From positions 2,170,001 to 2,234,000 of the forward strand of contig NZ_CP012069.2 of assembly GCF_001189515.2 (NCBI RefSeq): a stretch of 64,000 nucleotides of DNA, read 5' to 3'. Numbering within the stretch: position 1 is the stretch's first letter; each line of letters opens with the position of its first letter. This document shows positions 1 to 64,000 of the stretch, piece by piece. Under the pieces are notes generated by a model. That model did not search any database. It was not told the DNA's origin and saw nothing but the letters and a program-made list of their open reading frames with translations. A program made the position numbers and the translations under genes. This stretch comes from Olsenella sp. oral taxon 807. Lineage in GTDB: Bacteria > Actinomycetota > Coriobacteriia > Coriobacteriales > Atopobiaceae.

Positions 1-57
1 CATCGCAAAGCTGAAGTGAGCGGATCACTCACATCGCGCGCAGGCCGGACCCACACG

Positions 58-3000
58 TCAGGCAGCCTCGTCGGACGCATCACCACCACCGACGTCCTCG
101 AGTACGCCAAGCGCGACGCCCAGCAACTCCTCCTTGCCAGCGTTGAGGGGATACGAGAGTCGCTTGCTCTTGACCTGATAGATACCTCTGCGCTCCTTGA
201 GTGCAATCGCCTGCTGGCGCGTGAGCGAAAGGCCCTGAAAGACAAGGCGACCGCTCACGAGCGAGATGCTCGTCACACCCAGGCGCTCGGCACGTATGCG
301 CACGCGGGCGCGATCGAAGAGGTTCTGGCCTGCGAGCGGCAGCGCGCCGTGCTTCTCCTCAAGCTCCTCTTGTAGCGTATCGACACTGGCGAGTTCCGTC
401 GCCGAGGCAAGCTTACGGTACGCGAGCACGCGCTCGTCCACCTCAGGCAGATACTCCTGTGCCAGGTAGAAGTCGGCCGGCAGGTTGATCGTGACCTCCG
501 GGGGCTCCACGTCCTGCGTCTCGCCCCGCGCCTCGGCAACGGCTTCACCCAACATCTGAGAAAAGAGGTCAAAGCCCACATTCGAGAGGTTGCCGTGCTG
601 CTCCGCACCCACCAGCGACCCCGCTCCCCGGATCTCGAGGTCGCGCATCGCTATGCGCATGCCGCTACCCAGGTCCTGGTACTCGTTGATCGCGGTAAGA
701 CGATCGGTCGCCTCGGGCGTGAGGGGACGGTCGACCGGGAACATGAAGTATGCGAAGGCCTGGACGCGCCCTCGCCCCACGCGTCCCTTGAGCTGGTAGA
801 GCTGGGCGAGGCCCAGGCGCTGTGAGTCCTCAATAATGAGCGTGTTGGTGTGAGGGTTGTCTATGCCGCTCTCGATGATGGTCGTCGCCACGAGCACGTC
901 GATTTCGTGCTCCTGAAACTCGAGCATCACGTTCTCGACCGCCGCCGCACTCATCTGCCCATGTGCGACGCCGACACGGGCCTCGGGCGCCGCCTCCGCC
1001 ACGCGCGCGACCGCGTCATCTATCGTAGTCACGCGATTGCTCACATAATAGACTTGACCCTTGCGGCTCAGCTCGCTACGGATGGCGTCAGAGACCACGT
1101 CGGGGTCCCACTCGCCCACCGAGACCTTCACGGGAAGGCGTCCCGGAGGCGGCACCATGATCAGGCTCATGTCACGCACACCGCTCACGGCCATCTGCAT
1201 GGTGCGCGGAATGGGCGTCGCAGAGAGCGTCAGCACGTCCACCTGCTCGCGCATGTTCTTGAGCTGCTCCTTGTGCTGCACGCCAAAGCGCTGCTCCTCG
1301 TCTATGATGACAAGGCCGAGGTCGTGCGGGTTCACGTCCGACGAGAGCAGGCGGTGCGTCCCGATGAGCACGCTCACCGATCCGTCGGCAAAGCCCATGA
1401 GTGTGCGTCGCTGCTGTGCCGGCGTCACGAAGCGTGAGAGCACCGCTACCTTGAGGCCAAACGGGGCGAAACGTCCAAAGAAGGTCTCGAAGTGCTGCTG
1501 GGCCAAGATCGTCGTCGGACAGAGCACCATGACCTGCTTGTCGTCCTGGCAACACTTGAAGGCCGCGCGCAGGGCGACCTCGGTCTTACCAAAACCCACG
1601 TCACCGCAGAGCAGCCTGTCCATGGGCCTGGGCGCCTCCATGTCGGCCTTGATGTCAGCAAGCGCCGAGGCCTGGTCCACCGTCAGCTCGTAAGGAAAGC
1701 TCGCCTCCATGTCGCCCTGCGCCGACGTGTCCGGCAAAAAGGCGAAGCCCGCGACCGCCGATCGACGCGTGTAGAGGTCCACGAGGTCAAAGGCGAGCTT
1801 TTTTGCGCTCTTGCGAGCCCTGCCTGTCGCCCGAGACCAATCGGCCGTGTTGAGGCGCGTGAGCCTAGGGGACGTCCCGTCCGGACCCACGTAGCGCGTG
1901 ATACGGTCCACCTGCTCAAGCGGCACATAGAGCTTGTCCTCGTCTGCATACTTGAGAAGAAAGTAGTCGCGCTCGCGACCGTCAACCTCTAGGCGCACGA
2001 TCTGGGAGAACAGCGCGATGCCATGGGTCGCATGGACCACGTAGTCGCCCGGCTCGAACGGGAAGGTGATCGAGGTGGGGTCAACGCGGCGTGCACGGCG
2101 GCGCTTGGCCATCCGAGAGCTGAGGTCAGATACCGAGAGGATCGCCAGGTGCGCCGAGGGCACCACGACACCCGCCGGCACCGGCGCGTCAAAGAAGGTG
2201 ACCATCCCCCGCCTGAGGGGGCGCACAGGGTCCTTGTCGTCGAGAGAAGCCCCATCCAAGGTCACACCGTCCGCACGTTCCCTCACAAGGAGCGCCTCTT
2301 CGAACGGGATGTGCTCATCGGTAAAGGTCAGTTCAAGATGCTCGCGGGCTCCGCGATCGGGTACGGCGAAGGCAACCGCCATCCTATCGTGCAGAAGCTG
2401 GCGCACGCGACCCAAGAGCTTGGTGTCAGAACCGGCGATGGACGGCTGGCGCACGTCAAGCTCCGCCGTCGGCGCGGTGCCCGAGCGCTGGATCGACGAG
2501 AGGGACAGGCGCTGCTGACTCCCGAAGTCGAGCTCTTGCGGTGACGTATAGAGTCCCTCGAGGCTCTCGCGCGCGCCCTCTGCCACAGCTCTGATGTCGT
2601 CGGTAGCGCGCTGACAGTCATCAAAGAGGGCCCTCGGCTCCGCGAGGACCACCAGCGCGCGCTTCGAGATATGGTCGATGGGACTTGCCGAGCCACCGTA
2701 GAGCTGGGGCAGGTAGCGATCGAGCGAGGGTGCCAACGAGGCTTGCTCGATGAGGGCGAGGTCTGCGGCCACCCTCGAGGAGTTCTTGGCCAGGCTCCCC
2801 AGCGCCTCTTGCGCCCGTCCGATCGTCTCGTGCGTGAGTGCGATCTCCCGACAGGGAAGCACGCTCACATCCGTGCAGTCGCCTATCGTCTGGCCCGTCG
2901 CGGGAACCATGCGTCGTACCCGATCGATCTCGTCGCCAAAGAACTCGACGCGAACGGGCGAGGACGCCTGCGCGGGAAAGACATCGAGCGAGTCGCCGTG

Positions 3001-3537
3001 CAGACAGAAGCTGCCCGGCACGCTCACATCCTTGCTCGCACCGACGTCGGCGTACCCCATGCCCACCAGAAGCTCGGCCGCATCCCCGATCTCGAGCTCG
3101 TCTCCCACCGCGAAGGTCGAGGGCATAAAGTAGCCCGAGCCCACCGGTGGCACGCGACGCAGCAGCGATCTGGCACTCGCCACCACGACGCAATGCTCGC
3201 CCAGCGAGAGGCGCATCATCGCATGTGCGCGAGCCCCTATGATAGCGACGTCCGCCGCCCTGTCAGACCAAGGCCAATCCCCGCGCTCGGGGTAGCGCAG
3301 GACCACTCCCTGCCCCAACCAGGCGGAAAGGGCGCGAGTGACACGGTCGGCCGCCTCCTCGCCCGAGACGATCAGCAGGCAGGGCCTAGGATCGCGCGTC
3401 CACGTCGCGGCGACGACCAAGGGGCGTGCGCTCTGGGCAACCGCCAGGTTCGCGTCCTCGCCCGCAGCAAGCGATGCGGACAGGGGCGCGAGCTCTGGGG
3501 CAAAGAAGAGCTGGGTCGCGACGCGATCTATGAACAT
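58..3537 (-). CDS. mfd: transcription-repair coupling factor Mfd
   Basis: An ATP-dependent DNA translocase that removes RNA polymerase stalled at lesions and recruits UvrA. About 1159 residues, the usual length. Visible in order: an N-terminal UvrB-like part, a CarD-like RNA-polymerase-interaction domain (FEPGDYVVHATHG), a RecG-like motor with Walker A (GDVGFGKTEVA), a DEEQRFGVQHKEQ box and SATPIPRTM, then the C-terminal UvrA-masking domain. The ATG at 3537 follows directly on a TTG at 3540 that abuts the stop of the upstream gene at 3541-3543, so the gene is probably translationally coupled to the glycogen operon. The C-terminus is complete; the 57 bases after the stop hold nothing recognisable. 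Confidence 0.97.
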   Translation of the reverse strand: MFIDRVATQLFFAPELAPLSASLAAGEDANLAVAQSARPLVVAATWTRDPRPCLLIVSGEEAADRVTRALSAWLGQGVVLRYPERGDWPWSDRAADVAIIGARAHAMMRLSLGEHCVVVASARSLLRRVPPVGSGYFMPSTFAVGDELEIGDAAELLVGMGYADVGASKDVSVPGSFCLHGDSLDVFPAQASSPVRVEFFGDEIDRVRRMVPATGQTIGDCTDVSVLPCREIALTHETIGRAQEALGSLAKNSSRVAADLALIEQASLAPSLDRYLPQLYGGSASPIDHISKRALVVLAEPRALFDDCQRATDDIRAVAEGARESLEGLYTSPQELDFGSQQRLSLSSIQRSGTAPTAELDVRQPSIAGSDTKLLGRVRQLLHDRMAVAFAVPDRGAREHLELTFTDEHIPFEEALLVRERADGVTLDGASLDDKDPVRPLRRGMVTFFDAPVPAGVVVPSAHLAILSVSDLSSRMAKRRRARRVDPTSITFPFEPGDYVVHATHGIALFSQIVRLEVDGRERDYFLLKYADEDKLYVPLEQVDRITRYVGPDGTSPRLTRLNTADWSRATGRARKSAKKLAFDLVDLYTRRSAVAGFAFLPDTSAQGDMEASFPYELTVDQASALADIKADMEAPRPMDRLLCGDVGFGKTEVALRAAFKCCQDDKQVMVLCPTTILAQQHFETFFGRFAPFGLKVAVLSRFVTPAQQRRTLMGFADGSVSVLIGTHRLLSSDVNPHDLGLVIIDEEQRFGVQHKEQLKNMREQVDVLTLSATPIPRTMQMAVSGVRDMSLIMVPPPGRLPVKVSVGEWDPDVVSDAIRSELSRKGQVYYVSNRVTTIDDAVARVAEAAPEARVGVAHGQMSAAAVENVMLEFQEHEIDVLVATTIIESGIDNPHTNTLIIEDSQRLGLAQLYQLKGRVGRGRVQAFAYFMFPVDRPLTPEATDRLTAINEYQDLGSGMRIAMRDLEIRGAGSLVGAEQHGNLSNVGFDLFSQMLGEAVAEARGETQDVEPPEVTINLPADFYLAQEYLPEVDERVLAYRKLASATELASVDTLQEELEEKHGALPLAGQNLFDRARVRIRAERLGVTSISLVSGRLVFQGLSLTRQQAIALKERRGIYQVKSKRLSYPLNAGKEELLGVALGVLEDVGGGDASDEAA

Positions 3538-3540
3538 CAA

Positions 3541-6500
3541 CTACCTGCCGCTCCCCTTAATGAACGCATCCATCACCCTACTCGCGTTCTCGAGGGCATC
3601 CGATTCCGCCTGCCACGACCAGTTGTCCGCAGTCTCGCCTGGCACATTCATACGTGCCTGGTCATCGCACAAAAGCAGGTCCTGCAAGGGGATCACCACC
3701 ACGTTGGCGTCGCTCAGGAGGCATTCGTAGGTGAGACTCTCCGCAAGCACCAAGGCCTCACGCAGCTGTTCCGGATCGTTCTTGTCAAAACCAAAATGCT
3801 CTTCGACCCAGCCGAGCAGCGTGTGGGTATCATGCGTCGAGGTGTAGACCAGCTTGCCCGGGGCGGGGTGATACCCACTGCGAACGTCCTCGTTCGCAAA
3901 CTGGATCACGTCCATGCCAGGAAAGCCCGTCTTCGAGAGGAGCGAGCGTACCGCCGGCGTGATGGAACCGAGGTCCTCGGCCACGAAGGGCAAAGGTCCA
4001 AACCGATCGTAGGCCTTCTGGAACAGGTCGAGACCCGGCCCAAAGTTCCACCTGCCATCGGCCGCCTGTCGACCCGTAGGGATCGAGTAGTAGGACGAGA
4101 AGCCCAAGAAGTGGTCCAGGCGCACGTAGTCGTAGAGCTCGAAGCTACGCTCCAGACGACGCATCCACCACTCGTAGCCGGTCTCGCGCAGGTGGTGCCA
4201 GCGATAGGTGGGGTTGCCCCAGATCTGCCCCGCATCGCCAGCGCTGCTCGGAGGCGTGCCTGCTACCTCGCTTGGATAGCCCTTTTTATCGAGCGCAAAG
4301 ATGTCGCGTTCGGCCCAGACATCCGCAGAGTCCGCCGAGACGTACATGGGCATGTCACCGATGATCTTGATGCCTCGCTCGTTGGCGTAGCGATGCAAGT
4401 CGCCCCACTGCTGCATGAAGGAGTACTGCAGGGCCAGTTCGCGACGGACGCCGGCCACAAGTTCCTTTCTGCCCGCGAGCTCACTACTCCATGTCTGGTA
4501 CTTTTGAGACCACTCTTGCCAAGGCTTCTCGTCACCCACCCTGCCCTTGATCGCACGGAAGGTAGCGTAGGGCAAGAGCCAATCCTCGTTGTCCTCGATG
4601 AAGCGCCTGAGCTCAGGGGAGCCCTCGAAGTCAGCATGCAACGCAGTAGGACCCTCGGCGTCCACGCCCCACATGAGCGATATGTTGCCGGCAAAGGCCG
4701 AGAGACCCGCGTAGGGCGAGCCGAAGGCATCCGTGGGGTTCACAGGCAGGACCTGCCAGTAGCGGATGCCCGCCTTCACGAGCATATCGACGAAGCGAAG
4801 CGCCGGCTCGCCCAGGCTACCGAGTCGCTCTGACGTGTAGATGTTGGGAAGGGAGCTTATGTGGCAGAGCACGCCCATCCCCCGCTCCATAGGAACCTGT
4901 AGGCGCTGCTCCTCATGGAGGTCGAGGACGGTGGAGCCAAGCGGCCAGAGGAAGACCTCCACCTCGCCGTCCTTCGTCTCGCAGGGGCGGCCCGAGACGA
5001 CGTCATCCGCACGCAGATCCCCCACCTTCACTCGCACGGTATGGGACTGGGTGAGCGAGGCGTTCACGAGCACGCAAATCTTGCCGACCCCGTTGCGACG
5101 CCAGAGGCCCAAGACGTCATCGTTAGGCGCAAAGGGTTCGAAGTCACCGTCCGTGAGCGCGGGAAGCGAACGCCTCAGGGCGATGGCGTTGCGGTAGATG
5201 GTGAAGCAGTCCTGGTTGATGGCGCCCCAGGGAAAGGGAGCGCGACAGTAGGGGTCCGAGAAGCCCTCAAGACCCGCCTCGTCCCCGTAGTAGACGCTCG
5301 GAACACCAGGCATGCACATCTGAAGGAGCGCCGCGATCCAGAGCCTGCTCACGGCAAGACTGTGCTGTCCGTCGCTCAAGCGATAGCGATAGCGCTGCTC
5401 ATCGTCCAGGTCCCTTGCCCTGGGGGCGTTTCCCAGTATGGTGAGCAGGCGGATCCTGTCATGGCTGCCAAGGAGGTTGAGCTCGCTCATGAAGTTCTCG
5501 CGCGGGTAGTTCTCGTAGAGTGACTCCATCTTCTTGACGAACTCGCCGGCCGTGGCCTCACCCGTGAGGAAGCGCAGGATCGCCCTGCGCAAGGGGTAGT
5601 TCATCGTGCCGTCAAGCTCCCCGCCCTGGAAATACTTACGCAGCGTGCCGTAGGCATACTTGTTGGTGGCGTCCTCCCACACCTCCCCTATGACGACGGC
5701 ATCCTCGCGCTCAGCCAAGGCGGCGCTCTTGATGTCCCTCAGAAACTCGTCAGAGAGCTCATCGGCCACATCGAGCCTCCAGCCACGGGCACCCAGGCGC
5801 AGCCACTTGCGCACCACGCCATCATGCCCACAGATGAGCTCGCGAAACTCCGGACAGTCCTCGCGCACGGCCGGCAGGTCATCAATACCCCACCAACTCT
5901 CGTAGCTTCCATCCCCGTTAAAGGTGAACCAGCTGCGGTAGAGCGAGTTCTCACCCTGATAGGCGCCGAGGTCGGGATAGATGCCCGCACGGTTGAAGTA
6001 GATGGAGTCCGCACCCACGTGGTTGAACACGCCATCGAGGATAATCGAGATGCCGTGTGACGCCGCATCCGCGCAGAGGCGCGAGAAGTCCTCCTCTGTA
6101 CCGAGTGCTGCGTCGATGTGCAGATAGTCGGCAGTGTCATAGCGGTGGTTGGACGCCGCCGAGAAGATGGGATTAAGGTAGATGATCGTGATGCCGAGCC
6201 CCTCGAGGTAGGGAAGCTTCTCGCGGATGCCCTCAAGCGTGCCGCCATAGAAGTCCCAAGCGGCGATCCTGCCGCTCGCGTCCTTCTCGTATCGGGGATA
6301 GGCGTTCCAGTCCTCGACCAGGCGACGCGTGGGGCCAGTGTAGGGCCTGGCCATGTCTGCCTCGACCTGCTCGCGCCAGCCCTTCCCGCGTGCGAAGCGG
6401 TCTGGAAAGATCTGGTAGACGACGCCGCGCTTGTACCACTCGGGAATGATCTCGCGCTCTGGGTCATAAACCGTGATCTGAAACGACGGTGGCTCGCCGA

Positions 6501-6825
6501 AGACGAAGGCTCCCTCACCGCAGCCGTGCTCGCAGGAGGCACCGTAGCGCCAGACCGAGCCGTCGGCTGCCGTGATGCGGAAGCTGTACCAGATGATCTC
6601 GGGACCCTCGGGACTGAAGCTCACCGAAAAGCGCAGGAACCCGTCCATCCTCTCGCCCACCATGTCGATGAGCTCCTCGCCCTTCTCGTCGGTCCACAGA
6701 CGCAGCGAACATCGTGCATCGGGCTCGTCCCAGACGTCTATGGCCAGAGAAACGGTGCTGCCCATCTGGACAGCACCGAAGGGTTCCCTATACATACCCT
6801 CAGAAGTAACGTGCCTAGCTCTCAA
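3541..6825 (-). CDS. bifunctional glycogen debranching enzyme: GH13 amylase fused to GH77 4-alpha-glucanotransferase
   Basis: A 1094-residue fusion. Residues of about 1-620 form a GH13 alpha-amylase/neopullulanase-type domain: start of the barrel at GVVYQIFPDRF, nucleophile Asp in GWRLDVADEL, acid Glu in VVIGEVWED, third Asp in LLGSHDRIR. Residues of about 640-1094 form a MalQ-type GH77 domain: YVRLDHFLGF, FVAEDLGSITP, STHDTHTLLGW. The two activities together would shorten and debranch the limit dextrin left by GlgP. The TTG start at 6825 lies 3 nt after the glgA stop and has AGAGG upstream; an ATG ten codons in is the alternative. Such fusions are known in gut Firmicutes, so this one is not novel. 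Cytoplasmic: no signal peptide is seen. Confidence 0.93.
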   Translation of the reverse strand: MRARHVTSEGMYREPFGAVQMGSTVSLAIDVWDEPDARCSLRLWTDEKGEELIDMVGERMDGFLRFSVSFSPEGPEIIWYSFRITAADGSVWRYGASCEHGCGEGAFVFGEPPSFQITVYDPEREIIPEWYKRGVVYQIFPDRFARGKGWREQVEADMARPYTGPTRRLVEDWNAYPRYEKDASGRIAAWDFYGGTLEGIREKLPYLEGLGITIIYLNPIFSAASNHRYDTADYLHIDAALGTEEDFSRLCADAASHGISIILDGVFNHVGADSIYFNRAGIYPDLGAYQGENSLYRSWFTFNGDGSYESWWGIDDLPAVREDCPEFRELICGHDGVVRKWLRLGARGWRLDVADELSDEFLRDIKSAALAEREDAVVIGEVWEDATNKYAYGTLRKYFQGGELDGTMNYPLRRAILRFLTGEATAGEFVKKMESLYENYPRENFMSELNLLGSHDRIRLLTILGNAPRARDLDDEQRYRYRLSDGQHSLAVSRLWIAALLQMCMPGVPSVYYGDEAGLEGFSDPYCRAPFPWGAINQDCFTIYRNAIALRRSLPALTDGDFEPFAPNDDVLGLWRRNGVGKICVLVNASLTQSHTVRVKVGDLRADDVVSGRPCETKDGEVEVFLWPLGSTVLDLHEEQRLQVPMERGMGVLCHISSLPNIYTSERLGSLGEPALRFVDMLVKAGIRYWQVLPVNPTDAFGSPYAGLSAFAGNISLMWGVDAEGPTALHADFEGSPELRRFIEDNEDWLLPYATFRAIKGRVGDEKPWQEWSQKYQTWSSELAGRKELVAGVRRELALQYSFMQQWGDLHRYANERGIKIIGDMPMYVSADSADVWAERDIFALDKKGYPSEVAGTPPSSAGDAGQIWGNPTYRWHHLRETGYEWWMRRLERSFELYDYVRLDHFLGFSSYYSIPTGRQAADGRWNFGPGLDLFQKAYDRFGPLPFVAEDLGSITPAVRSLLSKTGFPGMDVIQFANEDVRSGYHPAPGKLVYTSTHDTHTLLGWVEEHFGFDKNDPEQLREALVLAESLTYECLLSDANVVVIPLQDLLLCDDQARMNVPGETADNWSWQAESDALENASRVMDAFIKGSGR

Positions 6826-6828
6826 AAC

Positions 6829-8319
6829 CTACCTCTTTTGGTCGTACCTGACTATCTCGGGATGGAGGTCGTAGTAGATGCCAAGGTACTCATCTGCCGC
6901 ACGACTCCATGAGAAGTCCGTCTTCATTGCCTGCTTCTGTAGCTTAACCCAAGCATCCTTATTAGTCCAGAAGACTTCGCAAGCATTAAGGAGGCAGTCT
7001 GCCATCTCGTCCGCGTTCATGTTCGCGAAGCGGAAGCCCGTGCCCTCACCCGTGTACTGATTGTAGGGCATCACCGAGTCCTGCAGGCCACCCGTCTCAC
7101 GTACGACCGGCAGCGTTCCATAGCGCATGGCGATCATCTGAGAAAGACCACAGGGCTCGAACTCAGATGGCATCAGCAGGATGTCACCGCCGGCATACAT
7201 ACGGTGGCTGAGCGCGTCGTCGAAGGCGATGTAGGCGCTCATCATGTCGCCGTAGGTCCACGCAAAGTACTTGAACGCGTCCTCCTGGTCTTTGTCGCCC
7301 GTACCAAGTATGGCCACCTGGACGCAGCGCTCCATGAGCCGGTTCATCGCGTAGCGTACGAGTCCTAAGCCCTTCTGGTTGGTGAGGCGCCCGATCATGA
7401 CCACGAGCGGACGCTCCGGGTCCTGCCTGAGTCCAAGTTCCTGCTGGAGGGCCTTCTTGTTCTTGGCCTTCTTCGCAAGGGTCGCGATGCTGTACTTCTC
7501 AGGGATCATCTCGTCGGTCTCGGGGTTCCAGACATGCTGGTCAATGCCATTCAGAATGCCGTGCAGCACGTTGGAACGGCGGCGGAAGATACCATCCATC
7601 CCCTCGCCAAAGAAGGGCATCTGCAGCTCGCTCGCATAGCTCGGGCTCACCGTGGTGATGATGTCAGAGTAGCAGAGCGCACCCTTCATGAAATTGATGG
7701 AGTCCCGATCGCAGTAGAGCTGCCCCGCCGCCGTGGGGTTGTCGGCCAGCCCAAGGACGTCGGAGAGCATCTTGTCGGAGTACTGCCCCTGAAACTTCAC
7801 GTTGTGGACAGTGAAGATCGTCTTGACGTTCCGACAGGCGTCTGAACCTTGGTAGAACTCCCGGATGAAGACCGGGGCGAGCGCAGCCTGCCAGTCGTTA
7901 CAGTGCAGGATGTCCACCTGCAGCTCGGGCAGAAGTGCGATGGCCTCGCAGATCGCCTTCGAGAAGAAGGCATAGCGCTCACCGTCGTCAAAGTAGCCGT
8001 AGGCGCTGTCGCGCTTGAAGTAGGCCTCATTATCCACGAAGTAGAAGTCGACGCCTTCGTAGTTGAGCTTCTCGATGCCGCAGTAGACGCTCCTCCAGGA
8101 GAGGGGCACGTAGAAATCGGCGATGTGCTGCATCTGCTCCTTATATTCCTGCGGGATGAAGCTGTATTTAGGCAGGATCACCGACACCTTCGCGCCCGCA
8201 GCCTTGAGGGCGACGGGTAGCGAGCCTGCCACGTCGCCGAGGCCGCCCGTCTTCACGAACGGGACAGCTTCGGAGGCGGCAAACAGAATCCTTATCTTTC
8301 TCCTGACGCTATCAGCCAT
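6829..8319 (-). CDS. glgA: glycogen synthase (ADP-glucose)
   Basis: A GT5 glycosyltransferase that transfers glucose from ADP-glucose to the non-reducing end of glycogen. 496 residues. The N-terminal ADP-glucose-binding motif KTGGLGDVAGSLP is at about residues 23-35, and the C-terminal E-x7-E motif appears in PSEFEPCGLSQMIAMRYG. The ATG at 8319 has AGGGG at good spacing. It lies 19 nt after glgD and 3 nt before the debranching fusion, inside the glycogen operon. Confidence 0.96.
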   Translation of the reverse strand: MADSVRRKIRILFAASEAVPFVKTGGLGDVAGSLPVALKAAGAKVSVILPKYSFIPQEYKEQMQHIADFYVPLSWRSVYCGIEKLNYEGVDFYFVDNEAYFKRDSAYGYFDDGERYAFFSKAICEAIALLPELQVDILHCNDWQAALAPVFIREFYQGSDACRNVKTIFTVHNVKFQGQYSDKMLSDVLGLADNPTAAGQLYCDRDSINFMKGALCYSDIITTVSPSYASELQMPFFGEGMDGIFRRRSNVLHGILNGIDQHVWNPETDEMIPEKYSIATLAKKAKNKKALQQELGLRQDPERPLVVMIGRLTNQKGLGLVRYAMNRLMERCVQVAILGTGDKDQEDAFKYFAWTYGDMMSAYIAFDDALSHRMYAGGDILLMPSEFEPCGLSQMIAMRYGTLPVVRETGGLQDSVMPYNQYTGEGTGFRFANMNADEMADCLLNACEVFWTNKDAWVKLQKQAMKTDFSWSRAADEYLGIYYDLHPEIVRYDQKR

Positions 8320-8338
8320 GATGTTCCCCTACCTGTGA

Positions 8339-9433
8339 CTACTCGTCACCCTTTTCCTTGATGAACAAGGCGTCCGGGGTACCCCTGAGCTCGGTTCTCT
8401 CCGGGACGACGTTGTTACGGTCGACGATCGCGTTCTCGACACGAGCGCCGCTCTCGATCACACAGCTCTGCATAACGATCGCGTTGTTGACGGTAGCGCC
8501 GCTCGCAACCGTAACGCCTCTGCCCAAGATGGAGTTGTAGACCGTGCCATAGATGCGGCAGCTGCCCGAGATGCGGGAGTTGCACACATGCGAGCCACTC
8601 TCGAACTTCGCGGGAGCGTTGTCATGCGCCTTCGTGCGGACCGGACGGTCGGGCGGGAAGAGCTCGACCGAGATCTTGGGGTCGAGAAGGTCCATGTTGG
8701 CCTTAAAGTAGCTGTCCTTGTTGAAGATCGGAGCCGCATAGCCATCATAGTCGTAGGTCTGAACCTTGACGCGGCCGTAGTCGGTGCCCAGCGCCTCGAA
8801 GAGGTCAAGGTAGTCGGTCTGGGCGTACCACTCGAGCATCTGCAGGAGCAGGTCACGGCCGATCACGAAACAGTCGAGGAAGGCGGTGTCGCCGAAGTCG
8901 ACGCCATGCTTGAGACCCTTGACGCGACCATCCTCGACGTTGAAGCCCGTGACGTCGACGTCCTTGCCCTCGGCGGTCTTGGTGAGGACCGTGATATCGG
9001 CGCCCGACTCGCGGTGGGCGTCGGCGAGCTGACCGTAGTCCATGTTGAAGACGAAGCTCGCTGAGGTGATGATGCACAGCTCGGAGCTACCGCGCTGCAT
9101 GTAGACCTTGTTGTGGGCAAGGTCACGCAAGAGGAAGCGCGAACCCGTGCGCGAGGTCCCGAAGGCCGAGCCGGGCAGGATGAAAAGACCACCCTTCTTG
9201 CGGTTCAGGTCCCAGTCGCGTCCCGACCCAATGTGGTCGATCAGCGAGCGGTAGTTGTAGGGCATGATCATGCCGACCGTCCGTATACCGCAGTTGACCA
9301 TGTTGGAGAGCGCAAAGTCCACCACACGGTAGCGGCCGAGGAAGGGCATGGATGCCACAGGGCGAGCCTCAGAGAGGACGGTCGGGTACTTTGTGGAGTA
9401 GTTAGCGGTGATGATGCCGATGGTCTTATCCAT
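8339..9433 (-). CDS. glgD: GlgD, regulatory-type subunit of glucose-1-phosphate adenylyltransferase
   Basis: A 364-residue GlgC paralogue with the nucleotidyltransferase fold (RYRVVDFALSN) and a C-terminal left-handed beta-helix (SILGRGVTVASGATVNN). The catalytic GGxGxRL loop of GlgC is absent and is replaced by IITANYSTKYPTV near residue 8, as in known GlgD proteins that act with GlgC in a heterotetramer. The ATG at 9433 follows the strong ribosome site GGGGGAGGAG and lies 3 nt after the glgC stop. Confidence 0.95.
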   Translation of the reverse strand: MDKTIGIITANYSTKYPTVLSEARPVASMPFLGRYRVVDFALSNMVNCGIRTVGMIMPYNYRSLIDHIGSGRDWDLNRKKGGLFILPGSAFGTSRTGSRFLLRDLAHNKVYMQRGSSELCIITSASFVFNMDYGQLADAHRESGADITVLTKTAEGKDVDVTGFNVEDGRVKGLKHGVDFGDTAFLDCFVIGRDLLLQMLEWYAQTDYLDLFEALGTDYGRVKVQTYDYDGYAAPIFNKDSYFKANMDLLDPKISVELFPPDRPVRTKAHDNAPAKFESGSHVCNSRISGSCRIYGTVYNSILGRGVTVASGATVNNAIVMQSCVIESGARVENAIVDRNNVVPERTELRGTPDALFIKEKGDE

Positions 9434-9436
9434 GCT

Positions 9437-10585
9437 CTACTCCTCCCCCTTTCCAACAACGACGTTGTTTCCGATGACGGCGGTGTCGCGGGTCTGATCG
9501 ACGCTCCCAAGCACGACGTCCTCCTCGACGACGGAGTTCTCGCCTAGGATGGCACGGACGATGTGAGCCCCGTCCTTGACGCAGGCGCCCGGCAGCAGCA
9601 CGGAGTCCTCGACGATGGTACGCTCGCCCACGTGGGCATCGGTCGAGATGATCGAGTGGCGTGCCTTGCCGTAGACGGTGGCGCCATTGCCCACCAGGCA
9701 GTCATCTATGGCACCGTCAGGACCAATGTAGGCGGGCGGCCTTGTGGAGGCGTTGCTCATGATGGGGGCCTTGGTATCGAACAGGTCGAAGTCGGGGTTG
9801 GACCCCAGAAGGTCCATGCTCGTCTCGTGGTAGGACGAGATGGTGCCCACGTCGCGCCAGAATCCGTTGTACTCGTAGGTGTAGAGACGCTTGCCGTCCG
9901 CGAGCAGCTTCGGGATGATGTCGTTTCCGAAGTCATGCTCGGAGGCCTGGTCGATCGCATCCTCCTTGAGGGTGCTGACCAAAAGTTCGGTATTAAAGAT
10001 GTAGATGCCCATCGAGGCCAGGTTGCTGTCTGGCTTATTGGGCTTCTCGGTGAACTTGAGGATCTTCTCGTCGTCGTCCTGCGTGATGATTCCGAAGCGG
10101 GATGCCTCCTCCCAGGGAACGGGCATGACGGCAACGGTGAGATCGGCCTCATGCCTCTTGTGGTTGTCGAGCATGGCCTGATAGTCCATGTTGTAGAGCT
10201 GATCGCCCGAGAGGATCAAGACGTACTCGGGATCATGCTGCTCGATGAAGCCGATGTTCTGCGTCACGGCGTCGGCCGTGCCCGCATACCACGCCCCTCC
10301 CGTCTGGGTGGCGTACGGAGGCAGGATGGAGACGCCACCGTCGCTCTCGTCTAGATTCCAGGCACCGCCGGTCCCCAGATACGAGTGAAGCAGGTACGGA
10401 CGATACTGCGTGAGTACCCCCACCGTCTTGATCCCCGAGTTCGCGCAGTTTGACAGCGCGAAGTCGATGATGCGGTACTTGCCACCAAACGAGACAGCTG
10501 GCTTCGCCACATCCTTTGTGAGGGCCCCAAGCCTGCTCCCCTGTCCGCCGGCAAGAAGCATTGCGATGCACTCCTTCTTGCTCAT
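9437..10585 (-). CDS. glgC: glucose-1-phosphate adenylyltransferase, catalytic subunit
   Basis: Makes ADP-glucose from glucose-1-phosphate and ATP, the committed step of glycogen synthesis. 382 residues beginning [20 protein letters not shown]; the loop [11 protein letters not shown] and the segment [19 protein letters not shown] are both intact. The open frame runs further upstream to 10804, but the ATG at 10585 has AAGGGGAG in front of it and gives the canonical N-terminus. The C-terminal beta-helix ([19 protein letters not shown]) is present. Directly upstream of glgD. Confidence 0.96.
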
Positions 10586-10628
10586 AACATCTCCCCTTTC
10601 GGTTTCCGGTGCCTTTGCCAGATGGTGC

Positions 10629-13067
10629 CTATTCACCAATATGCCAAATTTCCGACGCATACTCACGTATTGTTCGGTCGCTGGAGAAATATCCCGACTG
10701 AGACGTGTTATGAATCGCCGAACGGTTCCACGAGCGGCGCTCACCGTACGCCTCACTGAGCTCCTCCCAAGCCTCGATGTAGGAAGCATAGTCCGCCAGC
10801 ACAAGATCGTGGTCGTTGTTCACCATGAGCTCGTCGCGGACGCTCTGGAAGTTGCCCGAGAGACGCGCGTACGTGTCGTCGGTAAGTCGATCAACGATCC
10901 TGCCGATACTGTCATGATACTTGTTATAGAAGTCCCAGGCAAAGTAGCCACCCTCAGCTCGGAGCTTGTCGACCTCCTCGGTGCGCAGGCCGAAGATCTT
11001 GATGTTGTCTTCGCCAACGAGCTGGGCTATCTCGATGTTGGCGCCATCATAGGTGCCCAAGGTGATGGCGCCGTTCATCATGAGCTTCATGTTGGAGGTA
11101 CCGGAGGCCTCCGAGCCCGCCCACGAGATCTGCTCCGAGATATCAGCCGCAGGATAGATGAGCTGCGCGTTAGAGACGGAGAAGTTGGGCACGAAGGCGA
11201 CGCGTATCCTGTCGTTGACTATGGGGTCATTGTTGACGACGTCGGCGACGGCATTGATGAGGCGGATGACCTCCTTGGCAAAGAAGTAGCTCTGTGCCGC
11301 CTTACCCGAGAAGATGAAGGCCGTCGGGCGCAGCTCAAGGGTGGGATCATCGTGGATTCGCTCGCGCAGGGCCATGACCTTCATGATGTTGAGCAGCTGG
11401 CGCTTGTAGGCGTGGAAGCGTTTGACCTGGACGTCAAAGACCATCGAGGTGTCAAGCAAGACGCCGGAGGTCTTCTTGACGTAGTCGGCAAGACGCCGCT
11501 TGTTCCAGCTGCGGGCCCGCTCGAACCCCTCCTGAAAGGAAGGATCATCCTCGAAGGCCGTGAGTTTGGAGAGCTCCGTCGCATCGCGCAGCCACCCGTC
11601 ACCGATCGCGTCGCAGATCAGGCTCGAGTAGGTGGGATTGGCGTTGCCGAGGAAGCGGCGGTGCGAGATGCCGTTGGTCTTGTTGTTGAACTTCTCGGGT
11701 GTAAGCTCATAGAAGGCGTTGAGGGTCGTGTCTTCGAGAATGCCCGTATGCAGTTCCGAGACGCCGTTCACCGAGTGGGAGAACCTGACGGAGAGGTTCG
11801 CCATACGCACCTGGCCGTCCCAGAGGATGGCCGTCTGCTGGAGCAGATCCTGCCAGTTGTCCCTATCGTGGGGGAAACTGTTGCGATAGCGCAGGTCGAC
11901 CGTGTCGATGATCATGTAGAGACGGGGCAGCAGCTCACGGAAGATGTTGATGGGCCACCTCTCCAGGGCCTCGGGCATGATCGTGTGGTTAGTGTAGGAG
12001 ATCGTGGCAAGGGTGATCTTGAGGGCGAGGTCAAAGTCGACGCCCTTCTCGTCCACGAGAATGCGCATGAGCTCAGGACCACACATCGCGGGGTGCGTGT
12101 CATTGGTGTGGATGGCGACGTAGTTGGGAAGATGCTTCCAGTCGGCCCCGTGCCTCTTCTCGTAGCTGCGAAGTATCGTCTGGAGGCCAGCGCTCACAAA
12201 GAGGTACTCCTGCTTAAGACGGAGCAGCCTCCCGTGCTCGCCCGCGTCGTTAGGATAGAGTATCTGGCTGATGGCCTCGACGTCTGACTGAAAGCGCATC
12301 GCCTGCGCGTAGTCACCCGCATTGAAAGCCTGCAGATCGAAGTCCTCGCTTGCGGGCTCGGCGCTCCAGATGCGCAGGTTGTTAACCGTGTTTCCGCCAT
12401 AGCCGATGAGAGGGACGTCGTAGGGCACGGCCTTCACGCGCTGCCCACCCTCATGGGTAAACCAATAGCGGCCGTTCTCCTCGTGACGCACGACCTCGCC
12501 GCCAAACTGCACGATGACGGAGGATTCCTCCTTGCGCGTCTCCCAGGGATAGCCGCGGGCGAGCCAATTGTCCATTCGCTCGACCTGACGACCGTCCACG
12601 ATCTCCTGTCTGAAGAGGCCGTATCGGTAACGCATGCCGTTGCCATGTCCGTTGATTCCCAGCGCTGCCATGGAGTCCATGAAACACGCAGCAAGTCGTC
12701 CGAGGCCACCGTTGCCAAGCCCGGGGTCACTCTCCTGGGCCTCCATGGTATCCAAGGAGGAACCCAGCCGCTCGCAGCCCTCCTTCACGATGTCGCGGCA
12801 GCCAAGGTTGAGCAGGTAGTTGTCAAGCAGAGGTCCGAGGAGAAACTCGATGGAGAAGTAGTAAACCTGCTTCTCGTCAGAGATGTCCATTGCGGCCTTG
12901 ATGTTGCGTGACTTGCGAGCGATCAAGTTGACCAGTACAAAGTAGCGATCACACTCGACAAGATCCTCATAGTTCTTTGCGAAGGTGGTCTTGCATGCCT
13001 CGCGGTATTGGGCGACGAAGTCATCGACGTCGTCAAAAAGTCTATTGGTGAAGAGCTCCTGTGCCAT
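10629..13067 (-). CDS. glgP: glycogen phosphorylase
   Basis: A GT35 enzyme that releases glucose-1-phosphate from glycogen using pyridoxal phosphate. 812 residues starting [13 protein letters not shown]. The PLP-lysine region [20 protein letters not shown] and the phosphate/substrate loops ([17 protein letters not shown]) are intact. The frame extends 14 codons upstream, but the ATG at 13067 has AGAGG ahead of it. It lies 43 nt before glgC and 91 nt after glgB, so synthesis and breakdown genes share one transcription unit. Confidence 0.96.
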
Positions 13068-13158
13068 TACAATGCCTCTCACGTGATTATGGCGAACGGG
13101 CCGCCTCAAACTGACGACCCGCCCACCCGTACCACTCTATTGTGACACCTCCTGAAGC

Positions 13159-15648
13159 CTACTTAACCGTTTTTTGAGAAGTCTTCTCAGAAGCAGTACC
13201 TTTCTTCGCAGTAGTCACAGGACTCTTCGCGCTGACAGCCCCCTTCGCAGCGGATGCCTTCTTGGTAGTGCTCGGGGCAGTGCTGGAGGTCTTCTTCGCC
13301 TTTGTGCCACTCTTCTCGCTCGCAGACGCCGTAGAGGAGGCTCCCTTGGTCGAGTCGGCCGACCGTGTGGCCCCAGCCTTCTTCGCAGTACCTGGAGCTG
13401 CGGTGGCCTTCGCCGCAGCGCTGGCCGCAGGCCTCGTGGCGGTGACCTTCTCAAGCTTGACGTCTGATCTCTTTGCCACGGCCTTAGAGGCGGCCTTGGG
13501 CGTGACTGCGGGCTTCTCGGCCTTGGGTGCCTTTGCGAGCACTGCGGGCTTTGCGTCCTTTGAGGGGGACGTTGCCGGTGCTGCGGGCTTCTCGGGCTTC
13601 TCGGGCTCAGCTGCGACCTCAGACTCTATCGTGACGCCGGCCTCAGCCTCGGTCTTGTCCTGTGCGCCCTTCTTGCTGCCCGCAGCCACCTTCTTCTTTG
13701 GGGGAAGCGGACCGTCGTAGCGCAGGATCAAGCCTGCGAGCGGCGGGAGACGCAGCTCGATGGACTGGTCTCGGTCGTTCCAGGGCTCCTCTTCGGAGGC
13801 AAAACGCACGCCCTCGTTCGTCACGCCCGAGCCGCCAAACTCGCTGCTGTCGGAGTTGAAGGCCTCGACCCAGTACCCCTCCCTCGGCAGCCCAAGCTTG
13901 AAGTCCTCATGCGGGTTCACGTCAAAGTTGATGACGATGACAAGGTCGTCCTTGGGGTCATCCCCCTTGCGCACAAAGCTGATGACCGACTGTTCGGCGT
14001 CATCCGGATCGATCCACTCGAAGCCCTCCTCCGTATAGGCGTTCTGCCAAAGCGCAGGGTGCTCGTTGTAGAACCTGTTGAGCGTCGCCACGAACCGCTG
14101 CTGGTTCGCGTGGCTCTCGTACTGCTCGGTCAAGAAGTACTCGATGCCCTCGTAGTAGCGCCACTCGATGAACTGCGCGATCTCGTTGCCCATGAAGTTG
14201 AGCTTGCCCCCACAGTGGGTCATCTGGTAGAAGGCGAGCGTCCTCATGCCGGCGAACTCGCGCCAGTAGTCGCCGGGCTGACGGGTGATGAGCGAGCACT
14301 TGCCGTGCACGACCTCGTCGTGCGAGAGGGGCAGCACGAAGTTCTCGTTGAACTGGTACATGGCCGAGAAGGTGAGGAGCTTGTGGTTGCCGGGGCGCCA
14401 CGGGAAGTCGGTCTGTATGTAATGCAGGGTGTCGTTCATCCACCCCATGTCCCACTTGAAGTGGAAGCCCAGGCCACCATCGGAGGAGGGATAGGTGACG
14501 AGCGGCCAGGCCGTAGACTCCTCGGCGATCATCATGACGTCGGGATAGTACTTGCCCACGGTGTCGTTGCACTCCCGAACAAACTCGATGGAGACGAAGT
14601 CCTCCTCGGTCCCCTTCTCGTTAAACTTCTTGAGCCTGGGATCGTCGATACCAAAGTTGAGGTAGAGCATCGACGTGACCCCATCCATGCGCATGCCGTC
14701 GGCATGGTACTCGCCTATCCAGTAGAGGAGATTCGATATCAGGAAGGTGCGGACCTCCGGGCGCCCTAGGTCGAACTTGAAGGTACCCCAGTTGGGGTGC
14801 TCTTCCTTCTCGTAGAGCTTTCCGCCGTTAAAGTGCACGAGACCGTGCTCGTCGCGGCAGAAGCCACCGGGCACCCAGTCAAGGATAACGCCGATGTTGG
14901 CCTCGTGGCAGGCGTCGATGAAGTGCTTGAGCTGCTTGGGCGTGCCATAGCGGCTGGTGGGCGCATAGTAGCCCGTCACCTGGTAGCCCCAGGAGCCGTC
15001 AAAGGGATGCTCCATGACGGGCAGGACCTCGATATGGGAGTAACCCATCTGCTTGACGTAATCCACGAGCTCAACGGACAGCTCGTCGTAGCTGAGGTAC
15101 GAGCCGCTGTGATCGTCGCTATCGGGATCACCATTTCCCGCAAGGCCGTCGTCGTGGCGCTTCCAGCTGCCCAGGTGCACCTCAAAGATGTTGAGTGGCT
15201 CCTTGAGCATCGTGCGCTTTGCCCGCCTCTTCAGGTAAGCGCCGTCGGTCCACTCATAGCCCTCGATGTCAGCGGTGCGCGACGCCGTCCCCGGAGGGCA
15301 CTCGGCGCTGAACGCGTAGGGATCTGCCTTGTAAAGTAAGTCGCCGTTTGGTGTCTCGATGAGGTACTTGTAGAGCTGGCCCTCCTGCACACCCTCGATG
15401 AAGCCCCGCCAGATGCCGCCCGTCTTGGTGGGCTCCAGGTAGATCCCCTCCTGACTCCAGTCGTTGAACTCGCCGATGACCCGGACGCTCTTGGCGTCGG
15501 GTGCCCAGACGGCAAAGTTATAGCCCTCGACGCCCAACGTCGTCGCAGGATGGCTTCCTAGCTTCTCGTAGCTGCGATACCAGCGGCCCTCTCCCATCAT
15601 GTAGAGGTCGTCCTTGGTAATGAGCAGATTCTCTATGGGAACGCTCAT
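13159..15648 (-). CDS. glgB: 1,4-alpha-glucan branching enzyme with long basic C-terminal tail
   Basis: A GH13 branching enzyme of 829 residues. Residues 1-650 look complete: a CBM48-like domain (NFAVWAPDAKSVRVIGEFNDW region), nucleophile Asp in DGMRMDGVTSMLY, acid Glu in MMIAEESTAWP, and LPLSHDEVVHGK. After RYDGPLPP the protein continues for about 180 residues (encoded by about 13160-13698) made mostly of Lys, Ala, Thr, Ser and Pro, with few hydrophobics. The tail resembles histone H1 or mycobacterial HupB tails and is not a normal part of GlgB. The ATG at 15648 follows GGGAGGATAT. First gene of the operon. Confidence 0.94.
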   Translation of the reverse strand: MSVPIENLLITKDDLYMMGEGRWYRSYEKLGSHPATTLGVEGYNFAVWAPDAKSVRVIGEFNDWSQEGIYLEPTKTGGIWRGFIEGVQEGQLYKYLIETPNGDLLYKADPYAFSAECPPGTASRTADIEGYEWTDGAYLKRRAKRTMLKEPLNIFEVHLGSWKRHDDGLAGNGDPDSDDHSGSYLSYDELSVELVDYVKQMGYSHIEVLPVMEHPFDGSWGYQVTGYYAPTSRYGTPKQLKHFIDACHEANIGVILDWVPGGFCRDEHGLVHFNGGKLYEKEEHPNWGTFKFDLGRPEVRTFLISNLLYWIGEYHADGMRMDGVTSMLYLNFGIDDPRLKKFNEKGTEEDFVSIEFVRECNDTVGKYYPDVMMIAEESTAWPLVTYPSSDGGLGFHFKWDMGWMNDTLHYIQTDFPWRPGNHKLLTFSAMYQFNENFVLPLSHDEVVHGKCSLITRQPGDYWREFAGMRTLAFYQMTHCGGKLNFMGNEIAQFIEWRYYEGIEYFLTEQYESHANQQRFVATLNRFYNEHPALWQNAYTEEGFEWIDPDDAEQSVISFVRKGDDPKDDLVIVINFDVNPHEDFKLGLPREGYWVEAFNSDSSEFGGSGVTNEGVRFASEEEPWNDRDQSIELRLPPLAGLILRYDGPLPPKKKVAAGSKKGAQDKTEAEAGVTIESEVAAEPEKPEKPAAPATSPSKDAKPAVLAKAPKAEKPAVTPKAASKAVAKRSDVKLEKVTATRPAASAAAKATAAPGTAKKAGATRSADSTKGASSTASASEKSGTKAKKTSSTAPSTTKKASAAKGAVSAKSPVTTAKKGTASEKTSQKTVK

Positions 15649-15924
15649 GTATATCCTCCCTGGCTTGCGGCCCCAGCGCGGGCCTTGGTGTAGGACGAGA
15701 GGCGCATACAACGCCTAGCATAAGACCATAACACGTATTCTATTTCACTTTTCCTCTGGAAATGTCGACTTTTTTGGAACGGTCGCTTTTCTGGACAGCT
15801 TGCAGGCAGAGGCCGTCGCACGCATCGGAGGCGCGGGTGGCAGGCCGTCGGCACAACGCCAGATGCCGCGCTGCCGCGCCACGTCAGGCGGATACAATGA
15901 ATACAGGTTCGCGAGAGGAGCGGC
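15649..15924. promoter_or_regulatory. divergent intergenic region upstream of glgB and nth
   Basis: About 275 bases separate glgB (minus) and nth (plus), so the promoters of the glycogen operon and of nth must lie here. The stretch around 15715-15770 is AT-rich compared with its surroundings and is the likely glg promoter region. No convincing -35/-10 pair could be assigned. Confidence 0.4.
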
Positions 15925-16635
15925 ATGCCACGAGAGTCAAAGACATCCAAGCGAGAACGTGCCATCGAGTTCTGCCGACGCATGGGCAGGATCTATCCCC
16001 ACGTTAGGAGTGCACTCGACTTCACAAACCCCTTCGAGTTGGTAATCTGCGTGCTTCTCTCCGCGCAGACGACGGACGCCGCCGTGAACAAGGTGACGCC
16101 CGAGCTCTTCAGGCGCTGGCCAGATGCGGCCGCCATGGCTCAGGCCGACATCGGTGAGCTGGGAGAGGTCATCCGCAGCATCGGCTTCTGGCGCTCGAAG
16201 GCGAAGCACTGCGTGGGCACGTCACAGGCGATCATGGGCGACTATGGGGGCGAGGTGCCTCATACGATGGACGGGCTCGTGCGCCTGCCGGGGGTGGGGA
16301 GAAAGACCGCCAACATCGTACTCAACAAGGCCTTCGGCGTCGTGGACGGCATCGCCGTCGACACGCATGTGTACCGCATCGCGGTCAGGCTCAAGTTCAC
16401 GAGCGCCCCCACACCTCTTGCCGCCGAGCAGGACCTGCTCGAGCTGCTCCCACGCAAGCTCTGGGGACCAGTCAACGAGCAGTGGATCCACTTTGGACGA
16501 GAGACCTGTACGGCCCAGCATCCCCAGTGCGGCAGCTGCCCCTGCGCAGACATCTGTCCCTCGGCATTCAAGGTCAACGGTAACCCCACGGCAAGGCGGC
16601 GTCGTCGAAAGGGCAGCGTCGGCGCGAAACCGTAG
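15925..16635 (+). CDS. nth: endonuclease III (DNA glycosylase/AP lyase)
   Basis: Removes oxidised pyrimidines and nicks the abasic site. 236 residues. The helix-hairpin-helix LPGVGRKTANIVL carries the catalytic Lys, and VDTHVYRI carries the catalytic Asp. The 4Fe-4S cluster ligands follow the exact C-x6-C-x2-C-x5-C spacing in CTAQHPQCGSCPCADIC. The C-terminus ends in an arginine-rich stretch. Transcribed away from the glycogen operon. Confidence 0.96.
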   Translation: MPRESKTSKRERAIEFCRRMGRIYPHVRSALDFTNPFELVICVLLSAQTTDAAVNKVTPELFRRWPDAAAMAQADIGELGEVIRSIGFWRSKAKHCVGTSQAIMGDYGGEVPHTMDGLVRLPGVGRKTANIVLNKAFGVVDGIAVDTHVYRIAVRLKFTSAPTPLAAEQDLLELLPRKLWGPVNEQWIHFGRETCTAQHPQCGSCPCADICPSAFKVNGNPTARRRRRKGSVGAKP

Positions 16636-16759
16636 GAACTGCGCAACCAAAGGGGCCGGCGCGGCCAAAGGGACGGACGTAAAAGACGGGTGTGGATTGG
16701 CACGTTCCCCATCCTCATATGGTATTCGTCCTCATGCAGTACGTTTACCAACGGTGCTG

Positions 16760-16788
16760 TTGACAATACTGCCGAAATACAGTAGCAT
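16760..16788 (+). promoter_or_regulatory. promoter of higBA
   Basis: TTGACA at 16760-16765 and TAGCAT at 16783-16788 are separated by 17 bp, 31 bp before the higB ATG. A consensus -35 with a fair -10. Confidence 0.6.
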
Positions 16789-16819
16789 CGCAACTACGAG
16801 ACGGAACCTGGGAGACCAG

Positions 16820-17107
16820 ATGCAATTTGCGGACAAGGACTTGGCCCTATTTTGGGACGACCCCGTATCGTTTCCCCCAAGACGAGTCCCCCCGAGCGTA
16901 CGAAGAGCAGTTTACCGCACGTTGCAGATCTTGGACGCAGCAAGCAAGCTGGATGACTTGCGCATTCCTCCCGGAAAACGACTCGAGGACGTCGATGGAA
17001 GTCGTTCGGGTCAACGCTGCGTCAGAATCAGCGATCAGTGGAGGTTGTGCTTCACATGGGAGAGCGGCGAAGCGAGAGGGGTTGAGTTCTGTGGCTACCA
17101 TATATGA
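16820..17107 (+). CDS. higB: HigB-type toxin (RelE/ParE fold mRNA interferase)
   Basis: 95 residues. The C-terminal half matches the killer-family signature: QILDAASKLDDLRIPPGKRL, then SGQRCVRISDQWRLCF and VEFCGYHI at the end. Family members cleave mRNA on the ribosome. The ATG at 16820 lies 31 bp after a good promoter. The gene overlaps the antitoxin gene by 17 bp in the usual toxin-first order. No disruption is seen, so the pair is probably functional. Confidence 0.9.
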   Translation: MQFADKDLALFWDDPVSFPPRRVPPSVRRAVYRTLQILDAASKLDDLRIPPGKRLEDVDGSRSGQRCVRISDQWRLCFTWESGEARGVEFCGYHI

Positions 17108-17378
17108 TTTCGTCTCGACTCCCGGGGAGATCTTGCTGGAGGAGTTTCTCGAGCCCATGGGTATTAGCCAGTACCGTTTGGCCAAGGCGATCGGAAGGCC
17201 CCAGTCGGCCCTGTCCGACATCGTCCACGGACGACGCGCCATCACGGCAGAGATGGCATGGCTGCTGGGAGAGGCGCTCGGTACCACGGCTCAGTTCTGG
17301 CTGAATCTAGAGACGGCATACGAGCTGAAGACGCTCGATACGACACGGATGCCCGTCGTGGAGAAGCTGGCCGTCTAG
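17091..17378 (+). CDS. higA: HigA-type antitoxin (XRE family)
   Basis: 95 residues starting at GTG 17091 with GAGAGGGG nine bases upstream. The helix-turn-helix is QYRLAKAIGRPQSALSDIVH, followed by GRRAITAEMAWLLGEALG, as in HigA/VapI antitoxins; the C-terminus dimerises. It would neutralise HigB and repress the promoter at 16760. The frame is open further upstream but that part overlaps higB and has no similarity. Confidence 0.9.
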   Translation: MATIYDFVSTPGEILLEEFLEPMGISQYRLAKAIGRPQSALSDIVHGRRAITAEMAWLLGEALGTTAQFWLNLETAYELKTLDTTRMPVVEKLAV

Positions 17379-17554
17379 CACCGCACACAAATCAGGTGCG
17401 GCAAGCCATTTGACTGTACGTTAGCAGGGTGGGTGTGTCTGCAGATCGTCAAGCTGGTTTGCCTTGCGCTTTTCTCGATGAACCTGTGGCGCGTGCCACA
17501 GCACAGCGATCATGCAAACATAGCGGATGACCACAGGTGGCCGCAGGCAATCGC

Positions 17555-17605
17555 TTGACAGAGTTCTTTTTCATCTGTAATATAACGATTGTAATATTAC
17601 AGATG
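17555..17605 (+). promoter_or_regulatory. tetR promoter with overlapping perfect inverted-repeat operator
   Basis: TTGACA (17555-17560), a 17-bp spacer and TAATAT (17578-17583) form a near-consensus promoter. A perfect 12-bp inverted repeat, CATCTGTAATAT at 17572-17583 and its complement at 17594-17605 with a 10-bp gap, covers the -10 box and the start point. This is the expected layout for autorepression by the TetR protein encoded 20 bp downstream. Confidence 0.85.
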
Positions 17606-17625
17606 TTATTGAACAGGACCGTCGT

Positions 17626-18249
17626 ATGGGACGACAGCGCTTTAGTGAGGATGAGGTACTCGACGCGGCACTTGGCATCGTAATGCGCAACGACTACAAG
17701 TCCGTGACTGCGCGGAGGGTGGCAGACGCCGCAGGCTGCTCGGCCCAGCCGCTCTACAGCCGGTTTGGTGGAATGGAAGGACTCATGGAGTCGCTGTATG
17801 AGAGAGCGCTTGAGTGGGTGGCCGAATACAACAGGATGCATGCCCACGACGCGAAGACCGTCTTTGAGTCGAACGGACTGGCCCACATCAGAATCGCCCA
17901 AGAGGAGCCGAGGCTCTTCGAATTTCTCTACCACTCCCAATATATGAGCGCGAGAAGCATCGAGCAATTCTTTTCCCGTGTCTCGCAGCCGGGTGTAGAA
18001 GAGGAGATCTCGGAGCGCTACAACCTGACGCCTGCCGCTGCGCACGCTCTGTACATCGACATGATGGTGTACACGCACGGCTTCGCGAGCATGCTGGCCG
18101 TGGGAGCAGGATTCTCCGATGGAGAACTCATGGAGTACCTGAGTGCTGCGTTCGAGTCGTTTCTCGAGCATGCGGGATCAAGTTGCGCGAACAGAGAGGT
18201 GCATGATCGAGGAGGTACAAGCCACCCCTTATGCGCCGAGGCGCCCTAA
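17626..18249 (+). CDS. TetR/AcrR family transcriptional regulator
   Basis: 207 residues. The N-terminal helix-turn-helix is in TARRVADAAGCSAQPLYSRFGG at about residues 27-48; the rest is a helical ligand-binding domain. The gene follows its own palindromic operator. It probably also controls the nitroreductase-like gene 115 bp downstream on the same strand, although repeats lie between them. The ligand cannot be inferred. Confidence 0.88.
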   Translation: MGRQRFSEDEVLDAALGIVMRNDYKSVTARRVADAAGCSAQPLYSRFGGMEGLMESLYERALEWVAEYNRMHAHDAKTVFESNGLAHIRIAQEEPRLFEFLYHSQYMSARSIEQFFSRVSQPGVEEEISERYNLTPAAAHALYIDMMVYTHGFASMLAVGAGFSDGELMEYLSAAFESFLEHAGSSCANREVHDRGGTSHPLCAEAP

Positions 18250-18259
18250 CCTCGCTGTA

Positions 18260-18337
18260 GTCTCATGAAATATCATGCATGCGATCTCATGTCATCATGC
18301 AAGGTCTCATATCGTCGTGTACGGTCTCATGTCATCA
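18260..18337. repeat. four short degenerate direct repeats before the nitroreductase gene
   Basis: The core TCTCAT followed by G/A and a T/C/A/G-mixed tail recurs at 18261, 18285, 18305 and 18325, that is with steps of 24, 20 and 20 bp. Two copies continue as TCTCATGTCATCA. The steps of roughly two helical turns would place the cores on one face of the DNA. Confidence 0.6.
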
Positions 18338-18364
18338 CCCCCTTGAAGGGGAGATAGGAGCATT

Positions 18365-19030
18365 ATGTCCATAAGCAAGGCGATGCGCGACCGCCACACG
18401 GTGCGCAGATACACCACAGAGCCGCTGCTCGAGAGCACAGCCACCCAGCTCAACGAGCGTGTACAGCGGCTCAACGAGGAGCACGCGACCAACATACGAC
18501 TGGTCAGGGAAGACAGCAGCTGCCTCAACCTCCTAGCCAAGCTATTCATGTCCAAGAACGTAAGAAACTACCTGGTCATGGCTGGTACGGATGGGCCTGG
18601 CATCGAAGAGCGCCTGGGATGGTGCGGGGCCGACCTTATGCTGTTCGCACAAGAACTTGGCCTGAACAGCTGGTTTGTCGGCGGAACGTACAGTCCCAAG
18701 AGAGCTGCGCGAGCCGCCGGCGTCAACGGGAAGATCGTAGGCGTCATCGCCTTGGGCTACGGAACCACCCAGGGGGTACCCCACAAGTCAAAGGCTGCCA
18801 GCGAGGTGAGTTCCTATGCGGGAACGGCGCCCGCCTGGTTCACGGAAGGCGTCGAGGCGGCACTGCTGGCCCCAACAGCTATGAACAGGCAGGCGTTTCA
18901 CATAGACGGGGCGGGAGACAAGGTCAGTCTCAAGTATGACAACGGCCCGTGCTCCAACGTCGATCGCGGTATCGTCACGTACCACTTCGAGGCTGGTGCT
19001 GGGAGGGAGAACTTCAGCTGGGGCGACTGA
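18365..19030 (+). CDS. nitroreductase-family protein (TM1586-like FMN oxidoreductase)
   Basis: 221 residues. The N-terminus SISKAMRDRHTVRRYTTEP is the typical FMN-binding RxSxRxF-like start, and the middle (LGLNSWFVGGTYSPKRA) and C-terminal LLAPTAMNRQAFHID match the LAPSAxNxQPW segment. It probably reduces nitro, quinone or flavin substrates with NAD(P)H. AGGAG stands 5 bases before the ATG. Likely under the TetR regulator upstream. Confidence 0.8.
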   Translation: MSISKAMRDRHTVRRYTTEPLLESTATQLNERVQRLNEEHATNIRLVREDSSCLNLLAKLFMSKNVRNYLVMAGTDGPGIEERLGWCGADLMLFAQELGLNSWFVGGTYSPKRAARAAGVNGKIVGVIALGYGTTQGVPHKSKAASEVSSYAGTAPAWFTEGVEAALLAPTAMNRQAFHIDGAGDKVSLKYDNGPCSNVDRGIVTYHFEAGAGRENFSWGD

Positions 19031-19166
19031 CAGGGACTACCCGATAGCATTACAACGAGGTCCTGCCTGTCCGCGCAGGTATGGTTGCACGTTGTGACAC
19101 ACGAAGTGCATGAAGTGCATACGTGCACGACTCCCACAGCGCGACGAGCGGGTTGTGGATGCAGAC

Positions 19167-19389
19167 TGCGCTTTTCGGTGAGGCATCGGCTGGAGAATGC
19201 GCTTTTCCGTGAGGGCCCGCGCCCAGAATGCGCTTTTCCGTAGAGTGCGCTTTTCCTCACCTGGGCAAACGTGGCGGCACCTCACGGAAAGGCGCACTCT
19301 GGAGTTGGCACCTCACGGAAAGGCGCAGTCTGGGCCCGCCGCCTCACAGAAAGGCGCATTTTGCGGGCGGCACCTCACCAAAAAGTGCA
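19167..19389. repeat. mirrored array 1 of a 16-bp motif at 31-bp spacing
   Basis: The motif TGCGCTTTTCCGTGAG starts at 19167, 19198 and 19229 (31-bp steps, the last truncated), with a further half copy at 19246. After a non-repeat centre the reverse complement CTCACGGAAAGGCGCA starts at 19281, 19312, 19343 and 19374 (again exact 31-bp steps). The bases between motifs vary. Thirty-one bases is not a multiple of three and no gene spans the array. The remaining bases of the 19031-19497 gap hold nothing recognised. Confidence 0.85.
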
Positions 19390-19497
19390 GTTTGGCCCTA
19401 GCGGCACGGGTATGTAGTATGCTTGCCACGCCCTATCCACCCAAGGCCTGACAGGTCCCGCATCTATCCGACAGGCCTCGCACCTGAAAGGACCACC

Positions 19498-19950
19498 ATG
19501 AGAGCACTGCTGGTCGTCGACGTCCAGACCGACGTTATGAAGGGCCGCAACACCAAGGGACTCATCGAGGCCTGCAACGACATCATCGGCCGCTATGCCC
19601 CCAAGAACGTCGTCTACATCGTGAACAAGCTGCCCTGGGAACCATCCGCAAAGGAGAAGGAGCTGGGAGCGGGACTCAACGTTGTCTCGAACCTATTGTT
19701 TGACAAGAAACGCTCCAACGCATTCTCGAATCCCGGCCTGTTGCGGGCGCTGCGCGACATGGGGGCCGACGAGGTCGAGATCATCGGTATCGACGGCAAC
19801 CACTGCGTGAAGGCGACCGCCCTCGGCGCCCTTGCAAACAGTCTCGGCGCAACGGTCAACGTGCGAGCTGTGGCATCTCGAAACGAGGCCGCGTTCGAGA
19901 AAACGAAGCGACGCCTTCGCGCCGCCGGCGTAGAGCTCGCCAACGGGTAG
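19498..19950 (+). CDS. isochorismatase-like cysteine hydrolase
   Basis: 150 residues, short for the family. The triad positions are plausible: Asp in LLVVDVQTDVMKG, Lys in VNKLPWEP and nucleophile Cys in GIDGNHCVKATALGAL. Family members hydrolyse amides or vinyl ethers (nicotinamidase, isochorismatase); the substrate is unknown here. The ATG at 19498 has AAAGGA upstream; the open frame extends upstream into sequence without similarity. Confidence 0.8.
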   Translation: MRALLVVDVQTDVMKGRNTKGLIEACNDIIGRYAPKNVVYIVNKLPWEPSAKEKELGAGLNVVSNLLFDKKRSNAFSNPGLLRALRDMGADEVEIIGIDGNHCVKATALGALANSLGATVNVRAVASRNEAAFEKTKRRLRAAGVELANG

Positions 19951-20099
19951 AGACAACGTCAAGAGGTGACGCCTCGACAAGCCCACCATAGTTCGCAGGC
20001 ATGGGCGCGACGGTCCGTCACGACCCGGCGATAGTTGGAGTAGGCTTTGGGCTATCGGGCGCAAGAAGCGCGCGGATGAGAATTCAAGGAGAAGAGACC

Positions 20100-20468
20100 A
20101 TGCAACAAGTAGACGCGGCCATGGAGTGGACAATCATGTCAGAGTGCGACATCCCAAGGGACATGGGCAGCATGCTCGTGCCTGGCGAGGAGCCGGCTGC
20201 GGCCTTCACGACGATACGGGACAGGGCTGTGCTGACGAACCGTCGCCTCATCATCAAGGATATCGAGCCCATAACGGGAAAGTCGACCGAGGTCTATTCC
20301 CTTCCTTGGAAATCCGTCAGCTCCTGGGCGTTCGTGAACTCCAACAAGATAACTGAGTTCAGCTCGACGCTACGCATATGGATGTCCGGCGAACTGATGG
20401 CAATACGGATACGGCGTGGCGTGGACCTCAACAAGATAGACGCCATCATAGCCCAGCACGTGCTGTAG
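20100..20468 (+). CDS. bacterial PH-domain protein, first tandem copy
   Basis: 122 residues, a single domain. The segments SMLVPGEEPAAAFTTIRDRA, VLTNRRLIIKD and YSLPWKSVSSW are typical of small bacterial pleckstrin-homology-like (bPH_1) proteins, whose function is unknown. AAGGAGAAGAG stands ahead of the ATG. The gene 246 bp downstream is a paralogue with about half of its residues identical. Confidence 0.75.
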   Translation: MQQVDAAMEWTIMSECDIPRDMGSMLVPGEEPAAAFTTIRDRAVLTNRRLIIKDIEPITGKSTEVYSLPWKSVSSWAFVNSNKITEFSSTLRIWMSGELMAIRIRRGVDLNKIDAIIAQHVL

Positions 20469-20713
20469 GGACTCAGACAGGCCCACCACCAGGCGCGGCA
20501 TCTGAGCAGCCGGGGCCGTCAGAGACCCTGGCGTCCTTGGTGCCCATCTCAATCCGCCCTGCCACTCCCCTACCCAAGGCATCACCCGCCTCAAGAGACG
20601 GGTTTCAAAGCCTTCCCGAAGGATGGGCCATCACCTCGGCCCAGGTAAAGGATGGGGTAGGATCTAAGTCGTTCGGATGGGAGAAAGTCAAACGGCGCGA
20701 CCAAGGAGGAGCC

Positions 20714-21079
20714 ATGTCGATCGAGCAAACCATGGAGTGGACGTTCATGTCCGAGTGCGCGGTTCCAAAGGATGTGGAGGACATGCTCGTCCCCGGCGAG
20801 GAGGCATGCGCCGCCTTCAAGACGATACGGGACAAGGCCATCCTCACCAGCCACCGGCTCATCATCAGAAATGCGGAGGGCATGACGGGGCAGAAGGTCG
20901 AGATGTACTCCCTGCCTTGGAAATCCGTCATATCCTGGGTCTCCACAAACTCGGGCATGATAGTGGACTACAACTCCGAGCTGTGTATGTGGACCCTCCT
21001 CGGACAGGTGACGATAAAGCTCGGGCGAGGGATAGACATCCGCAGGATCGACTCCATCCTCGCACAGTGCGCGCTCTAG
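20714..21079 (+). CDS. bacterial PH-domain protein, second tandem copy
   Basis: 121 residues, with the same layout as the preceding gene: DMLVPGEEACAAFKTIRDKA, ILTSHRLIIRN, YSLPWKSVISW and a C-terminal helix RRIDSILAQCAL. AAGGAGGAGCC is the ribosome site. The tandem duplication with strong conservation of the PWKS segment suggests both copies are expressed; partners are unknown. A WYL-domain regulator gene starts 58 bp downstream. Confidence 0.75.
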   Translation: MSIEQTMEWTFMSECAVPKDVEDMLVPGEEACAAFKTIRDKAILTSHRLIIRNAEGMTGQKVEMYSLPWKSVISWVSTNSGMIVDYNSELCMWTLLGQVTIKLGRGIDIRRIDSILAQCAL

Positions 21080-21137
21080 CCACCGAGGTGAACCCGCACG
21101 AGCGGCGGTTCGCGACGATGAGGTTGCGAGAGACGTC

Positions 21138-22046
21138 TTGAAAGTCGACAGGCTCGTAGGCATACTCTCCGTCCTGCTACAGCGAGACAAGATGACCGCC
21201 CCAGAACTAGCGGAGCTCTTTGAGGTGTCCAGACGCACCATAGCCCGTGACATCGACTCGCTCAACATGGCGGGCATCCCCATACAGACAACGCGAGGTA
21301 CACGTGGCGGGATCCGCATCATGAAAGGCTACCGCCTCGACAAGACCGCACTGACCTCAGCTGACCTGCAGTCCATCCTCGCCGGGCTGAGGGGGCTTGA
21401 TAGCGCAAGCAAGACCAGGCGCTATGCCGCGCTCATGGAGAAGCTGTCCGCAGGCTCGTCGACGACAATCGCCGCAGACGAGCACGTTCTCATCAATCTT
21501 GCGGCCTGGGACAGGGCCACCGTCTCTGAGCGCATCGAGACGGTCCATGAGGCCATCGAGGAACAGCGGAGCCTGTCGTTTCTCTACGTCGCACCATCAG
21601 GCGAGACGCACAGGACCATCGACCCCTACTACCTTATCTTCGAGTGGTCGAGCTGGTACGTATGGGGATATTGCGAGCTGCGAGATGACTTTCGCCTCTT
21701 CAAGCTGAGCCGCATGACCGACATGAAGGTCGAGAGTCCCTTCGCGAGCAGAGAGGCTCCTCTCCCCCAGCTGTCGGGCGATTGCGTCTTCCCAAAGAGG
21801 TGTCGGGTGAGGGCACGAATCCAGCCTCAATGCCGCTGGCGCCTCATCGAGGAGTTCGGGCCGACCTCCCTCACGGAGTGCGAGGACGGCATGCTGCTCT
21901 TCTCTGCCGGCTTTTCCTGCCAAGAGCAGGCGATGACCTGGGTCCTATCGCTCGGTGACGGGATCGAGCTCTTGGAGCCAGTCGCGTTGCGCGCCGAGCT
22001 GGCAGAGTTCGGGCAACGGCTTCGGGAAAGGTACGATAGGGTATGA
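21138..22046 (+). CDS. HTH and WYL-domain transcriptional regulator (YafY/DeoR-like)
   Basis: 302 residues from a TTG start. The N-terminal winged helix is DKMTAPELAELFEVSRRTIARDID; a WYL domain follows (IDPYYLIFEWSSWYVWGYCE with R/W positions, about residues 160-185) and a WCX-like C-terminus. WYL domains are thought to bind nucleic acids or nucleotides and control DNA-damage or defence genes. Same strand as the two PH-domain genes, possibly their regulator. Confidence 0.85.
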   Translation: MKVDRLVGILSVLLQRDKMTAPELAELFEVSRRTIARDIDSLNMAGIPIQTTRGTRGGIRIMKGYRLDKTALTSADLQSILAGLRGLDSASKTRRYAALMEKLSAGSSTTIAADEHVLINLAAWDRATVSERIETVHEAIEEQRSLSFLYVAPSGETHRTIDPYYLIFEWSSWYVWGYCELRDDFRLFKLSRMTDMKVESPFASREAPLPQLSGDCVFPKRCRVRARIQPQCRWRLIEEFGPTSLTECEDGMLLFSAGFSCQEQAMTWVLSLGDGIELLEPVALRAELAEFGQRLRERYDRV

Positions 22047-22205
22047 CAGACTTCGGTATGCGTGCGTCCGCAGGTCGCCTTGGCCGAAACGGATGCCAAC
22101 CAAAGTGCCCGCTGCCTCCCGCTCCAGAATTTGCGGAGTACGAAGACCTACGAGACAGCAGCCTAATGATACTCTCGACCATGAGGTGGCGCTGTCGACC
22201 AGAAC

Positions 22206-23063
22206 CTAGCCCTTGGGTGTAAGAAGCTCTTGCACCTCGGCTACCTTGTCGTCCTGACCCGCGAGCGCCCTCTTTCCCCATCCCCACCCCAGCACCTCGT
22301 TAAAGCGATCGATGGCCCTCCACCCACCGCCGTCCACCGCGCTTATGGAGGCTCCCTGCTGAAGCATCCTTCTCAGAATCGCCATATCGGTGTCATCGAT
22401 GCCGTTTCCGCACATAGAGACAACAAAAGAGTTGATCGGAGGCCTGTCGGTGGGCTCGCCGGCGGGCGCTCCCGCATCCAGCAGGACACTGACAAGCTGG
22501 GGGTTATAGGTGTCCTTACCAGACTGGAGGGTCGACTCCGCATGAGGGCCAGACGCGCCCCCATCCTCCCAGTTGCACGCGGCTCTGAGATCGTTTCCAT
22601 CAGGCGTGACACCCCGGTCGAGCAGAACCTTGGCCGTTGACGGATCGTCCTCTTTGATCGCTAGATCCAAGAGTGATTGCCCAAGGCTCACAGCACGCTG
22701 GTCCGAAGGGTCACCGACGGCGACACCAGGCTGCGAGTCGAGCATGCGAGCAAGTCCCTCGGCATCATGTGAGTGCACGTAGGCATAGGCCCTGTCCGAT
22801 ATATCCCGCTGTGCCTTGTACGGAGCGTCCAAGACAGCAATGAAGATGACCGCACCGATCACGAGGGTGAGCGGAATCAAACCAAGGATGAAGAGGACGA
22901 TGGGGATGGCCTTCTTGGCGCCGAGGTTCTCTCCCCGCGCGGCACGCCCCCTTGCACCGGCGGCAAAGACGGCAGAGACGATGATGCCTGCGAGGATGAA
23001 TCCGATGGCCACAAGTGCGAGCAGAAACCAAAACCCGAGCAACACGACAAAGAAGCCAGCCAT
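22206..23063 (-). CDS. membrane protein with ankyrin-like repeats
   Basis: About 285 residues. Two N-terminal membrane helices (FFVVLLGFWFLLALVAIGFI and IPIVLFILGLIPLTLVIGAV) with a basic loop between them, followed by a soluble part with ankyrin-like units (SLLDLAIKEDDPSTAKVLLD, PQLVSVLLDAGAPAGEPT, MAILRRMLQQGASISAVDG). The soluble part faces outside if both helices span the membrane and the N-terminus is outside, but topology is not certain. The ATG at 23063 is preferred to a TTG five codons upstream. Function unknown; convergent with the WYL gene. Confidence 0.7.
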   Translation of the reverse strand: MAGFFVVLLGFWFLLALVAIGFILAGIIVSAVFAAGARGRAARGENLGAKKAIPIVLFILGLIPLTLVIGAVIFIAVLDAPYKAQRDISDRAYAYVHSHDAEGLARMLDSQPGVAVGDPSDQRAVSLGQSLLDLAIKEDDPSTAKVLLDRGVTPDGNDLRAACNWEDGGASGPHAESTLQSGKDTYNPQLVSVLLDAGAPAGEPTDRPPINSFVVSMCGNGIDDTDMAILRRMLQQGASISAVDGGGWRAIDRFNEVLGWGWGKRALAGQDDKVAEVQELLTPKG

Positions 23064-23251
23064 ATGCAAGCACCCCAAACGGACGAGAACGCAAGTCTTC
23101 GAGAGAACAGGGCTCAGACCTAGGGATGGTTTGATGGTCTCCTTCCCGCTCCCCTCTTACATTGTAGGTCACATGACAGGAGGAGTCTCAAACGTTCGAA
23201 GAGCATCGCCAGGGTAGGTATCGCGGGGATAGGCGTCTGCGGGGAGCAGAA

Positions 23252-23670
23252 TGCGGGTTTCCGTGAGGCTGGAGATGCAGAGTGCGCTTTTCCGTGAGGG
23301 TGTGGTCGCAGAATGCGCTTTTCCGTAGAGTGCGCTTTTCCTCACCTGCACAAACGTGGCGTCGCCTCACGGAAAGACGCACTCTGTGCCCGGGCACTCA
23401 CGGAAAGGTGCACTCTGGCAACCGACAGGTTGTAGGGTGCGCTTTTCGGTGAGGTTCGCAGGCAGAATGCGCTTTTCCGTGAGGCGGGCTCTGGGCGAGC
23501 AAGTCAAAGTGCGCTTTTCCGTGAGATCAAACGTACAGAATGCGCTTTTCCGTGAGGGTGTGGTCGCAGAATGCGCTTTTCCGTAGAGTGCGCTTTTCCT
23601 CACCTGCACAAACGTGGCGTCGCCTCACGGAAAGACGCACTCTGTGCCCGGGCACTCACGGAAAAGCGCA
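23252..23670. repeat. mirrored array 2 of the 16-bp motif, with an internally duplicated module
   Basis: The same motif as at 19167. Forward starts are 23252, 23283, 23314 (half), 23331 (half); reverse starts 23366 and 23397; then forward 23438, 23468, 23510, 23541, 23572 (half), 23589 (half); reverse 23624 and 23655. Steps are 31 in most places, once 30 and once 42. The piece 23298-23407 is repeated almost exactly at 23556-23665, including the motif-free centre. The array fills the gap between the ankyrin-like gene and the response regulator. Confidence 0.85.
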
Positions 23671-23768
23671 TTTTGGGAAGGACGAACGACGCCGCGCGAG
23701 GCGCCACGAGCAACTGACCGCAGAGCCCGAAGCCACAAGCCTACCAAACCTGTCTGCATACACCAAGG

Positions 23769-24428
23769 TCACGAGAAGCGCCCAGCCTTGTACCAGGCCA
23801 CGGCTATCTGCACGCGATCCCTCAGCCCGAGCTTTGAGAGGATACGCGTGATGGAGCGCTTGACCGACGAAGCCTCTATAGACAGTCGCTCGGCTATCTC
23901 GGCGTTGGAGAGGCCCTCAGAGACGAGCTCGGCCATCTTGAGCTCTCGCGGCGGCAGCACGGAGAAGCGGTCGGAGGCAGATGGCGTGCGGTTGGGAATG
24001 ACCCGCGCTATGAGCTCGCGTGTCACGCGCGGAGAAAGCACAGCGTCGCCTGCCGCCACCGAGCGGATCGCCCCCACGATCGTGCCGACCGCTGAGTCCT
24101 TAAGCAGAAACCCGGACGCCCCGACGGCAAGCGCGCCAAACGCATAGTCGTCTTGGTCATAGGTGGTGAGGACAAGCACGTGGACGGAGGGCCAAGAGCG
24201 CACGATGCGACGCGTGGCATCTATGCCGTCCATGACGGGCATGCGCACGTCCATGAGGACGACGTCAGGCAGCGCCGCGCCAGACGCGTCGAGGCAACGC
24301 AGCTCCTCCATAGCCTTAGCGCCGTTCGCGCAGCGCGAGACTACGTGAAGATCGGCAAACTTGGACATCATGAGCGTGAGCCCGTCTCGCACCTCCCGCT
24401 GATCGTCTACCAGCATCACCCGTATCAT
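23769..24428 (-). CDS. NarL/FixJ-family response regulator
   Basis: About 219 residues. Receiver domain with VMLVDDQREVRDG, phospho-acceptor Asp in VVLMDVRMPVMDG, and Lys in FLLKDSAV; LuxR-type helix-turn-helix at the C-terminus (LVSEGLSNAEIAERLSIEASSVKRSITRI region). The ATG at 24428 overlaps the kinase stop (TGATG), so the two are translated together. Probably activates the ABC exporter operon upstream in response to an envelope stress or peptide. Confidence 0.92.
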   Translation of the reverse strand: MIRVMLVDDQREVRDGLTLMMSKFADLHVVSRCANGAKAMEELRCLDASGAALPDVVLMDVRMPVMDGIDATRRIVRSWPSVHVLVLTTYDQDDYAFGALAVGASGFLLKDSAVGTIVGAIRSVAAGDAVLSPRVTRELIARVIPNRTPSASDRFSVLPPRELKMAELVSEGLSNAEIAERLSIEASSVKRSITRILSKLGLRDRVQIAVAWYKAGRFS

Positions 24429-25384
24429 CAAGCACTCTCATCCTGACACGGCTGTCCCCCGTTCTGGCACGGCTGGATTTCGTCCCCACACAGCTGGTCC
24501 TTTGCAGGGGGGATGAGGGCCTCGAGGGACCATCCGCCCTCGTCGGGTCCCCACGAGAGAGACCCGCCCAGGGCGACCAAGCGCTCCTTGAGGCGGCGCA
24601 GTCCCGTCCCGGCGTCCTTTCCCGCAGAACGGGAACCCTCACCTGCCCTGTCGCCACAGTTGCCATCGTCGCGAACCGCCACGGCACAGCAGCCGTCAGC
24701 GCGATGATCGACCGATACGACGACGCAGCCTGCGTCCTGGGCGTGGCGCAGCATGTTCGTGATGCCCTCACGCACCACCAGGTATGCGAGCTCAGACTGG
24801 ACGCCGTCGGTGGGCCTGCGCCCCGTCTCAGAGAATGGGGCGGCGACGCCTGCGGCATGCGCCCGCTCGGGCAGGCGGGCGATCTGCTCCCAAGAGCGTT
24901 CGGAAACCGTCACTGCCGTCCCCTCCGGCACCTCGAGAGCGGCGACAGCCCGACGCGTATCCGCGAGGCCTGCGCGGGCAAGCTCGCTCACCCGATCGAG
25001 GACCTCGCCCGCATCCTGCCCTGCCGCCCTCGCGCCCTCCACGAGCGCGATGATCGCAGTGAGATCGTGCCCGACGCTGTCGTGAAGCTCACCCGCCACG
25101 CGAGCCCGGGTCTCGGCATCGCGGCGGATCCTGTCGTATGTCTCGGCGCGGCGCAGCGCGCGTCTACGCTCAAGCTGCGAGCGGGTGGCATCGAAGGCAA
25201 GCCACAGGACGCAGGCGAATAGCGCGATGAAGATGGACACGAGCGCAATGGCAGCCCAGGCGATGGTCGGGGAGTCATTTGCCTGCGGCACGCTGAGTGT
25301 GAGGCCAACCAAGACGAGAGCGACGGAAAGCATCAGGGCAAATCTGCGAAATGATCCTCTCGGCAGACGACTCGTCCCCATCAT
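24428..25384 (-). CDS. two-component sensor histidine kinase (HisKA_3 type)
   Basis: About 318 residues. Two membrane helices (FALMLSVALVLVGLTLSV and WAAIALVSIFIALFACVLW), the dimerisation/phospho-acceptor box ARVAGELHDSVGHDLTAI with His, and a HATPase domain ending DAGTGLRRLKERLVALGG. The short extracellular loop suggests sensing within the membrane. ATG 25384 is chosen because TAGGAG precedes it; the frame is open to 25681 but that part overlaps the permease gene and has no kinase-like sequence. Confidence 0.88.
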   Translation of the reverse strand: MMGTSRLPRGSFRRFALMLSVALVLVGLTLSVPQANDSPTIAWAAIALVSIFIALFACVLWLAFDATRSQLERRRALRRAETYDRIRRDAETRARVAGELHDSVGHDLTAIIALVEGARAAGQDAGEVLDRVSELARAGLADTRRAVAALEVPEGTAVTVSERSWEQIARLPERAHAAGVAAPFSETGRRPTDGVQSELAYLVVREGITNMLRHAQDAGCVVVSVDHRADGCCAVAVRDDGNCGDRAGEGSRSAGKDAGTGLRRLKERLVALGGSLSWGPDEGGWSLEALIPPAKDQLCGDEIQPCQNGGQPCQDESA

Positions 25385-25544
25385 GGCACTCCTATCAGCG
25401 ACAAGCCTCACGACCGCGGGCACATGGGCACGGTCATGGCGCCCGTGGCGTACGGCACGCGCCGCCTCACCACTCGCACCAGCCAACTCACCCAGTCCCA
25501 ATCCCACCATCAGACCCATGATAGCCCACGTCCACCCTCCCAAG

Positions 25545-26339
25545 CTACTGGGCCGACCTGCGGGCAAACAGCACGAAGGCGATCGCGCCCGACAGGGTTG
25601 TCCATCCGACCAAGACCGCCACGGCAGTTGGCACAGACATGGCCACTTCGGGGTATGAGCTCGTGACGAGGTTAGGCTCAAAGAGCATCACTCCCACCAC
25701 GGTGGGCAGCCAGCGCGTGAGTGTCGTGATCGACAGCAGGATAAAGGTCATGAGCGACATGCCGGTCATGATAAACAGCGGGACGGCCGCGTCACGGAAG
25801 GCATGCGTCAAGAAGAAGGAGATGAGCGCGCAAACAACCAGGTAGAAGGTCCCTCCCACCCAGTGCAGAGCCAGCTCTGCGGGAATCCCCTCCCTTATCA
25901 CCGAGAGCTCCCCGAGCCTCCACTGCGAGACAAGCGACAGGCTGATAACCGACACCATTGCAACGACCAGGCAGAACAGCGTCAGGACAAGGGTCTGCGC
26001 GACCAGAAGGGGAAGCTTTTTCTGCATGACCAAAAGGCTCGTCCGCAGACCGTGGTCGCGATACTCCCCCGAAGCGCAGAGCACACCGACAGCCACCATG
26101 CCAAGCCCGCAGAGGGGCACCATGTCGAACCCCATGCCCTCGTAGGTCAGGCCAGGAGCCAGAAGTTTGCTTCCCTCCTGCATGTACCTTACCACCACTG
26201 GCGTATCGAACCACGTGATAGATATGCCCGTCGCAAGGGAGAGGAGCGCGACAACCATGATGGCACGATGGCTGAGCAGCTTGACAGCCTCGGCCCTCAG
26301 GTAGCAGCCAAAGCCAACGCCTCCTCGTACGCCCGTCAT
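25545..26339 (-). CDS. ABC-2 type transporter permease
   Basis: 264 residues with about six hydrophobic helices (for example IMVVALLSLATGISITWF, LVLTLFCLVVAMVSVISL, VVCALISFFLTHAF). ATG overlaps the ATPase stop by ATGA, so the two are co-translated. It pairs with the permease at 27156 and the ATPase to form an exporter similar to antibiotic or lantibiotic self-protection pumps. Confidence 0.85.
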   Translation of the reverse strand: MTGVRGGVGFGCYLRAEAVKLLSHRAIMVVALLSLATGISITWFDTPVVVRYMQEGSKLLAPGLTYEGMGFDMVPLCGLGMVAVGVLCASGEYRDHGLRTSLLVMQKKLPLLVAQTLVLTLFCLVVAMVSVISLSLVSQWRLGELSVIREGIPAELALHWVGGTFYLVVCALISFFLTHAFRDAAVPLFIMTGMSLMTFILLSITTLTRWLPTVVGVMLFEPNLVTSSYPEVAMSVPTAVAVLVGWTTLSGAIAFVLFARRSAQ

Positions 26340-27094
26340 GACGCCTCCCTCCCAGAAAGGCTCCCGCCGTCACGGAAGTCTCTCGACACATACTCTCCCT
26401 TACCGGCAGTCCAGTCGAAGTAGGCCTCCTCCAGGTCGCGATGACCGGCGACGAGCTCAGAGGTCACACCCCGCCTTACGATGCGCCCTTGGGTCATGAC
26501 CACCAAATCGTCGGCCGTCTCCTGCACCTCATGCAGCAGGTGGCTCGTCACGAGGACCGTCCTGTCCTCACCTGCGAGCCTGCGAACGAGGGATCGGACC
26601 CAGCGTATCCCCTCGGCATCCAAACCGTTCATGGGCTCGTCGAGCACCACGGTTTTGGGATCCCCGAGTAGCGCGGCGGCGATTCCCAGGCGCTGCCCCA
26701 TGCCAAGCGAAAAGGTCGAGACGCGCTTGCTCGCAGCCGAGGCAAGGCCCACCTCATCCAAGACCTTGGCTATGTGCCTCCGATCGATGCCATTGCTTGC
26801 GGCGAGCCAGGCGAGGTGCGCCCGGGGAGTGCGAAACCCTGCGGCCCCCGATCCGTCAAAGAGCACCCCCACCTCGCGAAGCGGGGCTGTAAGGTCGCGG
26901 TAAGCCCTCCCGTCAACGAGGGCCACGCCACAGTCGGCCCGCTCGAGCCCAAGGAGGACGCGTATGGTGGTGGTCTTTCCGGCGCCGTTTGGACCGAGCA
27001 GCGCCGTGACGCGTCCGGCCGCAGCCGTGAAGCTCACGTTATCCACCGCCTTCCTTCCGCCATAGGACTTCGTCAGCCCTCGCACATCTATCAT
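26336..27094 (-). CDS. ABC transporter ATP-binding protein
   Basis: 252 residues. Walker A LLGPNGAGKTTT, ABC signature STFSLGMGQRLGIAAALLG, Walker B KTVVLDEPMNGLD and H-loop VTSHLLHEV. The AAGGAAG ribosome site is ahead of the ATG. Drives export through the two ABC-2 permeases; the closest functional analogues are BcrA/LanF-type pumps. Substrate unknown. Confidence 0.93.
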   Translation of the reverse strand: MIDVRGLTKSYGGRKAVDNVSFTAAAGRVTALLGPNGAGKTTTIRVLLGLERADCGVALVDGRAYRDLTAPLREVGVLFDGSGAAGFRTPRAHLAWLAASNGIDRRHIAKVLDEVGLASAASKRVSTFSLGMGQRLGIAAALLGDPKTVVLDEPMNGLDAEGIRWVRSLVRRLAGEDRTVLVTSHLLHEVQETADDLVVMTQGRIVRRGVTSELVAGHRDLEEAYFDWTAGKGEYVSRDFRDGGSLSGREAS

Positions 27095-27120
27095 GTCGCC
27101 ACTTCCTTTCGTATCGTTTG

Positions 27121-27164
27121 CCTATGTGCCTACCTACACACGCCTATGTGCCTACCTACACGCC
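27121..27164. repeat. 22-bp tandem duplication
   Basis: CCTATGTGCCTACCTACAC recurs at 27121 and 27143, in the gap between the ATPase gene and the upstream permease. It runs over the last codons of the permease at 27156, so it may have altered that C-terminus. Confidence 0.7.
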
Positions 27165-27938
27165 CCACCTGGCTATGGACACGCGGGCTCCCGCGTAGAC
27201 CACGACAAGCCAAGCCACCATCGCGGCGATGGGGGCGAACCCGACGCCCTCTCCCCTCGAGAGGGATCGGAGGAGCCCGCTCACCAGCTGGTCGGGGAGC
27301 CAGTTCGCGAGCTTGGTGATCGTGCAAAGGATGGAGGAGAGCATCAGGAGCATAGCGATGGTCACCGCCATGACGGGCAGGGACCTCCTCACGCAGACCG
27401 ACGCGCACATCACGAGCAGGGCAAGCTCCACCCACCAGGTAACGAGCAGGGCAAGTTGGGGAAGGTCTGCGTCGGTCGGGGCCGCCGAGACCCCGTGGAC
27501 CACAAGGGCAACCGTACGCGCCGCGTATGCCCCGCCGGCCGAGGCCAGCGACGCAGGGAGGGTGATCGCGACAGTTGCCGCAATCTTCGCGGCAAGGAGC
27601 CTCCCCCTTCGCGGAACCGCGAGTAGGGAGGAGGCCAGCCCCGTTCCCTCCTCCACGCGCAGCAAGAGGCAGCCGACAAGGACAAACCCAAGCCGTGACA
27701 CGGAAAACACGTATTGGTAGGCAGACGTGGGGGTCAGTCCCCCGGCGTTCTCGGGATGGACGAGCGCCGTGTGCGTGAGGTAGGCGCCCGCAAGCATCGA
27801 GATGGAGACAGTAAGCCCAAGCGTCACCCACATCACGGGATAGGAGCGTAGCTTCAGCAACTCCGCGTGAAGCGCCCTCAGAAACCCCGACGACCCTCGC
27901 CCACATCCCATCCCCACCGCGTGTCTCGCTGTACCCAT
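27156..27938 (-). CDS. ABC-2 type transporter permease, first gene of the exporter operon
   Basis: 260 residues with six hydrophobic helices (VMWVTLGLTVSISMLAGAYL, LALLVTWWVELALLVMCASV, IAAMVAWLVVVYAGARVSI). GGGAGGATAG precedes the ATG at 27938. First gene of the operon permease-ATPase-permease-kinase-regulator. The last codons overlap a 22-bp duplication. Confidence 0.83.
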   Translation of the reverse strand: MGTARHAVGMGCGRGSSGFLRALHAELLKLRSYPVMWVTLGLTVSISMLAGAYLTHTALVHPENAGGLTPTSAYQYVFSVSRLGFVLVGCLLLRVEEGTGLASSLLAVPRRGRLLAAKIAATVAITLPASLASAGGAYAARTVALVVHGVSAAPTDADLPQLALLVTWWVELALLVMCASVCVRRSLPVMAVTIAMLLMLSSILCTITKLANWLPDQLVSGLLRSLSRGEGVGFAPIAAMVAWLVVVYAGARVSIARWGV

Positions 27939-28056
27939 CGGCTATCCTCCCCACGTCCTGCCACGCCAAGGCCACTGGCCTTCAGCCTCCCGTGGCTCCA
28001 TTTCCAGAGCCCCATACAAGCACGAAACGTTGGCGGGCGGCATAAAAGACAGTGAT

Positions 28057-28194
28057 TGCCACCCGAGGGTGGCACGCGCGCGGCGCCCGTGCACGTAGGC
28101 AACCGCCCGCCAGATTGCGGGGCACTATGAAAAAGGAGCCAACTGGGCAAATACGTCCGAGCAACCCCCCGCCAGGCTGCGGGGCGGTTGCTCG
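28057..28194. terminator. hairpins between the deacetylase gene and the exporter operon
   Basis: The 27939-28306 gap holds no gene. It contains a perfect hairpin TGCCACCC-GA-GGGTGGCA (28057-28074) and a strong longer one with arms CGAGCAACC-CCCCGC and GCGGGG-CGGTTGCTCG (28158-28194). The left arm of the second hairpin is nearly repeated at about 28100-28125. There is no U-run, so these may be terminators that need a factor or structural leader elements. Confidence 0.5.
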
Positions 28195-28306
28195 AGGACC
28201 CGATGGCGCTTGCGTCAGGATCCACCAGCTCATCTCCGAGTCAGAACCATGGTTGGCGAGCACGTCGGAGCGTCTGGCTCAGGCCCCTGCACGCGAGCGG
28301 ATGGGG

Positions 28307-29071
28307 CTACAGGTCCCGGTAGTCTACGAGCCTGAGGTCGGGCTGCGCCTCGAGCCATGAGCGCAATTCGGGGTCGATGAGGGCATCGACCTCCTTGGTG
28401 CGGTCCTCGGTGAGCGAGGAGTGAGTGAGAATGAACTGGTCGAGGTAGCCGGGGTGACAGACGAAGACCACGGTCTCCCCGTCCCCCATGTCCCCGACGG
28501 CCTCCTTGATAGCAGCTTTAGGGCTGTAGCCAGGCAACATGGAGCGCATTACCATGCGGACGTCGGTCGAGCCGCAGCGTACGGTGGCTCTGGGATCAAA
28601 CGAGACGGGCTGTTCCTTGAGGCCGTGGTTTTCCGCCACATGGGAGATGGCACGCATGAGGTTGACGCTCTGGACTGCGTGCGCCTCGAAGTAGTCAGGC
28701 TCGCGACCCGCAATCTGGCAAAAGCGCTCAAGCTGGGCCTCAATCTCGATGACCGCCTCATCGAACGCCACGAAGTCGTGCCCTTCCTTGAAGCAATCTC
28801 GATACTCTTGGCTGCTCTTGAACTCGCCGCCCTCCTGCAGAAGGCTGCCGATCTTGCTGGGATCTGCGCACGGCCTGCCAAGGCAGACGTTGGTGTGCTG
28901 TCCGACGGCGACGTTTTGATCAGAGATCCACGACCAGCCGCGCCCGGCCTCGGGCATGTTGGGCATGACCCCTACGGAGCGGACGAGACCCTCGCGTACG
29001 GTGCGGGCAATGCCGAGGTCCACCGCATAGCTGTAACCCATGTCATCGGCACGGATGAGGAGCTGCTTCAT
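28307..29071 (-). CDS. YdjC/ChbG-family carbohydrate deacetylase
   Basis: 254 residues. The metal-site Asp pair is in LLIRADDMGYSYAVDLGI, a His in VGQHTNVCLGRPC, and a later His in FEAHAVQSVNLM; these are the features of the chitooligosaccharide deacetylase-like fold. GGGAGGA stands before the ATG at 29071. It follows the PTS gene by 85 bp on the same strand, so the sugar imported is likely N-acetylated or otherwise acylated (for example chitobiose), which is inference. Confidence 0.85.
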   Translation of the reverse strand: MKQLLIRADDMGYSYAVDLGIARTVREGLVRSVGVMPNMPEAGRGWSWISDQNVAVGQHTNVCLGRPCADPSKIGSLLQEGGEFKSSQEYRDCFKEGHDFVAFDEAVIEIEAQLERFCQIAGREPDYFEAHAVQSVNLMRAISHVAENHGLKEQPVSFDPRATVRCGSTDVRMVMRSMLPGYSPKAAIKEAVGDMGDGETVVFVCHPGYLDQFILTHSSLTEDRTKEVDALIDPELRSWLEAQPDLRLVDYRDL

Positions 29072-29156
29072 ATTGGTTTTTCCTCCCGAAGATAGCGCAG
29101 CCAGCACAACAGAGCCACTGTAGCGCATCGCAGCGGCCACAAGCCAAGGATATGTC

Positions 29157-30596
29157 TTACGCGACGGGCCGTGCTGCCTCGGCACTGGTGTCGAGCTCCT
29201 CCTTGGTAAAGCCAAAGAGGAACGTCACGAGGGTAGACACGGCGATGGCGACGACCATGGAGATGACGCCGGCGACGATGTTCTGTGCACCACCGGCTAC
29301 ATAACCAAAGAACGAGAGGATACTCGCGTTGCTCACGACGTAGACGTCAAGGCCAAGGACACCCGCAACAAGCCCACCCGCCGCGCCGCCGGCAATGAGG
29401 CCTGCGAACGTACGCATGTGTCTGAAGCCACAGCCATAGAGGGTCGGCTCAGTCACACCACCAACGACGGCGGAGACGAAAAAACTGAAGTTCTCCGCCC
29501 TCTCGTCGGGATGCTTAACCCTGAGTGCTGCACCGAAGGCCATGCCGTAGCAGGCAAAGGAAGCCATCCCCGCAGCAACCATAATGCAGGAGTCACAGGC
29601 GCCGGTAGCCATGTTAGCAAGCGCCAGCGCGATGAGAACCTGGTGCATGCCAGTCATGACAAGGAACTCCCAGAGACCGCCAACGATAACCATGGTAATG
29701 ATGGCAACGATACCGCCCCTCTCACCAAGGCCAAAGAGGAAGTTGCCGAGAAGGGTGCCGAGGACGGAGCCGATGGGAGCGAGGGCGCAAAGAGAGATGG
29801 GAACCACTATAAGCATGGTAAGAAAGGGGACAAACATCGTAGAGAGGATGTCAGGAATGGCCTTCTTGAAGAACCTCTCGATCTGCCACAGGACGGGGAT
29901 GCAGAGGAGAATGGGCAGGACAGTGCTACTGTAGTTATTGACAACCGCAGGAAGGCCGTATACGGCGGTCGTGGTCATGCCCACGTCTACCATGGTCATG
30001 AACTCGGGGGCAATAAGCACGCCTCCAAGCATCATGCCGAGAACAGGGCTCGCTCCGAGGACCTTGGCAGCAGACCAACCGAGGATGACCGGCATGAAGT
30101 AGAACCCAGCGCTATAGAGCCAGTTGTAGAAGAGGTTGTAGGTGTCGGAGTCTGCCGCCCAAAGGTTAAGCATGGTCGGTCCACAAACCGCCGCGATGGT
30201 TCTAAACACTGCCGCAACCATCATGATGGGGATAAGCTGTACCATCGATTTGGACAGGTAGTTGAGGACGCTACCTCCGACCGATTTGGCGGTGAGCTTC
30301 TCCCTGGGCGCGCCGCCGAGGCTCTCACCTACGGAACCGCCAGCAGCGACGCCGAGCTTGATGAGCTCGTTATAGACTTTGGGAACATTCTGACCTATCA
30401 CGACCTGGTACTGGTCGCCAACCCACTGGGCAGCGAGTACTCCCTTGATCTTTTTGACCTCATCATCATCGGGAATTGACTGATCCTTGAGATTGAGGCG
30501 TAAGCGCGTCATGCAGTGCGCAACAGTCGTGACATTCTCCTTACCACCAACTGCGACCAGAACATCTACTGCCACCTTCTCGTTACCAACTGCCAT
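29157..30596 (-). CDS. PTS transporter subunit EIIBC, glucoside family
   Basis: 479 residues. The EIIB domain has the phospho-Cys in TVAHCMTRLRLNLKD at about residue 28; the EIIC membrane domain follows with about ten hydrophobic segments and the conserved VGGVTEPTLYG. There is no fused EIIA, so a separate EIIA must serve it. Family members import and phosphorylate beta-glucosides, sucrose, trehalose or N-acetyl sugars. Preceded by an antiterminator-type leader (30747-30780) and by the regulator gene. Confidence 0.92.
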   Translation of the reverse strand: MAVGNEKVAVDVLVAVGGKENVTTVAHCMTRLRLNLKDQSIPDDDEVKKIKGVLAAQWVGDQYQVVIGQNVPKVYNELIKLGVAAGGSVGESLGGAPREKLTAKSVGGSVLNYLSKSMVQLIPIMMVAAVFRTIAAVCGPTMLNLWAADSDTYNLFYNWLYSAGFYFMPVILGWSAAKVLGASPVLGMMLGGVLIAPEFMTMVDVGMTTTAVYGLPAVVNNYSSTVLPILLCIPVLWQIERFFKKAIPDILSTMFVPFLTMLIVVPISLCALAPIGSVLGTLLGNFLFGLGERGGIVAIITMVIVGGLWEFLVMTGMHQVLIALALANMATGACDSCIMVAAGMASFACYGMAFGAALRVKHPDERAENFSFFVSAVVGGVTEPTLYGCGFRHMRTFAGLIAGGAAGGLVAGVLGLDVYVVSNASILSFFGYVAGGAQNIVAGVISMVVAIAVSTLVTFLFGFTKEELDTSAEAARPVA

Positions 30597-30746
30597 CTGT
30601 CTTCCCTTCTCTTCTCGTCACAGGCGAAGAGGAGAACCAAGACAGCAGCGTTAATGGGAAAGATGGAATGTCACGGTATGAAAAAGACCCCGAGACCTAC
30701 CAACAACGAAAACCGACCGCCACCTTGTAGCGAACGCCGTTGCCCT

Positions 30747-30780
30747 GGTAATGCCCCGCGAGTCCTCGCGTGTAACACCC
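30747..30780 (-). promoter_or_regulatory. ribonucleic antiterminator (RAT) site for the BglG-type regulator
   Basis: In the transcript the segment reads GGGTGTTACACGCGAG then GACTCGCGGGGCATTACC. It fits the RAT pattern GGnTGTTAC ... GGCAnnACC, with an inner 6-bp stem CGCGAG/CTCGCG. It lies 150 bases before the PTS start codon. The competing terminator could not be drawn with confidence. Confidence 0.65.
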
Positions 30781-30792
30781 AATAGCTAAGAA

Positions 30793-30822
30793 TTAGTATG
30801 CACCGTTTCGCGAAAATGTCAA
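30793..30822 (-). promoter_or_regulatory. promoter of the PTS-deacetylase operon
   Basis: On the minus strand TTGACA (30817-30822) and TACTAA (30793-30798) are 18 bp apart; the transcript would begin just before the RAT site. The spacer contains the palindrome TTTCGCGAAA. Confidence 0.55.
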
Positions 30823-30855
30823 CAAGGAACTTTCCGTGTCGCAAGGTTCGCGGCG

Positions 30856-31692
30856 TCATCCGTCCTTGGCGCGCGCCACGACGCGAGTGACGTGCAGGAT
30901 AAGATAGACGAGCTCCTCCTCGGTGAGCGTGTTACCGTAGGTCTGCTCGAGGATGGCGCCAATCTTGGCGGCACAGGTAGTCTCATGGGGATGCTGCCTT
31001 GAGAGCATAGGATAGAGGTCGGAGCTTTTCGTGTCGAGGAGGCTCCCTGCGGCCACGCGTTCGATGAGGTAGCATACATGGGTAGCAAAGCGGGCGTAGT
31101 CAAATGAGTCACGGTTGACGGTGACTCCCATGTCATGCTCCACGATAGCAGTCGCGGAGTTGAGGAGGCGATCCTTCCTGCGCCGATTGATCGTCGACTT
31201 GTCGCTTGATGAGACGGTACTGTTCACGATAGAGAGCGCAATACCCACCGCCTCCCCTTTGGGCAGGCGCACACCGAAGGTCTTGCTGATACCGCGGACA
31301 GCTATCTCACCGAGGCCGTACTCCACGGGATAGTTCTGCTGTACGTCGTAAGCCAGCGGCATCTGCACGTACATGTGCTCACGCGCTCGCCTGACCGCAA
31401 AAGAGATGTGGTCGGCGAGGGTTATGGGGAGGTTGGGGGAGAGCTCGTGCGACACCTGCGAGCGGACGATGTCGGAGAACTGTGCGGCAAACTCGAGCTC
31501 TTCGGGAGGGAGGAGCTCGATGAGATCGAGGTACTTGTCATCAATGCCGTAGAAAGTCCGCTTGATGCTGACGAGAGGTACATCGCGCGGCATGGAGCCA
31601 AAGCCCACGCCTGCACCAAGGGCGATGAGCTGGCGTCCCCTGCCATCCACGCAGATCGCGGCGTTGTTACCGATGGCCTGTAGTGCCCGCAA
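30856..31692 (-). CDS. BglG/LicT-family transcriptional antiterminator
   Basis: 278 residues. An N-terminal RNA-binding domain (IGNNAAICVDGRGRQLIALG then GVGFG) is followed by two PRD domains carrying the regulatory histidines (for example in ISFAVRRAREHM, IVEHDMGVTV, SRQHPHETTC). PTS-dependent phosphorylation would decide whether it binds the RAT in the leader of the PTS gene next to it. TTG start at 31692 with GGGGGAA upstream. Confidence 0.92.
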   Translation of the reverse strand: MRALQAIGNNAAICVDGRGRQLIALGAGVGFGSMPRDVPLVSIKRTFYGIDDKYLDLIELLPPEELEFAAQFSDIVRSQVSHELSPNLPITLADHISFAVRRAREHMYVQMPLAYDVQQNYPVEYGLGEIAVRGISKTFGVRLPKGEAVGIALSIVNSTVSSSDKSTINRRRKDRLLNSATAIVEHDMGVTVNRDSFDYARFATHVCYLIERVAAGSLLDTKSSDLYPMLSRQHPHETTCAAKIGAILEQTYGNTLTEEELVYLILHVTRVVARAKDG

Positions 31693-32277
31693 GCCGATTC
31701 CCCCAAAAGTCGCTGTCGTGATCTTCCTACCTTAGCAGATGTGGAGGCAGTCGAAGCAGGATATATATTTGTGGCTGAACTCAGACCAGTGACGGCCACA
31801 TCTTTGAGATGGGGTCTTTCGGATCGGTGTATCCACATGGCCTCGCCACCCTTGCCTCTGAAGAGTGCGGTGATCTCATGCGGACCCACTGCCGAGGCGG
31901 GAGGCCTCCGCGCTGCCGTCCGGGTTCAACCAAACATGCCCGCTTGCTGTCGAGTACACCGCTGATACGCTATGCGTCTGGTGCGCCACCAAGGCAATGG
32001 CATCGCCTTCTCACCACAGACCCCGAAAGGCGGGTACGGTGATATCCCCGCTACAGGAACATTGCCATGTACAAGGGAGGTAGATGATCCCGTCCTTCTC
32101 CGTAATATCCCGGCCATAGAGGATGTGGCCCAGACCCAAGCGCCTGCCCCAACGATATGCGTCCTTCAAAGAAGACTCAGCATGCCAGCACCGTCGTCTC
32201 GTCTCCTATCGACACCAAATGACGGTTACTTATATCAGAATCATACACGAAATGACACTCTATATCTGAGTTTTTGT
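31693..32277. other. gene-poor stretch with weak coding remnant
   Basis: No complete gene. On the minus strand about 32040-32170 an open stretch reads YRWGRRLGLGHILYGRDI and then EKDGIIYLPC before a stop. It looks like a decayed coding fragment, but the family is not recognised. The rest shows nothing. Confidence 0.35.
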
Positions 32278-32728
32278 GAGGCTTCGTGAGCTCGTGTAGG
32301 TGGATGGTTGCGTCACCGCCCCGGTGGCATGGACCTCAGGTCCAAGCACCTGAGCATCACGGGGGCCGTGGGGCCATCGACGTCGTGGGACCCATGGCCC
32401 CGCCCGTTCGCGCGAGCGGCCGTGGGTATGCAGGAGTGTACACAGACCGGCGAAAACGGCCTCTCGACGCAACCACCGCTCGCATGCAGAACGCGCCCTT
32501 TGGTCGAGTCTCACACGCAAAATGCGCCTTTCCGTGACGTCGCCCGTCCAGAATGCGCCTCTCGGCCACGTCGCGGTGGCGTCGTCGGCGCAGAGCGCGC
32601 CTTTCCGTGAGAGTGACACCCCCAGAGTGCGTCTTTCCGTGAGTCGCCGGTTGCAGAGTGGGGCACATGTGCACGCTGTTGCGACGCGATTCGCCGAGGC
32701 GTCAACCCACACGAACCCCCGAAGAGCC
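32278..32728. mobile_element. dispersed non-coding element, copy A (451 bp)
   Basis: Shares its left 170 bp (from GAGGCTTCGTGAG through the TGCGTCACCGCCC and CATCACGGGGGCC stretches to GTGTACACAGA) and its right end (CCCACAC then ACCCCCGAAGAGCC) with copies at 44142 and 51652. The ends are imperfect inverted repeats of each other. The interior differs: here it holds array motifs related to TGCGCTTTTCCGTGAG at 32491, 32523, 32554, 32596, 32628 and 32659 (steps 31, 32 and 42). The flanks share only TTTGT at the same offset, so the copy looks old. Confidence 0.75.
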
Positions 32729-32917
32729 ACCTTTGTGCACGTATTTACGGTAAAGGCGTTAGTGTTGGTGGACGCGAAGCGGATAGACCGGACTGGCCAT
32801 TTCTGCCCGACGACCGCAGCATTGGAAAGGCGTATGCTGAATAGCGTATGACCAGGGGAAACGTGATCTTCTTACAAACGGTCGAGCTTAGCGGCCGCAT
32901 CGCACTCACAATGCGTG

Positions 32918-33256
32918 CTAGCCCTTACGCAGGCGTTCCTTGTATCTCTCGCCCCATACCCGCATGGCGTCGAGCACGGGCTTGAGGCTCTGTCCCAGCT
33001 CGGTGAGCGAGTACTCCACGCGCGGCGGAACCTCAGCAAACGCCTCACGGCTCACGATCCCAAACTCCTCCATGGAGCGCAGGTTTGTGGTAAGCACCTT
33101 CTGGGATATCTTGCCTATGGAGCGCTGCAGCTCCTTGAAGCGCATGGTACCGTTGAGGCCCAGATCGCGCAGGATGAGCACCTGCCACTTGTTGCCGATG
33201 AGGCTGAGCGTGGTTTCCACGGGGCACGCAGGAAGAGTATCGAGCTTCTTGTTCAT
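32918..33256 (-). CDS. HxlR-family transcriptional regulator
   Basis: 112 residues, a single winged-helix domain: VETTLSLIGNKWQVLILRDL, FKELQRSIGKISQKVLTTNL, VPPRVEYSLTELGQSL. A Cys sits at residue 11 (LPACPVE), the place of the redox-active Cys in YodB/HypR-type sensors. Divergent from the NmrA-like/sirtuin/macrodomain operon, which it probably controls from the operators at 33299-33334. Confidence 0.92.
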   Translation of the reverse strand: MNKKLDTLPACPVETTLSLIGNKWQVLILRDLGLNGTMRFKELQRSIGKISQKVLTTNLRSMEEFGIVSREAFAEVPPRVEYSLTELGQSLKPVLDAMRVWGERYKERLRKG

Positions 33257-33298
33257 GTTTCAACTACTTCTACACAGGCGGATACATTAATAGTCACC

Positions 33299-33334
33299 AA
33301 TAGGTACCTACGGCACAATATAGTGCCTACTTCC
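33299..33334. promoter_or_regulatory. paired palindromes in the hxlR/nmrA divergent promoter
   Basis: TAGGTACCTA is a perfect 10-bp palindrome, followed a few bases on by GGCAC-AATATA-GTGCC. The two lie side by side midway between the divergent genes and are likely HxlR binding sites. Confidence 0.6.
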
Positions 33335-33414
33335 ATATGGCATGCATTGATTCTACTATGCAACCTGTCAGAAGGCAACGGCGCAAAGGGCGTCACAACG
33401 GAAAGGAACCGATC

Positions 33415-34050
33415 ATGACCAAGAGGATCGCGGTAGTGGCGGCAAACGGCAAGGCGGGTCAGCTCATCGTGAGAGAGGCCGTCGAGCGTGGCAACGATGT
33501 CACCACGTTCGTACGCTCCGAGAACAGGACCGTTGCTGAGAACGTCGTGGTCAAAGACATCATGGACCTGACGCCTAAGGACCTCGTCGGCTTCGACGCC
33601 GTGGTGGACGCCTTCGGTGCCTGGACCCCCGAGACGCTGCCTCAGCATTCCACTACACTGGCGCACCTGTGCGACATCCTATCCGGCACGGACACGCGTC
33701 TGCTCGTCGTGGGCGGTGCCGGAAGCCTGTACGTGAACCCAGAGCACACCATGACCGTCTCCGAGACGCCGGACTTTCCCGAGATGTTCAAGCCCCTGGC
33801 GTCTGCCATGGCCGAAGCCCTGAGCGACCTGCGCGAGCGCGACGATGTGAGGTGGACCTACATCAGCCCCGCAGGCGACTTCCAGGCCGAGGGCGAGCGC
33901 ACGGGCGAGTATATCCTTGCCGGAGAGGAGCTCACCCTCAATGACCGCGGCGAGTCCATCATCTCCTATGCCGACTACGCCATAGCCATGGTGGACGAGA
34001 TCGAGTCCGGAGACCATATCCAGCAGCGCATCAGCGTTGTTTGCAAGTAA
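33415..34050 (+). CDS. NmrA-like NAD(P)-binding oxidoreductase
   Basis: 211 residues with a Rossmann start KRIAVVAANGKAGQLIVREA (GxxGxxG variant) and the atypical-SDR pattern FDAVVDAFGAWTPETL, LLVVGGAGSLYV and YISPAGDFQAEGERTGEY. Relatives bind NAD(P)H and act as redox sensors or quinone reductases. The ATG at 33415 has GAAAGGAACC ahead. First gene of an operon with the sirtuin and macrodomain genes. Confidence 0.88.
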   Translation: MTKRIAVVAANGKAGQLIVREAVERGNDVTTFVRSENRTVAENVVVKDIMDLTPKDLVGFDAVVDAFGAWTPETLPQHSTTLAHLCDILSGTDTRLLVVGGAGSLYVNPEHTMTVSETPDFPEMFKPLASAMAEALSDLRERDDVRWTYISPAGDFQAEGERTGEYILAGEELTLNDRGESIISYADYAIAMVDEIESGDHIQQRISVVCK

Positions 34051-34081
34051 GCTGTCAAGAATTTGAAGGATCGAGATACAG

Positions 34082-34945
34082 ATGGGTCACACCCACGACA
34101 ACGTAAAAGAGCTCGTCGAGGTCATCCATGCGGCAGAAGCCGTGGTGGTGGGCGCCGGATCGGGACTTTCGACGGCAGCCGGGCTCACCTACGGCGGGGA
34201 GCGATTCCGGCGCCACTTCTCCGACTTCATCGAGGCGCGCGGGTTCACCGACATGTACACGGCCGGCTTCTTCCCCTTCCCAACGCTGGAGGAGCAGTGG
34301 GCCTACTGGAGCCGCCACATATGGTACAACCGCTACGTGAAGGCGCCCAAGGACACCTACAAAAAGCTGCTTAAGCTGCTGGACTGCAAGGACTTCTTTG
34401 TGCTGACCACCAATGTGGACCATCAGTTTCAGCTGGCGGGGTTCCCGAAGGAGCGCCTGTTCTACACCCAAGGCGACTATGGCCTTTGGCAGTGCAGCGT
34501 ACCCTGCCACAACGTCACCTACGACAACCGTGAGGCTGTAAGGCTCATGGTCGAGGAACAGCGCGGCATGCGGGTACCGACAGAGCTCGTACCGCACTGT
34601 CCCAAGTGCGACGAACCCATGAGCATGAACCTGAGGGCAGATGACACCTTCGTGGAGGACGAAGACTGGCATGCGGCTGCGAACCGGTACAGTGACTACC
34701 TCAACGCTCACAGCGAGGGTAGGGTGCTCTACCTTGAGCTGGGCGTAGGAATGAACACGCCGGCCATCGTGAAGTACCCCTTCTGGCGCCGCACGTACGC
34801 AAACCCACAGGCACGCTACGCGTGTGTCAACTACAGGGAGGCGTATGCGCCAGCCGAGATACACGGCCGTTCGTTCCTCCTGAGCGGCGATATCGACAAA
34901 GTGCTTTTTGAGGCGCTATCGTTGACCGATTTCGAGGGGGCATAG
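34082..34945 (+). CDS. class M sirtuin (SirTM-type NAD-dependent ADP-ribosyltransferase)
   Basis: 287 residues. NAD-binding start VVVGAGSGLSTAAGLTYGG, TTNVDHQF in place of the usual TQNIDxL, and a Gln (TQGDYGLWQC) where deacetylase sirtuins have the catalytic His; the last is a mark of SirTM, which ADP-ribosylates a lipoylated carrier protein. Two Cys (PHCPKCDEP) of the zinc site are present. It is followed 2 bp later by a zinc macrodomain gene, as in SirTM operons, but no GcvH-L or LplA2 gene is found here. Confidence 0.88.
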   Translation: MGHTHDNVKELVEVIHAAEAVVVGAGSGLSTAAGLTYGGERFRRHFSDFIEARGFTDMYTAGFFPFPTLEEQWAYWSRHIWYNRYVKAPKDTYKKLLKLLDCKDFFVLTTNVDHQFQLAGFPKERLFYTQGDYGLWQCSVPCHNVTYDNREAVRLMVEEQRGMRVPTELVPHCPKCDEPMSMNLRADDTFVEDEDWHAAANRYSDYLNAHSEGRVLYLELGVGMNTPAIVKYPFWRRTYANPQARYACVNYREAYAPAEIHGRSFLLSGDIDKVLFEALSLTDFEGA

Positions 34946-34946
34946 G

Positions 34947-35741
34947 ATGGAGCAAGAGCGTAAAGCGCAACTGCTGGAACATCTGGTTGCAAGTCTGTGC
35001 GACGAGCGGGGCATCGACGCGCCCGCGACAAGGAGCGCCGATGAGCTATGGAGCGCGTTTCGCGCACTGGTCAATACCAGGCCACCGATGCCGGCGGACG
35101 AACGCTGGCTCCGAATGCAGGACGAGCTGCTCAAGGGGCTCATCGAGGATGCGGGAACCGCGTCGGTGGCCGATGCTGTTGCAAGCCCCGCTCATCCTCG
35201 CATCCGCCTGTGGAGGGGCGACATCACGACACTGGCCGCAGATGCCGTCGTGAACGCGGCCAACAGCCAGATGCTGGGGTGCTGGCGGCCCGGGCACCAT
35301 TGCATCGACAACGCGATCCATACCTTCGCGGGGGTGCAGCTGCGCATGGAATGCGCCGAGGTCATGGACGCCCAAGGCCACGAGGAGCCTACGGGGTCCG
35401 CGAAGATCACCAAAGCCTACAACCTGCCATCGAGACATGTCATCCACACGGTCGGTCCCATCGCGAGCGGACGCCCGACGGCCCTGCACCGCGCGCAGCT
35501 TGCCAGCTGCTATCGCAGTTGTCTGGAGCTAGCGGACCGGAGCCGATTGTCCTCCATAGCCTTCTGCTGCATCGGCACGGGCGTGTTCGGCTTTCCGCAA
35601 GAGGAGGCCGCAAAGATCGCCGTCCGTACGGTACGCGAATGGCTTGGGGCAAGCAAGTCCCAGATCACTGTGATCTTCGATGTCTTCTCCGACAAGGACT
35701 TGGAGACATACGCCAGCTTACTTGACATACCGAGCTCATAA
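34947..35741 (+). CDS. zinc macrodomain protein-ADP-ribose hydrolase
   Basis: 264 residues. A helical N-terminal part of about 85 residues, then a macrodomain: IRLWRGDITTLAADAVVNAA, NSQMLGCWRPGHHCIDNAIH (zinc ligands Cys/His/Cys), PTGSAKITKAYNLPSRHVI and CCIGTGVFGFPQEEAA. Zn-macrodomains linked to SirTM remove ADP-ribose from its target. Start ATG overlaps nothing and lies 1 base after the sirtuin stop. Confidence 0.9.
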   Translation: MEQERKAQLLEHLVASLCDERGIDAPATRSADELWSAFRALVNTRPPMPADERWLRMQDELLKGLIEDAGTASVADAVASPAHPRIRLWRGDITTLAADAVVNAANSQMLGCWRPGHHCIDNAIHTFAGVQLRMECAEVMDAQGHEEPTGSAKITKAYNLPSRHVIHTVGPIASGRPTALHRAQLASCYRSCLELADRSRLSSIAFCCIGTGVFGFPQEEAAKIAVRTVREWLGASKSQITVIFDVFSDKDLETYASLLDIPSS

Positions 35742-35825
35742 AACGCATCGGCCGGGATCGGTCCCGATCACTCCCACGGCATGGTTGCCGTGAGCGTCGA
35801 TCTGAGCCAGCCACAAAAGAGAGCT

Positions 35826-36085
35826 GGAGAAGGTGAGCGAGAACGTGCTCACCGACTCCGACGCGCAGGCACTCTCCCACGACGACGTAACCATCATCCA
35901 GATAACAGTTCCTCGCGCCGACAGGAGGCTGCGCCCCATCTACCTCAACGACAACCCGAAACGCTCGTTCAGACGCAACCGCTCGGGTGACTACCTCTGC
36001 CGCTGCGAGGAGATCCAGGGGATGATGCGCGACGCCGCCGACCAGAGCCAGGACTGCAGGACCCTGCCCCGAGTGGGCATAGGCG
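35826..36085 (+). pseudogene. fragment of an AlbA_2/HATPase gene (N-terminal third)
   Basis: Reads VSENVLTDSDAQALSHDDVT and continues almost identically to residues of about 76-157 of the intact protein at 39212. It begins abruptly and ends after PRVGIGG. With the fragment at 37968 it makes up one decayed paralogue split by about 1.9 kb that carries a MITE and an ATPase gene. About 35 bp around TGCCCCGAGTGGGCATAGGC are present on both sides of the split. Confidence 0.8.
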
Positions 36086-36176
36086 GACACGACCTCGCAC
36101 CCTCCCCCGATGCGCCGTCCGGCGATGGCCGATACACGTGGTCGTCCGCTCCGCTTTCTCCTGTTCCATCCGGCAA

Positions 36177-36329
36177 CTCTCTGTTAGACCACCGTTGACA
36201 TGGCAAGCTACCTCGCCTCTTGCTGCATCAGGCCAAGCATTCCTTGGTCTTCCCATGACGTGTTGTCTGTCAACGGCATCGTAGCGGAGGGGCGAAGTAT
36301 CATCATGTCAACGGTGGTCTAACAGAGGG
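36177..36329. mobile_element. 153-bp MITE with 26-bp inverted ends and 8-bp target duplication
   Basis: Left end CTCTCTGTTAGACCACCG with TTGACATG following; right end is the complement with one mismatch in 26 bp. The element is bounded by TCCGGCAA at 36169-36176 and 36330-36337. No gene inside. The same terminal sequence begins the partial IS at 63668, which is the likely source of its transposase. Confidence 0.9.
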
Positions 36330-36397
36330 TCCGGCAAAGCGCCAGGGGTATCGCCTGCCACTTGACCTCAGCCCAAGGAACCTGTCGTGATTCCCCA

Positions 36398-37699
36398 TCA
36401 ATCCCAGCTCCCTGAGTTGCCTATGGCGTAAAGCGGCACGTTGCGCATCCACCCCTGGTCGCAAAAGCCCGAGAGGCTGAAACGCCTCGACACCGTGCCG
36501 GGATATCGACCCGAGAATGCTCTCAGGCTCTTCGAGCGCAGGTTCTCCTCGGCCTTCACCTCGATGGGATAGACCCTACCGCCGCGCTGCACGAGGAAGT
36601 CAACCTCGCCGCGAGAGTTCTCTGCAGACCAGTAGCACGGACTAAGATTGCAATCCGAGACCAGCTGCTGGCAGACGTACTGCTCGGTGAGGGCTCCCCT
36701 AAACTCAGTGAAGAGTGCGTTACCATCGACGATACTCGAGGCGTCGAGCCTAGAAAGCGCACAGAGAAGACCGACGTCGAGGGAAAAGAGCTTGAACGCG
36801 GACTCGTCTGCGTAGGCCGAGAGGGGAACACCCGGCTTGGACACCCGAGGAACCCTCGTCGCGATACCGGCCTGCGTAAGCCAGGTGATCGCCGAACGGT
36901 AGTCACGGGCCCGGGCACCCTCCCCAATATGCCCGAAGACAAACTTCTTGTTCTCCTGCCCAAGGTGCGCCGGAAGCGAGCGCCATGCAGAGAGGGCGCG
37001 CTCCGCTCCAGCAGCCCCCAGATGCTTCGAGATGTCCCTCTCGTAACCGAATAGGACCCCCTCCTGCACGGCACGGACGGCGGACAGGTCAGCGGACTCG
37101 ACGAACGTAGCGACCGCCTCAGGCATGCCTCCGACGAAGTAGTACTGCTTAAGCAACTCTCTGAACTTCGCCGCAAGGGACCCGAGAAGCTGCTTGTCGC
37201 CCGAGTCGACGACCTCCCGCAGCATCGGGTTGCCCGTCGCATCAAGGAACTCGCGAAAGCTCAGAGGGTGGAGGTCGAGCATGTCAACCTTGCCGACGGG
37301 ATAACCCGTGCCCTCGTGGAACGTGATGCCCAGGAGGGATCCCGCCGCCACCACAGCAAGCTCCGGGGCGTTCTCGCAAAAGTACTTGAGCGAGGTGAGC
37401 GCCTTGGGGCACTCCTGAACCTCGTCAAGTACGACGAGGGTCTTGCCGGGGATCACCCTCTGCCCACTCTCCGCCTGGATCATGAGCAAGATGCGGGGCA
37501 GGTCATAGCCCACGTCAAACTGAGAGGCGAGGCCCAAGTTGTTGTCGAGGTTGACGTAGGCGACGCTCTCGAAGTGCCTCGCGCCGAACTCCATGAGCAA
37601 CCAGGTCTTCCCAACCTGCCTGGCACCATTGAGCACAAGAGGCTTCCTGCGAACGGAGTTCTTCCATCCGACGAGGTCATCCATAAGGAAACGTTCCAT
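36398..37699 (-). CDS. AAA_14/DUF4143 ATPase
   Basis: About 433 residues. Walker A LNGARQVGKTWLLMEFG, Walker B TLVVLDEVQECP, sensor AAGSLLGI, and a C-terminal DUF4143 domain with the nuclease-like tail WSAENSRGEVDFLVQRGGRV. Common in host-associated bacteria in variable regions; the function is unsettled, with links to defence and toxin-antitoxin behaviour suggested. ATG 37699 follows GGAGGTGTC. It is inserted between the two halves of a decayed AlbA_2 gene. Confidence 0.88.
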   Translation of the reverse strand: MERFLMDDLVGWKNSVRRKPLVLNGARQVGKTWLLMEFGARHFESVAYVNLDNNLGLASQFDVGYDLPRILLMIQAESGQRVIPGKTLVVLDEVQECPKALTSLKYFCENAPELAVVAAGSLLGITFHEGTGYPVGKVDMLDLHPLSFREFLDATGNPMLREVVDSGDKQLLGSLAAKFRELLKQYYFVGGMPEAVATFVESADLSAVRAVQEGVLFGYERDISKHLGAAGAERALSAWRSLPAHLGQENKKFVFGHIGEGARARDYRSAITWLTQAGIATRVPRVSKPGVPLSAYADESAFKLFSLDVGLLCALSRLDASSIVDGNALFTEFRGALTEQYVCQQLVSDCNLSPCYWSAENSRGEVDFLVQRGGRVYPIEVKAEENLRSKSLRAFSGRYPGTVSRRFSLSGFCDQGWMRNVPLYAIGNSGSWD

Positions 37700-37731
37700 G
37701 ACACCTCCAAACGGCATACTATCAGAACATT

Positions 37732-37761
37732 CTTATTATCACACAGGATGGTTATAATAAG
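37732..37761 (-). promoter_or_regulatory. inverted repeat upstream of the AAA_14 ATPase
   Basis: CTTATTAT (37732-37739) and its complement ATAATAAG (37754-37761), 14 bp apart, in an AT-rich patch 33 bp before the start codon; a likely operator within the promoter region. Confidence 0.5.
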
Positions 37762-37967
37762 GACGTAAAATAACCTATATTGGCTTTTTGATGTACCTCA
37801 TCTCCATTCTGCACTATGGCTTAGCCTTGACTGATTGCACCAATGCGGTGCGCTCGCCGGGTGGCGCAAGAAAGTTGAGATGAGATGTCTGGCAGGCCCT
37901 CCCCGCACGGAGGATCCGGCGCAGCTCTTGGTGCGCTCGCCGGGCGACTCCGACCGGTCGCGCGCCC

Positions 37968-38217
37968 GGGCCCTGCCCCGAGTGGGCATAGGCGAGCACG
38001 ACCTTGCGACCGTGAGCTCCTACCGACAGCGCTACCGGCTCTCCCACAACGGACACGCCTGGAACGAGCTTGGAGACAGTGACTTCCTGCGCCGCATAGG
38101 CCGAGGACGGCAGGCTGCACCCGACGGTCGCGGGACTTCTCATGTTCGGTCATGACTGGCGCATCGCGGAGGAACTGCCCAACTACTTCTTGGACTACCG
38201 CCAGCAGCAGGTGGTGT
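37968..38217 (+). pseudogene. fragment of an AlbA_2/HATPase gene (middle part)
   Basis: Reads PRVGIGEHDLATVSSYRQRY and follows the intact gene at 39212 up to NYFLDYRQQ, with a deletion near 38098 that breaks the frame. It ends abruptly at 38217. Together with 35826-36085 it is a split and truncated paralogue. Upstream, 37842-37965 holds two copies of GGTGCGCTCGCCGGG and a hairpin GGGCGAC...GTCGC that recurs at about 38944. Confidence 0.75.
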
Positions 38218-38355
38218 CCTGCGTTTTTGTCTCCCGCAAGGAGAAGGGACGAGTTTGAAGGGTGTCAGATGATGAGCGCCGCATTTCCTGCTAGGGTGCG
38301 GCGCTCATGTATTCCTGGTAAGAGGGAAAGCGCAGAAACGCTCACCTCGGATCCC

Positions 38356-38888
<533 letters not shown>

Positions 38889-39211
38889 CAAAGCCTGCCG
38901 CTCAGGCCCCGGTGGAGCTAGGCCCGAAAGGACGGCGCGCCGCCGGGCGACTCCGACCGGTCGCGCCCGGCCCTCTCGCGGTGTCATGTCGAACACGCCC
39001 CGCGTCTTCCCTCGGCGCCCCGTCCGGCGACGGCGTCGCGGCAAGAGGCGGGGGCGCCGGCCCGAGGGCGGCAGCCTGACAGGGGGCTTGACAAGAAGGG
39101 ACGTTTGGTCGCGGACGCCCTGCGCGTGCCGAGCGAGAGGCGGCGGGCGACGGCCGATGCCCACGGTCATCCGCGTCCAAGGCCTGCGTCAAACGAGATC
39201 GAGGTGTAGCC
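38889..39211. other. non-coding GC-rich gap before the AlbA_2 gene
   Basis: No gene. About 38944-38968 repeats the hairpin-forming GGGCGACTCCGACCGGTCGC seen at about 37942, and the CGTCCGGCGA stretch near 39016 resembles one near 36116. Probably debris of the same duplicated region. Confidence 0.4.
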
Positions 39212-40810
39212 ATGTTCGAGAAGCTTGCCGCATACCGCGAGGGCGATCGCCTGGAGGTGAAGAGGGCGCAGGGGGGTCTCCCACGCAGCCTCTGGGAGAC
39301 CTACTCGGCCTTCGCCAACAGCTCGGGTGGCGTCATCCTGCTTGGCGTCGAGGAGCTGCCCGACACGTCGCTGCGCGCCGTGGGCGTCAAGGACCCGAAC
39401 AAGCTGCTCGATGACTTCTGGAACACCGTGAACAATCCCCAGAAGGTAAGCGAGAACGTGCTCACCGACTCCGACGTGCAGGCACTCTCCCACGACGACG
39501 TGACCATCATCCAGATAACAGTTCCCCGCGCCGACAGGAGGCTGCGCCCCATCTACCTCAACGACAACCCGAAACGCTCGTTCAGACGCAACCGCTCGGG
39601 TGACTACCTCTGCCGCTACGAGGAGATCCAGGGGATGATGCGCGACGCCGCCGACCAGAGCCAGGACTCCCGGCCCCTGCCCCGAGTAGGCATAGGCGCG
39701 CTCGACCTTGCGACCGTGAGCTCCTACCGACAGCGCTACCGGCTCTCCCACAACGGACACGCCTGGAACGAGCTTGGAGACAGTGACTTCCTGCGCTGCA
39801 TAGGCGCCGCCGCAGAGGCCGAGGACGGCAGGCTGCACCCGACGGTCGCGGGACTTCTCATGTTCGGTCATGACTGGCGCATCGCGGAGGAACTGCCCAA
39901 CTACTTCTTGGACTACCGCCAGCAGACCTCCTTCGACGAGCGATGGCAGGACCGCGTCGTCTCACAGGGCGGGGACTGGACAGGTAACCTCTACGACTTC
40001 TACTTTCGCGTCTACAGCCTCATGAGGCAGGCGCTCAAGACGCCCTTCAGGCTCGAGGGCATCTTGCGCGTCGATGACACGCCCGCGCACAAGGCACTGC
40101 GCGAGGCACTCGCGAACTGCCTCACCAACGCAAGCTTCTCCGAGCGTCGGGGCGTCGTATGCCTCTGGACCGAGAACGCTCTCGTCCTCAAGAACCCGGG
40201 TGACTTTCGCATGGACCTAGGGCAGGCGCTCAAAGGCGGCATCTCCGACCCCCGCAACGCCAATCTGCTCAAGATGTTCTCGTTCATAGACATCGGCGAG
40301 CGGGCAGGCAGCGGCATCCCGAGCATCGTGCGCAACTGGACCGCGAGCGGCTACGAGCGACCTCGCTGGGAGGAGGAGTTCGGCCCCGACCGGACGACGC
40401 TCGTCTTGCCGCTGGCACAATCCGCCAACGAGCGGGAGGCGCGGGATGAGACCGGCGATAAAAGCCGACGGCAAGGACCGGCGACAAACGGTAAAAACAT
40501 CCGGCAAGCTGGTGTGATGGATAGCAAACGACAGAGATCGACGGCAAGAACCAACGGCAAGACACCGGCGATAAGGACCGGCGATAAGCGCATGGAGAAC
40601 CAGCTCAAGATACTGGCCCTGGCGCGGGATACGGGTTCCATAACCACCGTCGATGTCGCAGATTCACTGGGTCTGGGCGCGTCTTGGTCTCGCGAGCTTC
40701 TGCAGGACTTGGTGCGCAAAGGCAAGCTGGCTGCTTTGGGAGCCAACCGCAACAGGACCTACCGTCTCGTAGGCCCCGAGGGGCAGGGTGAGGGCGCAGG
40801 CGATGCCTGA
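39212..40810 (+). CDS. AlbA_2 (Schlafen-like) / HATPase_c_4 protein
   Basis: 532 residues, often annotated as RecG-like helicase or transcriptional regulator. The N-terminal AlbA_2 domain has REGDRLEVKRAQGGLPRSLW and FANSSGGVILLGVEEL; the middle HATPase-like part has REALANCLTNASFSERRGVV and LKNPGDFRMDLGQAL, then GERAGSGIPSI. A linker of degenerate Thr-Gly-Asp-Lys / Asn-Gly-Lys repeats leads to a C-terminal winged helix (TTVDVADSLGLGASWSRELL). Function unknown; the fold suggests nucleic-acid binding with ATP hydrolysis. Two broken copies lie upstream. Confidence 0.85.
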   Translation: MFEKLAAYREGDRLEVKRAQGGLPRSLWETYSAFANSSGGVILLGVEELPDTSLRAVGVKDPNKLLDDFWNTVNNPQKVSENVLTDSDVQALSHDDVTIIQITVPRADRRLRPIYLNDNPKRSFRRNRSGDYLCRYEEIQGMMRDAADQSQDSRPLPRVGIGALDLATVSSYRQRYRLSHNGHAWNELGDSDFLRCIGAAAEAEDGRLHPTVAGLLMFGHDWRIAEELPNYFLDYRQQTSFDERWQDRVVSQGGDWTGNLYDFYFRVYSLMRQALKTPFRLEGILRVDDTPAHKALREALANCLTNASFSERRGVVCLWTENALVLKNPGDFRMDLGQALKGGISDPRNANLLKMFSFIDIGERAGSGIPSIVRNWTASGYERPRWEEEFGPDRTTLVLPLAQSANEREARDETGDKSRRQGPATNGKNIRQAGVMDSKRQRSTARTNGKTPAIRTGDKRMENQLKILALARDTGSITTVDVADSLGLGASWSRELLQDLVRKGKLAALGANRNRTYRLVGPEGQGEGAGDA

Positions 40811-40813
40811 CCG

Positions 40814-42094
40814 CTACTTGGGAAGGGCCGTCCTGAGGCCGTCTTGACACAGACTGGTCGGCTCGGCTGGGACCTCACCTACACGTACGGCGAAGGAGGG
40901 AGTGGCAAGTACGGTGCAATAGCCAATGGAGAGACGACGCACCGACGGGGCACCGCCAACATGAGCTCCGCGATTCTCATCGTCAGGATCAATGGCGAGA
41001 ACGTCGGTATCGACGCCTACGCAAAGGAAGGGCTCATCAACCAGCATACGGCCGAGGGCGCGATCAAGCGTCTCGTAGACGGCATGAGGTGCCAAGCGTG
41101 ACCATCCCGCTCCCAAGGAAGCGCCGAACCAGTAGGCACCGGAACCGGCGAATCGGCCGCCTGGCAGCTCCCTAAGCAGCTTGATCGCAAGGGAGCGGTC
41201 TTGGTTGTCGGCTTTCGCCAAGATTTCTTCCTCGTCGGTGAGCTCGCAGAGGAAAGAGAAACCGTTGCGAACCGATTCGCTCAGCTCCTTTGGACTCGGG
41301 ACGGGGACAGCCAGAGCGCCGATGTCCTCGAGGTCGAACTCACCTTCGGATCTCTCCCTCAGCCACCACCCGACGTCAAACGATGACCTCTTGTGACCCG
41401 GAGGCCAAGCCATGGTTTTGGCGTGCAGGCCGTTGGGGTCGACCCAGATCTTGAGAACGGAAAGTCTCCTGATGAGGTCGAGGTCCAAGCTCCGCGCTAA
41501 CGACACGCTGTTCATGATCCATGCGAGGTCGTACATGTCTCGGGCGGTGGTCGTTCGGTTCAACCTCGCCACCTTCTCTGCGATGTTCTCCTCAAGCCTT
41601 ACCGTCCTGATCGCGGGCAGCGAAGCTGCGTACTGGCTGTGTATCGCCATGGGCACCCACGTACGTTCAACGGGTTCGAGCCATGGCGCCGGCGAGAAGT
41701 CGAGCTTGGTCGTGAGGGAGGGATTGCGGATCAGGTTACCTTCAAAGACGACGGACCATTTCCCGCGCCTCTCTCTTACGCCATAGCGGAAGGAGCCGAT
41801 GGAGAGCCCGTCGACCTTGCCTGCGAAGGCAGCTGCCACTTCGTCTCTGTCGAGCCCAAACTCCGAAACCGAGAAGTCCAGATCAAGTGAGAAGCGCCCC
41901 TCCTTGCCGGCATAGAGCTTTCAAATCGCCGTTCCTCCCTTTATGGCTACGAAGTCGAGTTCACCCTCTTCGTGCAGGTGCTGGAGGAGGAGATCTTGCG
42001 CCACATCGACCACTGCCGCCTCGCGGCCTTGCGCTCCGGCGTTGCGCGGCGTATGGCGTGCGATGTGGCCGGGCTGGATGTTGATGCCTCTCAT
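40814..42094 (-). pseudogene. AbiEii-type nucleotidyltransferase toxin with in-frame stop
   Basis: Starts MRGINIQPGHIARHTPRNAG and reads to DFVAIKGGTAI, where TGA at 41921-41923 interrupts the catalytic core; the same frame then continues KLYAGKEGRFSLDLDFSVS. CGA (Arg) to TGA would explain it. The GG-T and D-x-D residues of the nucleotidyltransferase are otherwise present, followed by a long helical C-terminus. The gene overlaps the AbiEi gene by 4 bp, as in intact AbiE pairs. Confidence 0.85.
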
Positions 42095-42884
42095 AGCACC
42101 GCCTCCAGTTCCCTGGGGTCGAACGGCAGCAGCGTGTCCGACACCTTCCATCTTTCGTCGTTCCTCAACGCGTTGGAGCGCGGCCCGAACCTTGTCTTGG
42201 ACTTCGGCTCGAAGTCCCTCCCGATCTCGACGGCCAGGTCGGGCCTCATGCCCGAGAGCAGATACCCCACCCTCGACCACACTGACTGGGGCCTGCCGGC
42301 CAGCTCGGCAAGGAGGGGCTCAAGCTCCATCTCGCATGCGACGTCGGGGAGCCATTCGAGTGCCCCCTGCCACGATCTGACCGTCCCCGGCCTCTGGGCC
42401 ATGTGGACTACTATGGATTCGGCGCGCAGGCACGGGACCTCCCGTGCCTCGATCGTCCCGATGCCGCTTTCGAACACCGACGGCGATATCTCCCTTGGAA
42501 CCTTCACGACAGGACGCTGCTCGAAGGCGACCTCAATGCGAGCGGGAATCCTGTCAGCAAGTCCGAGCGCCCATGCCGCCGTCTGCAACGTCAACGCGAA
42601 ACTACAGCCGGGATGGGAAAGGGCGAATGCCTTCGCTGGGAGAAGGGGGTCTGCAGTGGAGTACGGGCCGGCGCTCTCGGCAGGCACGAACTCCCAGACC
42701 CCCGCTGGGGGGTCTTGAGCAGCCAGCCGAGCCTCCTGAGCCTGTCTGCGATGGTGTAGCCGGGCGCCTTAACGCCCGCCTCGTCGGCTATGGCGCACAG
42801 CTCCGCCATCGTGAGCAGCTCCGGCCTGTCCAGCTCCAAACCCTCGACCACGGGGCTGAGCCATTGTGGAAGGTATCGTGTCAT
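42091..42884 (-). pseudogene. AbiEi-type antitoxin with frameshift
   Basis: The N-terminal winged helix part (MTRYLPQWLSPVVEGLELDR, ADRLRRLGWLLKTPQRG) is in one frame and the rest (VWEFVPAESAGPYS, then the C-terminal domain) in another; the shift lies in the C/G run at about 42700-42712. ATG 42884 with AGTAGGG is preferred over one at 42899. The type IV system therefore has damage in both genes. Confidence 0.83.
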
Positions 42885-42943
42885 ATCAACCCTACTCATT
42901 ACTTATATAGTAATTAATATTATATTTATGACACGCTTGATTT

Positions 42944-43548
42944 TCAAGTTCGAAGGAGAGGGTGCTCCAAACGTGCGCGCATAAACAAATGGTAGCGGAG
43001 CCTATCCTCGTCAAAACCCGCCCTCCTCGCATCGGCGAGCGCACCGCGCACGAGCGAGGGATCCTCGCCGAGAAGCGCGAAGTCGAGGATCGTCCGCTCG
43101 AACCTCGTGACGGGCATCCCACCCTCGCGAAAGGGGTGCACGAAGCTGTAGTTGTCATAGTGGTAGGCCATGCGGCCGGGAAACCGCCTGGGGGCCACGC
43201 CCGCGAGGAGGTCGTCCTTCTCCAGCTCGCTGCGCGCCCATGCGATGCCCCTCGGCATGCTCGCGGAAGGCGGGAGGAACTGCGCCCCCTCGCCCGCCTT
43301 GCGGATCTCGACGGTCCCGACCTCCCCCGCCCAGTCGCACGCGTCCCTGAACAAGCCTCGATGAGTACGCCACAGGTCACCAAACATACCCGTCGGCCCC
43401 AGGGGGGAGCCCCCAAGAACTCGCTCGTGCGCATCGCGACGAGCTCGCCCTCTGCGTTGCGCAGCTCGTCCCACGTCCCCGCGCCCACGAGGTTTCGCAG
43501 CACGCCCGTCCGCAGGTCGATGTAGGGATCGACGAACCCGTCAGGCAT
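42944..43548 (-). pseudogene. Fic-family gene, frameshifted and joined to an AbiEi-like tail
   Basis: Starts MPDGFVDPYIDLRTGVLRNL; frame changes in a C run at about 43403-43412, after which GMFGDLWRTHRGLFRD, VGTVEIRKAGEGAQFLPPSA and NYSFVHPFREG follow. The Fic motif HPFxxGNGRxxR stops after HPFREG and continues as GMPVTRFERTILDFALL, a stretch resembling the VTxPERTLLD region of AbiEi-type regulators. So the AMP-transfer core is incomplete. Preceded by its presumed antitoxin. Confidence 0.75.
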
Positions 43549-43924
43549 GGGGCCCCTTGCCCTCCCGGTTGGGCTCCCAGCGGCGCTTCGTCCTGCGCAT
43601 AAGCTCCTCTATGGGGATACTCCCCTTCACGTACTCGTCGGCGTCCTTACGAAACTCGGCCGACACGTAGGCGCCCTCCATCTCCCCGGAGTGTATCGAC
43701 TCGTCAATCACACGCTTGCGGTCGCCGCCCATGACGCAGGTGGACGTCTCGGGGAACTGCGCGCGGCAGAAGGGCTCGGCCACGTCGGCCCAGTGCTCGG
43801 CGACGTACATGAGCGTGGGCACGGTCTTGGCGGCCGTCCTAGCGACCTCGAGGTAGTCGCTGAGGATGGCGTCACAGAAGAGCTGGCGGGCCACCCAGTG
43901 GGGCGTGCGGCAGCTCATGTCCAT
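43541..43924 (-). CDS. VbhA-like antitoxin of the Fic gene
   Basis: Up to 126 residues. The C-terminal part RKRVIDESIHSGEMEGAYVS carries the S-x-x-x-E-G inhibition motif (SGEMEG) that blocks ATP binding in Fic proteins. The usual antitoxin is shorter, so translation may start at the ATG at 43732 (MGGDRKRV); the upstream 64 codons look coding but are not recognised and may be a joined remnant. Overlaps the fic start by 8 bp. Confidence 0.65.
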   Translation of the reverse strand: MDMSCRTPHWVARQLFCDAILSDYLEVARTAAKTVPTLMYVAEHWADVAEPFCRAQFPETSTCVMGGDRKRVIDESIHSGEMEGAYVSAEFRKDADEYVKGSIPIEELMRRTKRRWEPNREGKGPHA

Positions 43925-43979
43925 CAGGTGCAGGCGATGCCGTGTGCCAAAAAGACAGTCCCGTGCACAAAGATCTATT

Positions 43980-44076
43980 GGACGAGCCCCTTTGCCCGTC
44001 CAAGTTCAATGCGCGCCAAATCGCGCCACGGGAGATGTGCCGACGCGATTATGGTGTCCCCTGCAACAACCATTTG
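43980..44076 (-). pseudogene. short coding remnant, unknown
   Basis: A 32-codon stretch MVVAGDTIIASAHLPWRDLA followed by RIELGRAKGLVQ and a stop. Codon pattern looks protein-coding; it may be the end of a lost gene upstream of the antitoxin. Family not recognised. Confidence 0.3.
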
Positions 44077-44141
44077 ATGGATGCAAAGCCCTTCAATGTA
44101 TAATTATTTCCGCAACTCGATGTATATTCGAGTCAAATTAC

Positions 44142-44638
44142 GAGGCTTCGTGAGTTCATGTAGGTGGATGGTTGCGTCACCGCCCTGGCGGCGTGGACCT
44201 CAGGTCCGAGCGCCCTGGCATCACGGGGGCCATGGGGCCGTCGATGTCGTGGGACCCATGGCCCCGCCCGGTCACGAGAGTGGCCGTGGGGGCAAAGGAG
44301 TGTACACAGATCGGCGAAAACGGCCCCTCGGAGCTGTTTTGGGGCATTTGTGTACACTGTTGCGCCGTTGCGGACAGACGTGGGGACGCAGAAGTGTACA
44401 CAGATCGGCGGAAACGGCCCCTCGGAGCTGTTTTGGGGCATTTGTGTACACTGTTGCGCCGCGAGCTGCGATGCGAGTTGCGTCGGGTGGCACGAGCGCC
44501 CCAACCGCCATGGCGTGCCGGCGGCGCCCCCTCGGTGGCCGCCTCCCTTGGTCGGGAAAACGGGCCCTGCGCGAGCGGTGCCGCCGCTAGCTTGGCGTCT
44601 TCGCCGAGGCAGCAACCCACACTAACCCCCGAAGAGCC
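44142..44638. mobile_element. dispersed non-coding element, copy B (497 bp)
   Basis: Bounded by perfect 8-bp direct repeats CAAATTAC at 44134-44141 and 44639-44646. Ends are imperfect inverted repeats (left GAGGCTTCGTGAGTTCATGT, right CCCCCGAAGAGCC). The interior contains two copies of a 58-bp unit (44300-44357 and 44394-44451) that begins and ends with GTGTACAC and can fold on itself. Copies at 32278 and 51652. Confidence 0.85.
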
Positions 44639-44993
44639 CAAATTACGAGAGGATAAATGTACATAAAGTGCAAGCGGTACCCGCGCCACTTGCTCCCCAA
44701 GGCGCAGATATCGGTGCTTGCGGGGCTCAAGGCTATCGGAAATACTCCTCGACCGCAACTCAGTGTATAACTCATCTGAGTTGCGATTATTCAGGCTCCC
44801 TCGACCGAACCGGCCACAGCCGCTGCTAACTTTCCCTCCTACGGGAAAGCCTTTCGCGGTCCTTGCGGCCGTGCAGTCTACCGGCGAGCCTGCTGAGGGT
44901 AAGGGGAAGCTCCATGGGGGCGGCCCGCACATGGAGGCACATCGGGAGTTTAGGGTGTCAGGCTCGGGGGATTGACGTTGTCGGTGCCTTACG

Positions 44994-45164
44994 TCATTTT
45001 GGCCTCGACGTGATGTGCCACATTCCACAGTAGTCGCGCTGGCACACGCGAAGGATGTTGGACGTGCTCGCGTCGCAGCGCCGGGCGGCTACGCTGAGTG
45101 CGCCCCTTGTGTGGACATACCAGCCGGTGGCGGTGTGGACGATGACAGTCTGGATAGAGGGAGC
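44994..45164 (-). pseudogene. C-terminal coding remnant resembling a NUMOD-type DNA-binding repeat
   Basis: Minus-strand reading VIVHTATGWYVHTRGALSVA, then ARRCDASTSNILRVCQRDYC, GMWHITSRPK and a stop. The second piece resembles the helix-turn-helix repeats found beside HNH homing endonucleases. The 5' part is missing. The rest of 44639-45175 shows nothing clear. Confidence 0.35.
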
Positions 45165-45175
45165 TCTAACGGACG

Positions 45176-45216
45176 ATGTTGAGACATGCCCTGATATGAT
45201 GGACTAATGTCCCAAC
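45176..45216. repeat. left inverted repeat of AlbA_2 cassette 1
   Basis: ATGTTGAGACATGCCC ... AATGTCCCAAC. Aligned with the reverse complement of 47016-47058 it shares about 30 of 43 positions with small gaps; both ends finish in TGTCCCAAC. It lies just after the stop of the AlbA_2 gene. Confidence 0.6.
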
Positions 45217-45223
45217 GTGTCCA

Positions 45224-46966
45224 TCATTGTCCTATCCTCTCTTGGCCTTTCTCGGTTATCTCATAATGGGCCCCTCCGCCACGGCCGACCGGTGCCAGGT
45301 CGCCGTTTTGAACCAGCTTGATCAGTTGCCGGTATGCCTGCTTGCGGTGCAGGTGCAGCAGGTTCTCCACGTCGCGCGTCGCGATGGACCCGCCTTGTTG
45401 TCTTGCCAGCTTCATGATGAGCTCAGGATAGCGCACTTTATCTATGTCGGATTGGCGGACGAAGTCTGCCCCCTTACCAGAGCGGACGTAGACCTTGCTG
45501 CTGAGTATGTAGGATCGCGCTGGTGAGCTGCCGCGTGCTTCGACGAGCCCGGCCTCGACGAGCGCCTCGACAATTGCCCTCGTGACCGCATCGACCATGT
45601 GGAGCTGGGAGGAGAGGCCGGCTACCGTAAGCCTCCTCTGCCTCTTCAGGGCATCCAGCACGAGCAGGGACCTGAGCGATAGCGCCTCGCCGGTTCTCTC
45701 GCGCTCCTCGTTGAGCATGCGCATGAAAAGCTCATCCGGCGCACTTCGCGCTATAAACACGCTCACGCTCGCAGGCGTCGTGCCCGAGTAGTCCGGCAGC
45801 GGCCTGCCGTAGAAGAGCGATCCCTCGAATATGCGGTCGACGCCACGGCCGGTCTTCTCGGCGAGGCCGATACGCTTGAGAGCGCTCATCAGGCACTCGT
45901 TGCGCCCGTGGGGCTCAACAGTAAGCAGGTTTTCCACCGTAACGCCCTCCACGAAACCGCCCGGGTTCGCTATGGTGAGCCCCTCGTCGTCGATGAGCAC
46001 GCGTACGCGGCCGATGACGGCGTAATCGCGGTGGCCGAAGGCGTTGACCAGGGCCTCCCGGAATGCCCTTTGGTCGAACTCTGGCACCGACTGCCTGAAC
46101 AACCCGTCCTCGAACTCGCGCTCCGGGTTCCACGGATCGAGCATCTCGCGCATCTTCTCGATTGTGTAGAGCAGCGGCTGGTCGAAGTCTTGGTTGACGC
46201 GCACCTCCGTGCCGTCCAGCACCTGGAACGTCGCGGCGGACGTCGGTATCGCGCGCCTCATGACCTCGGGCCTGCCTGCGAGCAGGATACCCGTGACAGT
46301 CGGGGTGACTTTGCCGTCTACCAGTGTGGTCATGCGCAGCGCGCTCAGGACCTCGTCGTCGGAAAGCCCGAGCAGTGCTTGATCGCTGCTGCGGTTCTTG
46401 GCGAGTGCCTCGCGCAGGCGCACGATCTCGTCCGGGCTGAGGTCTTCCACGCTGGTATCGGGGACGGGAAAGGCAGAGTAGTCCAGCTGGCCGAGCGTGG
46501 AGAGCCTGGTTATGATCTCGTAGGGGTAGAGGGGTGCGCTTTCGGGCTCTCCGTCCGACTTCAGTCTCCTACGCATGACCTTCCCGCTGCTCGAGGCGAC
46601 GATCGCCTTCGACTTCGGGATCTCGATGAGGGTTACCTGCGCGCCGCCATCGCAGGCCGTCCCGTCGGGCGCGAGGAAGAGGGTCGACACGCGCGCGCCC
46701 ACGGGAGGCACCGTCTTGTTGGCGATGAGCGCGGCAAGCTGCGTGGTATCCCTGTGATCCTTGTGGACCCCGGTTGGCGTACCATCGTCCTCGACTCCGA
46801 GGTATATGTTGCCGCCGTTGGTGTTGCTGAGAGCGACAACCGTGTCCATGAGCTCGGAGTCGGGAAGCCTGCTCGGCTTGAGCTCGCCGTTTTCGTCCCT
46901 CTTGAACTCGCTTTTGAACTCGACCTCTATGGTCTCCCCGAAGGGTATTTCGCGCTGCGCCGCCAT
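45224..46966 (-). CDS. AlbA_2 / HATPase_c_4 protein, cassette 1
   Basis: 580 residues starting MAAQREIPFGETIEVEFKSE. AlbA_2 domain (VVALSNTNGGNIYLGVEDDG), HATPase-like domain (REALVNAFGHRDYAVIGRVR, LTIANPGGFVEGVTVENLL, GLAEKTGRGVDRIFEG) and two C-terminal winged helices (RRLTVAGLSSQLHMVDAVTR; IATRDVENLLHLHRKQAYRQ). ATG 46966 follows AAAGG; the open frame runs on to 47446 over the operator and cannot be coding there. Function unknown; probably binds the palindromes in its own promoter. Confidence 0.85.
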   Translation of the reverse strand: MAAQREIPFGETIEVEFKSEFKRDENGELKPSRLPDSELMDTVVALSNTNGGNIYLGVEDDGTPTGVHKDHRDTTQLAALIANKTVPPVGARVSTLFLAPDGTACDGGAQVTLIEIPKSKAIVASSSGKVMRRRLKSDGEPESAPLYPYEIITRLSTLGQLDYSAFPVPDTSVEDLSPDEIVRLREALAKNRSSDQALLGLSDDEVLSALRMTTLVDGKVTPTVTGILLAGRPEVMRRAIPTSAATFQVLDGTEVRVNQDFDQPLLYTIEKMREMLDPWNPEREFEDGLFRQSVPEFDQRAFREALVNAFGHRDYAVIGRVRVLIDDEGLTIANPGGFVEGVTVENLLTVEPHGRNECLMSALKRIGLAEKTGRGVDRIFEGSLFYGRPLPDYSGTTPASVSVFIARSAPDELFMRMLNEERERTGEALSLRSLLVLDALKRQRRLTVAGLSSQLHMVDAVTRAIVEALVEAGLVEARGSSPARSYILSSKVYVRSGKGADFVRQSDIDKVRYPELIMKLARQQGGSIATRDVENLLHLHRKQAYRQLIKLVQNGDLAPVGRGGGAHYEITEKGQERIGQ

Positions 46967-46992
46967 TGCCTGCCTTTCGAAGCGACGTTCTC

Positions 46993-47059
46993 CATTGGAC
47001 GCATTATAGTCCAATGTTGGGACACTGTCCCAACAAGAATGGGACAGTGTCCCAACATT
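46993..47059 (-). promoter_or_regulatory. promoter and nested perfect palindromes of AlbA_2 cassette 1
   Basis: A perfect 20-bp inverted repeat (AATGTTGGGACACTGTCCCA at 47013-47032 and its complement at 47040-47059, 7-bp centre) overlaps a second one, CATTGGAC/GTCCAATG (46993-47016). On the minus strand TATAAT (47003-47008) has GGGACA 17 bp upstream inside the large palindrome. The large palindrome also matches 45176-45216 beyond the 3' end of the gene. Confidence 0.85.
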
Positions 47060-47212
47060 GCTCCAATTGAACTGTAACGCTCGTTCCGTAGGGTTGCAGC
47101 CCCGCATCCCCTGACTTCGAAAGCACACAGTAATGCCTGACAGAGGGTTCTGCTTGACTTGACGGTAGGACCCTCTCACGCTCACCCATTGAGTTGGCAT
47201 ACGGAGGTGGGG

Positions 47213-47360
47213 ATGGCGGAGAGGCCGGGCTGGGCGAGGGACTTCAACAGGCCCAAGGGCACCAAGACAAGGCGTGTGCGGGGCGACCAGCATCCCTGCG
47301 AGAGGTCGTGGCGCCACGGCCCGAAGACAGGGCGGTCGAGGAGGCCTCGGGTCGCCACCT
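47213..47360 (+). pseudogene. 5' fragment of an IS transposase
   Basis: MAERPGWARDFNRPKGTKTR then a frame change to VEEASGRHLGETTP. The pattern RPGWxRxFNRPKGTxIRRI ... SGRxLGxITPEG is the start of an IS4/IS1634-like transposase. It runs directly into an ORF6N remnant. Confidence 0.55.
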
Positions 47361-47601
47361 GGGCGAGACCACCCCAGGACGAGGTTCACTGAGCGCGACG
47401 TAAAGACCTTCAACGCCCAGTGCCCGCAGCTCGACATGAGGCGCACGGCATCGTTTTACGACCGCTTCCCCGGCTCGATGGCTCCGAGGGCTACATGGTT
47501 GGGACGTCGCTGAAGGACGCCGGCAGAAAGGGCTTGTCCGTCACCCGCATCGAGGATGTCGCGATGGTTGGCACGGTCAGTGCGGCGCTGCAGCAGCACT
47601 A
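47355..47601 (+). pseudogene. C-terminal remnant of an ORF6N/PLD-like protein
   Basis: RFTERDVKTFNAQCPQLDMR, ASFYDRF, then after a frame change EGYMVGTSLKDAGRKGLSVT RIED. It matches the C-terminal phospholipase-D-like part also present at 61566-62170. The N-terminal domain is absent here. Confidence 0.65.
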
Positions 47602-47610
47602 GGATAAAAC

Positions 47611-47650
47611 CATCGTTACTAGGTACATTTACTAGGGAACTGGGGAACTC
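47611..47650. repeat. left inverted repeat of AlbA_2 cassette 2
   Basis: CATCGTTACTAGGTACATTT followed by ACTAGGGAACTGGGGAACTC. It matches the reverse complement of 49231-49270 at 36 of 40 positions. Confidence 0.85.
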
Positions 47651-47687
47651 CCATGCTTCCCCAGTCCCCAGTAGGATAGATCCGCTT

Positions 47688-49187
47688 TCAGCCGAGCCGA
47701 TAGCGCCGCTTGGGACTGTTCTTGGTTCCAATAGGCTCGAGGGTCCCGTCCTCCACAAGCCTCGAGAGGTAACGGCGAACGGTCTTCATGGTCATCCCCA
47801 CCGCTTTCGTCACCTCGGACGAGCTCGCGCTCTCGTGCTCTGCGAAGTAGGAGAGTATGGCTTCCTCGACGTTGGCCCTCGAGTAACTGCGCCCCTCCTC
47901 TTCGGTCATCCTCCGGTGCCGGAAGAGAATGTCGAACTCGTCCAGGGTGCTGCGGACTATGGGCTTGCCCATGAGCGCCTTCTCGAGGGACATTTTTATG
48001 GTGGGGTAGCCCGATCCGCGGTTCTCTACCACGCGGCCGACGCTTCCGTCGTAGTCGACGTACGGGACGTCCTCCAGGATCCGCGCCAGGTACTGGTTTC
48101 GCGAAGCCGTGCCGCCCTTGGTGCCGAGGCTCTCCACCGTGAGGGATCCGAACAGGCCGCCGGGGTTCGAGACCTCCAACCGGTCCGGGTACAGGTCCAC
48201 CATCACGGGCGTGCCGTGGCCATCGGGCGAGTAGTCGCGGTGCATGAGGGCGTTCGCGACGGCCTCGCGCACTGCGGGGAGCGGGTAGTCGGGCACGTCC
48301 TCGCGCAGTGCTCCCTTCACTATCGCGCCGTGCCGCATGTTCCGCGAGACCGCCCTCACGGTCTCGACGACCATGGTGGGAATCGGCCCGTCGGCGTTGG
48401 CTGCGTCCGCGAAACGCCTGCCAGCGCCGTCGACCTCACCCTTACGCGGCGTCGGGTAGGAGGTGAAGACCACATCCAATCTGGGGAAGAACTTCTGCGG
48501 GTACTTCCCCAGGGCGAGCATCCCGGCAAGCGTCGGCCTCGCGACGCCCGCCGCGTCCACCGCCACGACGCGCCGGTTGGCCATGAGCTCCTCGTCCGAG
48601 ACCGCGCCCGAACGGTCAAGCGTCGTGGCGCGCACGTGCGAGAGCCAGCCCTCGAGCAGGACCGGATCGAGGTCGCCGACGGTGGCGTCTGGTATGGTCA
48701 CCGCATCGTTTCTGGCCGAGCGGTGCTGGTTCTCAATGAAGCGGTCTATCTCGTAGAGCGACATCTTATGATCGCCGTCGCCGGTCCTCACATATGAGCC
48801 GTCGCGCTGGCCTCGCTTCTTGACGTAGCAGGGCTTCTCGCGGACCGGCGCCTCTGCCACGTTGCCCACGACCACGGGTCTGCCGTCGAGCATAAGCACG
48901 AGTATGTCCACGGCCTGCGGCGGCTCCACGAGCTCGCGGGCGGCCTGGGCGAGCTTGGCCTGCAGCGTCTTTGTGTCGATGTCGCCGGCGGGCTTGAATC
49001 CGTTCTTCTCGAACACCCCCAGCATGACAGTTCCGCCGTGCGTGTTCGCGAAGGCGGATATGGTGTTTGGCACGCTCTTGGGAAAGCCGCCCGCCGCAGA
49101 CTTGACCTCGTATTCCGCCAGGTCGGTGCCCGCTGCGCGCATGCGGTCGATTGCGCTTGCGAGATCCCTGTCAGTCGTGATGAACAT
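47688..49187 (-). CDS. AlbA_2 / HATPase_c_4 protein, cassette 2
   Basis: 499 residues starting MFITTDRDLASAIDRMRAAG. AlbA_2 domain (LAEYEVKSAAGGFPKSVPNT, AFANTHGGTVMLGVFEKNG), HATPase-like part (REAVANALMHRDYSPDGHG, LEVSNPGGLFGSLTVESLG, VVENRGSGYPTIKMSLEKA) and a C-terminal winged helix (SSSEVTKAVGMTMKTVRRYL). ATG 49187 has AGGAG five bases upstream; a GTG two codons earlier is possible. It is enclosed by 40-bp inverted repeats. About the same architecture as the genes at 39212 and 45224 but with low identity. Confidence 0.85.
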   Translation of the reverse strand: MFITTDRDLASAIDRMRAAGTDLAEYEVKSAAGGFPKSVPNTISAFANTHGGTVMLGVFEKNGFKPAGDIDTKTLQAKLAQAARELVEPPQAVDILVLMLDGRPVVVGNVAEAPVREKPCYVKKRGQRDGSYVRTGDGDHKMSLYEIDRFIENQHRSARNDAVTIPDATVGDLDPVLLEGWLSHVRATTLDRSGAVSDEELMANRRVVAVDAAGVARPTLAGMLALGKYPQKFFPRLDVVFTSYPTPRKGEVDGAGRRFADAANADGPIPTMVVETVRAVSRNMRHGAIVKGALREDVPDYPLPAVREAVANALMHRDYSPDGHGTPVMVDLYPDRLEVSNPGGLFGSLTVESLGTKGGTASRNQYLARILEDVPYVDYDGSVGRVVENRGSGYPTIKMSLEKALMGKPIVRSTLDEFDILFRHRRMTEEEGRSYSRANVEEAILSYFAEHESASSSEVTKAVGMTMKTVRRYLSRLVEDGTLEPIGTKNSPKRRYRLG

Positions 49188-49207
49188 GGGCACTCCTGGA
49201 ATGTCGG

Positions 49208-49270
49208 ACTAGGGAACTATGGAAACATAAGAGTTCCCTAGTTCCCTAGTAAATATATCTAGTAGCGATG
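49208..49270. promoter_or_regulatory. right inverted repeat and operator of AlbA_2 cassette 2
   Basis: ACTAGGGAACT at 49208-49218 faces two overlapping copies of its complement AGTTCCCTAGT at 49232-49242 and 49240-49250; the same 11-mer stands at 47631-47641 on the other side of the gene. The outer 40 bp (49231-49270) are the partner of 47611-47650. Confidence 0.85.
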
Positions 49271-49307
49271 ATTCTACCTTAGTGTCATAGATGCCCAGAT
49301 CCGCAAC

Positions 49308-49655
49308 ATGATCCACACCGTGCATGATCAGCAGGTCATGCTCGACAGCGACCTGGCAGAGCTGTGCGGCGTGCTGACAGGAAACCTCAACAAGGCCGCG
49401 TCTCGAAACGCCGAGCGCTTCTCGGAGGACTTCCGCTTCAGGGTGTCGAAAGAAGAGCACGAGTCTTTGATGCTCCAAACTGGAATATCAAACGATGGCG
49501 GACGAGGTGGCAGGAGAAAGCCTCCCTACGTCCACACCGAGCAGGGCGCATCCATGCTCTCGGCCGTGCTCAGGAGCGAGGTCGCCGTCAGGGCGAGCGT
49601 GCAGATCATACGCGCCTTCGTCGAGATGCGCCACCTCATAGCTGTGCCCTCGTGA
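49308..49655 (+). pseudogene. ORF6N-domain protein, N-terminal part
   Basis: 115 residues: IHTVHDQQVMLDSDLAELCG, NKAASRNAERFSEDFRFRVS, RRKPPYVHTEQGASMLSAVL and IIRAFVEMRHLIAVPS. This is the phage-type KilA-N/ORF6N domain. It stops at the point where the copy at 61566 reads VEMRRYLASNAQMFERI, so the C-terminal half has been cut off, exactly at the repeat beginning 49653. Confidence 0.75.
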
Positions 49656-49757
49656 AACTTACGGAAACTTAAAGCCCGAATCGTACAATCGCATGACCTG
49701 CGCTTTCGTGTCCCTGTGGCGCTCTGGGGCCTCGGAAATGAAACTTACGGAAACTTA
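49653..49757. repeat. direct repeats at the end of the third AlbA_2 gene
   Basis: TGAAACTTACGGAAACTTA occurs at 49653-49671 and 49739-49757; each copy contains two GAAACTTA units. The first marks the break in the ORF6N gene, the second overlaps the 3' end of the AlbA_2 remnant. Confidence 0.8.
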
Positions 49758-49759
49758 GG

Positions 49760-50462
49760 TTACGCCCAGAGGGGAACGTAGCGCATGTACCTCGGCGCGG
49801 TATCGGGGTCGACCGGCTGTATCAGCCCGCGCTCCAACGTATCCCGAATCACACGGGACGCCTTCACCTTGGCGTCGGCAGAAAGCCCGAACAGCTCTCG
49901 CACGTCGGCATTGGTGAGTGCCTCGGCGATGACGCTCGCGAGGCACGCCTGCATGTAGCAGATCCTGACCCTGTCCTCCTTGCTCGTCAGGTCGAAGGGG
50001 ACCTTCGAGAATATCGTCGCCCTCGTGAACCTGCCCTGCTGCTGCCCCACGCGCGAGGCAGGGAGGCCGCTGGAGCTCGTCGCCGTCACGATCTTGTCGT
50101 AGCCACTGCCGCGCTCCTCGCAGATGCTGCACTTGCGCATAACCCGCCATGGCCTCGTTGCGCGGCTGGGGCACTGTGTCGATGATGCAGGCGACCTCAA
50201 CGAACGGGGCGCCTGCGTTCGAGAACTCGATGCGCCCGTCGAACACCTCCACCATTGGGCTCGCCCCGCACTGGTCGAGCGCCTGGCGGGCCATCATGTT
50301 CGCCGTGAGCTCGCTTACCGCGACCTCGGGGAAGCTGACCGCCTTACGGCGGATGGCGCCGTCGAGCACCTCCTCCTGTGGGATGATTGCCATGGCGAAC
50401 CGCACGACCTCCTCGTGTGATATGGCGTACCCCTTGGCGAAGGTCTGGCTTCTGGGAATCAT
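49760..50462 (-). pseudogene. AlbA_2/HATPase gene 3, lacking its N-terminus and frameshifted
   Basis: Begins in the middle of the family at IPQEEVLDGAIRRKAVSFPE, passes AVSELTANMMARQALDQCGA and IEFSNAGAPFVEV, changes frame near 50140 and ends ICEERGSGYDKIVTATSSSG ... ALTNADVRELFGLSADAKVK to RYMRYVPLWA. The AlbA_2 domain is missing. It abuts the AbiEi-like gene. Confidence 0.75.
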
Positions 50463-51277
50463 ATGTCCGGGTCCACCTCCTCATTCGCAACAATGCCCCA
50501 CTTTGCATCGAGCCTGCCCGTCCTGGGTGACGATGGGACGAGAAAGGAGGGTTCGCTTGCAAGCGCTGTGCAGTAGGCGACGAGCTCATCAGGCGCACCA
50601 TCTCCGAACGCATCGAAAAGCCAGCCGAGTCTCCTGGTCGCAGCGTCCGGAAAAAGCGGGGCGTCGGCGATAATCTGCGCGGCGTACTCTGGACGCTCCT
50701 CCGCAAGCTCGATGACGAGGTTCGCAACATTGGAGATCCCACCCGATATGCCAGGGTCAGCCGCGAGCATGAGCATGGTCGTACCCGATGAGGCAACGCG
50801 AACGCCCGTCCGGTGGCGCAACTCTGCGGAGGCCGTGGCCTTTCCGACGTAGCCGCGGCTGTAGAATCCGAGCCGGGAACGCCCGAAGGTGCGCGCCCTC
50901 ACCGTCTTGCCTGTCGCCACCTGGAATACCTGCGTCGCATGATGGCTTGCCCCGTGGCGCTCCGCAGCCGAGAGCCACCCCACGAGGTAGTCGGTTCCGA
51001 GATGCGCCATCATGTCTGCTATGTAGCCCATAGGGTCAGGCGCGCCCCACGTCCTGTACTCGGGCGGGATGGGCACCCACAGGCCACGCGCAGGCGAGAA
51101 CAGCTTCGCGCCCTTGCGCAGGGCTGCCATGCGCTGCGAGACCTGGTTCCCAGGAATTCCGCAAAGCCTCCTCACGTCCTTGGTGGAAAGCGACGTTACG
51201 CCATGGGAAAGCGCCCAGTCCGGCAGGTTGGAGGCGGACACGGAACCTGGGGCCGTTGTCTCTATGACATGATCCAT
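50459..51277 (-). CDS. AbiEi-family antitoxin-like regulator, orphan
   Basis: 272 residues. N-terminal winged helix (LSTKDVRRLCGIPGNQVSQR) and the AbiEi core (PIPPEYRTWGAPDPMGYIAD, YLVGWLSAAERHGASHHATQ, RHRTGVRVASSGTTMLML). In intact systems the AbiEii toxin follows directly; here the frame ends against the truncated AlbA_2 gene, so the toxin is missing. Its last 4 bp overlap that remnant. Confidence 0.82.
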   Translation of the reverse strand: MDHVIETTAPGSVSASNLPDWALSHGVTSLSTKDVRRLCGIPGNQVSQRMAALRKGAKLFSPARGLWVPIPPEYRTWGAPDPMGYIADMMAHLGTDYLVGWLSAAERHGASHHATQVFQVATGKTVRARTFGRSRLGFYSRGYVGKATASAELRHRTGVRVASSGTTMLMLAADPGISGGISNVANLVIELAEERPEYAAQIIADAPLFPDAATRRLGWLFDAFGDGAPDELVAYCTALASEPSFLVPSSPRTGRLDAKWGIVANEEVDPDI

Positions 51278-51651
51278 ATTTCACAATCTAACATATGTAG
51301 TGATAATACACAATTTGGATCAACTCACAGGATACGCAATCCTCATCCCCGCATTCTTTCGGCCGATTCCGAGGGTCTGGACCACCTTAAGCCAACGTAA
51401 GGCCTCTTCCCCCGGCCTGCGAACCCGCTCCGATGAGGGGTCGTGGCCCGCGCCCGATTCGAGGTCGCGGGCCCCGCCTGGACGGTCGACCTCGAGCAGC
51501 CCGCCACGCGCGACGGCGCCGGCCCCGCCAGCCGTATGCGCGTTCGCGGGGTCTCGTCATCCTCCATGGCCCGATGACGTCACCGGGAGGTTCGACATGC
51601 TCAGACACAATACGAATTAGCAATTAGCTTACAATTCCTCAGACGCATTTC
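51278..51651. other. gap without recognisable gene
   Basis: AT-rich next to the AbiEi-like start (its promoter must lie there), then very GC-rich. Nothing else seen. Confidence 0.4.
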
Positions 51652-52045
51652 GCGGCTTCGTAAGTTCGTGTGGGAGGGCAGTTGCGTCACCGCCCTGGCG
51701 GCGTGGGCGTCAGGTCCGAGCGCCCTTGCGTCACGGGGGCCATAGGGTCGTTGATGCCGTGGGACTCGCAGCCCCGCCCGGTCGCGCGAGCGGCCGTGGT
51801 GACGCAGGAGTGTACACAGATCAGCGAAAACGGCCCCTCGGAGCCGTTTCGGGGCATTTGTGTACACTGTTGCGACGCGAGTTGCGTCGGGTGGCACGAG
51901 CGCCCCAGCCGCTATGGTGTGCCGGCAGCGCCCCCTCGGTGGCCCGCCTCTCCCTTGGCCGGGAAAACAGGCTCTGCGCGAGTGGCGCCGCCGCTAGGCT
52001 GGCGTTTTCACCGGGGCGTCAGCCCACACAAACCCCCGAAGAGCC
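51652..52045. mobile_element. dispersed non-coding element, copy C (394 bp)
   Basis: Same ends as copies A and B (left GCGGCTTCGTAAGTTCGTGT, right CCCCCGAAGAGCC). Flanked by CGCATTTC (51644-51651) and CGCATTTT (52046-52053), 7 of 8 bases alike. Contains one 58-bp GTGTACAC-bounded unit. Confidence 0.82.
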
Positions 52046-52142
52046 CGCATTTTGTACTGTTTCGTTTCTCCCGCTCAGGGGCTTTACTCTTCTCTCTGTT
52101 AGAGAGTTGCGGAAAGACGATAGGGATGGAACCACCGCTGGC

Positions 52143-52232
52143 ACCACTGGCATAGCCAGTGGTTTTCTCACCAGAATAAATGAGGGGCACTCCCCGAAGG
52201 AAGCCCCCCTCTAAAACGGTCGAACCGTTTTT
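52143..52232. terminator. two hairpin terminators downstream of the Abi_2 gene
   Basis: ACCACTGGC-ATA-GCCAGTGGT followed by TTT (52143-52166, works on the plus strand), and AAAACGGT-CGA-ACCGTTTTT (52213-52232, symmetric, works on both). They follow the end of the Abi_2 gene (minus strand, stop at 52307). The rest of 52054-52306 holds no gene. Confidence 0.65.
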
Positions 52233-52306
52233 CGTAGTCCAACAAGTATGCGGCCAGTCGGGATCCGTGTCAAGGAAAACCTTGTGCAGTATCGGAGTCG
52301 ATTTCG

Positions 52307-52630
52307 CTAGTCGATCGGATACCAGCCCGAGACCATGCGGCCGATGAAGTCGAAGGAGGTGCTCACGGGAGCGCACTCCCTGTAGTAGTCGGTGTGCCTG
52401 TCCATCCTCCGGCGGAGGGCGCCCAGGCTCTTGGCTCGCGCGTTATGTATCCCGACGGATGCGAGCTCGCTGTGCATGAAGAGGGTTGTCGCTATCTGCT
52501 GCATCCTCTCGTTGCTGAGCTTGGTGCGCTGCATGTCCCCTCGGACGCCTACGCGCCCGAGGGCGCTCTTGACCTCGCTTCGTGGGGCGTACGGCGGCGT
52601 CCCCGCCCTAAGGTCGTTGATGATGCAGTT
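52307..52630 (-). pseudogene. Abi_2-family abortive infection gene, C-terminal part
   Basis: Joined in frame to 56037-56648 if the RIT element is removed: ...NGCAHN + NCIINDLRAGTPPYAP. Ends TSFDFIGRMVSGWYPID. It contains LSNERMQQIATTLFMHSELA typical of the AbiD/AbiF tail. Confidence 0.85.
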
Positions 52631-52725
52631 GTTGTGTTATCGGCGGCTCTCGGTTATGTGCGGATGACGGCCGACCCCAAGGTCATCCGCTCTCGCAGCC
52701 TGGTTTTCCGCACATAACCGTTTTG

Positions 52726-53718
52726 CTACCAATCCATGCTCTTGAGCCAGGACAGGAGATCCTGCCTCTCGCTTTCGTCATAAGCCGCGTCGGGCGCGAT
52801 GCGCGCGCCACGCTCCTCGATGGCCTTGCGGCGCATCTCCGGATTTGCCCTGGCGTATATCTCGGTGGTGGTTACCGAGACGTGTCCAAGCAGGTCGCGT
52901 ATGTACACGAGGTTGACGCCGGCTTCCAGCAGGTGCATCGCCCGCGAGTGCCTGAACATGTGCGGGGTTACCTTGGGCGGCACGTTGGCGCCGTCGCTCC
53001 GCGCCGCCTCCGAGTATTTCTCCACCACGTACCTGAGTCCCGATCGGCTCAGCTTGCCCTGCCGACCCGCGATGAGCGGCGCGTCGCCCGAAGCCCCCGA
53101 TTCCCTCACGTGGCGATCGATTATGGCCGACACCTCACGGCCGATGGGGACGACGCGCGACTTGCCTCCCTTGCCGCGCAGCACGACTGCGGAGAAGCCT
53201 GCGGAAAGGTCGCACGCCCGGATGTCTATGAGCTCCTGGGCGCGCGCGGCCGACTCGTAGAGCAGCGAAAGCGCGGCGAGGTGCGCGAGGCCCTCCCGAG
53301 TCGAGGGGTCCGGTGCGGCGAGCACGGCGCGCATGCCCTCGACGCCGATGTAGCCGACAAGCGGCGGGGGGCAGCGCTTCCTCCCCACGGCCAGCGCCGA
53401 CGAGCACGCCTCCATCCACACCGGATCCCGCGCCTGGATGTATCGGAAGAGGGAGTGTACCGCCGCGAGCCGATGGTTGCGCGTGGACACGGCGACGCCG
53501 CGCGAGCGCTCGAGGTGGTCGAGGAACTCCCCGAGCGCGTCCCCACCGAGGTCCTCCACTCCCAGGGCCTCGACAACCTTCCCGGATCGCCCCGACGCGA
53601 AGGAGACGAACTGGACGATGGCGTCACGGTACGACGCGACCGTGTTGGGAGACGCGCCCTTGACGTCGGGCAGGTGGCAGGCGAAGAAGCGGGCCACGTG
53701 CCCCTCGAAGCCGTCCAT
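52726..53718 (-). CDS. tyrosine recombinase, third of the trio
   Basis: 330 residues starting MDGFEGHVARFFACHLPDVK. Core-binding SAM-like domain (SPNTVASYRDAIVQFVSFAS) then the catalytic domain with Arg in LLYESAARAQELIDIRACDL, HMFRHSRAMHLLEAGVN (H-x-x-R) and LLGHVSVTTTEIYARAN with the tyrosine nucleophile. Overlaps the end of the second gene region by a few bases (TGAGATGG). Confidence 0.9.
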   Translation of the reverse strand: MDGFEGHVARFFACHLPDVKGASPNTVASYRDAIVQFVSFASGRSGKVVEALGVEDLGGDALGEFLDHLERSRGVAVSTRNHRLAAVHSLFRYIQARDPVWMEACSSALAVGRKRCPPPLVGYIGVEGMRAVLAAPDPSTREGLAHLAALSLLYESAARAQELIDIRACDLSAGFSAVVLRGKGGKSRVVPIGREVSAIIDRHVRESGASGDAPLIAGRQGKLSRSGLRYVVEKYSEAARSDGANVPPKVTPHMFRHSRAMHLLEAGVNLVYIRDLLGHVSVTTTEIYARANPEMRRKAIEERGARIAPDAAYDESERQDLLSWLKSMDW

Positions 53719-53719
53719 C

Positions 53720-54642
53720 TCACACCCCTCCCAGGCCGGGGGCCACGTGCGGCGCGTACAGCTCCATGCGCTCGAGGACGCCCGCGCGTCCCTCGTCCGT
53801 GAGGCGGAGGTACCATTCCGTCTCCTTGGGCCCGCAGTGGCCCATGTACCGGGACAGGACCGGCAGGGCCGCGCGCACGTCGACCCCCGCGGCGTCCATC
53901 CGCGCGAGCGCCCCGACCGCGAACGTGTGCCGCCAGTCATGCAGGCGCGGATAGGCCCCGTCCGCCCTGCGCACGCCTGCGGAATCCAGGAGGGTCCTGT
54001 GCCATGTGCCGACGAGCTGGTTCTGCAGCGGGCCGCCCTCCCGCAGAAGACGAGCCCGCCCCCGCCGCCGACGCGGAGTCCCCGGTAGCGTTCGAGCACC
54101 TCCGCCATCGATGCCGACATGACGACGAGCCGGGGCTTCCCTCCCTTGCCGAGAACGCTGAGCCGCCTCCCGTCGACGTCGTCCCACCGCAGGCCGGCCG
54201 CCTCAGAGAACCTGAGGCCGGTCGAGTAGAGCAGGCGCACGAACGCCGGCATGATGAGGCTCGGCTCGTAGGGGCTGCGCCTCTGGGCGATGCCGGCATC
54301 GGCCGCCGAGAACACGGCGGAGGCCTCCTCGTCCGTGTAGATATGGGGCACGAAGTCGCTCTCGAGGCGGACGTCCGCCCTGAAGGAGCCGGCCTCGATG
54401 TCCCTCCTCGCGCAGAACCCCGCGAACACGTTCCACAGCCCGACCCTGTTGGCGCGCGTCCGGCACGCCTCGCCGTCCCTGGGGGCGGCCCACTCCGCGA
54501 AGGCTGCCTCGTCCATGTCCCGCTCGCCCAGGAACGAGCACAGGCGCTCGCAGGCGCACACGTGGCTTCGCCCGTACGCGTAGCCGCACGCCCTCCTCTC
54601 GGCGATGAAGGCGCGCAGGGCGTCCGCCCAACGGCCCCTCAT
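53720..54642 (-). pseudogene. tyrosine recombinase, second of the trio, frameshifted
   Basis: Starts MRGRWADALRAFIAERRACG; Arg in LLYSTGLRFSEAAGLRWDDV. In the G/C run at about 54035-54060 the frame changes, after which PLQNQLVGTWHRTLLDSAGV, LHDWRHTFAVGALARM and YMGHCGPKETEWYLRLT follow with His, Arg and Tyr intact. About 307 residues if corrected. May be a real mutation, a sequencing error or, less likely, programmed frameshifting. Confidence 0.8.
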
Positions 54643-54646
54643 GCGC

Positions 54647-55873
54647 TCACCACCCGCGGACATGGGGCACCTCCGGCGGGATGGCGGCAAGGCCCTCCTC
54701 GTCGACCGACAGGTACGCCTCGGTGGCCGACGTCGAGGCGTGGCCGAGCACCGAGGATATCGTCGGCAGCGGGACACCGGCGGCGAGCAGGCCAGACGCG
54801 GCGGAATGGCGCAGGGCATGGCCGCCGTGCCTGCGCCCGGAGCGGTCGACGCCGGCCCGGTCGATGGCGCGCGTCACCATCCGATGGAACGAGGAGCCGC
54901 TCTTGTAGGGCGTGTGCGGTGCGTGCGTCGTCAGGATGACGTGCGGGTCGTTCGACCTCGGGCGGGCGTTCCCCGCGTAATCGAGGAGCGGGAACCTCAC
55001 CCCGTCGACGATGGGCAGTGATAGCCGAAGGCCCGTCTTCGCCTGGACGATCGCGATGCGGCCCGAGCACCAGTCGACGTCGGCGAACCTCAGTGCGGCG
55101 ACGTCCCCGCATCGCATGCCGTAGTGCGCGAACAGGCTCAGGACGAGCATGTCGCGCTTGCCGGCGGGCGTCGCCACGTCGACGGAGCCGAGGATCAGCG
55201 CGACCTCCTCGTCGGTGTACCGCGACGGTAGCGGCGAATAGGCCCTGGCCCTTACGACGGGAAAGGCGTCCCGGCCGCCGAACGCGATGAGCCCCTCCTC
55301 GCCCATCCAGTCCAGCGCCTTACGCAGCGAGTAGCCGTCTCGTTTGTTCTCGTGGGGCGATCTCCCCGGCTCTCCCATGTATGCGTGCACGTCGGCCACG
55401 GTCAGGTCCCCGATCTTGCGTACCCCGCGCGAGTCGAGGAACAGCAGGAAGCGGCGAACCCGCCAGAGCCTCAGCGCCTTGGTGCTCCCCGCGAGCCCGC
55501 TAGACCCCACCAGGGCCGCGTATCCCGCGTAGGCGCCCGCGAACTGCTCGGGCGGGGGCTCGGGGCCGGGGTGCCGCTGATGGCTCTTGAGGTAGGTCCC
55601 CGTCTCCTCGAGCTCGAGCAACGTGAGCAGCGGCTTGCGGATCACGCACTGCGCCGGAGTCACGTCGCGCTCGTCGATCGGGAGGTCGAACTGGGCGAGG
55701 AGGAAGCGCGCGGCCTCCTCCCTGTTGACCGAGCGTACCCCTTCTCGCTCGCACCACTTGGCGAAATTGCCGAGCACCCAGCGCGCGTTCCTCACCATCT
55801 CGTCGCTGTAACCGTCTGACCTCAACCGATCGACGAGGGCGTCGGCAGCGCCCCCTAACATCTTGATGTCCAT
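54647..55873 (-). CDS. tyrosine recombinase, first of the trio
   Basis: 408 residues starting MDIKMLGGAADALVDRLRSD with GGAG before the ATG. Catalytic residues: Arg in LFAHYGMRCGDVAALRF, HALRHSAASGLLAAGV, and Tyr in LGHASTSATEAYLSVD. Full length for RitA. Ends 4 bp before the second recombinase gene. Confidence 0.9.
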   Translation of the reverse strand: MDIKMLGGAADALVDRLRSDGYSDEMVRNARWVLGNFAKWCEREGVRSVNREEAARFLLAQFDLPIDERDVTPAQCVIRKPLLTLLELEETGTYLKSHQRHPGPEPPPEQFAGAYAGYAALVGSSGLAGSTKALRLWRVRRFLLFLDSRGVRKIGDLTVADVHAYMGEPGRSPHENKRDGYSLRKALDWMGEEGLIAFGGRDAFPVVRARAYSPLPSRYTDEEVALILGSVDVATPAGKRDMLVLSLFAHYGMRCGDVAALRFADVDWCSGRIAIVQAKTGLRLSLPIVDGVRFPLLDYAGNARPRSNDPHVILTTHAPHTPYKSGSSFHRMVTRAIDRAGVDRSGRRHGGHALRHSAASGLLAAGVPLPTISSVLGHASTSATEAYLSVDEEGLAAIPPEVPHVRGW

Positions 55874-56036
55874 GCCCTTGCTCCTTTCCACGAGTCGGAC
55901 ACCGTGGGAAGGAGCGTAACTGATTATGTGCGGAATACTAGGTTGTGCACGCCTCTGAACCGGTTAGTCGCGACAGACTGCTCATAACCGAGAGCCGCCG
56001 ATAACACAACTTATGTGCATTTGCACATAAGTTGTG

Positions 56037-56648
56037 GGCGCAGCCGTTGCGGAGCCCCTTGACGCTTTGCAGCATGTAGAAGTCGTTCCGCATGCGCCGG
56101 TTGTCGAACCTGTCGGCGCAGAACTTGTAGAAGTGGATGAAGCGCCCGAAGGATATGACCTCGATGAGCTCCCATGCCGGGAAGCCGTAGTCGGGCCTCC
56201 TCTCCACGAGTCCGCTCGTGTAGGGGCTCGACTTGCCCTTGTCGATCTCGTCGTAGGGATGAGTCCCCAGGTCGTCCTGCTGCTGCAGGAAGTCCCTGAC
56301 GATTTTGTACCCGTCCGCCCGGCGCTCCTCCATCTTGCCCAGCAGCCTCACCTTCGAGAAGTGCTCGACATCCAGCGTTATGGGCAGCATCTCGTTGCGC
56401 AGCCTCATGTCGATGATCGAGAGGTCCGTGAACATGCCGAAGTCGAGGCCGATGTACTTGCCGTCGTTCGGACCGCCCTCGACCCTCGCGAAGTTGGCGC
56501 GGTAGGACTTCAGGCGGAAGTAGTTGTTGTTGCTCTTGAGGTATTCCTCGGCGTCTCTCTCGCTGCAGATCCGGAAGCCCACGCCCTCCGACTTGAGGTG
56601 GGCAACCTGCTGAGATGGCGTCAGCCACGGCTTTCTCACATTTGCCAT
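56037..56648 (-). pseudogene. Abi_2-family abortive infection gene, N-terminal part
   Basis: Starts MANVRKPWLTPSQQVAHLKS with CAGGAG upstream; contains EYLKSNNNYFRLKSYRANFA and MFTDLSIIDMRLRNEMLPIT, the core of AbiD/AbiF-type proteins that abort phage infection. Reading into the RIT element it ends after QSVKGLRNGCAHN. With the C-terminal part it would be 311 residues. Confidence 0.87.
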
Positions 56649-56812
56649 GTTGCAGTCTCCTGGCATAAGTCCTCGTAGTTTTCCCATTGTACGCGCGTCG
56701 TGACTCGCCTTGGGCGAGAGTCGGCCGTCGCGCTTGTCTTTCGTTCGCCACATCCAGCGAAACGCTATGCGCGCGATAGCCTTCGGCACCCGCAGCAGTG
56801 CCCCAAGCGCCC

Positions 56813-57530
56813 TCATGGCCGGCCTCCCTCCGCTTGGCCTCGGCGAGCATGGCCTCCAGCTGCTCTACGGTGAACGTGAGCCCGCTCGTGTTGGTTTCCC
56901 ACGGATCTCTCGGGCCCGTCGAAGCCCATGGCGCTCATGTCCACGTCGAAGCTCTCGCCCACCTTGCCGACGGCGGCGCATTTTGCCTCGGGGTCGATGC
57001 CTGCGTAGGTGTCGAGCGTCATCGACACGCTCGCGTGTCCGAGGTAGCTCGCCACCGTGCGTACGTCGCAGCCACCCGCGATCATCATGGTGGCGAACAT
57101 GCGGCGCAGGTCGTGGAACATGCAGGAAAAGCCGTCCATCCTGCAGAAGGCGGAGAAGTCCTTGCCGAGCTGCATGGGGTTGTAGGGACGGCTGTCCGAC
57201 ACCTGAGTGCCCAGGATGCAGGGGTCGCCCACGTCCATACCCATCTCGTCCATAGCACGGCGCGTGTCGGCCCGCATGGCCCTGAGCATCGTCGTGTGGC
57301 TGGTGAGGGGGATGGCGTGCGAAGCTGCCGGTCTTGGGCTCCTTGAGGTAGAAGCCGCCCGGGCCGTTGCCGAGAGCGTGGCTCACCGTCATCGCCCCTG
57401 CGTCGTCGAAGTCGCTCCAGCGCAGCGCGCAGACCTCGCCGCGGCGCATGCCGGTCGTGAGCGCAAGCTCTATGGACATGCTATTCATCGATTTCTGCGC
57501 AGTTCTTATTGAACCAAAACACGTCGTCCC
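56813..57530 (-). pseudogene. phage-type integrase remnant
   Basis: IELALTTGMRRGEVCALRWS and GGFYLKEPKTGSFARH in one frame, then MLRAMRADTRRAMDEM, FHDLRRMFATMMIAGG and LGHASVSMTLDTYAGIDPE in another, the shift near 57320. The N-terminal part is missing. Paralogous to the remnant at 59215 in the opposite orientation. Confidence 0.78.
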
Positions 57531-57904
57531 CGCCGAGGCGGGAGGACGCCGCTCGCGAGGCAGCAACGCGTCGCGCACCTTTGCCTGTTTTGCCCCGGGG
57601 TCGGGTCGCGACGCCCGCGGCAGTGGACCATCTTGTGGGGCTCGTCGGGACCCCGGCCTCCCCGGACCAGGTCCCAAAGACCTCCCAGGCCTCGCCCGTC
57701 CGGCCCCACCGGGCAGCCCGGGGGGTGCCGCCAGCGTCCTCGCGTCCCGGCGCGCACGCGACCCCCGCAGCCCGTCACGGTCCGTCACGGGGTGGTGGCC
57801 CAAGGCGCCGCTCGAGGTTCTCGGGCCGGCCGTCCCAGCCCGTGCCACTCACCAGAAACCCCGAAGGGCCTAAAATGAACAAGATACGATAAGGAGAATT
57901 GACC
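57531..57904. other. GC-rich gap without gene
   Basis: No coding pattern could be supported; only the ribosome site AAGGAGAA for the next gene is recognised at its right end. Confidence 0.4.
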
Positions 57905-58279
57905 ATGGAACTCTACGACGCGTCTGAGCTTTATCCTGGCTTCGAGTACCCCGCAGGCATCAAGAGGGTTGTCGAACTTGGACTCACATACCTGGGCTGG
58001 TGGTGGATCCTGGAAGCATGCTTCGCAGGTGACTATACACGCAATATGGCGGGGCGCTATCCCGATCGCAGGCTCATTCCCTTTGCCAAGCGTGAGGACT
58101 GCGATGACGTGGCCTGCTTCGAGGTTGGTAGGCCCGGAAAGGTAACCATAATCCACGACTTCGCCAATCCGGGTTGGGAGCAGCGTGAGGAGTACGGCGA
58201 CTTCTGGTCGTGGTTCGAGGCGGCCGTGCTCGACATGATTGCCCGGGAACGCGAGGAGGAGGCGGAGAATGGACTCTAA
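57905..58279 (+). CDS. SUKH (SMI1/KNR4)-like protein
   Basis: 124 residues: MELYDASELYPGFEYPAGIK, LTYLGWWWILEACFAGDYT, VTIIHDFANPGWEQREEYGD and FWSWFEAAVLDMIAR. The latter part resembles SUKH-fold proteins, many of which are immunity proteins against nuclease toxins; the assignment is tentative. AAGGAG lies 9 bases before the ATG. Overlaps the KptA gene by 11 bp, so the two are co-translated. Confidence 0.55.
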   Translation: MELYDASELYPGFEYPAGIKRVVELGLTYLGWWWILEACFAGDYTRNMAGRYPDRRLIPFAKREDCDDVACFEVGRPGKVTIIHDFANPGWEQREEYGDFWSWFEAAVLDMIAREREEEAENGL

Positions 58280-58931
58280 GCTGACACATATCAGCAAGGA
58301 GATCTCCTATGCACTGAGGCATGCTCCCTGGGAGTACGAGCTCGAGCTTGACGAGCAGGGCTTCGTGCCCATCGAGCAGCTCCTCCAGGCGATGAACGAA
58401 GGCCGAGACGAGGGCGACGCCGTTGCCCTCGCCGACCTCGAGCGGATAGTCGCCGAGTCAGACAAGCAGCGACACGAGATCGACGGAGACAGAATCCGAG
58501 CCCTGTACGGACACTCCGTGCCCAAGAGGATCGAGAGGCTGGCAGCCGAGCCTCCAGCTGTCCTGTATCACGGGACCTCTCACGAAGCCGCACAAAGGAT
58601 TCTCGCCGAGGGGCTCAGGCCCATGGGCAGGCAGTACGTACACCTCTCTTGCGACGTCGAGACCGCCGAGGCCGTCGGTAGGCGGCGCGACAGGAGCCCG
58701 ATAATCCTCTCCATTGATACCAAGAGGGCAGACGGAGATGGGGTCGCGTTCTATCGCGGCAACGACAAGGTTTGGCTGGCAGACTCAATACCTGCGGATT
58801 GCATCTCCGTGAGGAAGGGCAGCCCCTATGGCCGCCCTTCCCGTCAGCTCACGGCTGAGCCAGCAGACCAGAGGCCACGCATCCCCTCCTCAGGCCATAC
58901 CGCTCGGCCAGAGGCCACGCATCAGGCGTAG
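58269..58931 (+). CDS. kptA: RNA 2'-phosphotransferase (Tpt1/KptA family)
   Basis: 220 residues. SKEISYALRHAPWEYELELD (Arg-His of the active site), HEIDGDRIRALYGHSVP, VLYHGTSHEAAQRILAEGL and QYVHLSCDVETAEAVGRR match Tpt1 motifs in order. The family removes an internal RNA 2'-phosphate using NAD, giving ADP-ribose 1'',2''-cyclic phosphate. The last 35 residues (from GRPSRQLTAEP) are low-complexity and probably read-through of a lost stop. Overlaps the SUKH-like gene. Confidence 0.88.
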   Translation: MDSKLTHISKEISYALRHAPWEYELELDEQGFVPIEQLLQAMNEGRDEGDAVALADLERIVAESDKQRHEIDGDRIRALYGHSVPKRIERLAAEPPAVLYHGTSHEAAQRILAEGLRPMGRQYVHLSCDVETAEAVGRRRDRSPIILSIDTKRADGDGVAFYRGNDKVWLADSIPADCISVRKGSPYGRPSRQLTAEPADQRPRIPSSGHTARPEATHQA

Positions 58932-59194
58932 ACAAGGATAGGGAGGGCTTGGAGGCGATCCCCGCCACGAAGCGCCCTACCCTCAGAGCGCATCGCCCCC
59001 TCGGGGGCGACTGCGGACGACCTTGGTCTTTGCATCCTCGCGCTCAGGTTGCACCAGGCACCGACGATAGCGCCCACGGCGAGCACGGCAAGGGCGCCGA
59101 GCACGGCGGCCGGTACGTTCGCATCACCCGTCCTGGGGATGCCGAGCGTCGGCGTTTCGGAAGGAGGCGTCTTCTCTTCGGGTTCCGTAAACAT
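58922..59194 (-). pseudogene. C-terminal anchor of a sortase substrate
   Basis: FTEPEEKTPPSETPTLGIPR then TGDANVP, a hydrophobic stretch AAVLGALAVLAVGAIVGAW and a basic tail RMQRPR: an IPRTG variant of LPxTG with the membrane stop. The rest of the surface protein is gone, replaced by the integrase remnant. The frame stays open to 58922 past the natural end. Confidence 0.6.
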
Positions 59195-59214
59195 AGACCG
59201 TCGTCGGCCCCTCA

Positions 59215-60122
59215 ATGAGCGTGCGAGAGCTCATGGGGAAGCTCCTTGCCCACAAGGAGGGATCGGGCACCATCGAGCCCTCCACGATGCGGGGCTACCG
59301 CGCCGAGGCGAGGCAGATGGACTCCTGCATCGGAAACGTCCGCCTGGCGAACCTCTCCGTGGAGGACGCGTCCTCCTGGATGCGCGACATGGGCGCCGAC
59401 GGCTACGCCCCCCAAGAGCCGCCCCAAGGCGTTCCGCCAGCTCAGGCAGACGCTCAAGTGGGCCGTCACCCAGAGCCTCGCCTCCAAGAGTCCCTGCGAC
59501 TCCCGCAGGCCGCCCAAGCGCGTGAAGACGCCGACAGCCTCCCGGCCGTAACGACCGCACCCGCATGATGCGCCTGGCAGTGGCAGCCCGGCCCTTTCCA
59601 CTCGGCATGGCCATAGAGCTCGCCCTCACGACGGGTATGAGGCGCAGCGAGGTCCGTGCCCTCAGGCGGAGCGACCTCAACGACGACGGGACCATCACGG
59701 TCTCCCACACTGGGCGACGCCGAGGAAGGCTTCTACCTCAAGGAGCCCAAGACCCAGAGCTTCGCCCGGACGATACCCCTCGCCAGGCGCATGCTCCAAG
59801 CCCTCAGGACCATGCGGGCAGGATGGCTCCGCGCCGCCGAATTCGGCCTATTGGACCCCTTCGTCCTCGGCGCGCAGGGGCCGGAGAGCCGCCCCCACAA
59901 CCCCACCCAGCTCGGCAAGGACTTCGTCGCCCTCTGCAAGATGAACGGCTTTCACTGCACCTTCCACGACCTGCGCAACGCCCTCGCCACGATGATGATC
60001 GCAGTGGTCGTCAACGTCCGCACGGTCGCAAGCTGCCTGGGCCACGCGAGCGTGTCCGCGACCCTCAACATCGACGCCGACGTGGACATGGCCGCCGCCT
60101 CTCCCATCAAGTGCGATCTCTT
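59215..60122 (+). pseudogene. phage-type integrase remnant, second copy
   Basis: MSVRELMGKLLAHKEGSGTI and YRAEARQMDSCIGNVRLANL (N-terminal domain), frame change near 59415, KAFRQLRQTLKWAVTQSLAS, then IELALTTGMRRSEVRALRRS, GFYLKEPKTQSFARTIPLAR, FHDLRNALATMMIAVVVNV and LGHASVSATLNIDADVD. The HxxR box lacks its Arg-Arg pattern (DLRNALA) and the final Tyr is replaced by Asp, besides at least two frameshifts, so it is dead. Confidence 0.8.
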
Positions 60123-60296
60123 CGGTAACGAGCCCGCTTCGCAGCCGCAGGGCCTCGCCTTCGCGGTGGGGCAGCTACATACCGGCCTAGGCCGCGAGCA
60201 TGCGCTCGACCGTATCGGGATCGAGCCCCAGCGACGCTACGCCGGGGGCCCGCCGGCTTTCGGTCGTCAATGGGTCGAGCGCGCCTTCACCCTGCG

Positions 60297-61079
60297 CTAC
60301 CCCTGCGCCGCGAGCGCGCGCTCGATCTCGCTGGCGTCAACCCCCGCCGACGCGGCAGCGTCCTGCACGCTCACGAGGCCGTCGCGCACGAACCCGCAGA
60401 TCGTCTCGAGCTTGCCCTTAGCCTCACCCTTGGCCTCGCCCTCCGCACGGATCTCCTCTATGACGCTTCCCATGGCCATCCTGCCCACCTCCGTCTCCCT
60501 GAGCCTGCGCTTCTCACTCGAGGTCTCCGGGAAGCGCGCGTCATCGTACGCGTCGCCCTCCACGAAGAGCCTCATGAGGGCGGCGACCTCGCTGCCGTCC
60601 CTCGCCAGGGCGTTCACGTACACCTCCGCAAGGCCGTTGTCGCCCGCCTCGCCCGTCTCCCGGAGGACCCTGTCCATATGGTACAGCGAGCGGGCGGCCC
60701 CAAAGGGGTCGAACTCGCAGACGATCGCCACGCAGACGTCCGGGACGTCCTCGAAGCGATCACCCGGCCCCGTCCTGTCCGCCGTCACGAGCGACGCGTA
60801 GTAGCGCGCCCGCCTCTGGAGGTCGCCCTCGTCCACCCGCTGCACCTCCACGTCCACGAACCCGCCGCCCGAGAGCTCGCAGAGGGCATCGAGGACCGCC
60901 GAGCGCCCGTGGGGGTTCGTGACGGCGGACTGCGGGGTGCACTCCACGACGGTGAGCCCCGGGTCCTCGAGCAGCACCCTCAGCACCTCCTCGCAGAAGT
61001 CCTTGCTTTGCGCCATCACCCGAAACATCAGGTCGTCTATGGGCCTCAGGGCGCCCATGTCAAGCCTCGTCTGCACCAT
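60297..61079 (-). CDS. Rpn-family PD-(D/E)XK nuclease
   Basis: About 260 residues from ATG 61079 (AAGGGGGG upstream; open frame to 61142). Start LRPIDDLMFRVMAQSKDFCE and core LDALCELSGGGFVDVEVQRV with the E-x-Q-like end of the PDDEXK motif, then RARYYASLVTADR. Such proteins, once called transposases, are mobile-looking DNA nucleases found in many copies in gut bacteria. The tail EEIRAEGEAKGEAKGKLETI is a typical coiled segment. Confidence 0.82.
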   Translation of the reverse strand: MVQTRLDMGALRPIDDLMFRVMAQSKDFCEEVLRVLLEDPGLTVVECTPQSAVTNPHGRSAVLDALCELSGGGFVDVEVQRVDEGDLQRRARYYASLVTADRTGPGDRFEDVPDVCVAIVCEFDPFGAARSLYHMDRVLRETGEAGDNGLAEVYVNALARDGSEVAALMRLFVEGDAYDDARFPETSSEKRRLRETEVGRMAMGSVIEEIRAEGEAKGEAKGKLETICGFVRDGLVSVQDAAASAGVDASEIERALAAQG

Positions 61080-61413
61080 CCGACCGCCCCCCTTCCGTTT
61101 GCCGCCTCTCCTTTCACCCATCATAGCACAGTGAAAGAACAATCGTTCTTATAAGTTCATGGAAATACACCCTCCCTCCAAAGACAGAACGCACACTTGG
61201 GGGGTGGGCGCCGGGTAGGCCACGCCCAGCAGGTCATGGGGCCGCCCTCGGGTGGCGGGACGGCTCTGCGGCTGCCGGCCCGCTCGCCCGGCGGCCCCCC
61301 GGCTCCCTGCCACCGACTTTCGGCACGGGCGCCCTGGCGCCATTCCTGGGTTGCCGTGGCCGTCCTCACGTCCCATCCCCCAATCACGTGTGGTCTGTGT
61401 GCACCCATCCTCA
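61080..61413. other. gap without gene
   Basis: Contains the promoter region of the Rpn gene (AT-rich at 61130-61160) and GC-rich sequence with no supported gene. Confidence 0.4.
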
Positions 61414-61564
61414 AGTTTCTCTCCTCCACTGTTGACATGGTGACGCCCCTCGTCTCCCCCGATGCCGCCAGCAAGTTGGCACGACGAGGGGACGCGTGGA
61501 AATGCCTGGCACGGGGTTGCGAGGTGACAAAGGTGCCGGACATGTCGACGGTGGTCTAACGGAA
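61414..61564. mobile_element. degenerate second copy of the MITE
   Basis: Right end CATGTCGACGGTGGTCTAAC (61541-61560) matches the right end of the 153-bp MITE with one change; the left end CCACTGTTGACATGG (61426-61440) matches CCACCGTTGACATGG. Length about 150 bp. It sits where an ORF6N gene has lost its N-terminal half. Confidence 0.6.
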
Positions 61565-61565
61565 A

Positions 61566-62170
61566 GTCGTGGAAATGCGCCGGTACCTCGCAAGCAATGC
61601 CCAGATGTTCGAACGCATAAACGCAATGGAGGTCAGGCAGCTCGAGTACCAGAAGACGAGCGCTTCGAGCGAGTCTTCGACGACATGGAGGCCCACGAGG
61701 CACCGAGGCAGAAGGTCTTCTTCGAGGGCCAGGTCTTTGACGCGTTCGAGCTCCTGGTGTCGCTGGTGCAGCATGCCAAGGAGTCCATAGTCCTCATCGA
61801 CGGCCACACCGATGCGGACACCCTCAACACACTCGCCAAGAAGAACGGGGGCGTGGCGTCCACACTCTAGACCCACCCCAAGGCGAGGCTCACCACCAGG
61901 GACGTCGAGACCTTCAACACCCAGTGCCCCAAGCTCACGGTCAGACATGCCGAGTCATTTCATGACCGCTTCATGATACTGGACGATATGGGAGCCTACC
62001 TCGTGGACGCACCCCTTGAAGACGCGGGGAAGAAGGGCTTCGGCATCACGAGGATTGAAGGCCTCGAGACAGTCCGAGCCATCCTCGACAGCTTGGACCC
62101 CGGCGAGGAAGTAGTTCCTGATGAGGACACCAAGGCATTGGGTGGCAGGGAAAACCGGATAGACCGATAG
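61566..62170 (+). pseudogene. ORF6N/PLD-like protein, C-terminal part
   Basis: VVEMRRYLASNAQMFERINA, a frame change near 61655, ERFERVFDDMEAHEAPRQKV, FFEGQVFDAFELLVSLVQHA, SIVLIDGHTDADTLNTLAKK, an in-frame TAG at 61868, then VETFNTQCPKLTVRHAESFH and DRFMILDDMGAYLVDAPLED. These phage-like proteins join an ORF6N domain to a phospholipase-D-like domain. The N-terminus was lost at the MITE. Confidence 0.72.
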
Positions 62171-62395
62171 GAGGCATGAGAAGGAAGCACCGCATCCCAT
62201 GTGCGGCGCCCGCCCGTATGACGAGAAGGACTCATGGTCTAAGCAAGGCTATCAAGAGTTTTCAACACCGTGCGGAGGGAAGGCGGCGGCCGTACACGAG
62301 CCAAAGCACCACCGCCAAAGGGGCAGCCAGCACGCAGAACACAGGAGTCAGCGCATCGGCCGCACCCCACGCCAGCTCCTCGTGCCAACGCCTCC

Positions 62396-62744
62396 TCACT
62401 TCAGCATCTCGTTCATGCGCCGCCACCTGGCCGCGTAGTTCGCGCCCAAGCGGCATTTGCGTTCCTCGCCGTTGCCATAGTCGCCGCAGGTGACCGCCTC
62501 AGGCAACTCGAGAACAGGGCGAGGCCGTTGTCGAGAGACCAAGGCTCGGGGCAGTCCCTTGGAGTTTGACAAGACTGTAATGGGGGATGCGGCCCGACGA
62601 GATACGCGGCCCCTCGGCCGCCCCGAGGCAGGACTCCTCCATAGGCACGACCAGGGCAGGGTTGCGATCGGCAAGTTCATGAAAATATCCGGCACGCGCC
62701 CGGAGCAGCACGGAGGCACCGGAGTCAAAAGCGACCCCGGTCAC
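62396..62744 (-). pseudogene. unrecognised decayed coding stretch
   Basis: MTGVAFDSGASVLLRARAGY, FHELADRNPALVVPMEESCL and RISSGRIPHYSLVKLQG in one frame, then RPVLELPEAVTCGDYGNGEE and RWRRMNEMLK in another. A downstream hydrophobic piece VFCVLAAPLAVVLWLVYG (about 62280-62340) may belong to it or to a neighbour. Family unknown. The remainder of 62171-63179 shows nothing. Confidence 0.35.
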
Positions 62745-63189
62745 GGGAGCCCGACATGCGCGGGAGGAACCTAGGGTCGGCGGCAGGAGCGTGGGCTAGG
62801 TAGCGGGGCACCTCAGAGACTGCGACGAGGGCGAGAGGCTGGGGTCGAGACGCGCCACAGGAGGTGGGCAAGTCGCGCGCTCCTGCCCTCAACGTCACAC
62901 CGCCCCTCGCACGGGGAGGCAACGGGGACCCCTGGTCGATGACCGGCGCAAATGTGGAGTTCAGGACGGCGGTGGAGGCGGAGCCCGACCCATTGGCCCG
63001 ACATACCGGGGAAATCGACCAGGGATTGGACTATCATGAGGGGATGACATCCAGTCTGCGTCGTGTGTCCGTGGACTTGGGCCGCCCCTCTCTATGGCAG
63101 ATTCTGCAATCGAGCGAGTCTTGATCCAAGTTTCCCACCGCAGCCCCCTCGCTTGATTCAGGTCGACGTTAACAGCCTCACCGGACGAC

Positions 63190-63393
63190 GTGCGGGTGCT
63201 CGACCGCTCCTACACCGACGGCGGCTGGTGGCTCTTCGACCATAGGATCAACCTCACCGACGAGGTCTTCGCGCTCGCGGGCGAGGAGGCGCCGCGCAGG
63301 TGGATGCGCGTCAGGGACGTCGAGGCCCTGCTCGAGAAGGGAAAGGATCCGCTGGACCTGAGACACCGCACGGGGGACGTTCATCTCGGTTGA
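63190..63393 (+). pseudogene. C-terminal coding remnant, unknown
   Basis: VLDRSYTDGGWWLFDHRINL, TDEVFALAGEEAPRRWMRVR, DVEALLEKGKDPLDLRHRTG and a stop. Looks like the end of a real protein whose start is missing. Its last codons form the first copy of a direct repeat (63357-63383 and 63417-63444, 27 bases with one extra G). Confidence 0.4.
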
Positions 63394-63545
63394 TAATCCG
63401 CAGTTGTTGATACCGGCCTGAGACACCGCACGGGGGGACGTTCAACCCAACAGCCCCGTTTTGTCAACTGAGACGGGTCAAGCGATATCAGGGTACTGCG
63501 GAGGTCAGGAGAAGAGCGCAGAAAGTATAGATGAGAGGTTTAGGC

Positions 63546-63667
63546 ATGGGATTAACTTGGATTAACAACGACAGTTTTATCACTAAAGAGCTCTATGCAC
63601 CATTTGTAGTTGAAAAAGATAGCGACTATCTGCCCGACTTATCCAGCCGATACAACATTTTGCTCAA
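63546..63667 (+). pseudogene. start of an AT-richer gene cut by the IS
   Basis: MGLTWINNDSFITKELYAPF then VVEKDSDYLPDLSSRYNILL, with GAGAGG before the ATG. Base composition is clearly lower in GC than its surroundings, suggesting recent transfer. The IS begins at 63668 and ends the frame at TGA 63687-63689. Confidence 0.5.
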
Positions 63668-64000
63668 CTCTCTGTTAGACCACCGTTGACACGGCCAGCT
63701 TATCCTCCCAGTAGGACCAGAACGGCTGCGGCTCCCTCGCGAGGGCGAACCGCGTGTTGTCGTAGCTCCCCGTCGCCGCCTGGCCCGACAGGGTGTCCGC
63801 CCTGTCGGCGTCCGACCTCCTCGTCTGCTCGTCCCACAGGAACCAGTCGAGGTAGTGGCCGAGCCTCCTCGTCGAGACCCCCCGAGGCGCGCCAGGAAGC
63901 CCTCGGGCCTCGCGTGCATCGCGTCCGCCATGCCGAGCTCGCCGCGCACGGCCTCCCGCGCGGGCGTCGCGTCGTGGCGCGACACGCCGAGCCTGGGGAG
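63668..64000 (-). mobile_element. IS element, right part outside the window, with transposase C-terminus
   Basis: Begins with CTCTCTGTTAGACCACCG and TTGACA, the same 26-bp end as the MITE. The transposase (minus strand, stop TAA at 63675-63677 inside the terminal repeat) reads RRLGHYLDWFLWDEQTRRSD, NTRFALAREPQPFWSYWEDK and LAVSTVV; upstream of a run of six C at 63878-63883 the frame shifts (AREAVRGELGMADAMHARPE, GFLARLG). The 5' part lies beyond the window. IS family not assigned; an 8-bp duplication as at the MITE would suit IS1595 and several other families. Confidence 0.7.

Follow-up and report, generated by a model that had tools for sequence, protein, structure and literature searches.

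The focal gene of this locus, an AlbA_2 gene of Olsenella sp. oral taxon 807, is flanked on both sides by related palindromic arrays, which raises the question of whether these arrays act as operators of the enclosed gene, mark the ends of a unit that is inherited as a whole, or resemble each other for some more trivial reason. The reading considered here to be somewhat probable is that the locus encodes a regulator which represses itself, possibly cuts RNA and has its own operators at both ends, with the array–gene–array block being inherited as a unit. The relevant features of the window, i.e. the entire stretch of 64,000 nucleotides that was analysed, are as follows:

45171–47071, no strand assigned: unit of homology with the closest relatives of the focal locus
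45175–45216, no strand assigned: downstream array (R-down), starting 7 bp past the stop when read along the gene
45224–46966, minus strand: focal gene, encoding a 580-aa protein (Pfam; AlphaFold2 model)
47003–47008, minus strand: predicted −10 hexamer TATAAT, 17 nt from the −35 hexamer
47012–47060, no strand assigned: upstream array (R-up), in which two palindromic boxes in tandem make up a perfect inverted repeat of 21 bp
47026–47031, minus strand: predicted −35 hexamer GGGACA, inside R-up
47597–47669, no strand assigned: downstream array of the neighbouring gene, of the ACTAGGGAA type, inverted with respect to its upstream array (81% over 73 nt)
47688–49193, minus strand: neighbouring AlbA_2/HATPase gene, a parallel case with another word
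49212–49284, no strand assigned: upstream array of the neighbouring gene

R-up is composed of the tandem palindromes TTGGGACA-N-TGTCCCAA, with the boxes lying 22 bp apart, and its arms (47012–47032 and 47040–47060), each of which is itself near-palindromic, are 21 nt long, 100% complementary and spaced by 7 nt. The array covers the predicted −35 hexamer of the focal gene and is in phase with TATAAT, the two hexamers together matching the consensus at 10 of 12 positions with a 17-nt spacer. The sequence-only reading had placed a 20-bp inverted repeat at 47013–47059 together with TATAAT, a downstream copy after the stop matching at about 30 of 43 positions, and a different word at the flanks of the gene at 47688; all of this was recovered, with the arms extended to 21 nt, with R-down being identical to R-up at 33 of 43 positions in a gapped alignment (direct orientation), and with the two 73-nt arrays of the neighbour being 81% complementary, or 62 of 77 with gaps.

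The focal word is found at ≤1 mismatch at two places in its own genome, both of them the R-up boxes, and at ≤3 mismatches at 7 places, as compared to 6 for a reversed-pattern control. A regulon for the focal protein was thus rejected as a candidate, with the own-genome search having given no sites beyond R-up at ≤1 mismatch. Because R-up covers the −35 box, the focal protein, when bound there, would repress its own promoter, and it most likely binds the palindromic word as a dimer via its C-terminal winged helix. The predicted self-repression via R-up is well supported by the position of the array, its uniqueness and the covariation within the focal family described below. A comparable arrangement is known for RptR, the repressor of a restriction-modification island, which represses its own promoter by binding to repeated palindromes overlapping that promoter (PMC12255303); the likeness lies in the palindromic repeats over the own promoter, with repression by the focal protein being a prediction, and the difference lies in RptR being a small protein for which the passages describing it mention neither downstream copies nor units (PMC12255303).

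The focal protein is composed of an SLFN_AlbA_2 domain (residues 11–136; 58 bits, cut-off 25.3), an HATPase_c_4 domain (residues 320–403; 52.8 bits, cut-off 26) and two subsequent winged-helix regions, which are visible in the AlphaFold2 model, the Pfam HTH matches falling below the cut-off. The model was built from 19 aligned relatives (mean pLDDT 77.6, pTM 0.54), and its best structural match is 3lmm (E 7.7e-31), with Schlafen and MarR-type structures matching far more weakly. With respect to both domains and fold the protein is thus a member of the SLFN_AlbA_2/HATPase_c_4 group (PF04326, PF13749), and 3lmm, which is DIP2311 of Corynebacterium diphtheriae, an uncharacterised structural-genomics protein, is its solved relative; unlike what is seen at the focal locus, the records of this group that were examined describe neither operator arrays nor unit behaviour. 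A search of open-licence PMC text found no description of the function of AlbA_2/HATPase_c_4 genes, nor of arrays around them.

The catalytic carboxylate triad E205/E210/D248 of Schlafen 13 (SLFN13), as given in a passage of PMC5862951, aligns with E11/E16/D60 of the focal protein, and these residues are invariant in all 18 rows of the 19-row alignment that cover the region. Conservation of the triad points to a nuclease, probably an RNase, as the repressed product, the activity of which would be gated by the ATPase domain. The likeness to the N-terminal RNase domain of Schlafen 13 consists of the AlbA_2 similarity and the aligned carboxylates; the Schlafen domain differs in being a eukaryotic pseudo-dimer that lacks both the GHKL ATPase and the winged helices.

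The proposal that the motif covaries with the C-terminal winged helix holds for the focal family, whereas no such link was seen for that of the neighbour. Among the 19 focal-family proteins counted (L035, L038 with an internal stop, duplicates, L027 and L033 having been left out), all 13 whose second winged helix carries AYR in its recognition helix have GGACA(0-2)TGTCC at ≤1 mismatch, whereas this word is found upstream of none of the 6 with other helices (Fisher p = 3.7e-5, not corrected for kinship). The word lies upstream in 11 of the 13 and only downstream in two, of which L052 has its upstream side cut by a contig end; the other, L046, has the word downstream only and none upstream, which counts against the main reading. 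Downstream matches of L032 were not counted for this gene because they fall at the promoter of L040, the gene that follows. Two members sharing a different helix, L034 and L036 (both AYYEIRKL), have TCTGAATTCAGA in common. When the rest of the protein was held constant in a partial Mantel test, 5 of 1000 permutations attained the observed value in the focal family and 406 of 1000 did so in the neighbour's family, so that a helix–word link is not supported in the latter.

The downstream array is less evident from the focal locus itself. R-down contains the half-sites TGTCCCAAC (45208–45216) and GTTGAGACAT (45178–45187), and its alignment score with R-up is reached by 3 of 1000 dinucleotide shuffles and by 9 of 214 control genes, because of which the pair is weak when taken alone. 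R-down is nevertheless convincing in the light of the arrays of relatives: its alignments with the upstream arrays of L025 and L026 reach scores of 46 and 41, and that of R-up with the downstream array of L042 a score of 49. In two genomes of the focal genus, G039 and G040, the tail of the gene (last codons) is found together with the same downstream array at 81–82% identity over 120 bp, and across genera of the focal clade the downstream array keeps a layout of its own, also in the two gene-less remnants.

A focal homologue at E ≤ 1e-60 is present in 16 of 140 family-level genomes, own included; named genomes, including Olsenella, Tractidigestivibacter, Atopobium, Enorma and Slackia records, contributed 11 loci, several of which duplicate sequences already in that set. 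From the 29 focal-family loci 21 were used, six having been left out as duplicates by eye (L043, L044, L045, L047, L049, L050), L033 as frame-broken and L027 as 5′-truncated; the 43 matches of the neighbour's family yielded 30 loci, of which 27 were used (L089, L108 and L109 being partial). Most focal homologues have GGACA..TGTCC boxes at the promoter, more distant members having other words, and in the clade around the focal gene these boxes recur just past the stop; the neighbour's homologues show the same layout, yet with other words. Upstream inverted repeats above the 99% level of controls are found in 9/21 focal-family and 6/27 neighbour-family loci.

When the comparison was limited to the 130 nt preceding the start codon and the 100 nt following the stop codon, sharing at a threshold score of ≥40 was detected in 11 of the 48 homologues of both families, as compared to 5 of 214 control genes taken from 20 stretches of the own genome (Fisher p = 6e-6, with the homologues treated as independent); among the highest-scoring controls, the seven that were inspected by eye proved to be tandem paralogues, repeats or a CRISPR array that had been called as a gene. 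The enrichment over control genes by which the sequence-only reading proposed to judge its claim is thus present, and its broader statement, that each protein has its own word at both ends, stands for this subset and does not extend to AlbA_2 genes as a rule. Among the 23 AlbA_2 loci of the own 3.2-Mb genome, two of which (L006 and L014) were counted in other sets, only 1 of the 21 others reaches 40 (L015), and in an ungapped test of all 23 only two genes, L015 and the neighbour L014, showed strong sharing; in a phylum-wide sample 2 of 18 scored loci reach it, out of 21 foreign loci (L236, having no start, L237 and L246 were left out), and one of these two, L228, repeats something other than its promoter array, namely direct repeats of ~97 bp which flank its HATPase_c_4 gene outside that array. 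A separate observation concerns L010, another AlbA_2 gene of the own genome, which has nearly four tandem copies of the 10-bp word CCTTGTCGTA just past its stop; a general rule of iterons downstream of stops was rejected, there being no enrichment beyond L010 among the other own-genome AlbA_2 genes.

That the similarity of the palindromes is due to chance would fit the modest focal pair, which 9 of 214 controls equal, and is contradicted by the arrays in relatives, making this explanation extremely improbable. The layout, which the sequence-only reading had also held to be no accident, is repeated in pairs that are near-identical over 55–76 bp (L111, 74/76; L096, 66/67; L034, 56/57; L088, 55/56), and the cross-gene pairs scoring ≥40 (24 of 2256) all fall within word families, in addition to the difference between homologues and controls.

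An alternative in which R-down acts as RNA, i.e. as a 3′ hairpin protecting or ending the transcript, draws on its folding (z = −4.35), with a stem that starts at the stop codon; the R-up region, folded as RNA, gives z = −8.0. A T-run terminator was searched for at R-down and not found, the same word serves as the promoter operator, and direct copies such as that at L111 repeat the whole asymmetric array, all of which speaks against such a role, and it is regarded as very unlikely.

A weightier alternative, although still a rather unlikely one, is that of a plain autorepressor, in which only R-up matters, R-down is a by-product of a past tandem duplication and deletion, and the gain and loss of the block reflect ordinary horizontal transfer and deletion between repeats. 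Tandem paralogues do exist (L032 with L040, on contig 58 of G075), and the downstream copy is absent from most homologues: 37 of the 48 score below 40 and have no recognisable downstream array, which counts against the main reading, and the downstream array is therefore not needed for the function of the family. What argues against a by-product is that downstream arrays belonging to unrelated word families all the same lie near the stop (directly at it in L111; L096 at +10, L083 at +16, L034 at +19, L086 at +24; those of L088 at +76 and L092 at +107 are farther away), and that in the focal clade the array retains its layout across genera and in the gene-less remnants. Under the reading of a self-repressing regulator bounded by its operators, R-down would most likely allow dimers bound at the two ends to form a bridge and thereby tighten repression, which is our favoured guess, and it would mark the end of the inherited unit.

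That the block is such a unit was not among the proposals of the sequence-only reading. The homology of the focal locus to L042, L025, L026 and L045 begins 91–105 nt before the start codon and stops 41–53 nt past the stop codon, these edges coinciding with the outer edges of the arrays; this could also reflect constrained arrays within drifting intergenic DNA. Sites in relatives are more informative. The L034 block in G107 is placed between two convergent genes and is present in 1 of 31 congeneric genomes, with the flanks in the other 30 being no more than about 305 bp from each other on a single contig, leaving no room for the gene; no array was seen in the 13 of these 30 junctions that were read. 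At the site of L111, the two flanks in G075 enclose a single bare array in place of the gene, and in G069 and G068 the left flank is followed by one array. At the L086 site, G104 has both flanks around a single array, the left part of which corresponds to the upstream and the right part to the downstream copy, with the halves joined at a word common to both; such a chimera is the pattern expected after deletion between arrays. A gain and loss of the block as a unit is thereby supported at three sites in relatives, the focal site not being among them, and for its loss by recombination between arrays, which would remove the unit and leave one bare array, one site shows the pattern and a second agrees with it, as judged from genome comparison. 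Ordinary recombination between the arrays would suffice to explain such losses, and it has to be noted that the G104 junction, by resembling recombination between short repeated words, also suits the plain autorepressor. Bare L034-type arrays in G111 and G096, with no such gene nearby, count against the main reading.

The same sites bear on a third possibility, regarded as improbable, in which the locus is a non-autonomous mobile cassette with the arrays as its ends, moved in trans by the recombinase of another element. The L034 block between convergent genes at a site empty in 30/30 relatives would suit this, as would the fact that element ends are inverted repeats and the occurrence of bare arrays elsewhere. 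It is opposed by the words, which are not the same for different genes and track, within the focal family, the protein's own helix; moreover, no target-site duplication was seen by eye at L034, although the intergenic sequences of the empty sites have diverged too far for the edge to be located. Quite improbable, in our view, is a variant in which the focal protein itself moves the unit, the putative Schlafen-fold nuclease with its GHKL ATPase, bound to the arrays at both ends by the winged helix, cutting or bridging for excision or insertion, with bare arrays being empty or target sites. Searches for empty sites found nothing informative for L026 and L095, each in its own genus, and for the focal region in its own genus only ORF6N pieces and the gene-tail remnant; tRNA genes as insertion targets were absent from the window and seven other loci scanned, with two found beside L094 only. 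A prophage origin was rejected as well, a pattern scan of viral contigs having found no relative, and 21 phage and 110 plasmid records having given only matches of <60% identity.

Several known systems share parts of this arrangement. RAYT transposases are encoded by genes flanked by REP/REPIN palindromes cognate to their product, and the focal gene is likewise flanked by palindromes presumed to be cognate to its product; RAYT/REPIN systems differ in having an HUH transposase domain and genome-dispersed palindromes, both absent for the focal gene, the Pfam scan of the focal protein having listed neither an HUH (Y1) nor any other transposase domain. Solo LTRs are bare terminal repeats that remain after loss, which is similar to the flank–repeat–flank arrangement at orthologous sites of relatives (L111/G075 and L086/G104, the focal site not being among them), and mobile insertion cassettes have a passenger gene between terminal repeats; both differ from the present case, in which the repeats presumably serve the enclosed gene as operators and vary from gene to gene.

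If each of the numerous AlbA_2/HATPase_c_4 proteins reads its own operator, the promoter arrays would be direct binding sites to assay, and the helix–word pairs of the focal family would be material for a recognition code. If the arrays bound a unit of gain and loss, gene regulation and transfer would use one DNA signal, and bare arrays would be markers of lost genes. Should the protein move its own unit, this would amount to a mobile gene in which one DNA element is both operator and end, and its product would be a mobility enzyme of a new type.

A number of further observations were made in the window and at related loci. The stretch 49653–50462 contains a broken HATPase_c_4 gene (49755–50462), at the stop of which TGAAACTTACGGAAACTTA is found (49739–49757) and again at 49653–49671, making it a third array-bearing unit in a row with the focal gene and its neighbour. 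ORF6N pieces at 47370–47600 and 49308–49655 flank the neighbouring unit in swapped order, and correspond to one intact ORF6N gene in G039 and G040. A dispersed repeat of ~500 bp at 44142–44640 has dozens more copies in the own genome, and successive long minus-strand frames at 52726–55891 resemble tyrosine recombinases by eye, which we take to be perhaps a recombinase-in-trio element. L088 lacks approximately its first 100 codons, with the upstream array abutting the truncated end, which looks like the result of a deletion extending from the array into the gene, and the AlbA_2 gene L007 appears, by eye, to have a type I restriction specificity gene on one side and a gene for a restriction subunit on the other.

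Follow-up and report, generated by a model that had tools for sequence, protein, structure and literature searches.

The window considered here, a stretch of 64,000 nucleotides from Olsenella sp. oral taxon 807 (NZ_CP012069.2, positions 2,170,001 to 2,234,000), contains on its minus strand one intact open reading frame that starts either at an ATG (47688-49187) or at an alternative GTG at 49193, and this gene stands between two similar blocks of DNA, its left and right arms, with remnants of ORF6N-type genes at the outer edges:

47370-47605, plus strand: C-terminal part of an ORF6N-type gene remnant at the left edge, matching DNA downstream of the ORF6N part, for example in G164, G028 and G032
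47597-47669, plus strand: left arm, the block 3' of the gene; 59/73 positions agree with the right arm (49212-49284) read as its reverse complement; unique in the genome
47631-47641, plus strand: 11-mer ACTAGGGAACT, one of four genome-wide
47688-49187, minus strand: AlbA_2/HATPase_c_4/winged-helix gene, the sole gene of the unit (ORF; Pfam; structure model with mean pLDDT 87 and pTM 0.62; best PDB match 3lmm)
47736-47861, minus strand: C-terminal winged helix, residues 445-486 (PF09339, E 4.4e-5; PF13412, E 4.7e-5)
47922-48215, minus strand: HATPase_c_4 domain, residues 327-424 (PF13749, E 3e-19)
48762-49115, minus strand: AlbA_2 (Schlafen-fold) domain, residues 27-144 of the GTG form (PF04326, E 3.4e-12)
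49208-49218, plus strand: 11-mer ACTAGGGAACT (genome-wide exact search)
49212-49284, minus strand: right arm, the block 5' of the gene, overlapping the likely promoter (arm comparison and DNA search; promoter by eye)
49232-49242, minus strand: 11-mer ACTAGGGAACT (genome-wide exact search)
49240-49250, minus strand: 11-mer ACTAGGGAACT, overlapping the copy at 49232 (genome-wide exact search)
49285-49655, plus strand: remnant of the N-terminal part of an ORF6N gene, truncated where the unit has its right edge (PF10543, E 4e-24)

The window protein scores 47, 69 and 23.6 bits against PF04326, PF13749 and PF09339, for which the family cut-offs are 25.3, 26 and 22, and after 3lmm its structure model matched 2kyy, Schlafen N-domains, GHKL-type kinases and MarR-type winged helices. 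Searches with Pfam, NCBIfam and PHROGs detected no recombinase or transposase domain in it. PADLOC models gave only modest matches, to long pAgo and Aga models with similar domains (best E 4.7e-12 for the window protein), and a defence-system reading was dropped on that ground. Proteins of this kind had been described as multi-copy, and 25 matches to the window protein were found within its own genome. The trlG gene of Photorhabdus restricts growth at 36 °C (PMC7554251), and TrlG and 3lmm (C. diphtheriae) share the AlbA_2 plus HATPase_c_4 architecture and the protein family of the window gene; unlike the latter, trlG sits within a three-gene operon, and the sections consulted describe no flanking repeats for it (PMC7554251). 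A search of the open-licence literature likewise found no description of flanking repeats in the AlbA_2/HATPase family.

The original prediction held that inverted repeats of 40 bp enclose the gene, and the match of 47611-47650 to the reverse complement of 49231-49270 at 36 of 40 positions was reproduced by realignment. The arms are in fact longer, 73 nt each, and align without gaps. Their local inverted match scores 76, compared with a 99th percentile of 30 for 1630 other flank-sized pairs taken at the same spacing from the same window, among which one region only, at 349, exceeds the window gene. When 100 related genomes and the genome itself were searched with a 91-bp right-arm query, only the two arms and a palindromic self-match were returned (second arm, E 2.8e-13). 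The 11-mer ACTAGGGAACT occurs exactly four times in the 3.21-Mb genome, always at the window gene, while a reversed-pattern control gave no occurrence. Three of the four exact copies lie in or adjoin the right arm, as was expected from the claim that the 11-mer stands on both sides of the gene with extra copies at the right repeat; with two mismatches allowed its frequency in the window is not above chance, so that the weight is placed on the exact copies. The right repeat had also been said to contain the gene's promoter region, and a promoter-like TTTACT-18-TATGTT (TTTACT at 49253-49248, TATGTT at 49229-49224) can indeed be recognised there by eye.

Several further features lie nearby. A second AlbA_2/HATPase gene (45224-46972, minus strand) has just upstream of it, at 47012-47060, palindromes made of TTGGGACACTGTCCCAA and a one-mismatch copy that are found nowhere else in the window, and no matching block was found downstream of it. 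On the other side, a decayed HATPase gene (49755-50462, minus strand) ends beside two identical 19-bp repeats TGAAACTTACGGAAACTTA (49653-49671 and 49739-49757, 86 bp apart and nowhere else in the window), and these may possibly be the remains of another such unit. At 52726-55891 (minus strand), 3.4 kb from the cassette, two overlapping long frames match Phage_integrase, one of them over two such stretches, and they are perhaps a recombinase trio like those of RIT elements. A stretch repeated at about 44133-44660 and at 51601-52155 gives translations that share ...VYTNAPK.LRGAVFADLCTLL..., and other paralogs of the genome, for example L101 and L102, seem to have related stretches nearby. Finally, a VbhA-type antitoxin gene (PF18495) at 42892-43924 (minus strand) is followed by frames that resemble a frameshifted Fic gene, where by eye an HPFREG motif is present and the frame is then lost.

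Since the exact window repeat found no match in a DNA search among 100 related genomes, its conservation was sought as an architecture instead of a sequence. Homologs were collected from 140 genomes of the family and from a scan of genome contigs, and at 154 non-redundant loci the upstream flank of each gene (250 bp) was aligned with its own downstream flank of equal length and, for control, with the downstream flanks of all the other genes. Using a score of at least 34, a cut-off picked after the data had been seen but around which the excess of own pairs is similar from 30 to 60, the own flanks matched each other at 28 of the 154 loci, against 0.37 expected from the mismatched pairs. The earlier proposal to search the repeat and the protein in related genomes was thus answered by the layout, and not by the repeat itself. 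One of the 28 loci, L062, matches through DNA 143-230 bp upstream that resembles duplicated flanking DNA, and its two-sidedness probably has that origin. A scan of viral contigs yielded 19 mostly distant homologs, none above the threshold.

The blocks are mostly 40-154 bp long, of iteron or palindrome type, and differ between genes, with units of about 11 bp such as ACTTATTCAC, ACTTAACACTTAAC, CACTCAGTTTCTCACTCAG and CTTCCCACTAA; the nearest relatives of the window gene carry ACTTAGGAAGT-like units. Cross-matching blocks were found in 7/7 pairs of proteins more than 75% identical, in 4% of pairs at 35-50% identity and in none below 35%. By this measure the block unit appears common to close proteins and different between distant ones, and, considering also that the protein ends in a winged helix, we infer that it would bind the blocks. 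Inverted flanking repeats, as originally predicted, are real in the window and turned out to be the minority form: the blocks are direct at 23 of the 28 two-sided loci and inverted at five (the window, L084, L102, L179 and L058). L102, a distant paralog in the same genome near 2.61 Mb, has inverted blocks of its own (TCTCATCTCATTTTCC..., 86%). A classical cut-and-paste transposon with terminal inverted repeats would account for the finding that the outer parts of the window arms are also matched in inverted orientation, but it leaves the prevalence of direct blocks, the lack of a transposase domain and the failure to recognise a short target duplication at the edges read, and we consider it very improbable.

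On a quickly built tree of 110 proteins, two-sidedness required 14 changes versus 24 when shuffled, and all 27 two-sided rows fell within one clade of 70, with none among the 40 rows outside it. L102, which was left out of this tree, is two-sided and inverted, so the trait is not strictly limited to the 70-row clade. Neighbours in the tree such as Bifidobacterium, Arcanobacterium and Olsenella-type proteins suggest that transfer between families may have occurred.

Cassettes found in different contexts were then informative as to their borders. Homology stops at the outer block edges in three pairs: L139/L141, from Pseudoglutamicibacter albus and Gleimia europaea, which belong to different families (84% DNA identity over 1651 bp), L084/L091 (87% from block to block) and L096/L097 (80%). 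At several loci without two-sided blocks, whole neighbourhoods are shared, as expected under vertical descent, L069_12/L070 being an exception. According to comparisons with the loci of relatives, cassettes between housekeeping genes hold no second gene.

Across related genomes, a given site can be found in three states, namely without any block, as block-gene-block, or with one block. Examples of block-gene-block are Arcanobacterium bovis (G182), Pseudoglutamicibacter G181, G285 and G286, and G115. Gene and block are both absent in G287 compared to L139 at the aspartokinase site and in G186 compared to L188 at purF-purM, and argH and purB lie 44-120 bp apart in several genomes of the family that were compared with L068 by coordinates only. 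The cleanest single-block case is found in Arcanobacterium, where G289 aligns with L128 through the left flank, one 88-bp block and the right flank over 704/704 contiguous bp at 93%, with flanks that are collinear over 1.3 and 1.7 kb; the block is identical to the 3' block of L128 at 87/88 positions and to its 5' block at 83/88. G125 carries one block of about 80 bp compared to L085, with flanks at 91-95%, and G121 carries one of 56 bp compared to L061 (55/56 identical to the 5' block), where similar flank extends over only about 100 bp per side. Two other candidates were rejected: in the purF-purM gap of G185 (L249), where a relative has the cassette, the supposed leftover block is an imperfect hairpin of about 135 bp that is unrelated to it, and conservation at the L127 site in Bifidobacterium is limited to the right flank.

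At the level of sequence, these comparisons show that the gene and both blocks appear as a unit common to genomes in different contexts, present in some and absent in their relatives, and that a recurrent alternative state is one in which the gene is seemingly gone and a single block occupies the site. The sites with and without the cassette that the original prediction had asked to compare therefore do exist in relatives. Its opposite, a gene always at the same locus with repeats that are not conserved, does not hold, since the loci differ and the two-sided layout is kept while its sequence is gene-specific.

A single block may have been left behind as a scar, or it may have been there beforehand as a target; both readings fit. 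In G289 the block is better conserved than the adjoining non-coding flank, which would suit a scar left by a recent excision. The two blocks of L085 are about 98% alike and its flanks differ by 5-9% from those of the single-block relative, which would also be consistent with a block that was already present and was duplicated not long ago. If the single block were the ancestral target, the gene would arrive as a one-block circle in a Campbell-type event, for instance as an integrated iteron mini-replicon, to give block-gene-block. The L085 blocks and the resemblance between iteron-like units beside a winged-helix gene and iteron replicons speak for this scenario, which we nevertheless regard as rather improbable: some sites lack both gene and block, one block contains the promoter region of the gene itself, the G289 block suits a recent scar, and among plasmid records there is no small free plasmid bearing the gene (homologs in plasmid and phage records are all below 60% identity).

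Some members lie beside tRNA genes. Homologs at L059, L060, L065, L069 and L089 are next to genes for tRNA-Met or tRNA-Arg, and at L059 and L065 duplicated tRNA 3' parts enclose the gene, which is the only one recognised between them, an arrangement also suggested for L060 and L089. L059 and L065 are possibly minimal integrase-less islands, and members between duplicated tRNA ends could be mobilised in trans by integrases. With no tRNA in the 9 kb around its gene, the window copy falls outside this class of islands. Duplicated tRNA ends, the mark of integrase islands, lend weight to the idea that the gene and its blocks are only carried along passively by islands, phages or homologous recombination, the blocks being a two-sided operator that an autoregulator binds on both sides to loop the DNA; the overlap of one block with the promoter region and the winged helix of the protein agree with such an operator. 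It leaves unexplained why homology stops at the blocks and why some sites have exactly one, and units between housekeeping genes bear no other gene. We therefore judge this account unlikely as a whole, though deserving more credit than the one-block circle. Looping may possibly be an additional role of the blocks, which by itself leaves the single-block sites unexplained.

None of the known systems whose definitions we tested, transposon, RAYT/REP pair or integron cassette, is fully matched. The inverted termini typical of DNA transposons are, as described, a feature of the window rather than of most two-sided loci. RAYTs are Y1 tyrosine transposases whose REPs are scattered through the genome; the window's unit resembles such pairs in having one gene flanked by palindromes particular to its protein, but the protein has no Y1 transposase (HUH) domain, and the exact 11-mer is confined to its gene, the 91-bp query finding no other place. 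Integron cassettes are also one-gene units with palindromic, recombination-site-like bounds that are usually direct, but their attC is restricted to the 3' side of the gene and depends on IntI, whereas here gene-specific blocks are present on both sides, including the promoter, and each unit is solitary among housekeeping genes. LTR-type elements, which have long terminal direct repeats and leave solo repeats, show the same series of states at one site (none, repeat-gene-repeat, single repeat), but here there is no reverse transcriptase or integrase, and the repeats are short, iteron-like and gene-specific.

Altogether, we favour, with a probability of about 0.55, the reading that the window gene and its blocks are a one-gene mobile DNA unit with gene-specific blocks of ~11-bp iterons and palindromes, one of these blocks lying over the promoter. 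The winged helix would bind the blocks, so that blocks and protein would diverge together; binding would repress the promoter and may also join the two ends. The unit would arrive as block-gene-block, inserted by the AlbA_2/HATPase protein or by something acting in trans, and recombination between direct blocks would remove the gene and leave one block behind. In the window the blocks are inverted, so the gene cannot be lost by recombination between them. The window copy is an atypical member, given that its blocks are inverted and have diverged to 81% and that its right edge lies within the ORF6N remnant, where relatives have roughly 15-20 more codons ahead of the cut point. The predicted one-gene cassette of about 1.66 kb is thus backed by the borders, empty sites and single-block sites of relatives, from whose cassettes the putative mobility of the window copy is argued, and lacks an empty site of its own: a search for one yielded nothing but scattered homologs of the ORF6N gene, which match over most of their length at 66-78%. 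Also counting against a mobile unit are the absence of a known recombinase or transposase domain, the 126 of 154 homologous loci that fall below the two-sided threshold, the inverted window blocks and the short flanks that support G121, while the members between duplicated tRNA ends point to other means of mobilisation than their own.

A bolder version, which we put forward only tentatively, has the AlbA_2/HATPase/winged-helix protein moving the unit by itself, so that such units would form a new class of autonomous elements, the smallest of their kind. The protein would recognise its private iteron blocks at both ends and insert the gene into intergenic DNA with a specificity that diversifies with the protein, such that many mutually blind elements coexist. 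In our judgement, the unit is a new category only if its movement is self-driven or follows a route not yet described, and that status falls if it is passive cargo. AlbA_2/HATPase proteins are common, multi-copy and mostly unexplained. If many of them are one-gene mobile units with private repeats, their abundance and patchy spread would be explained, and each protein would gain a ready candidate binding site; if the protein also moves the unit, DNA mobility would become a new role of the Schlafen-fold and HATPase domains.
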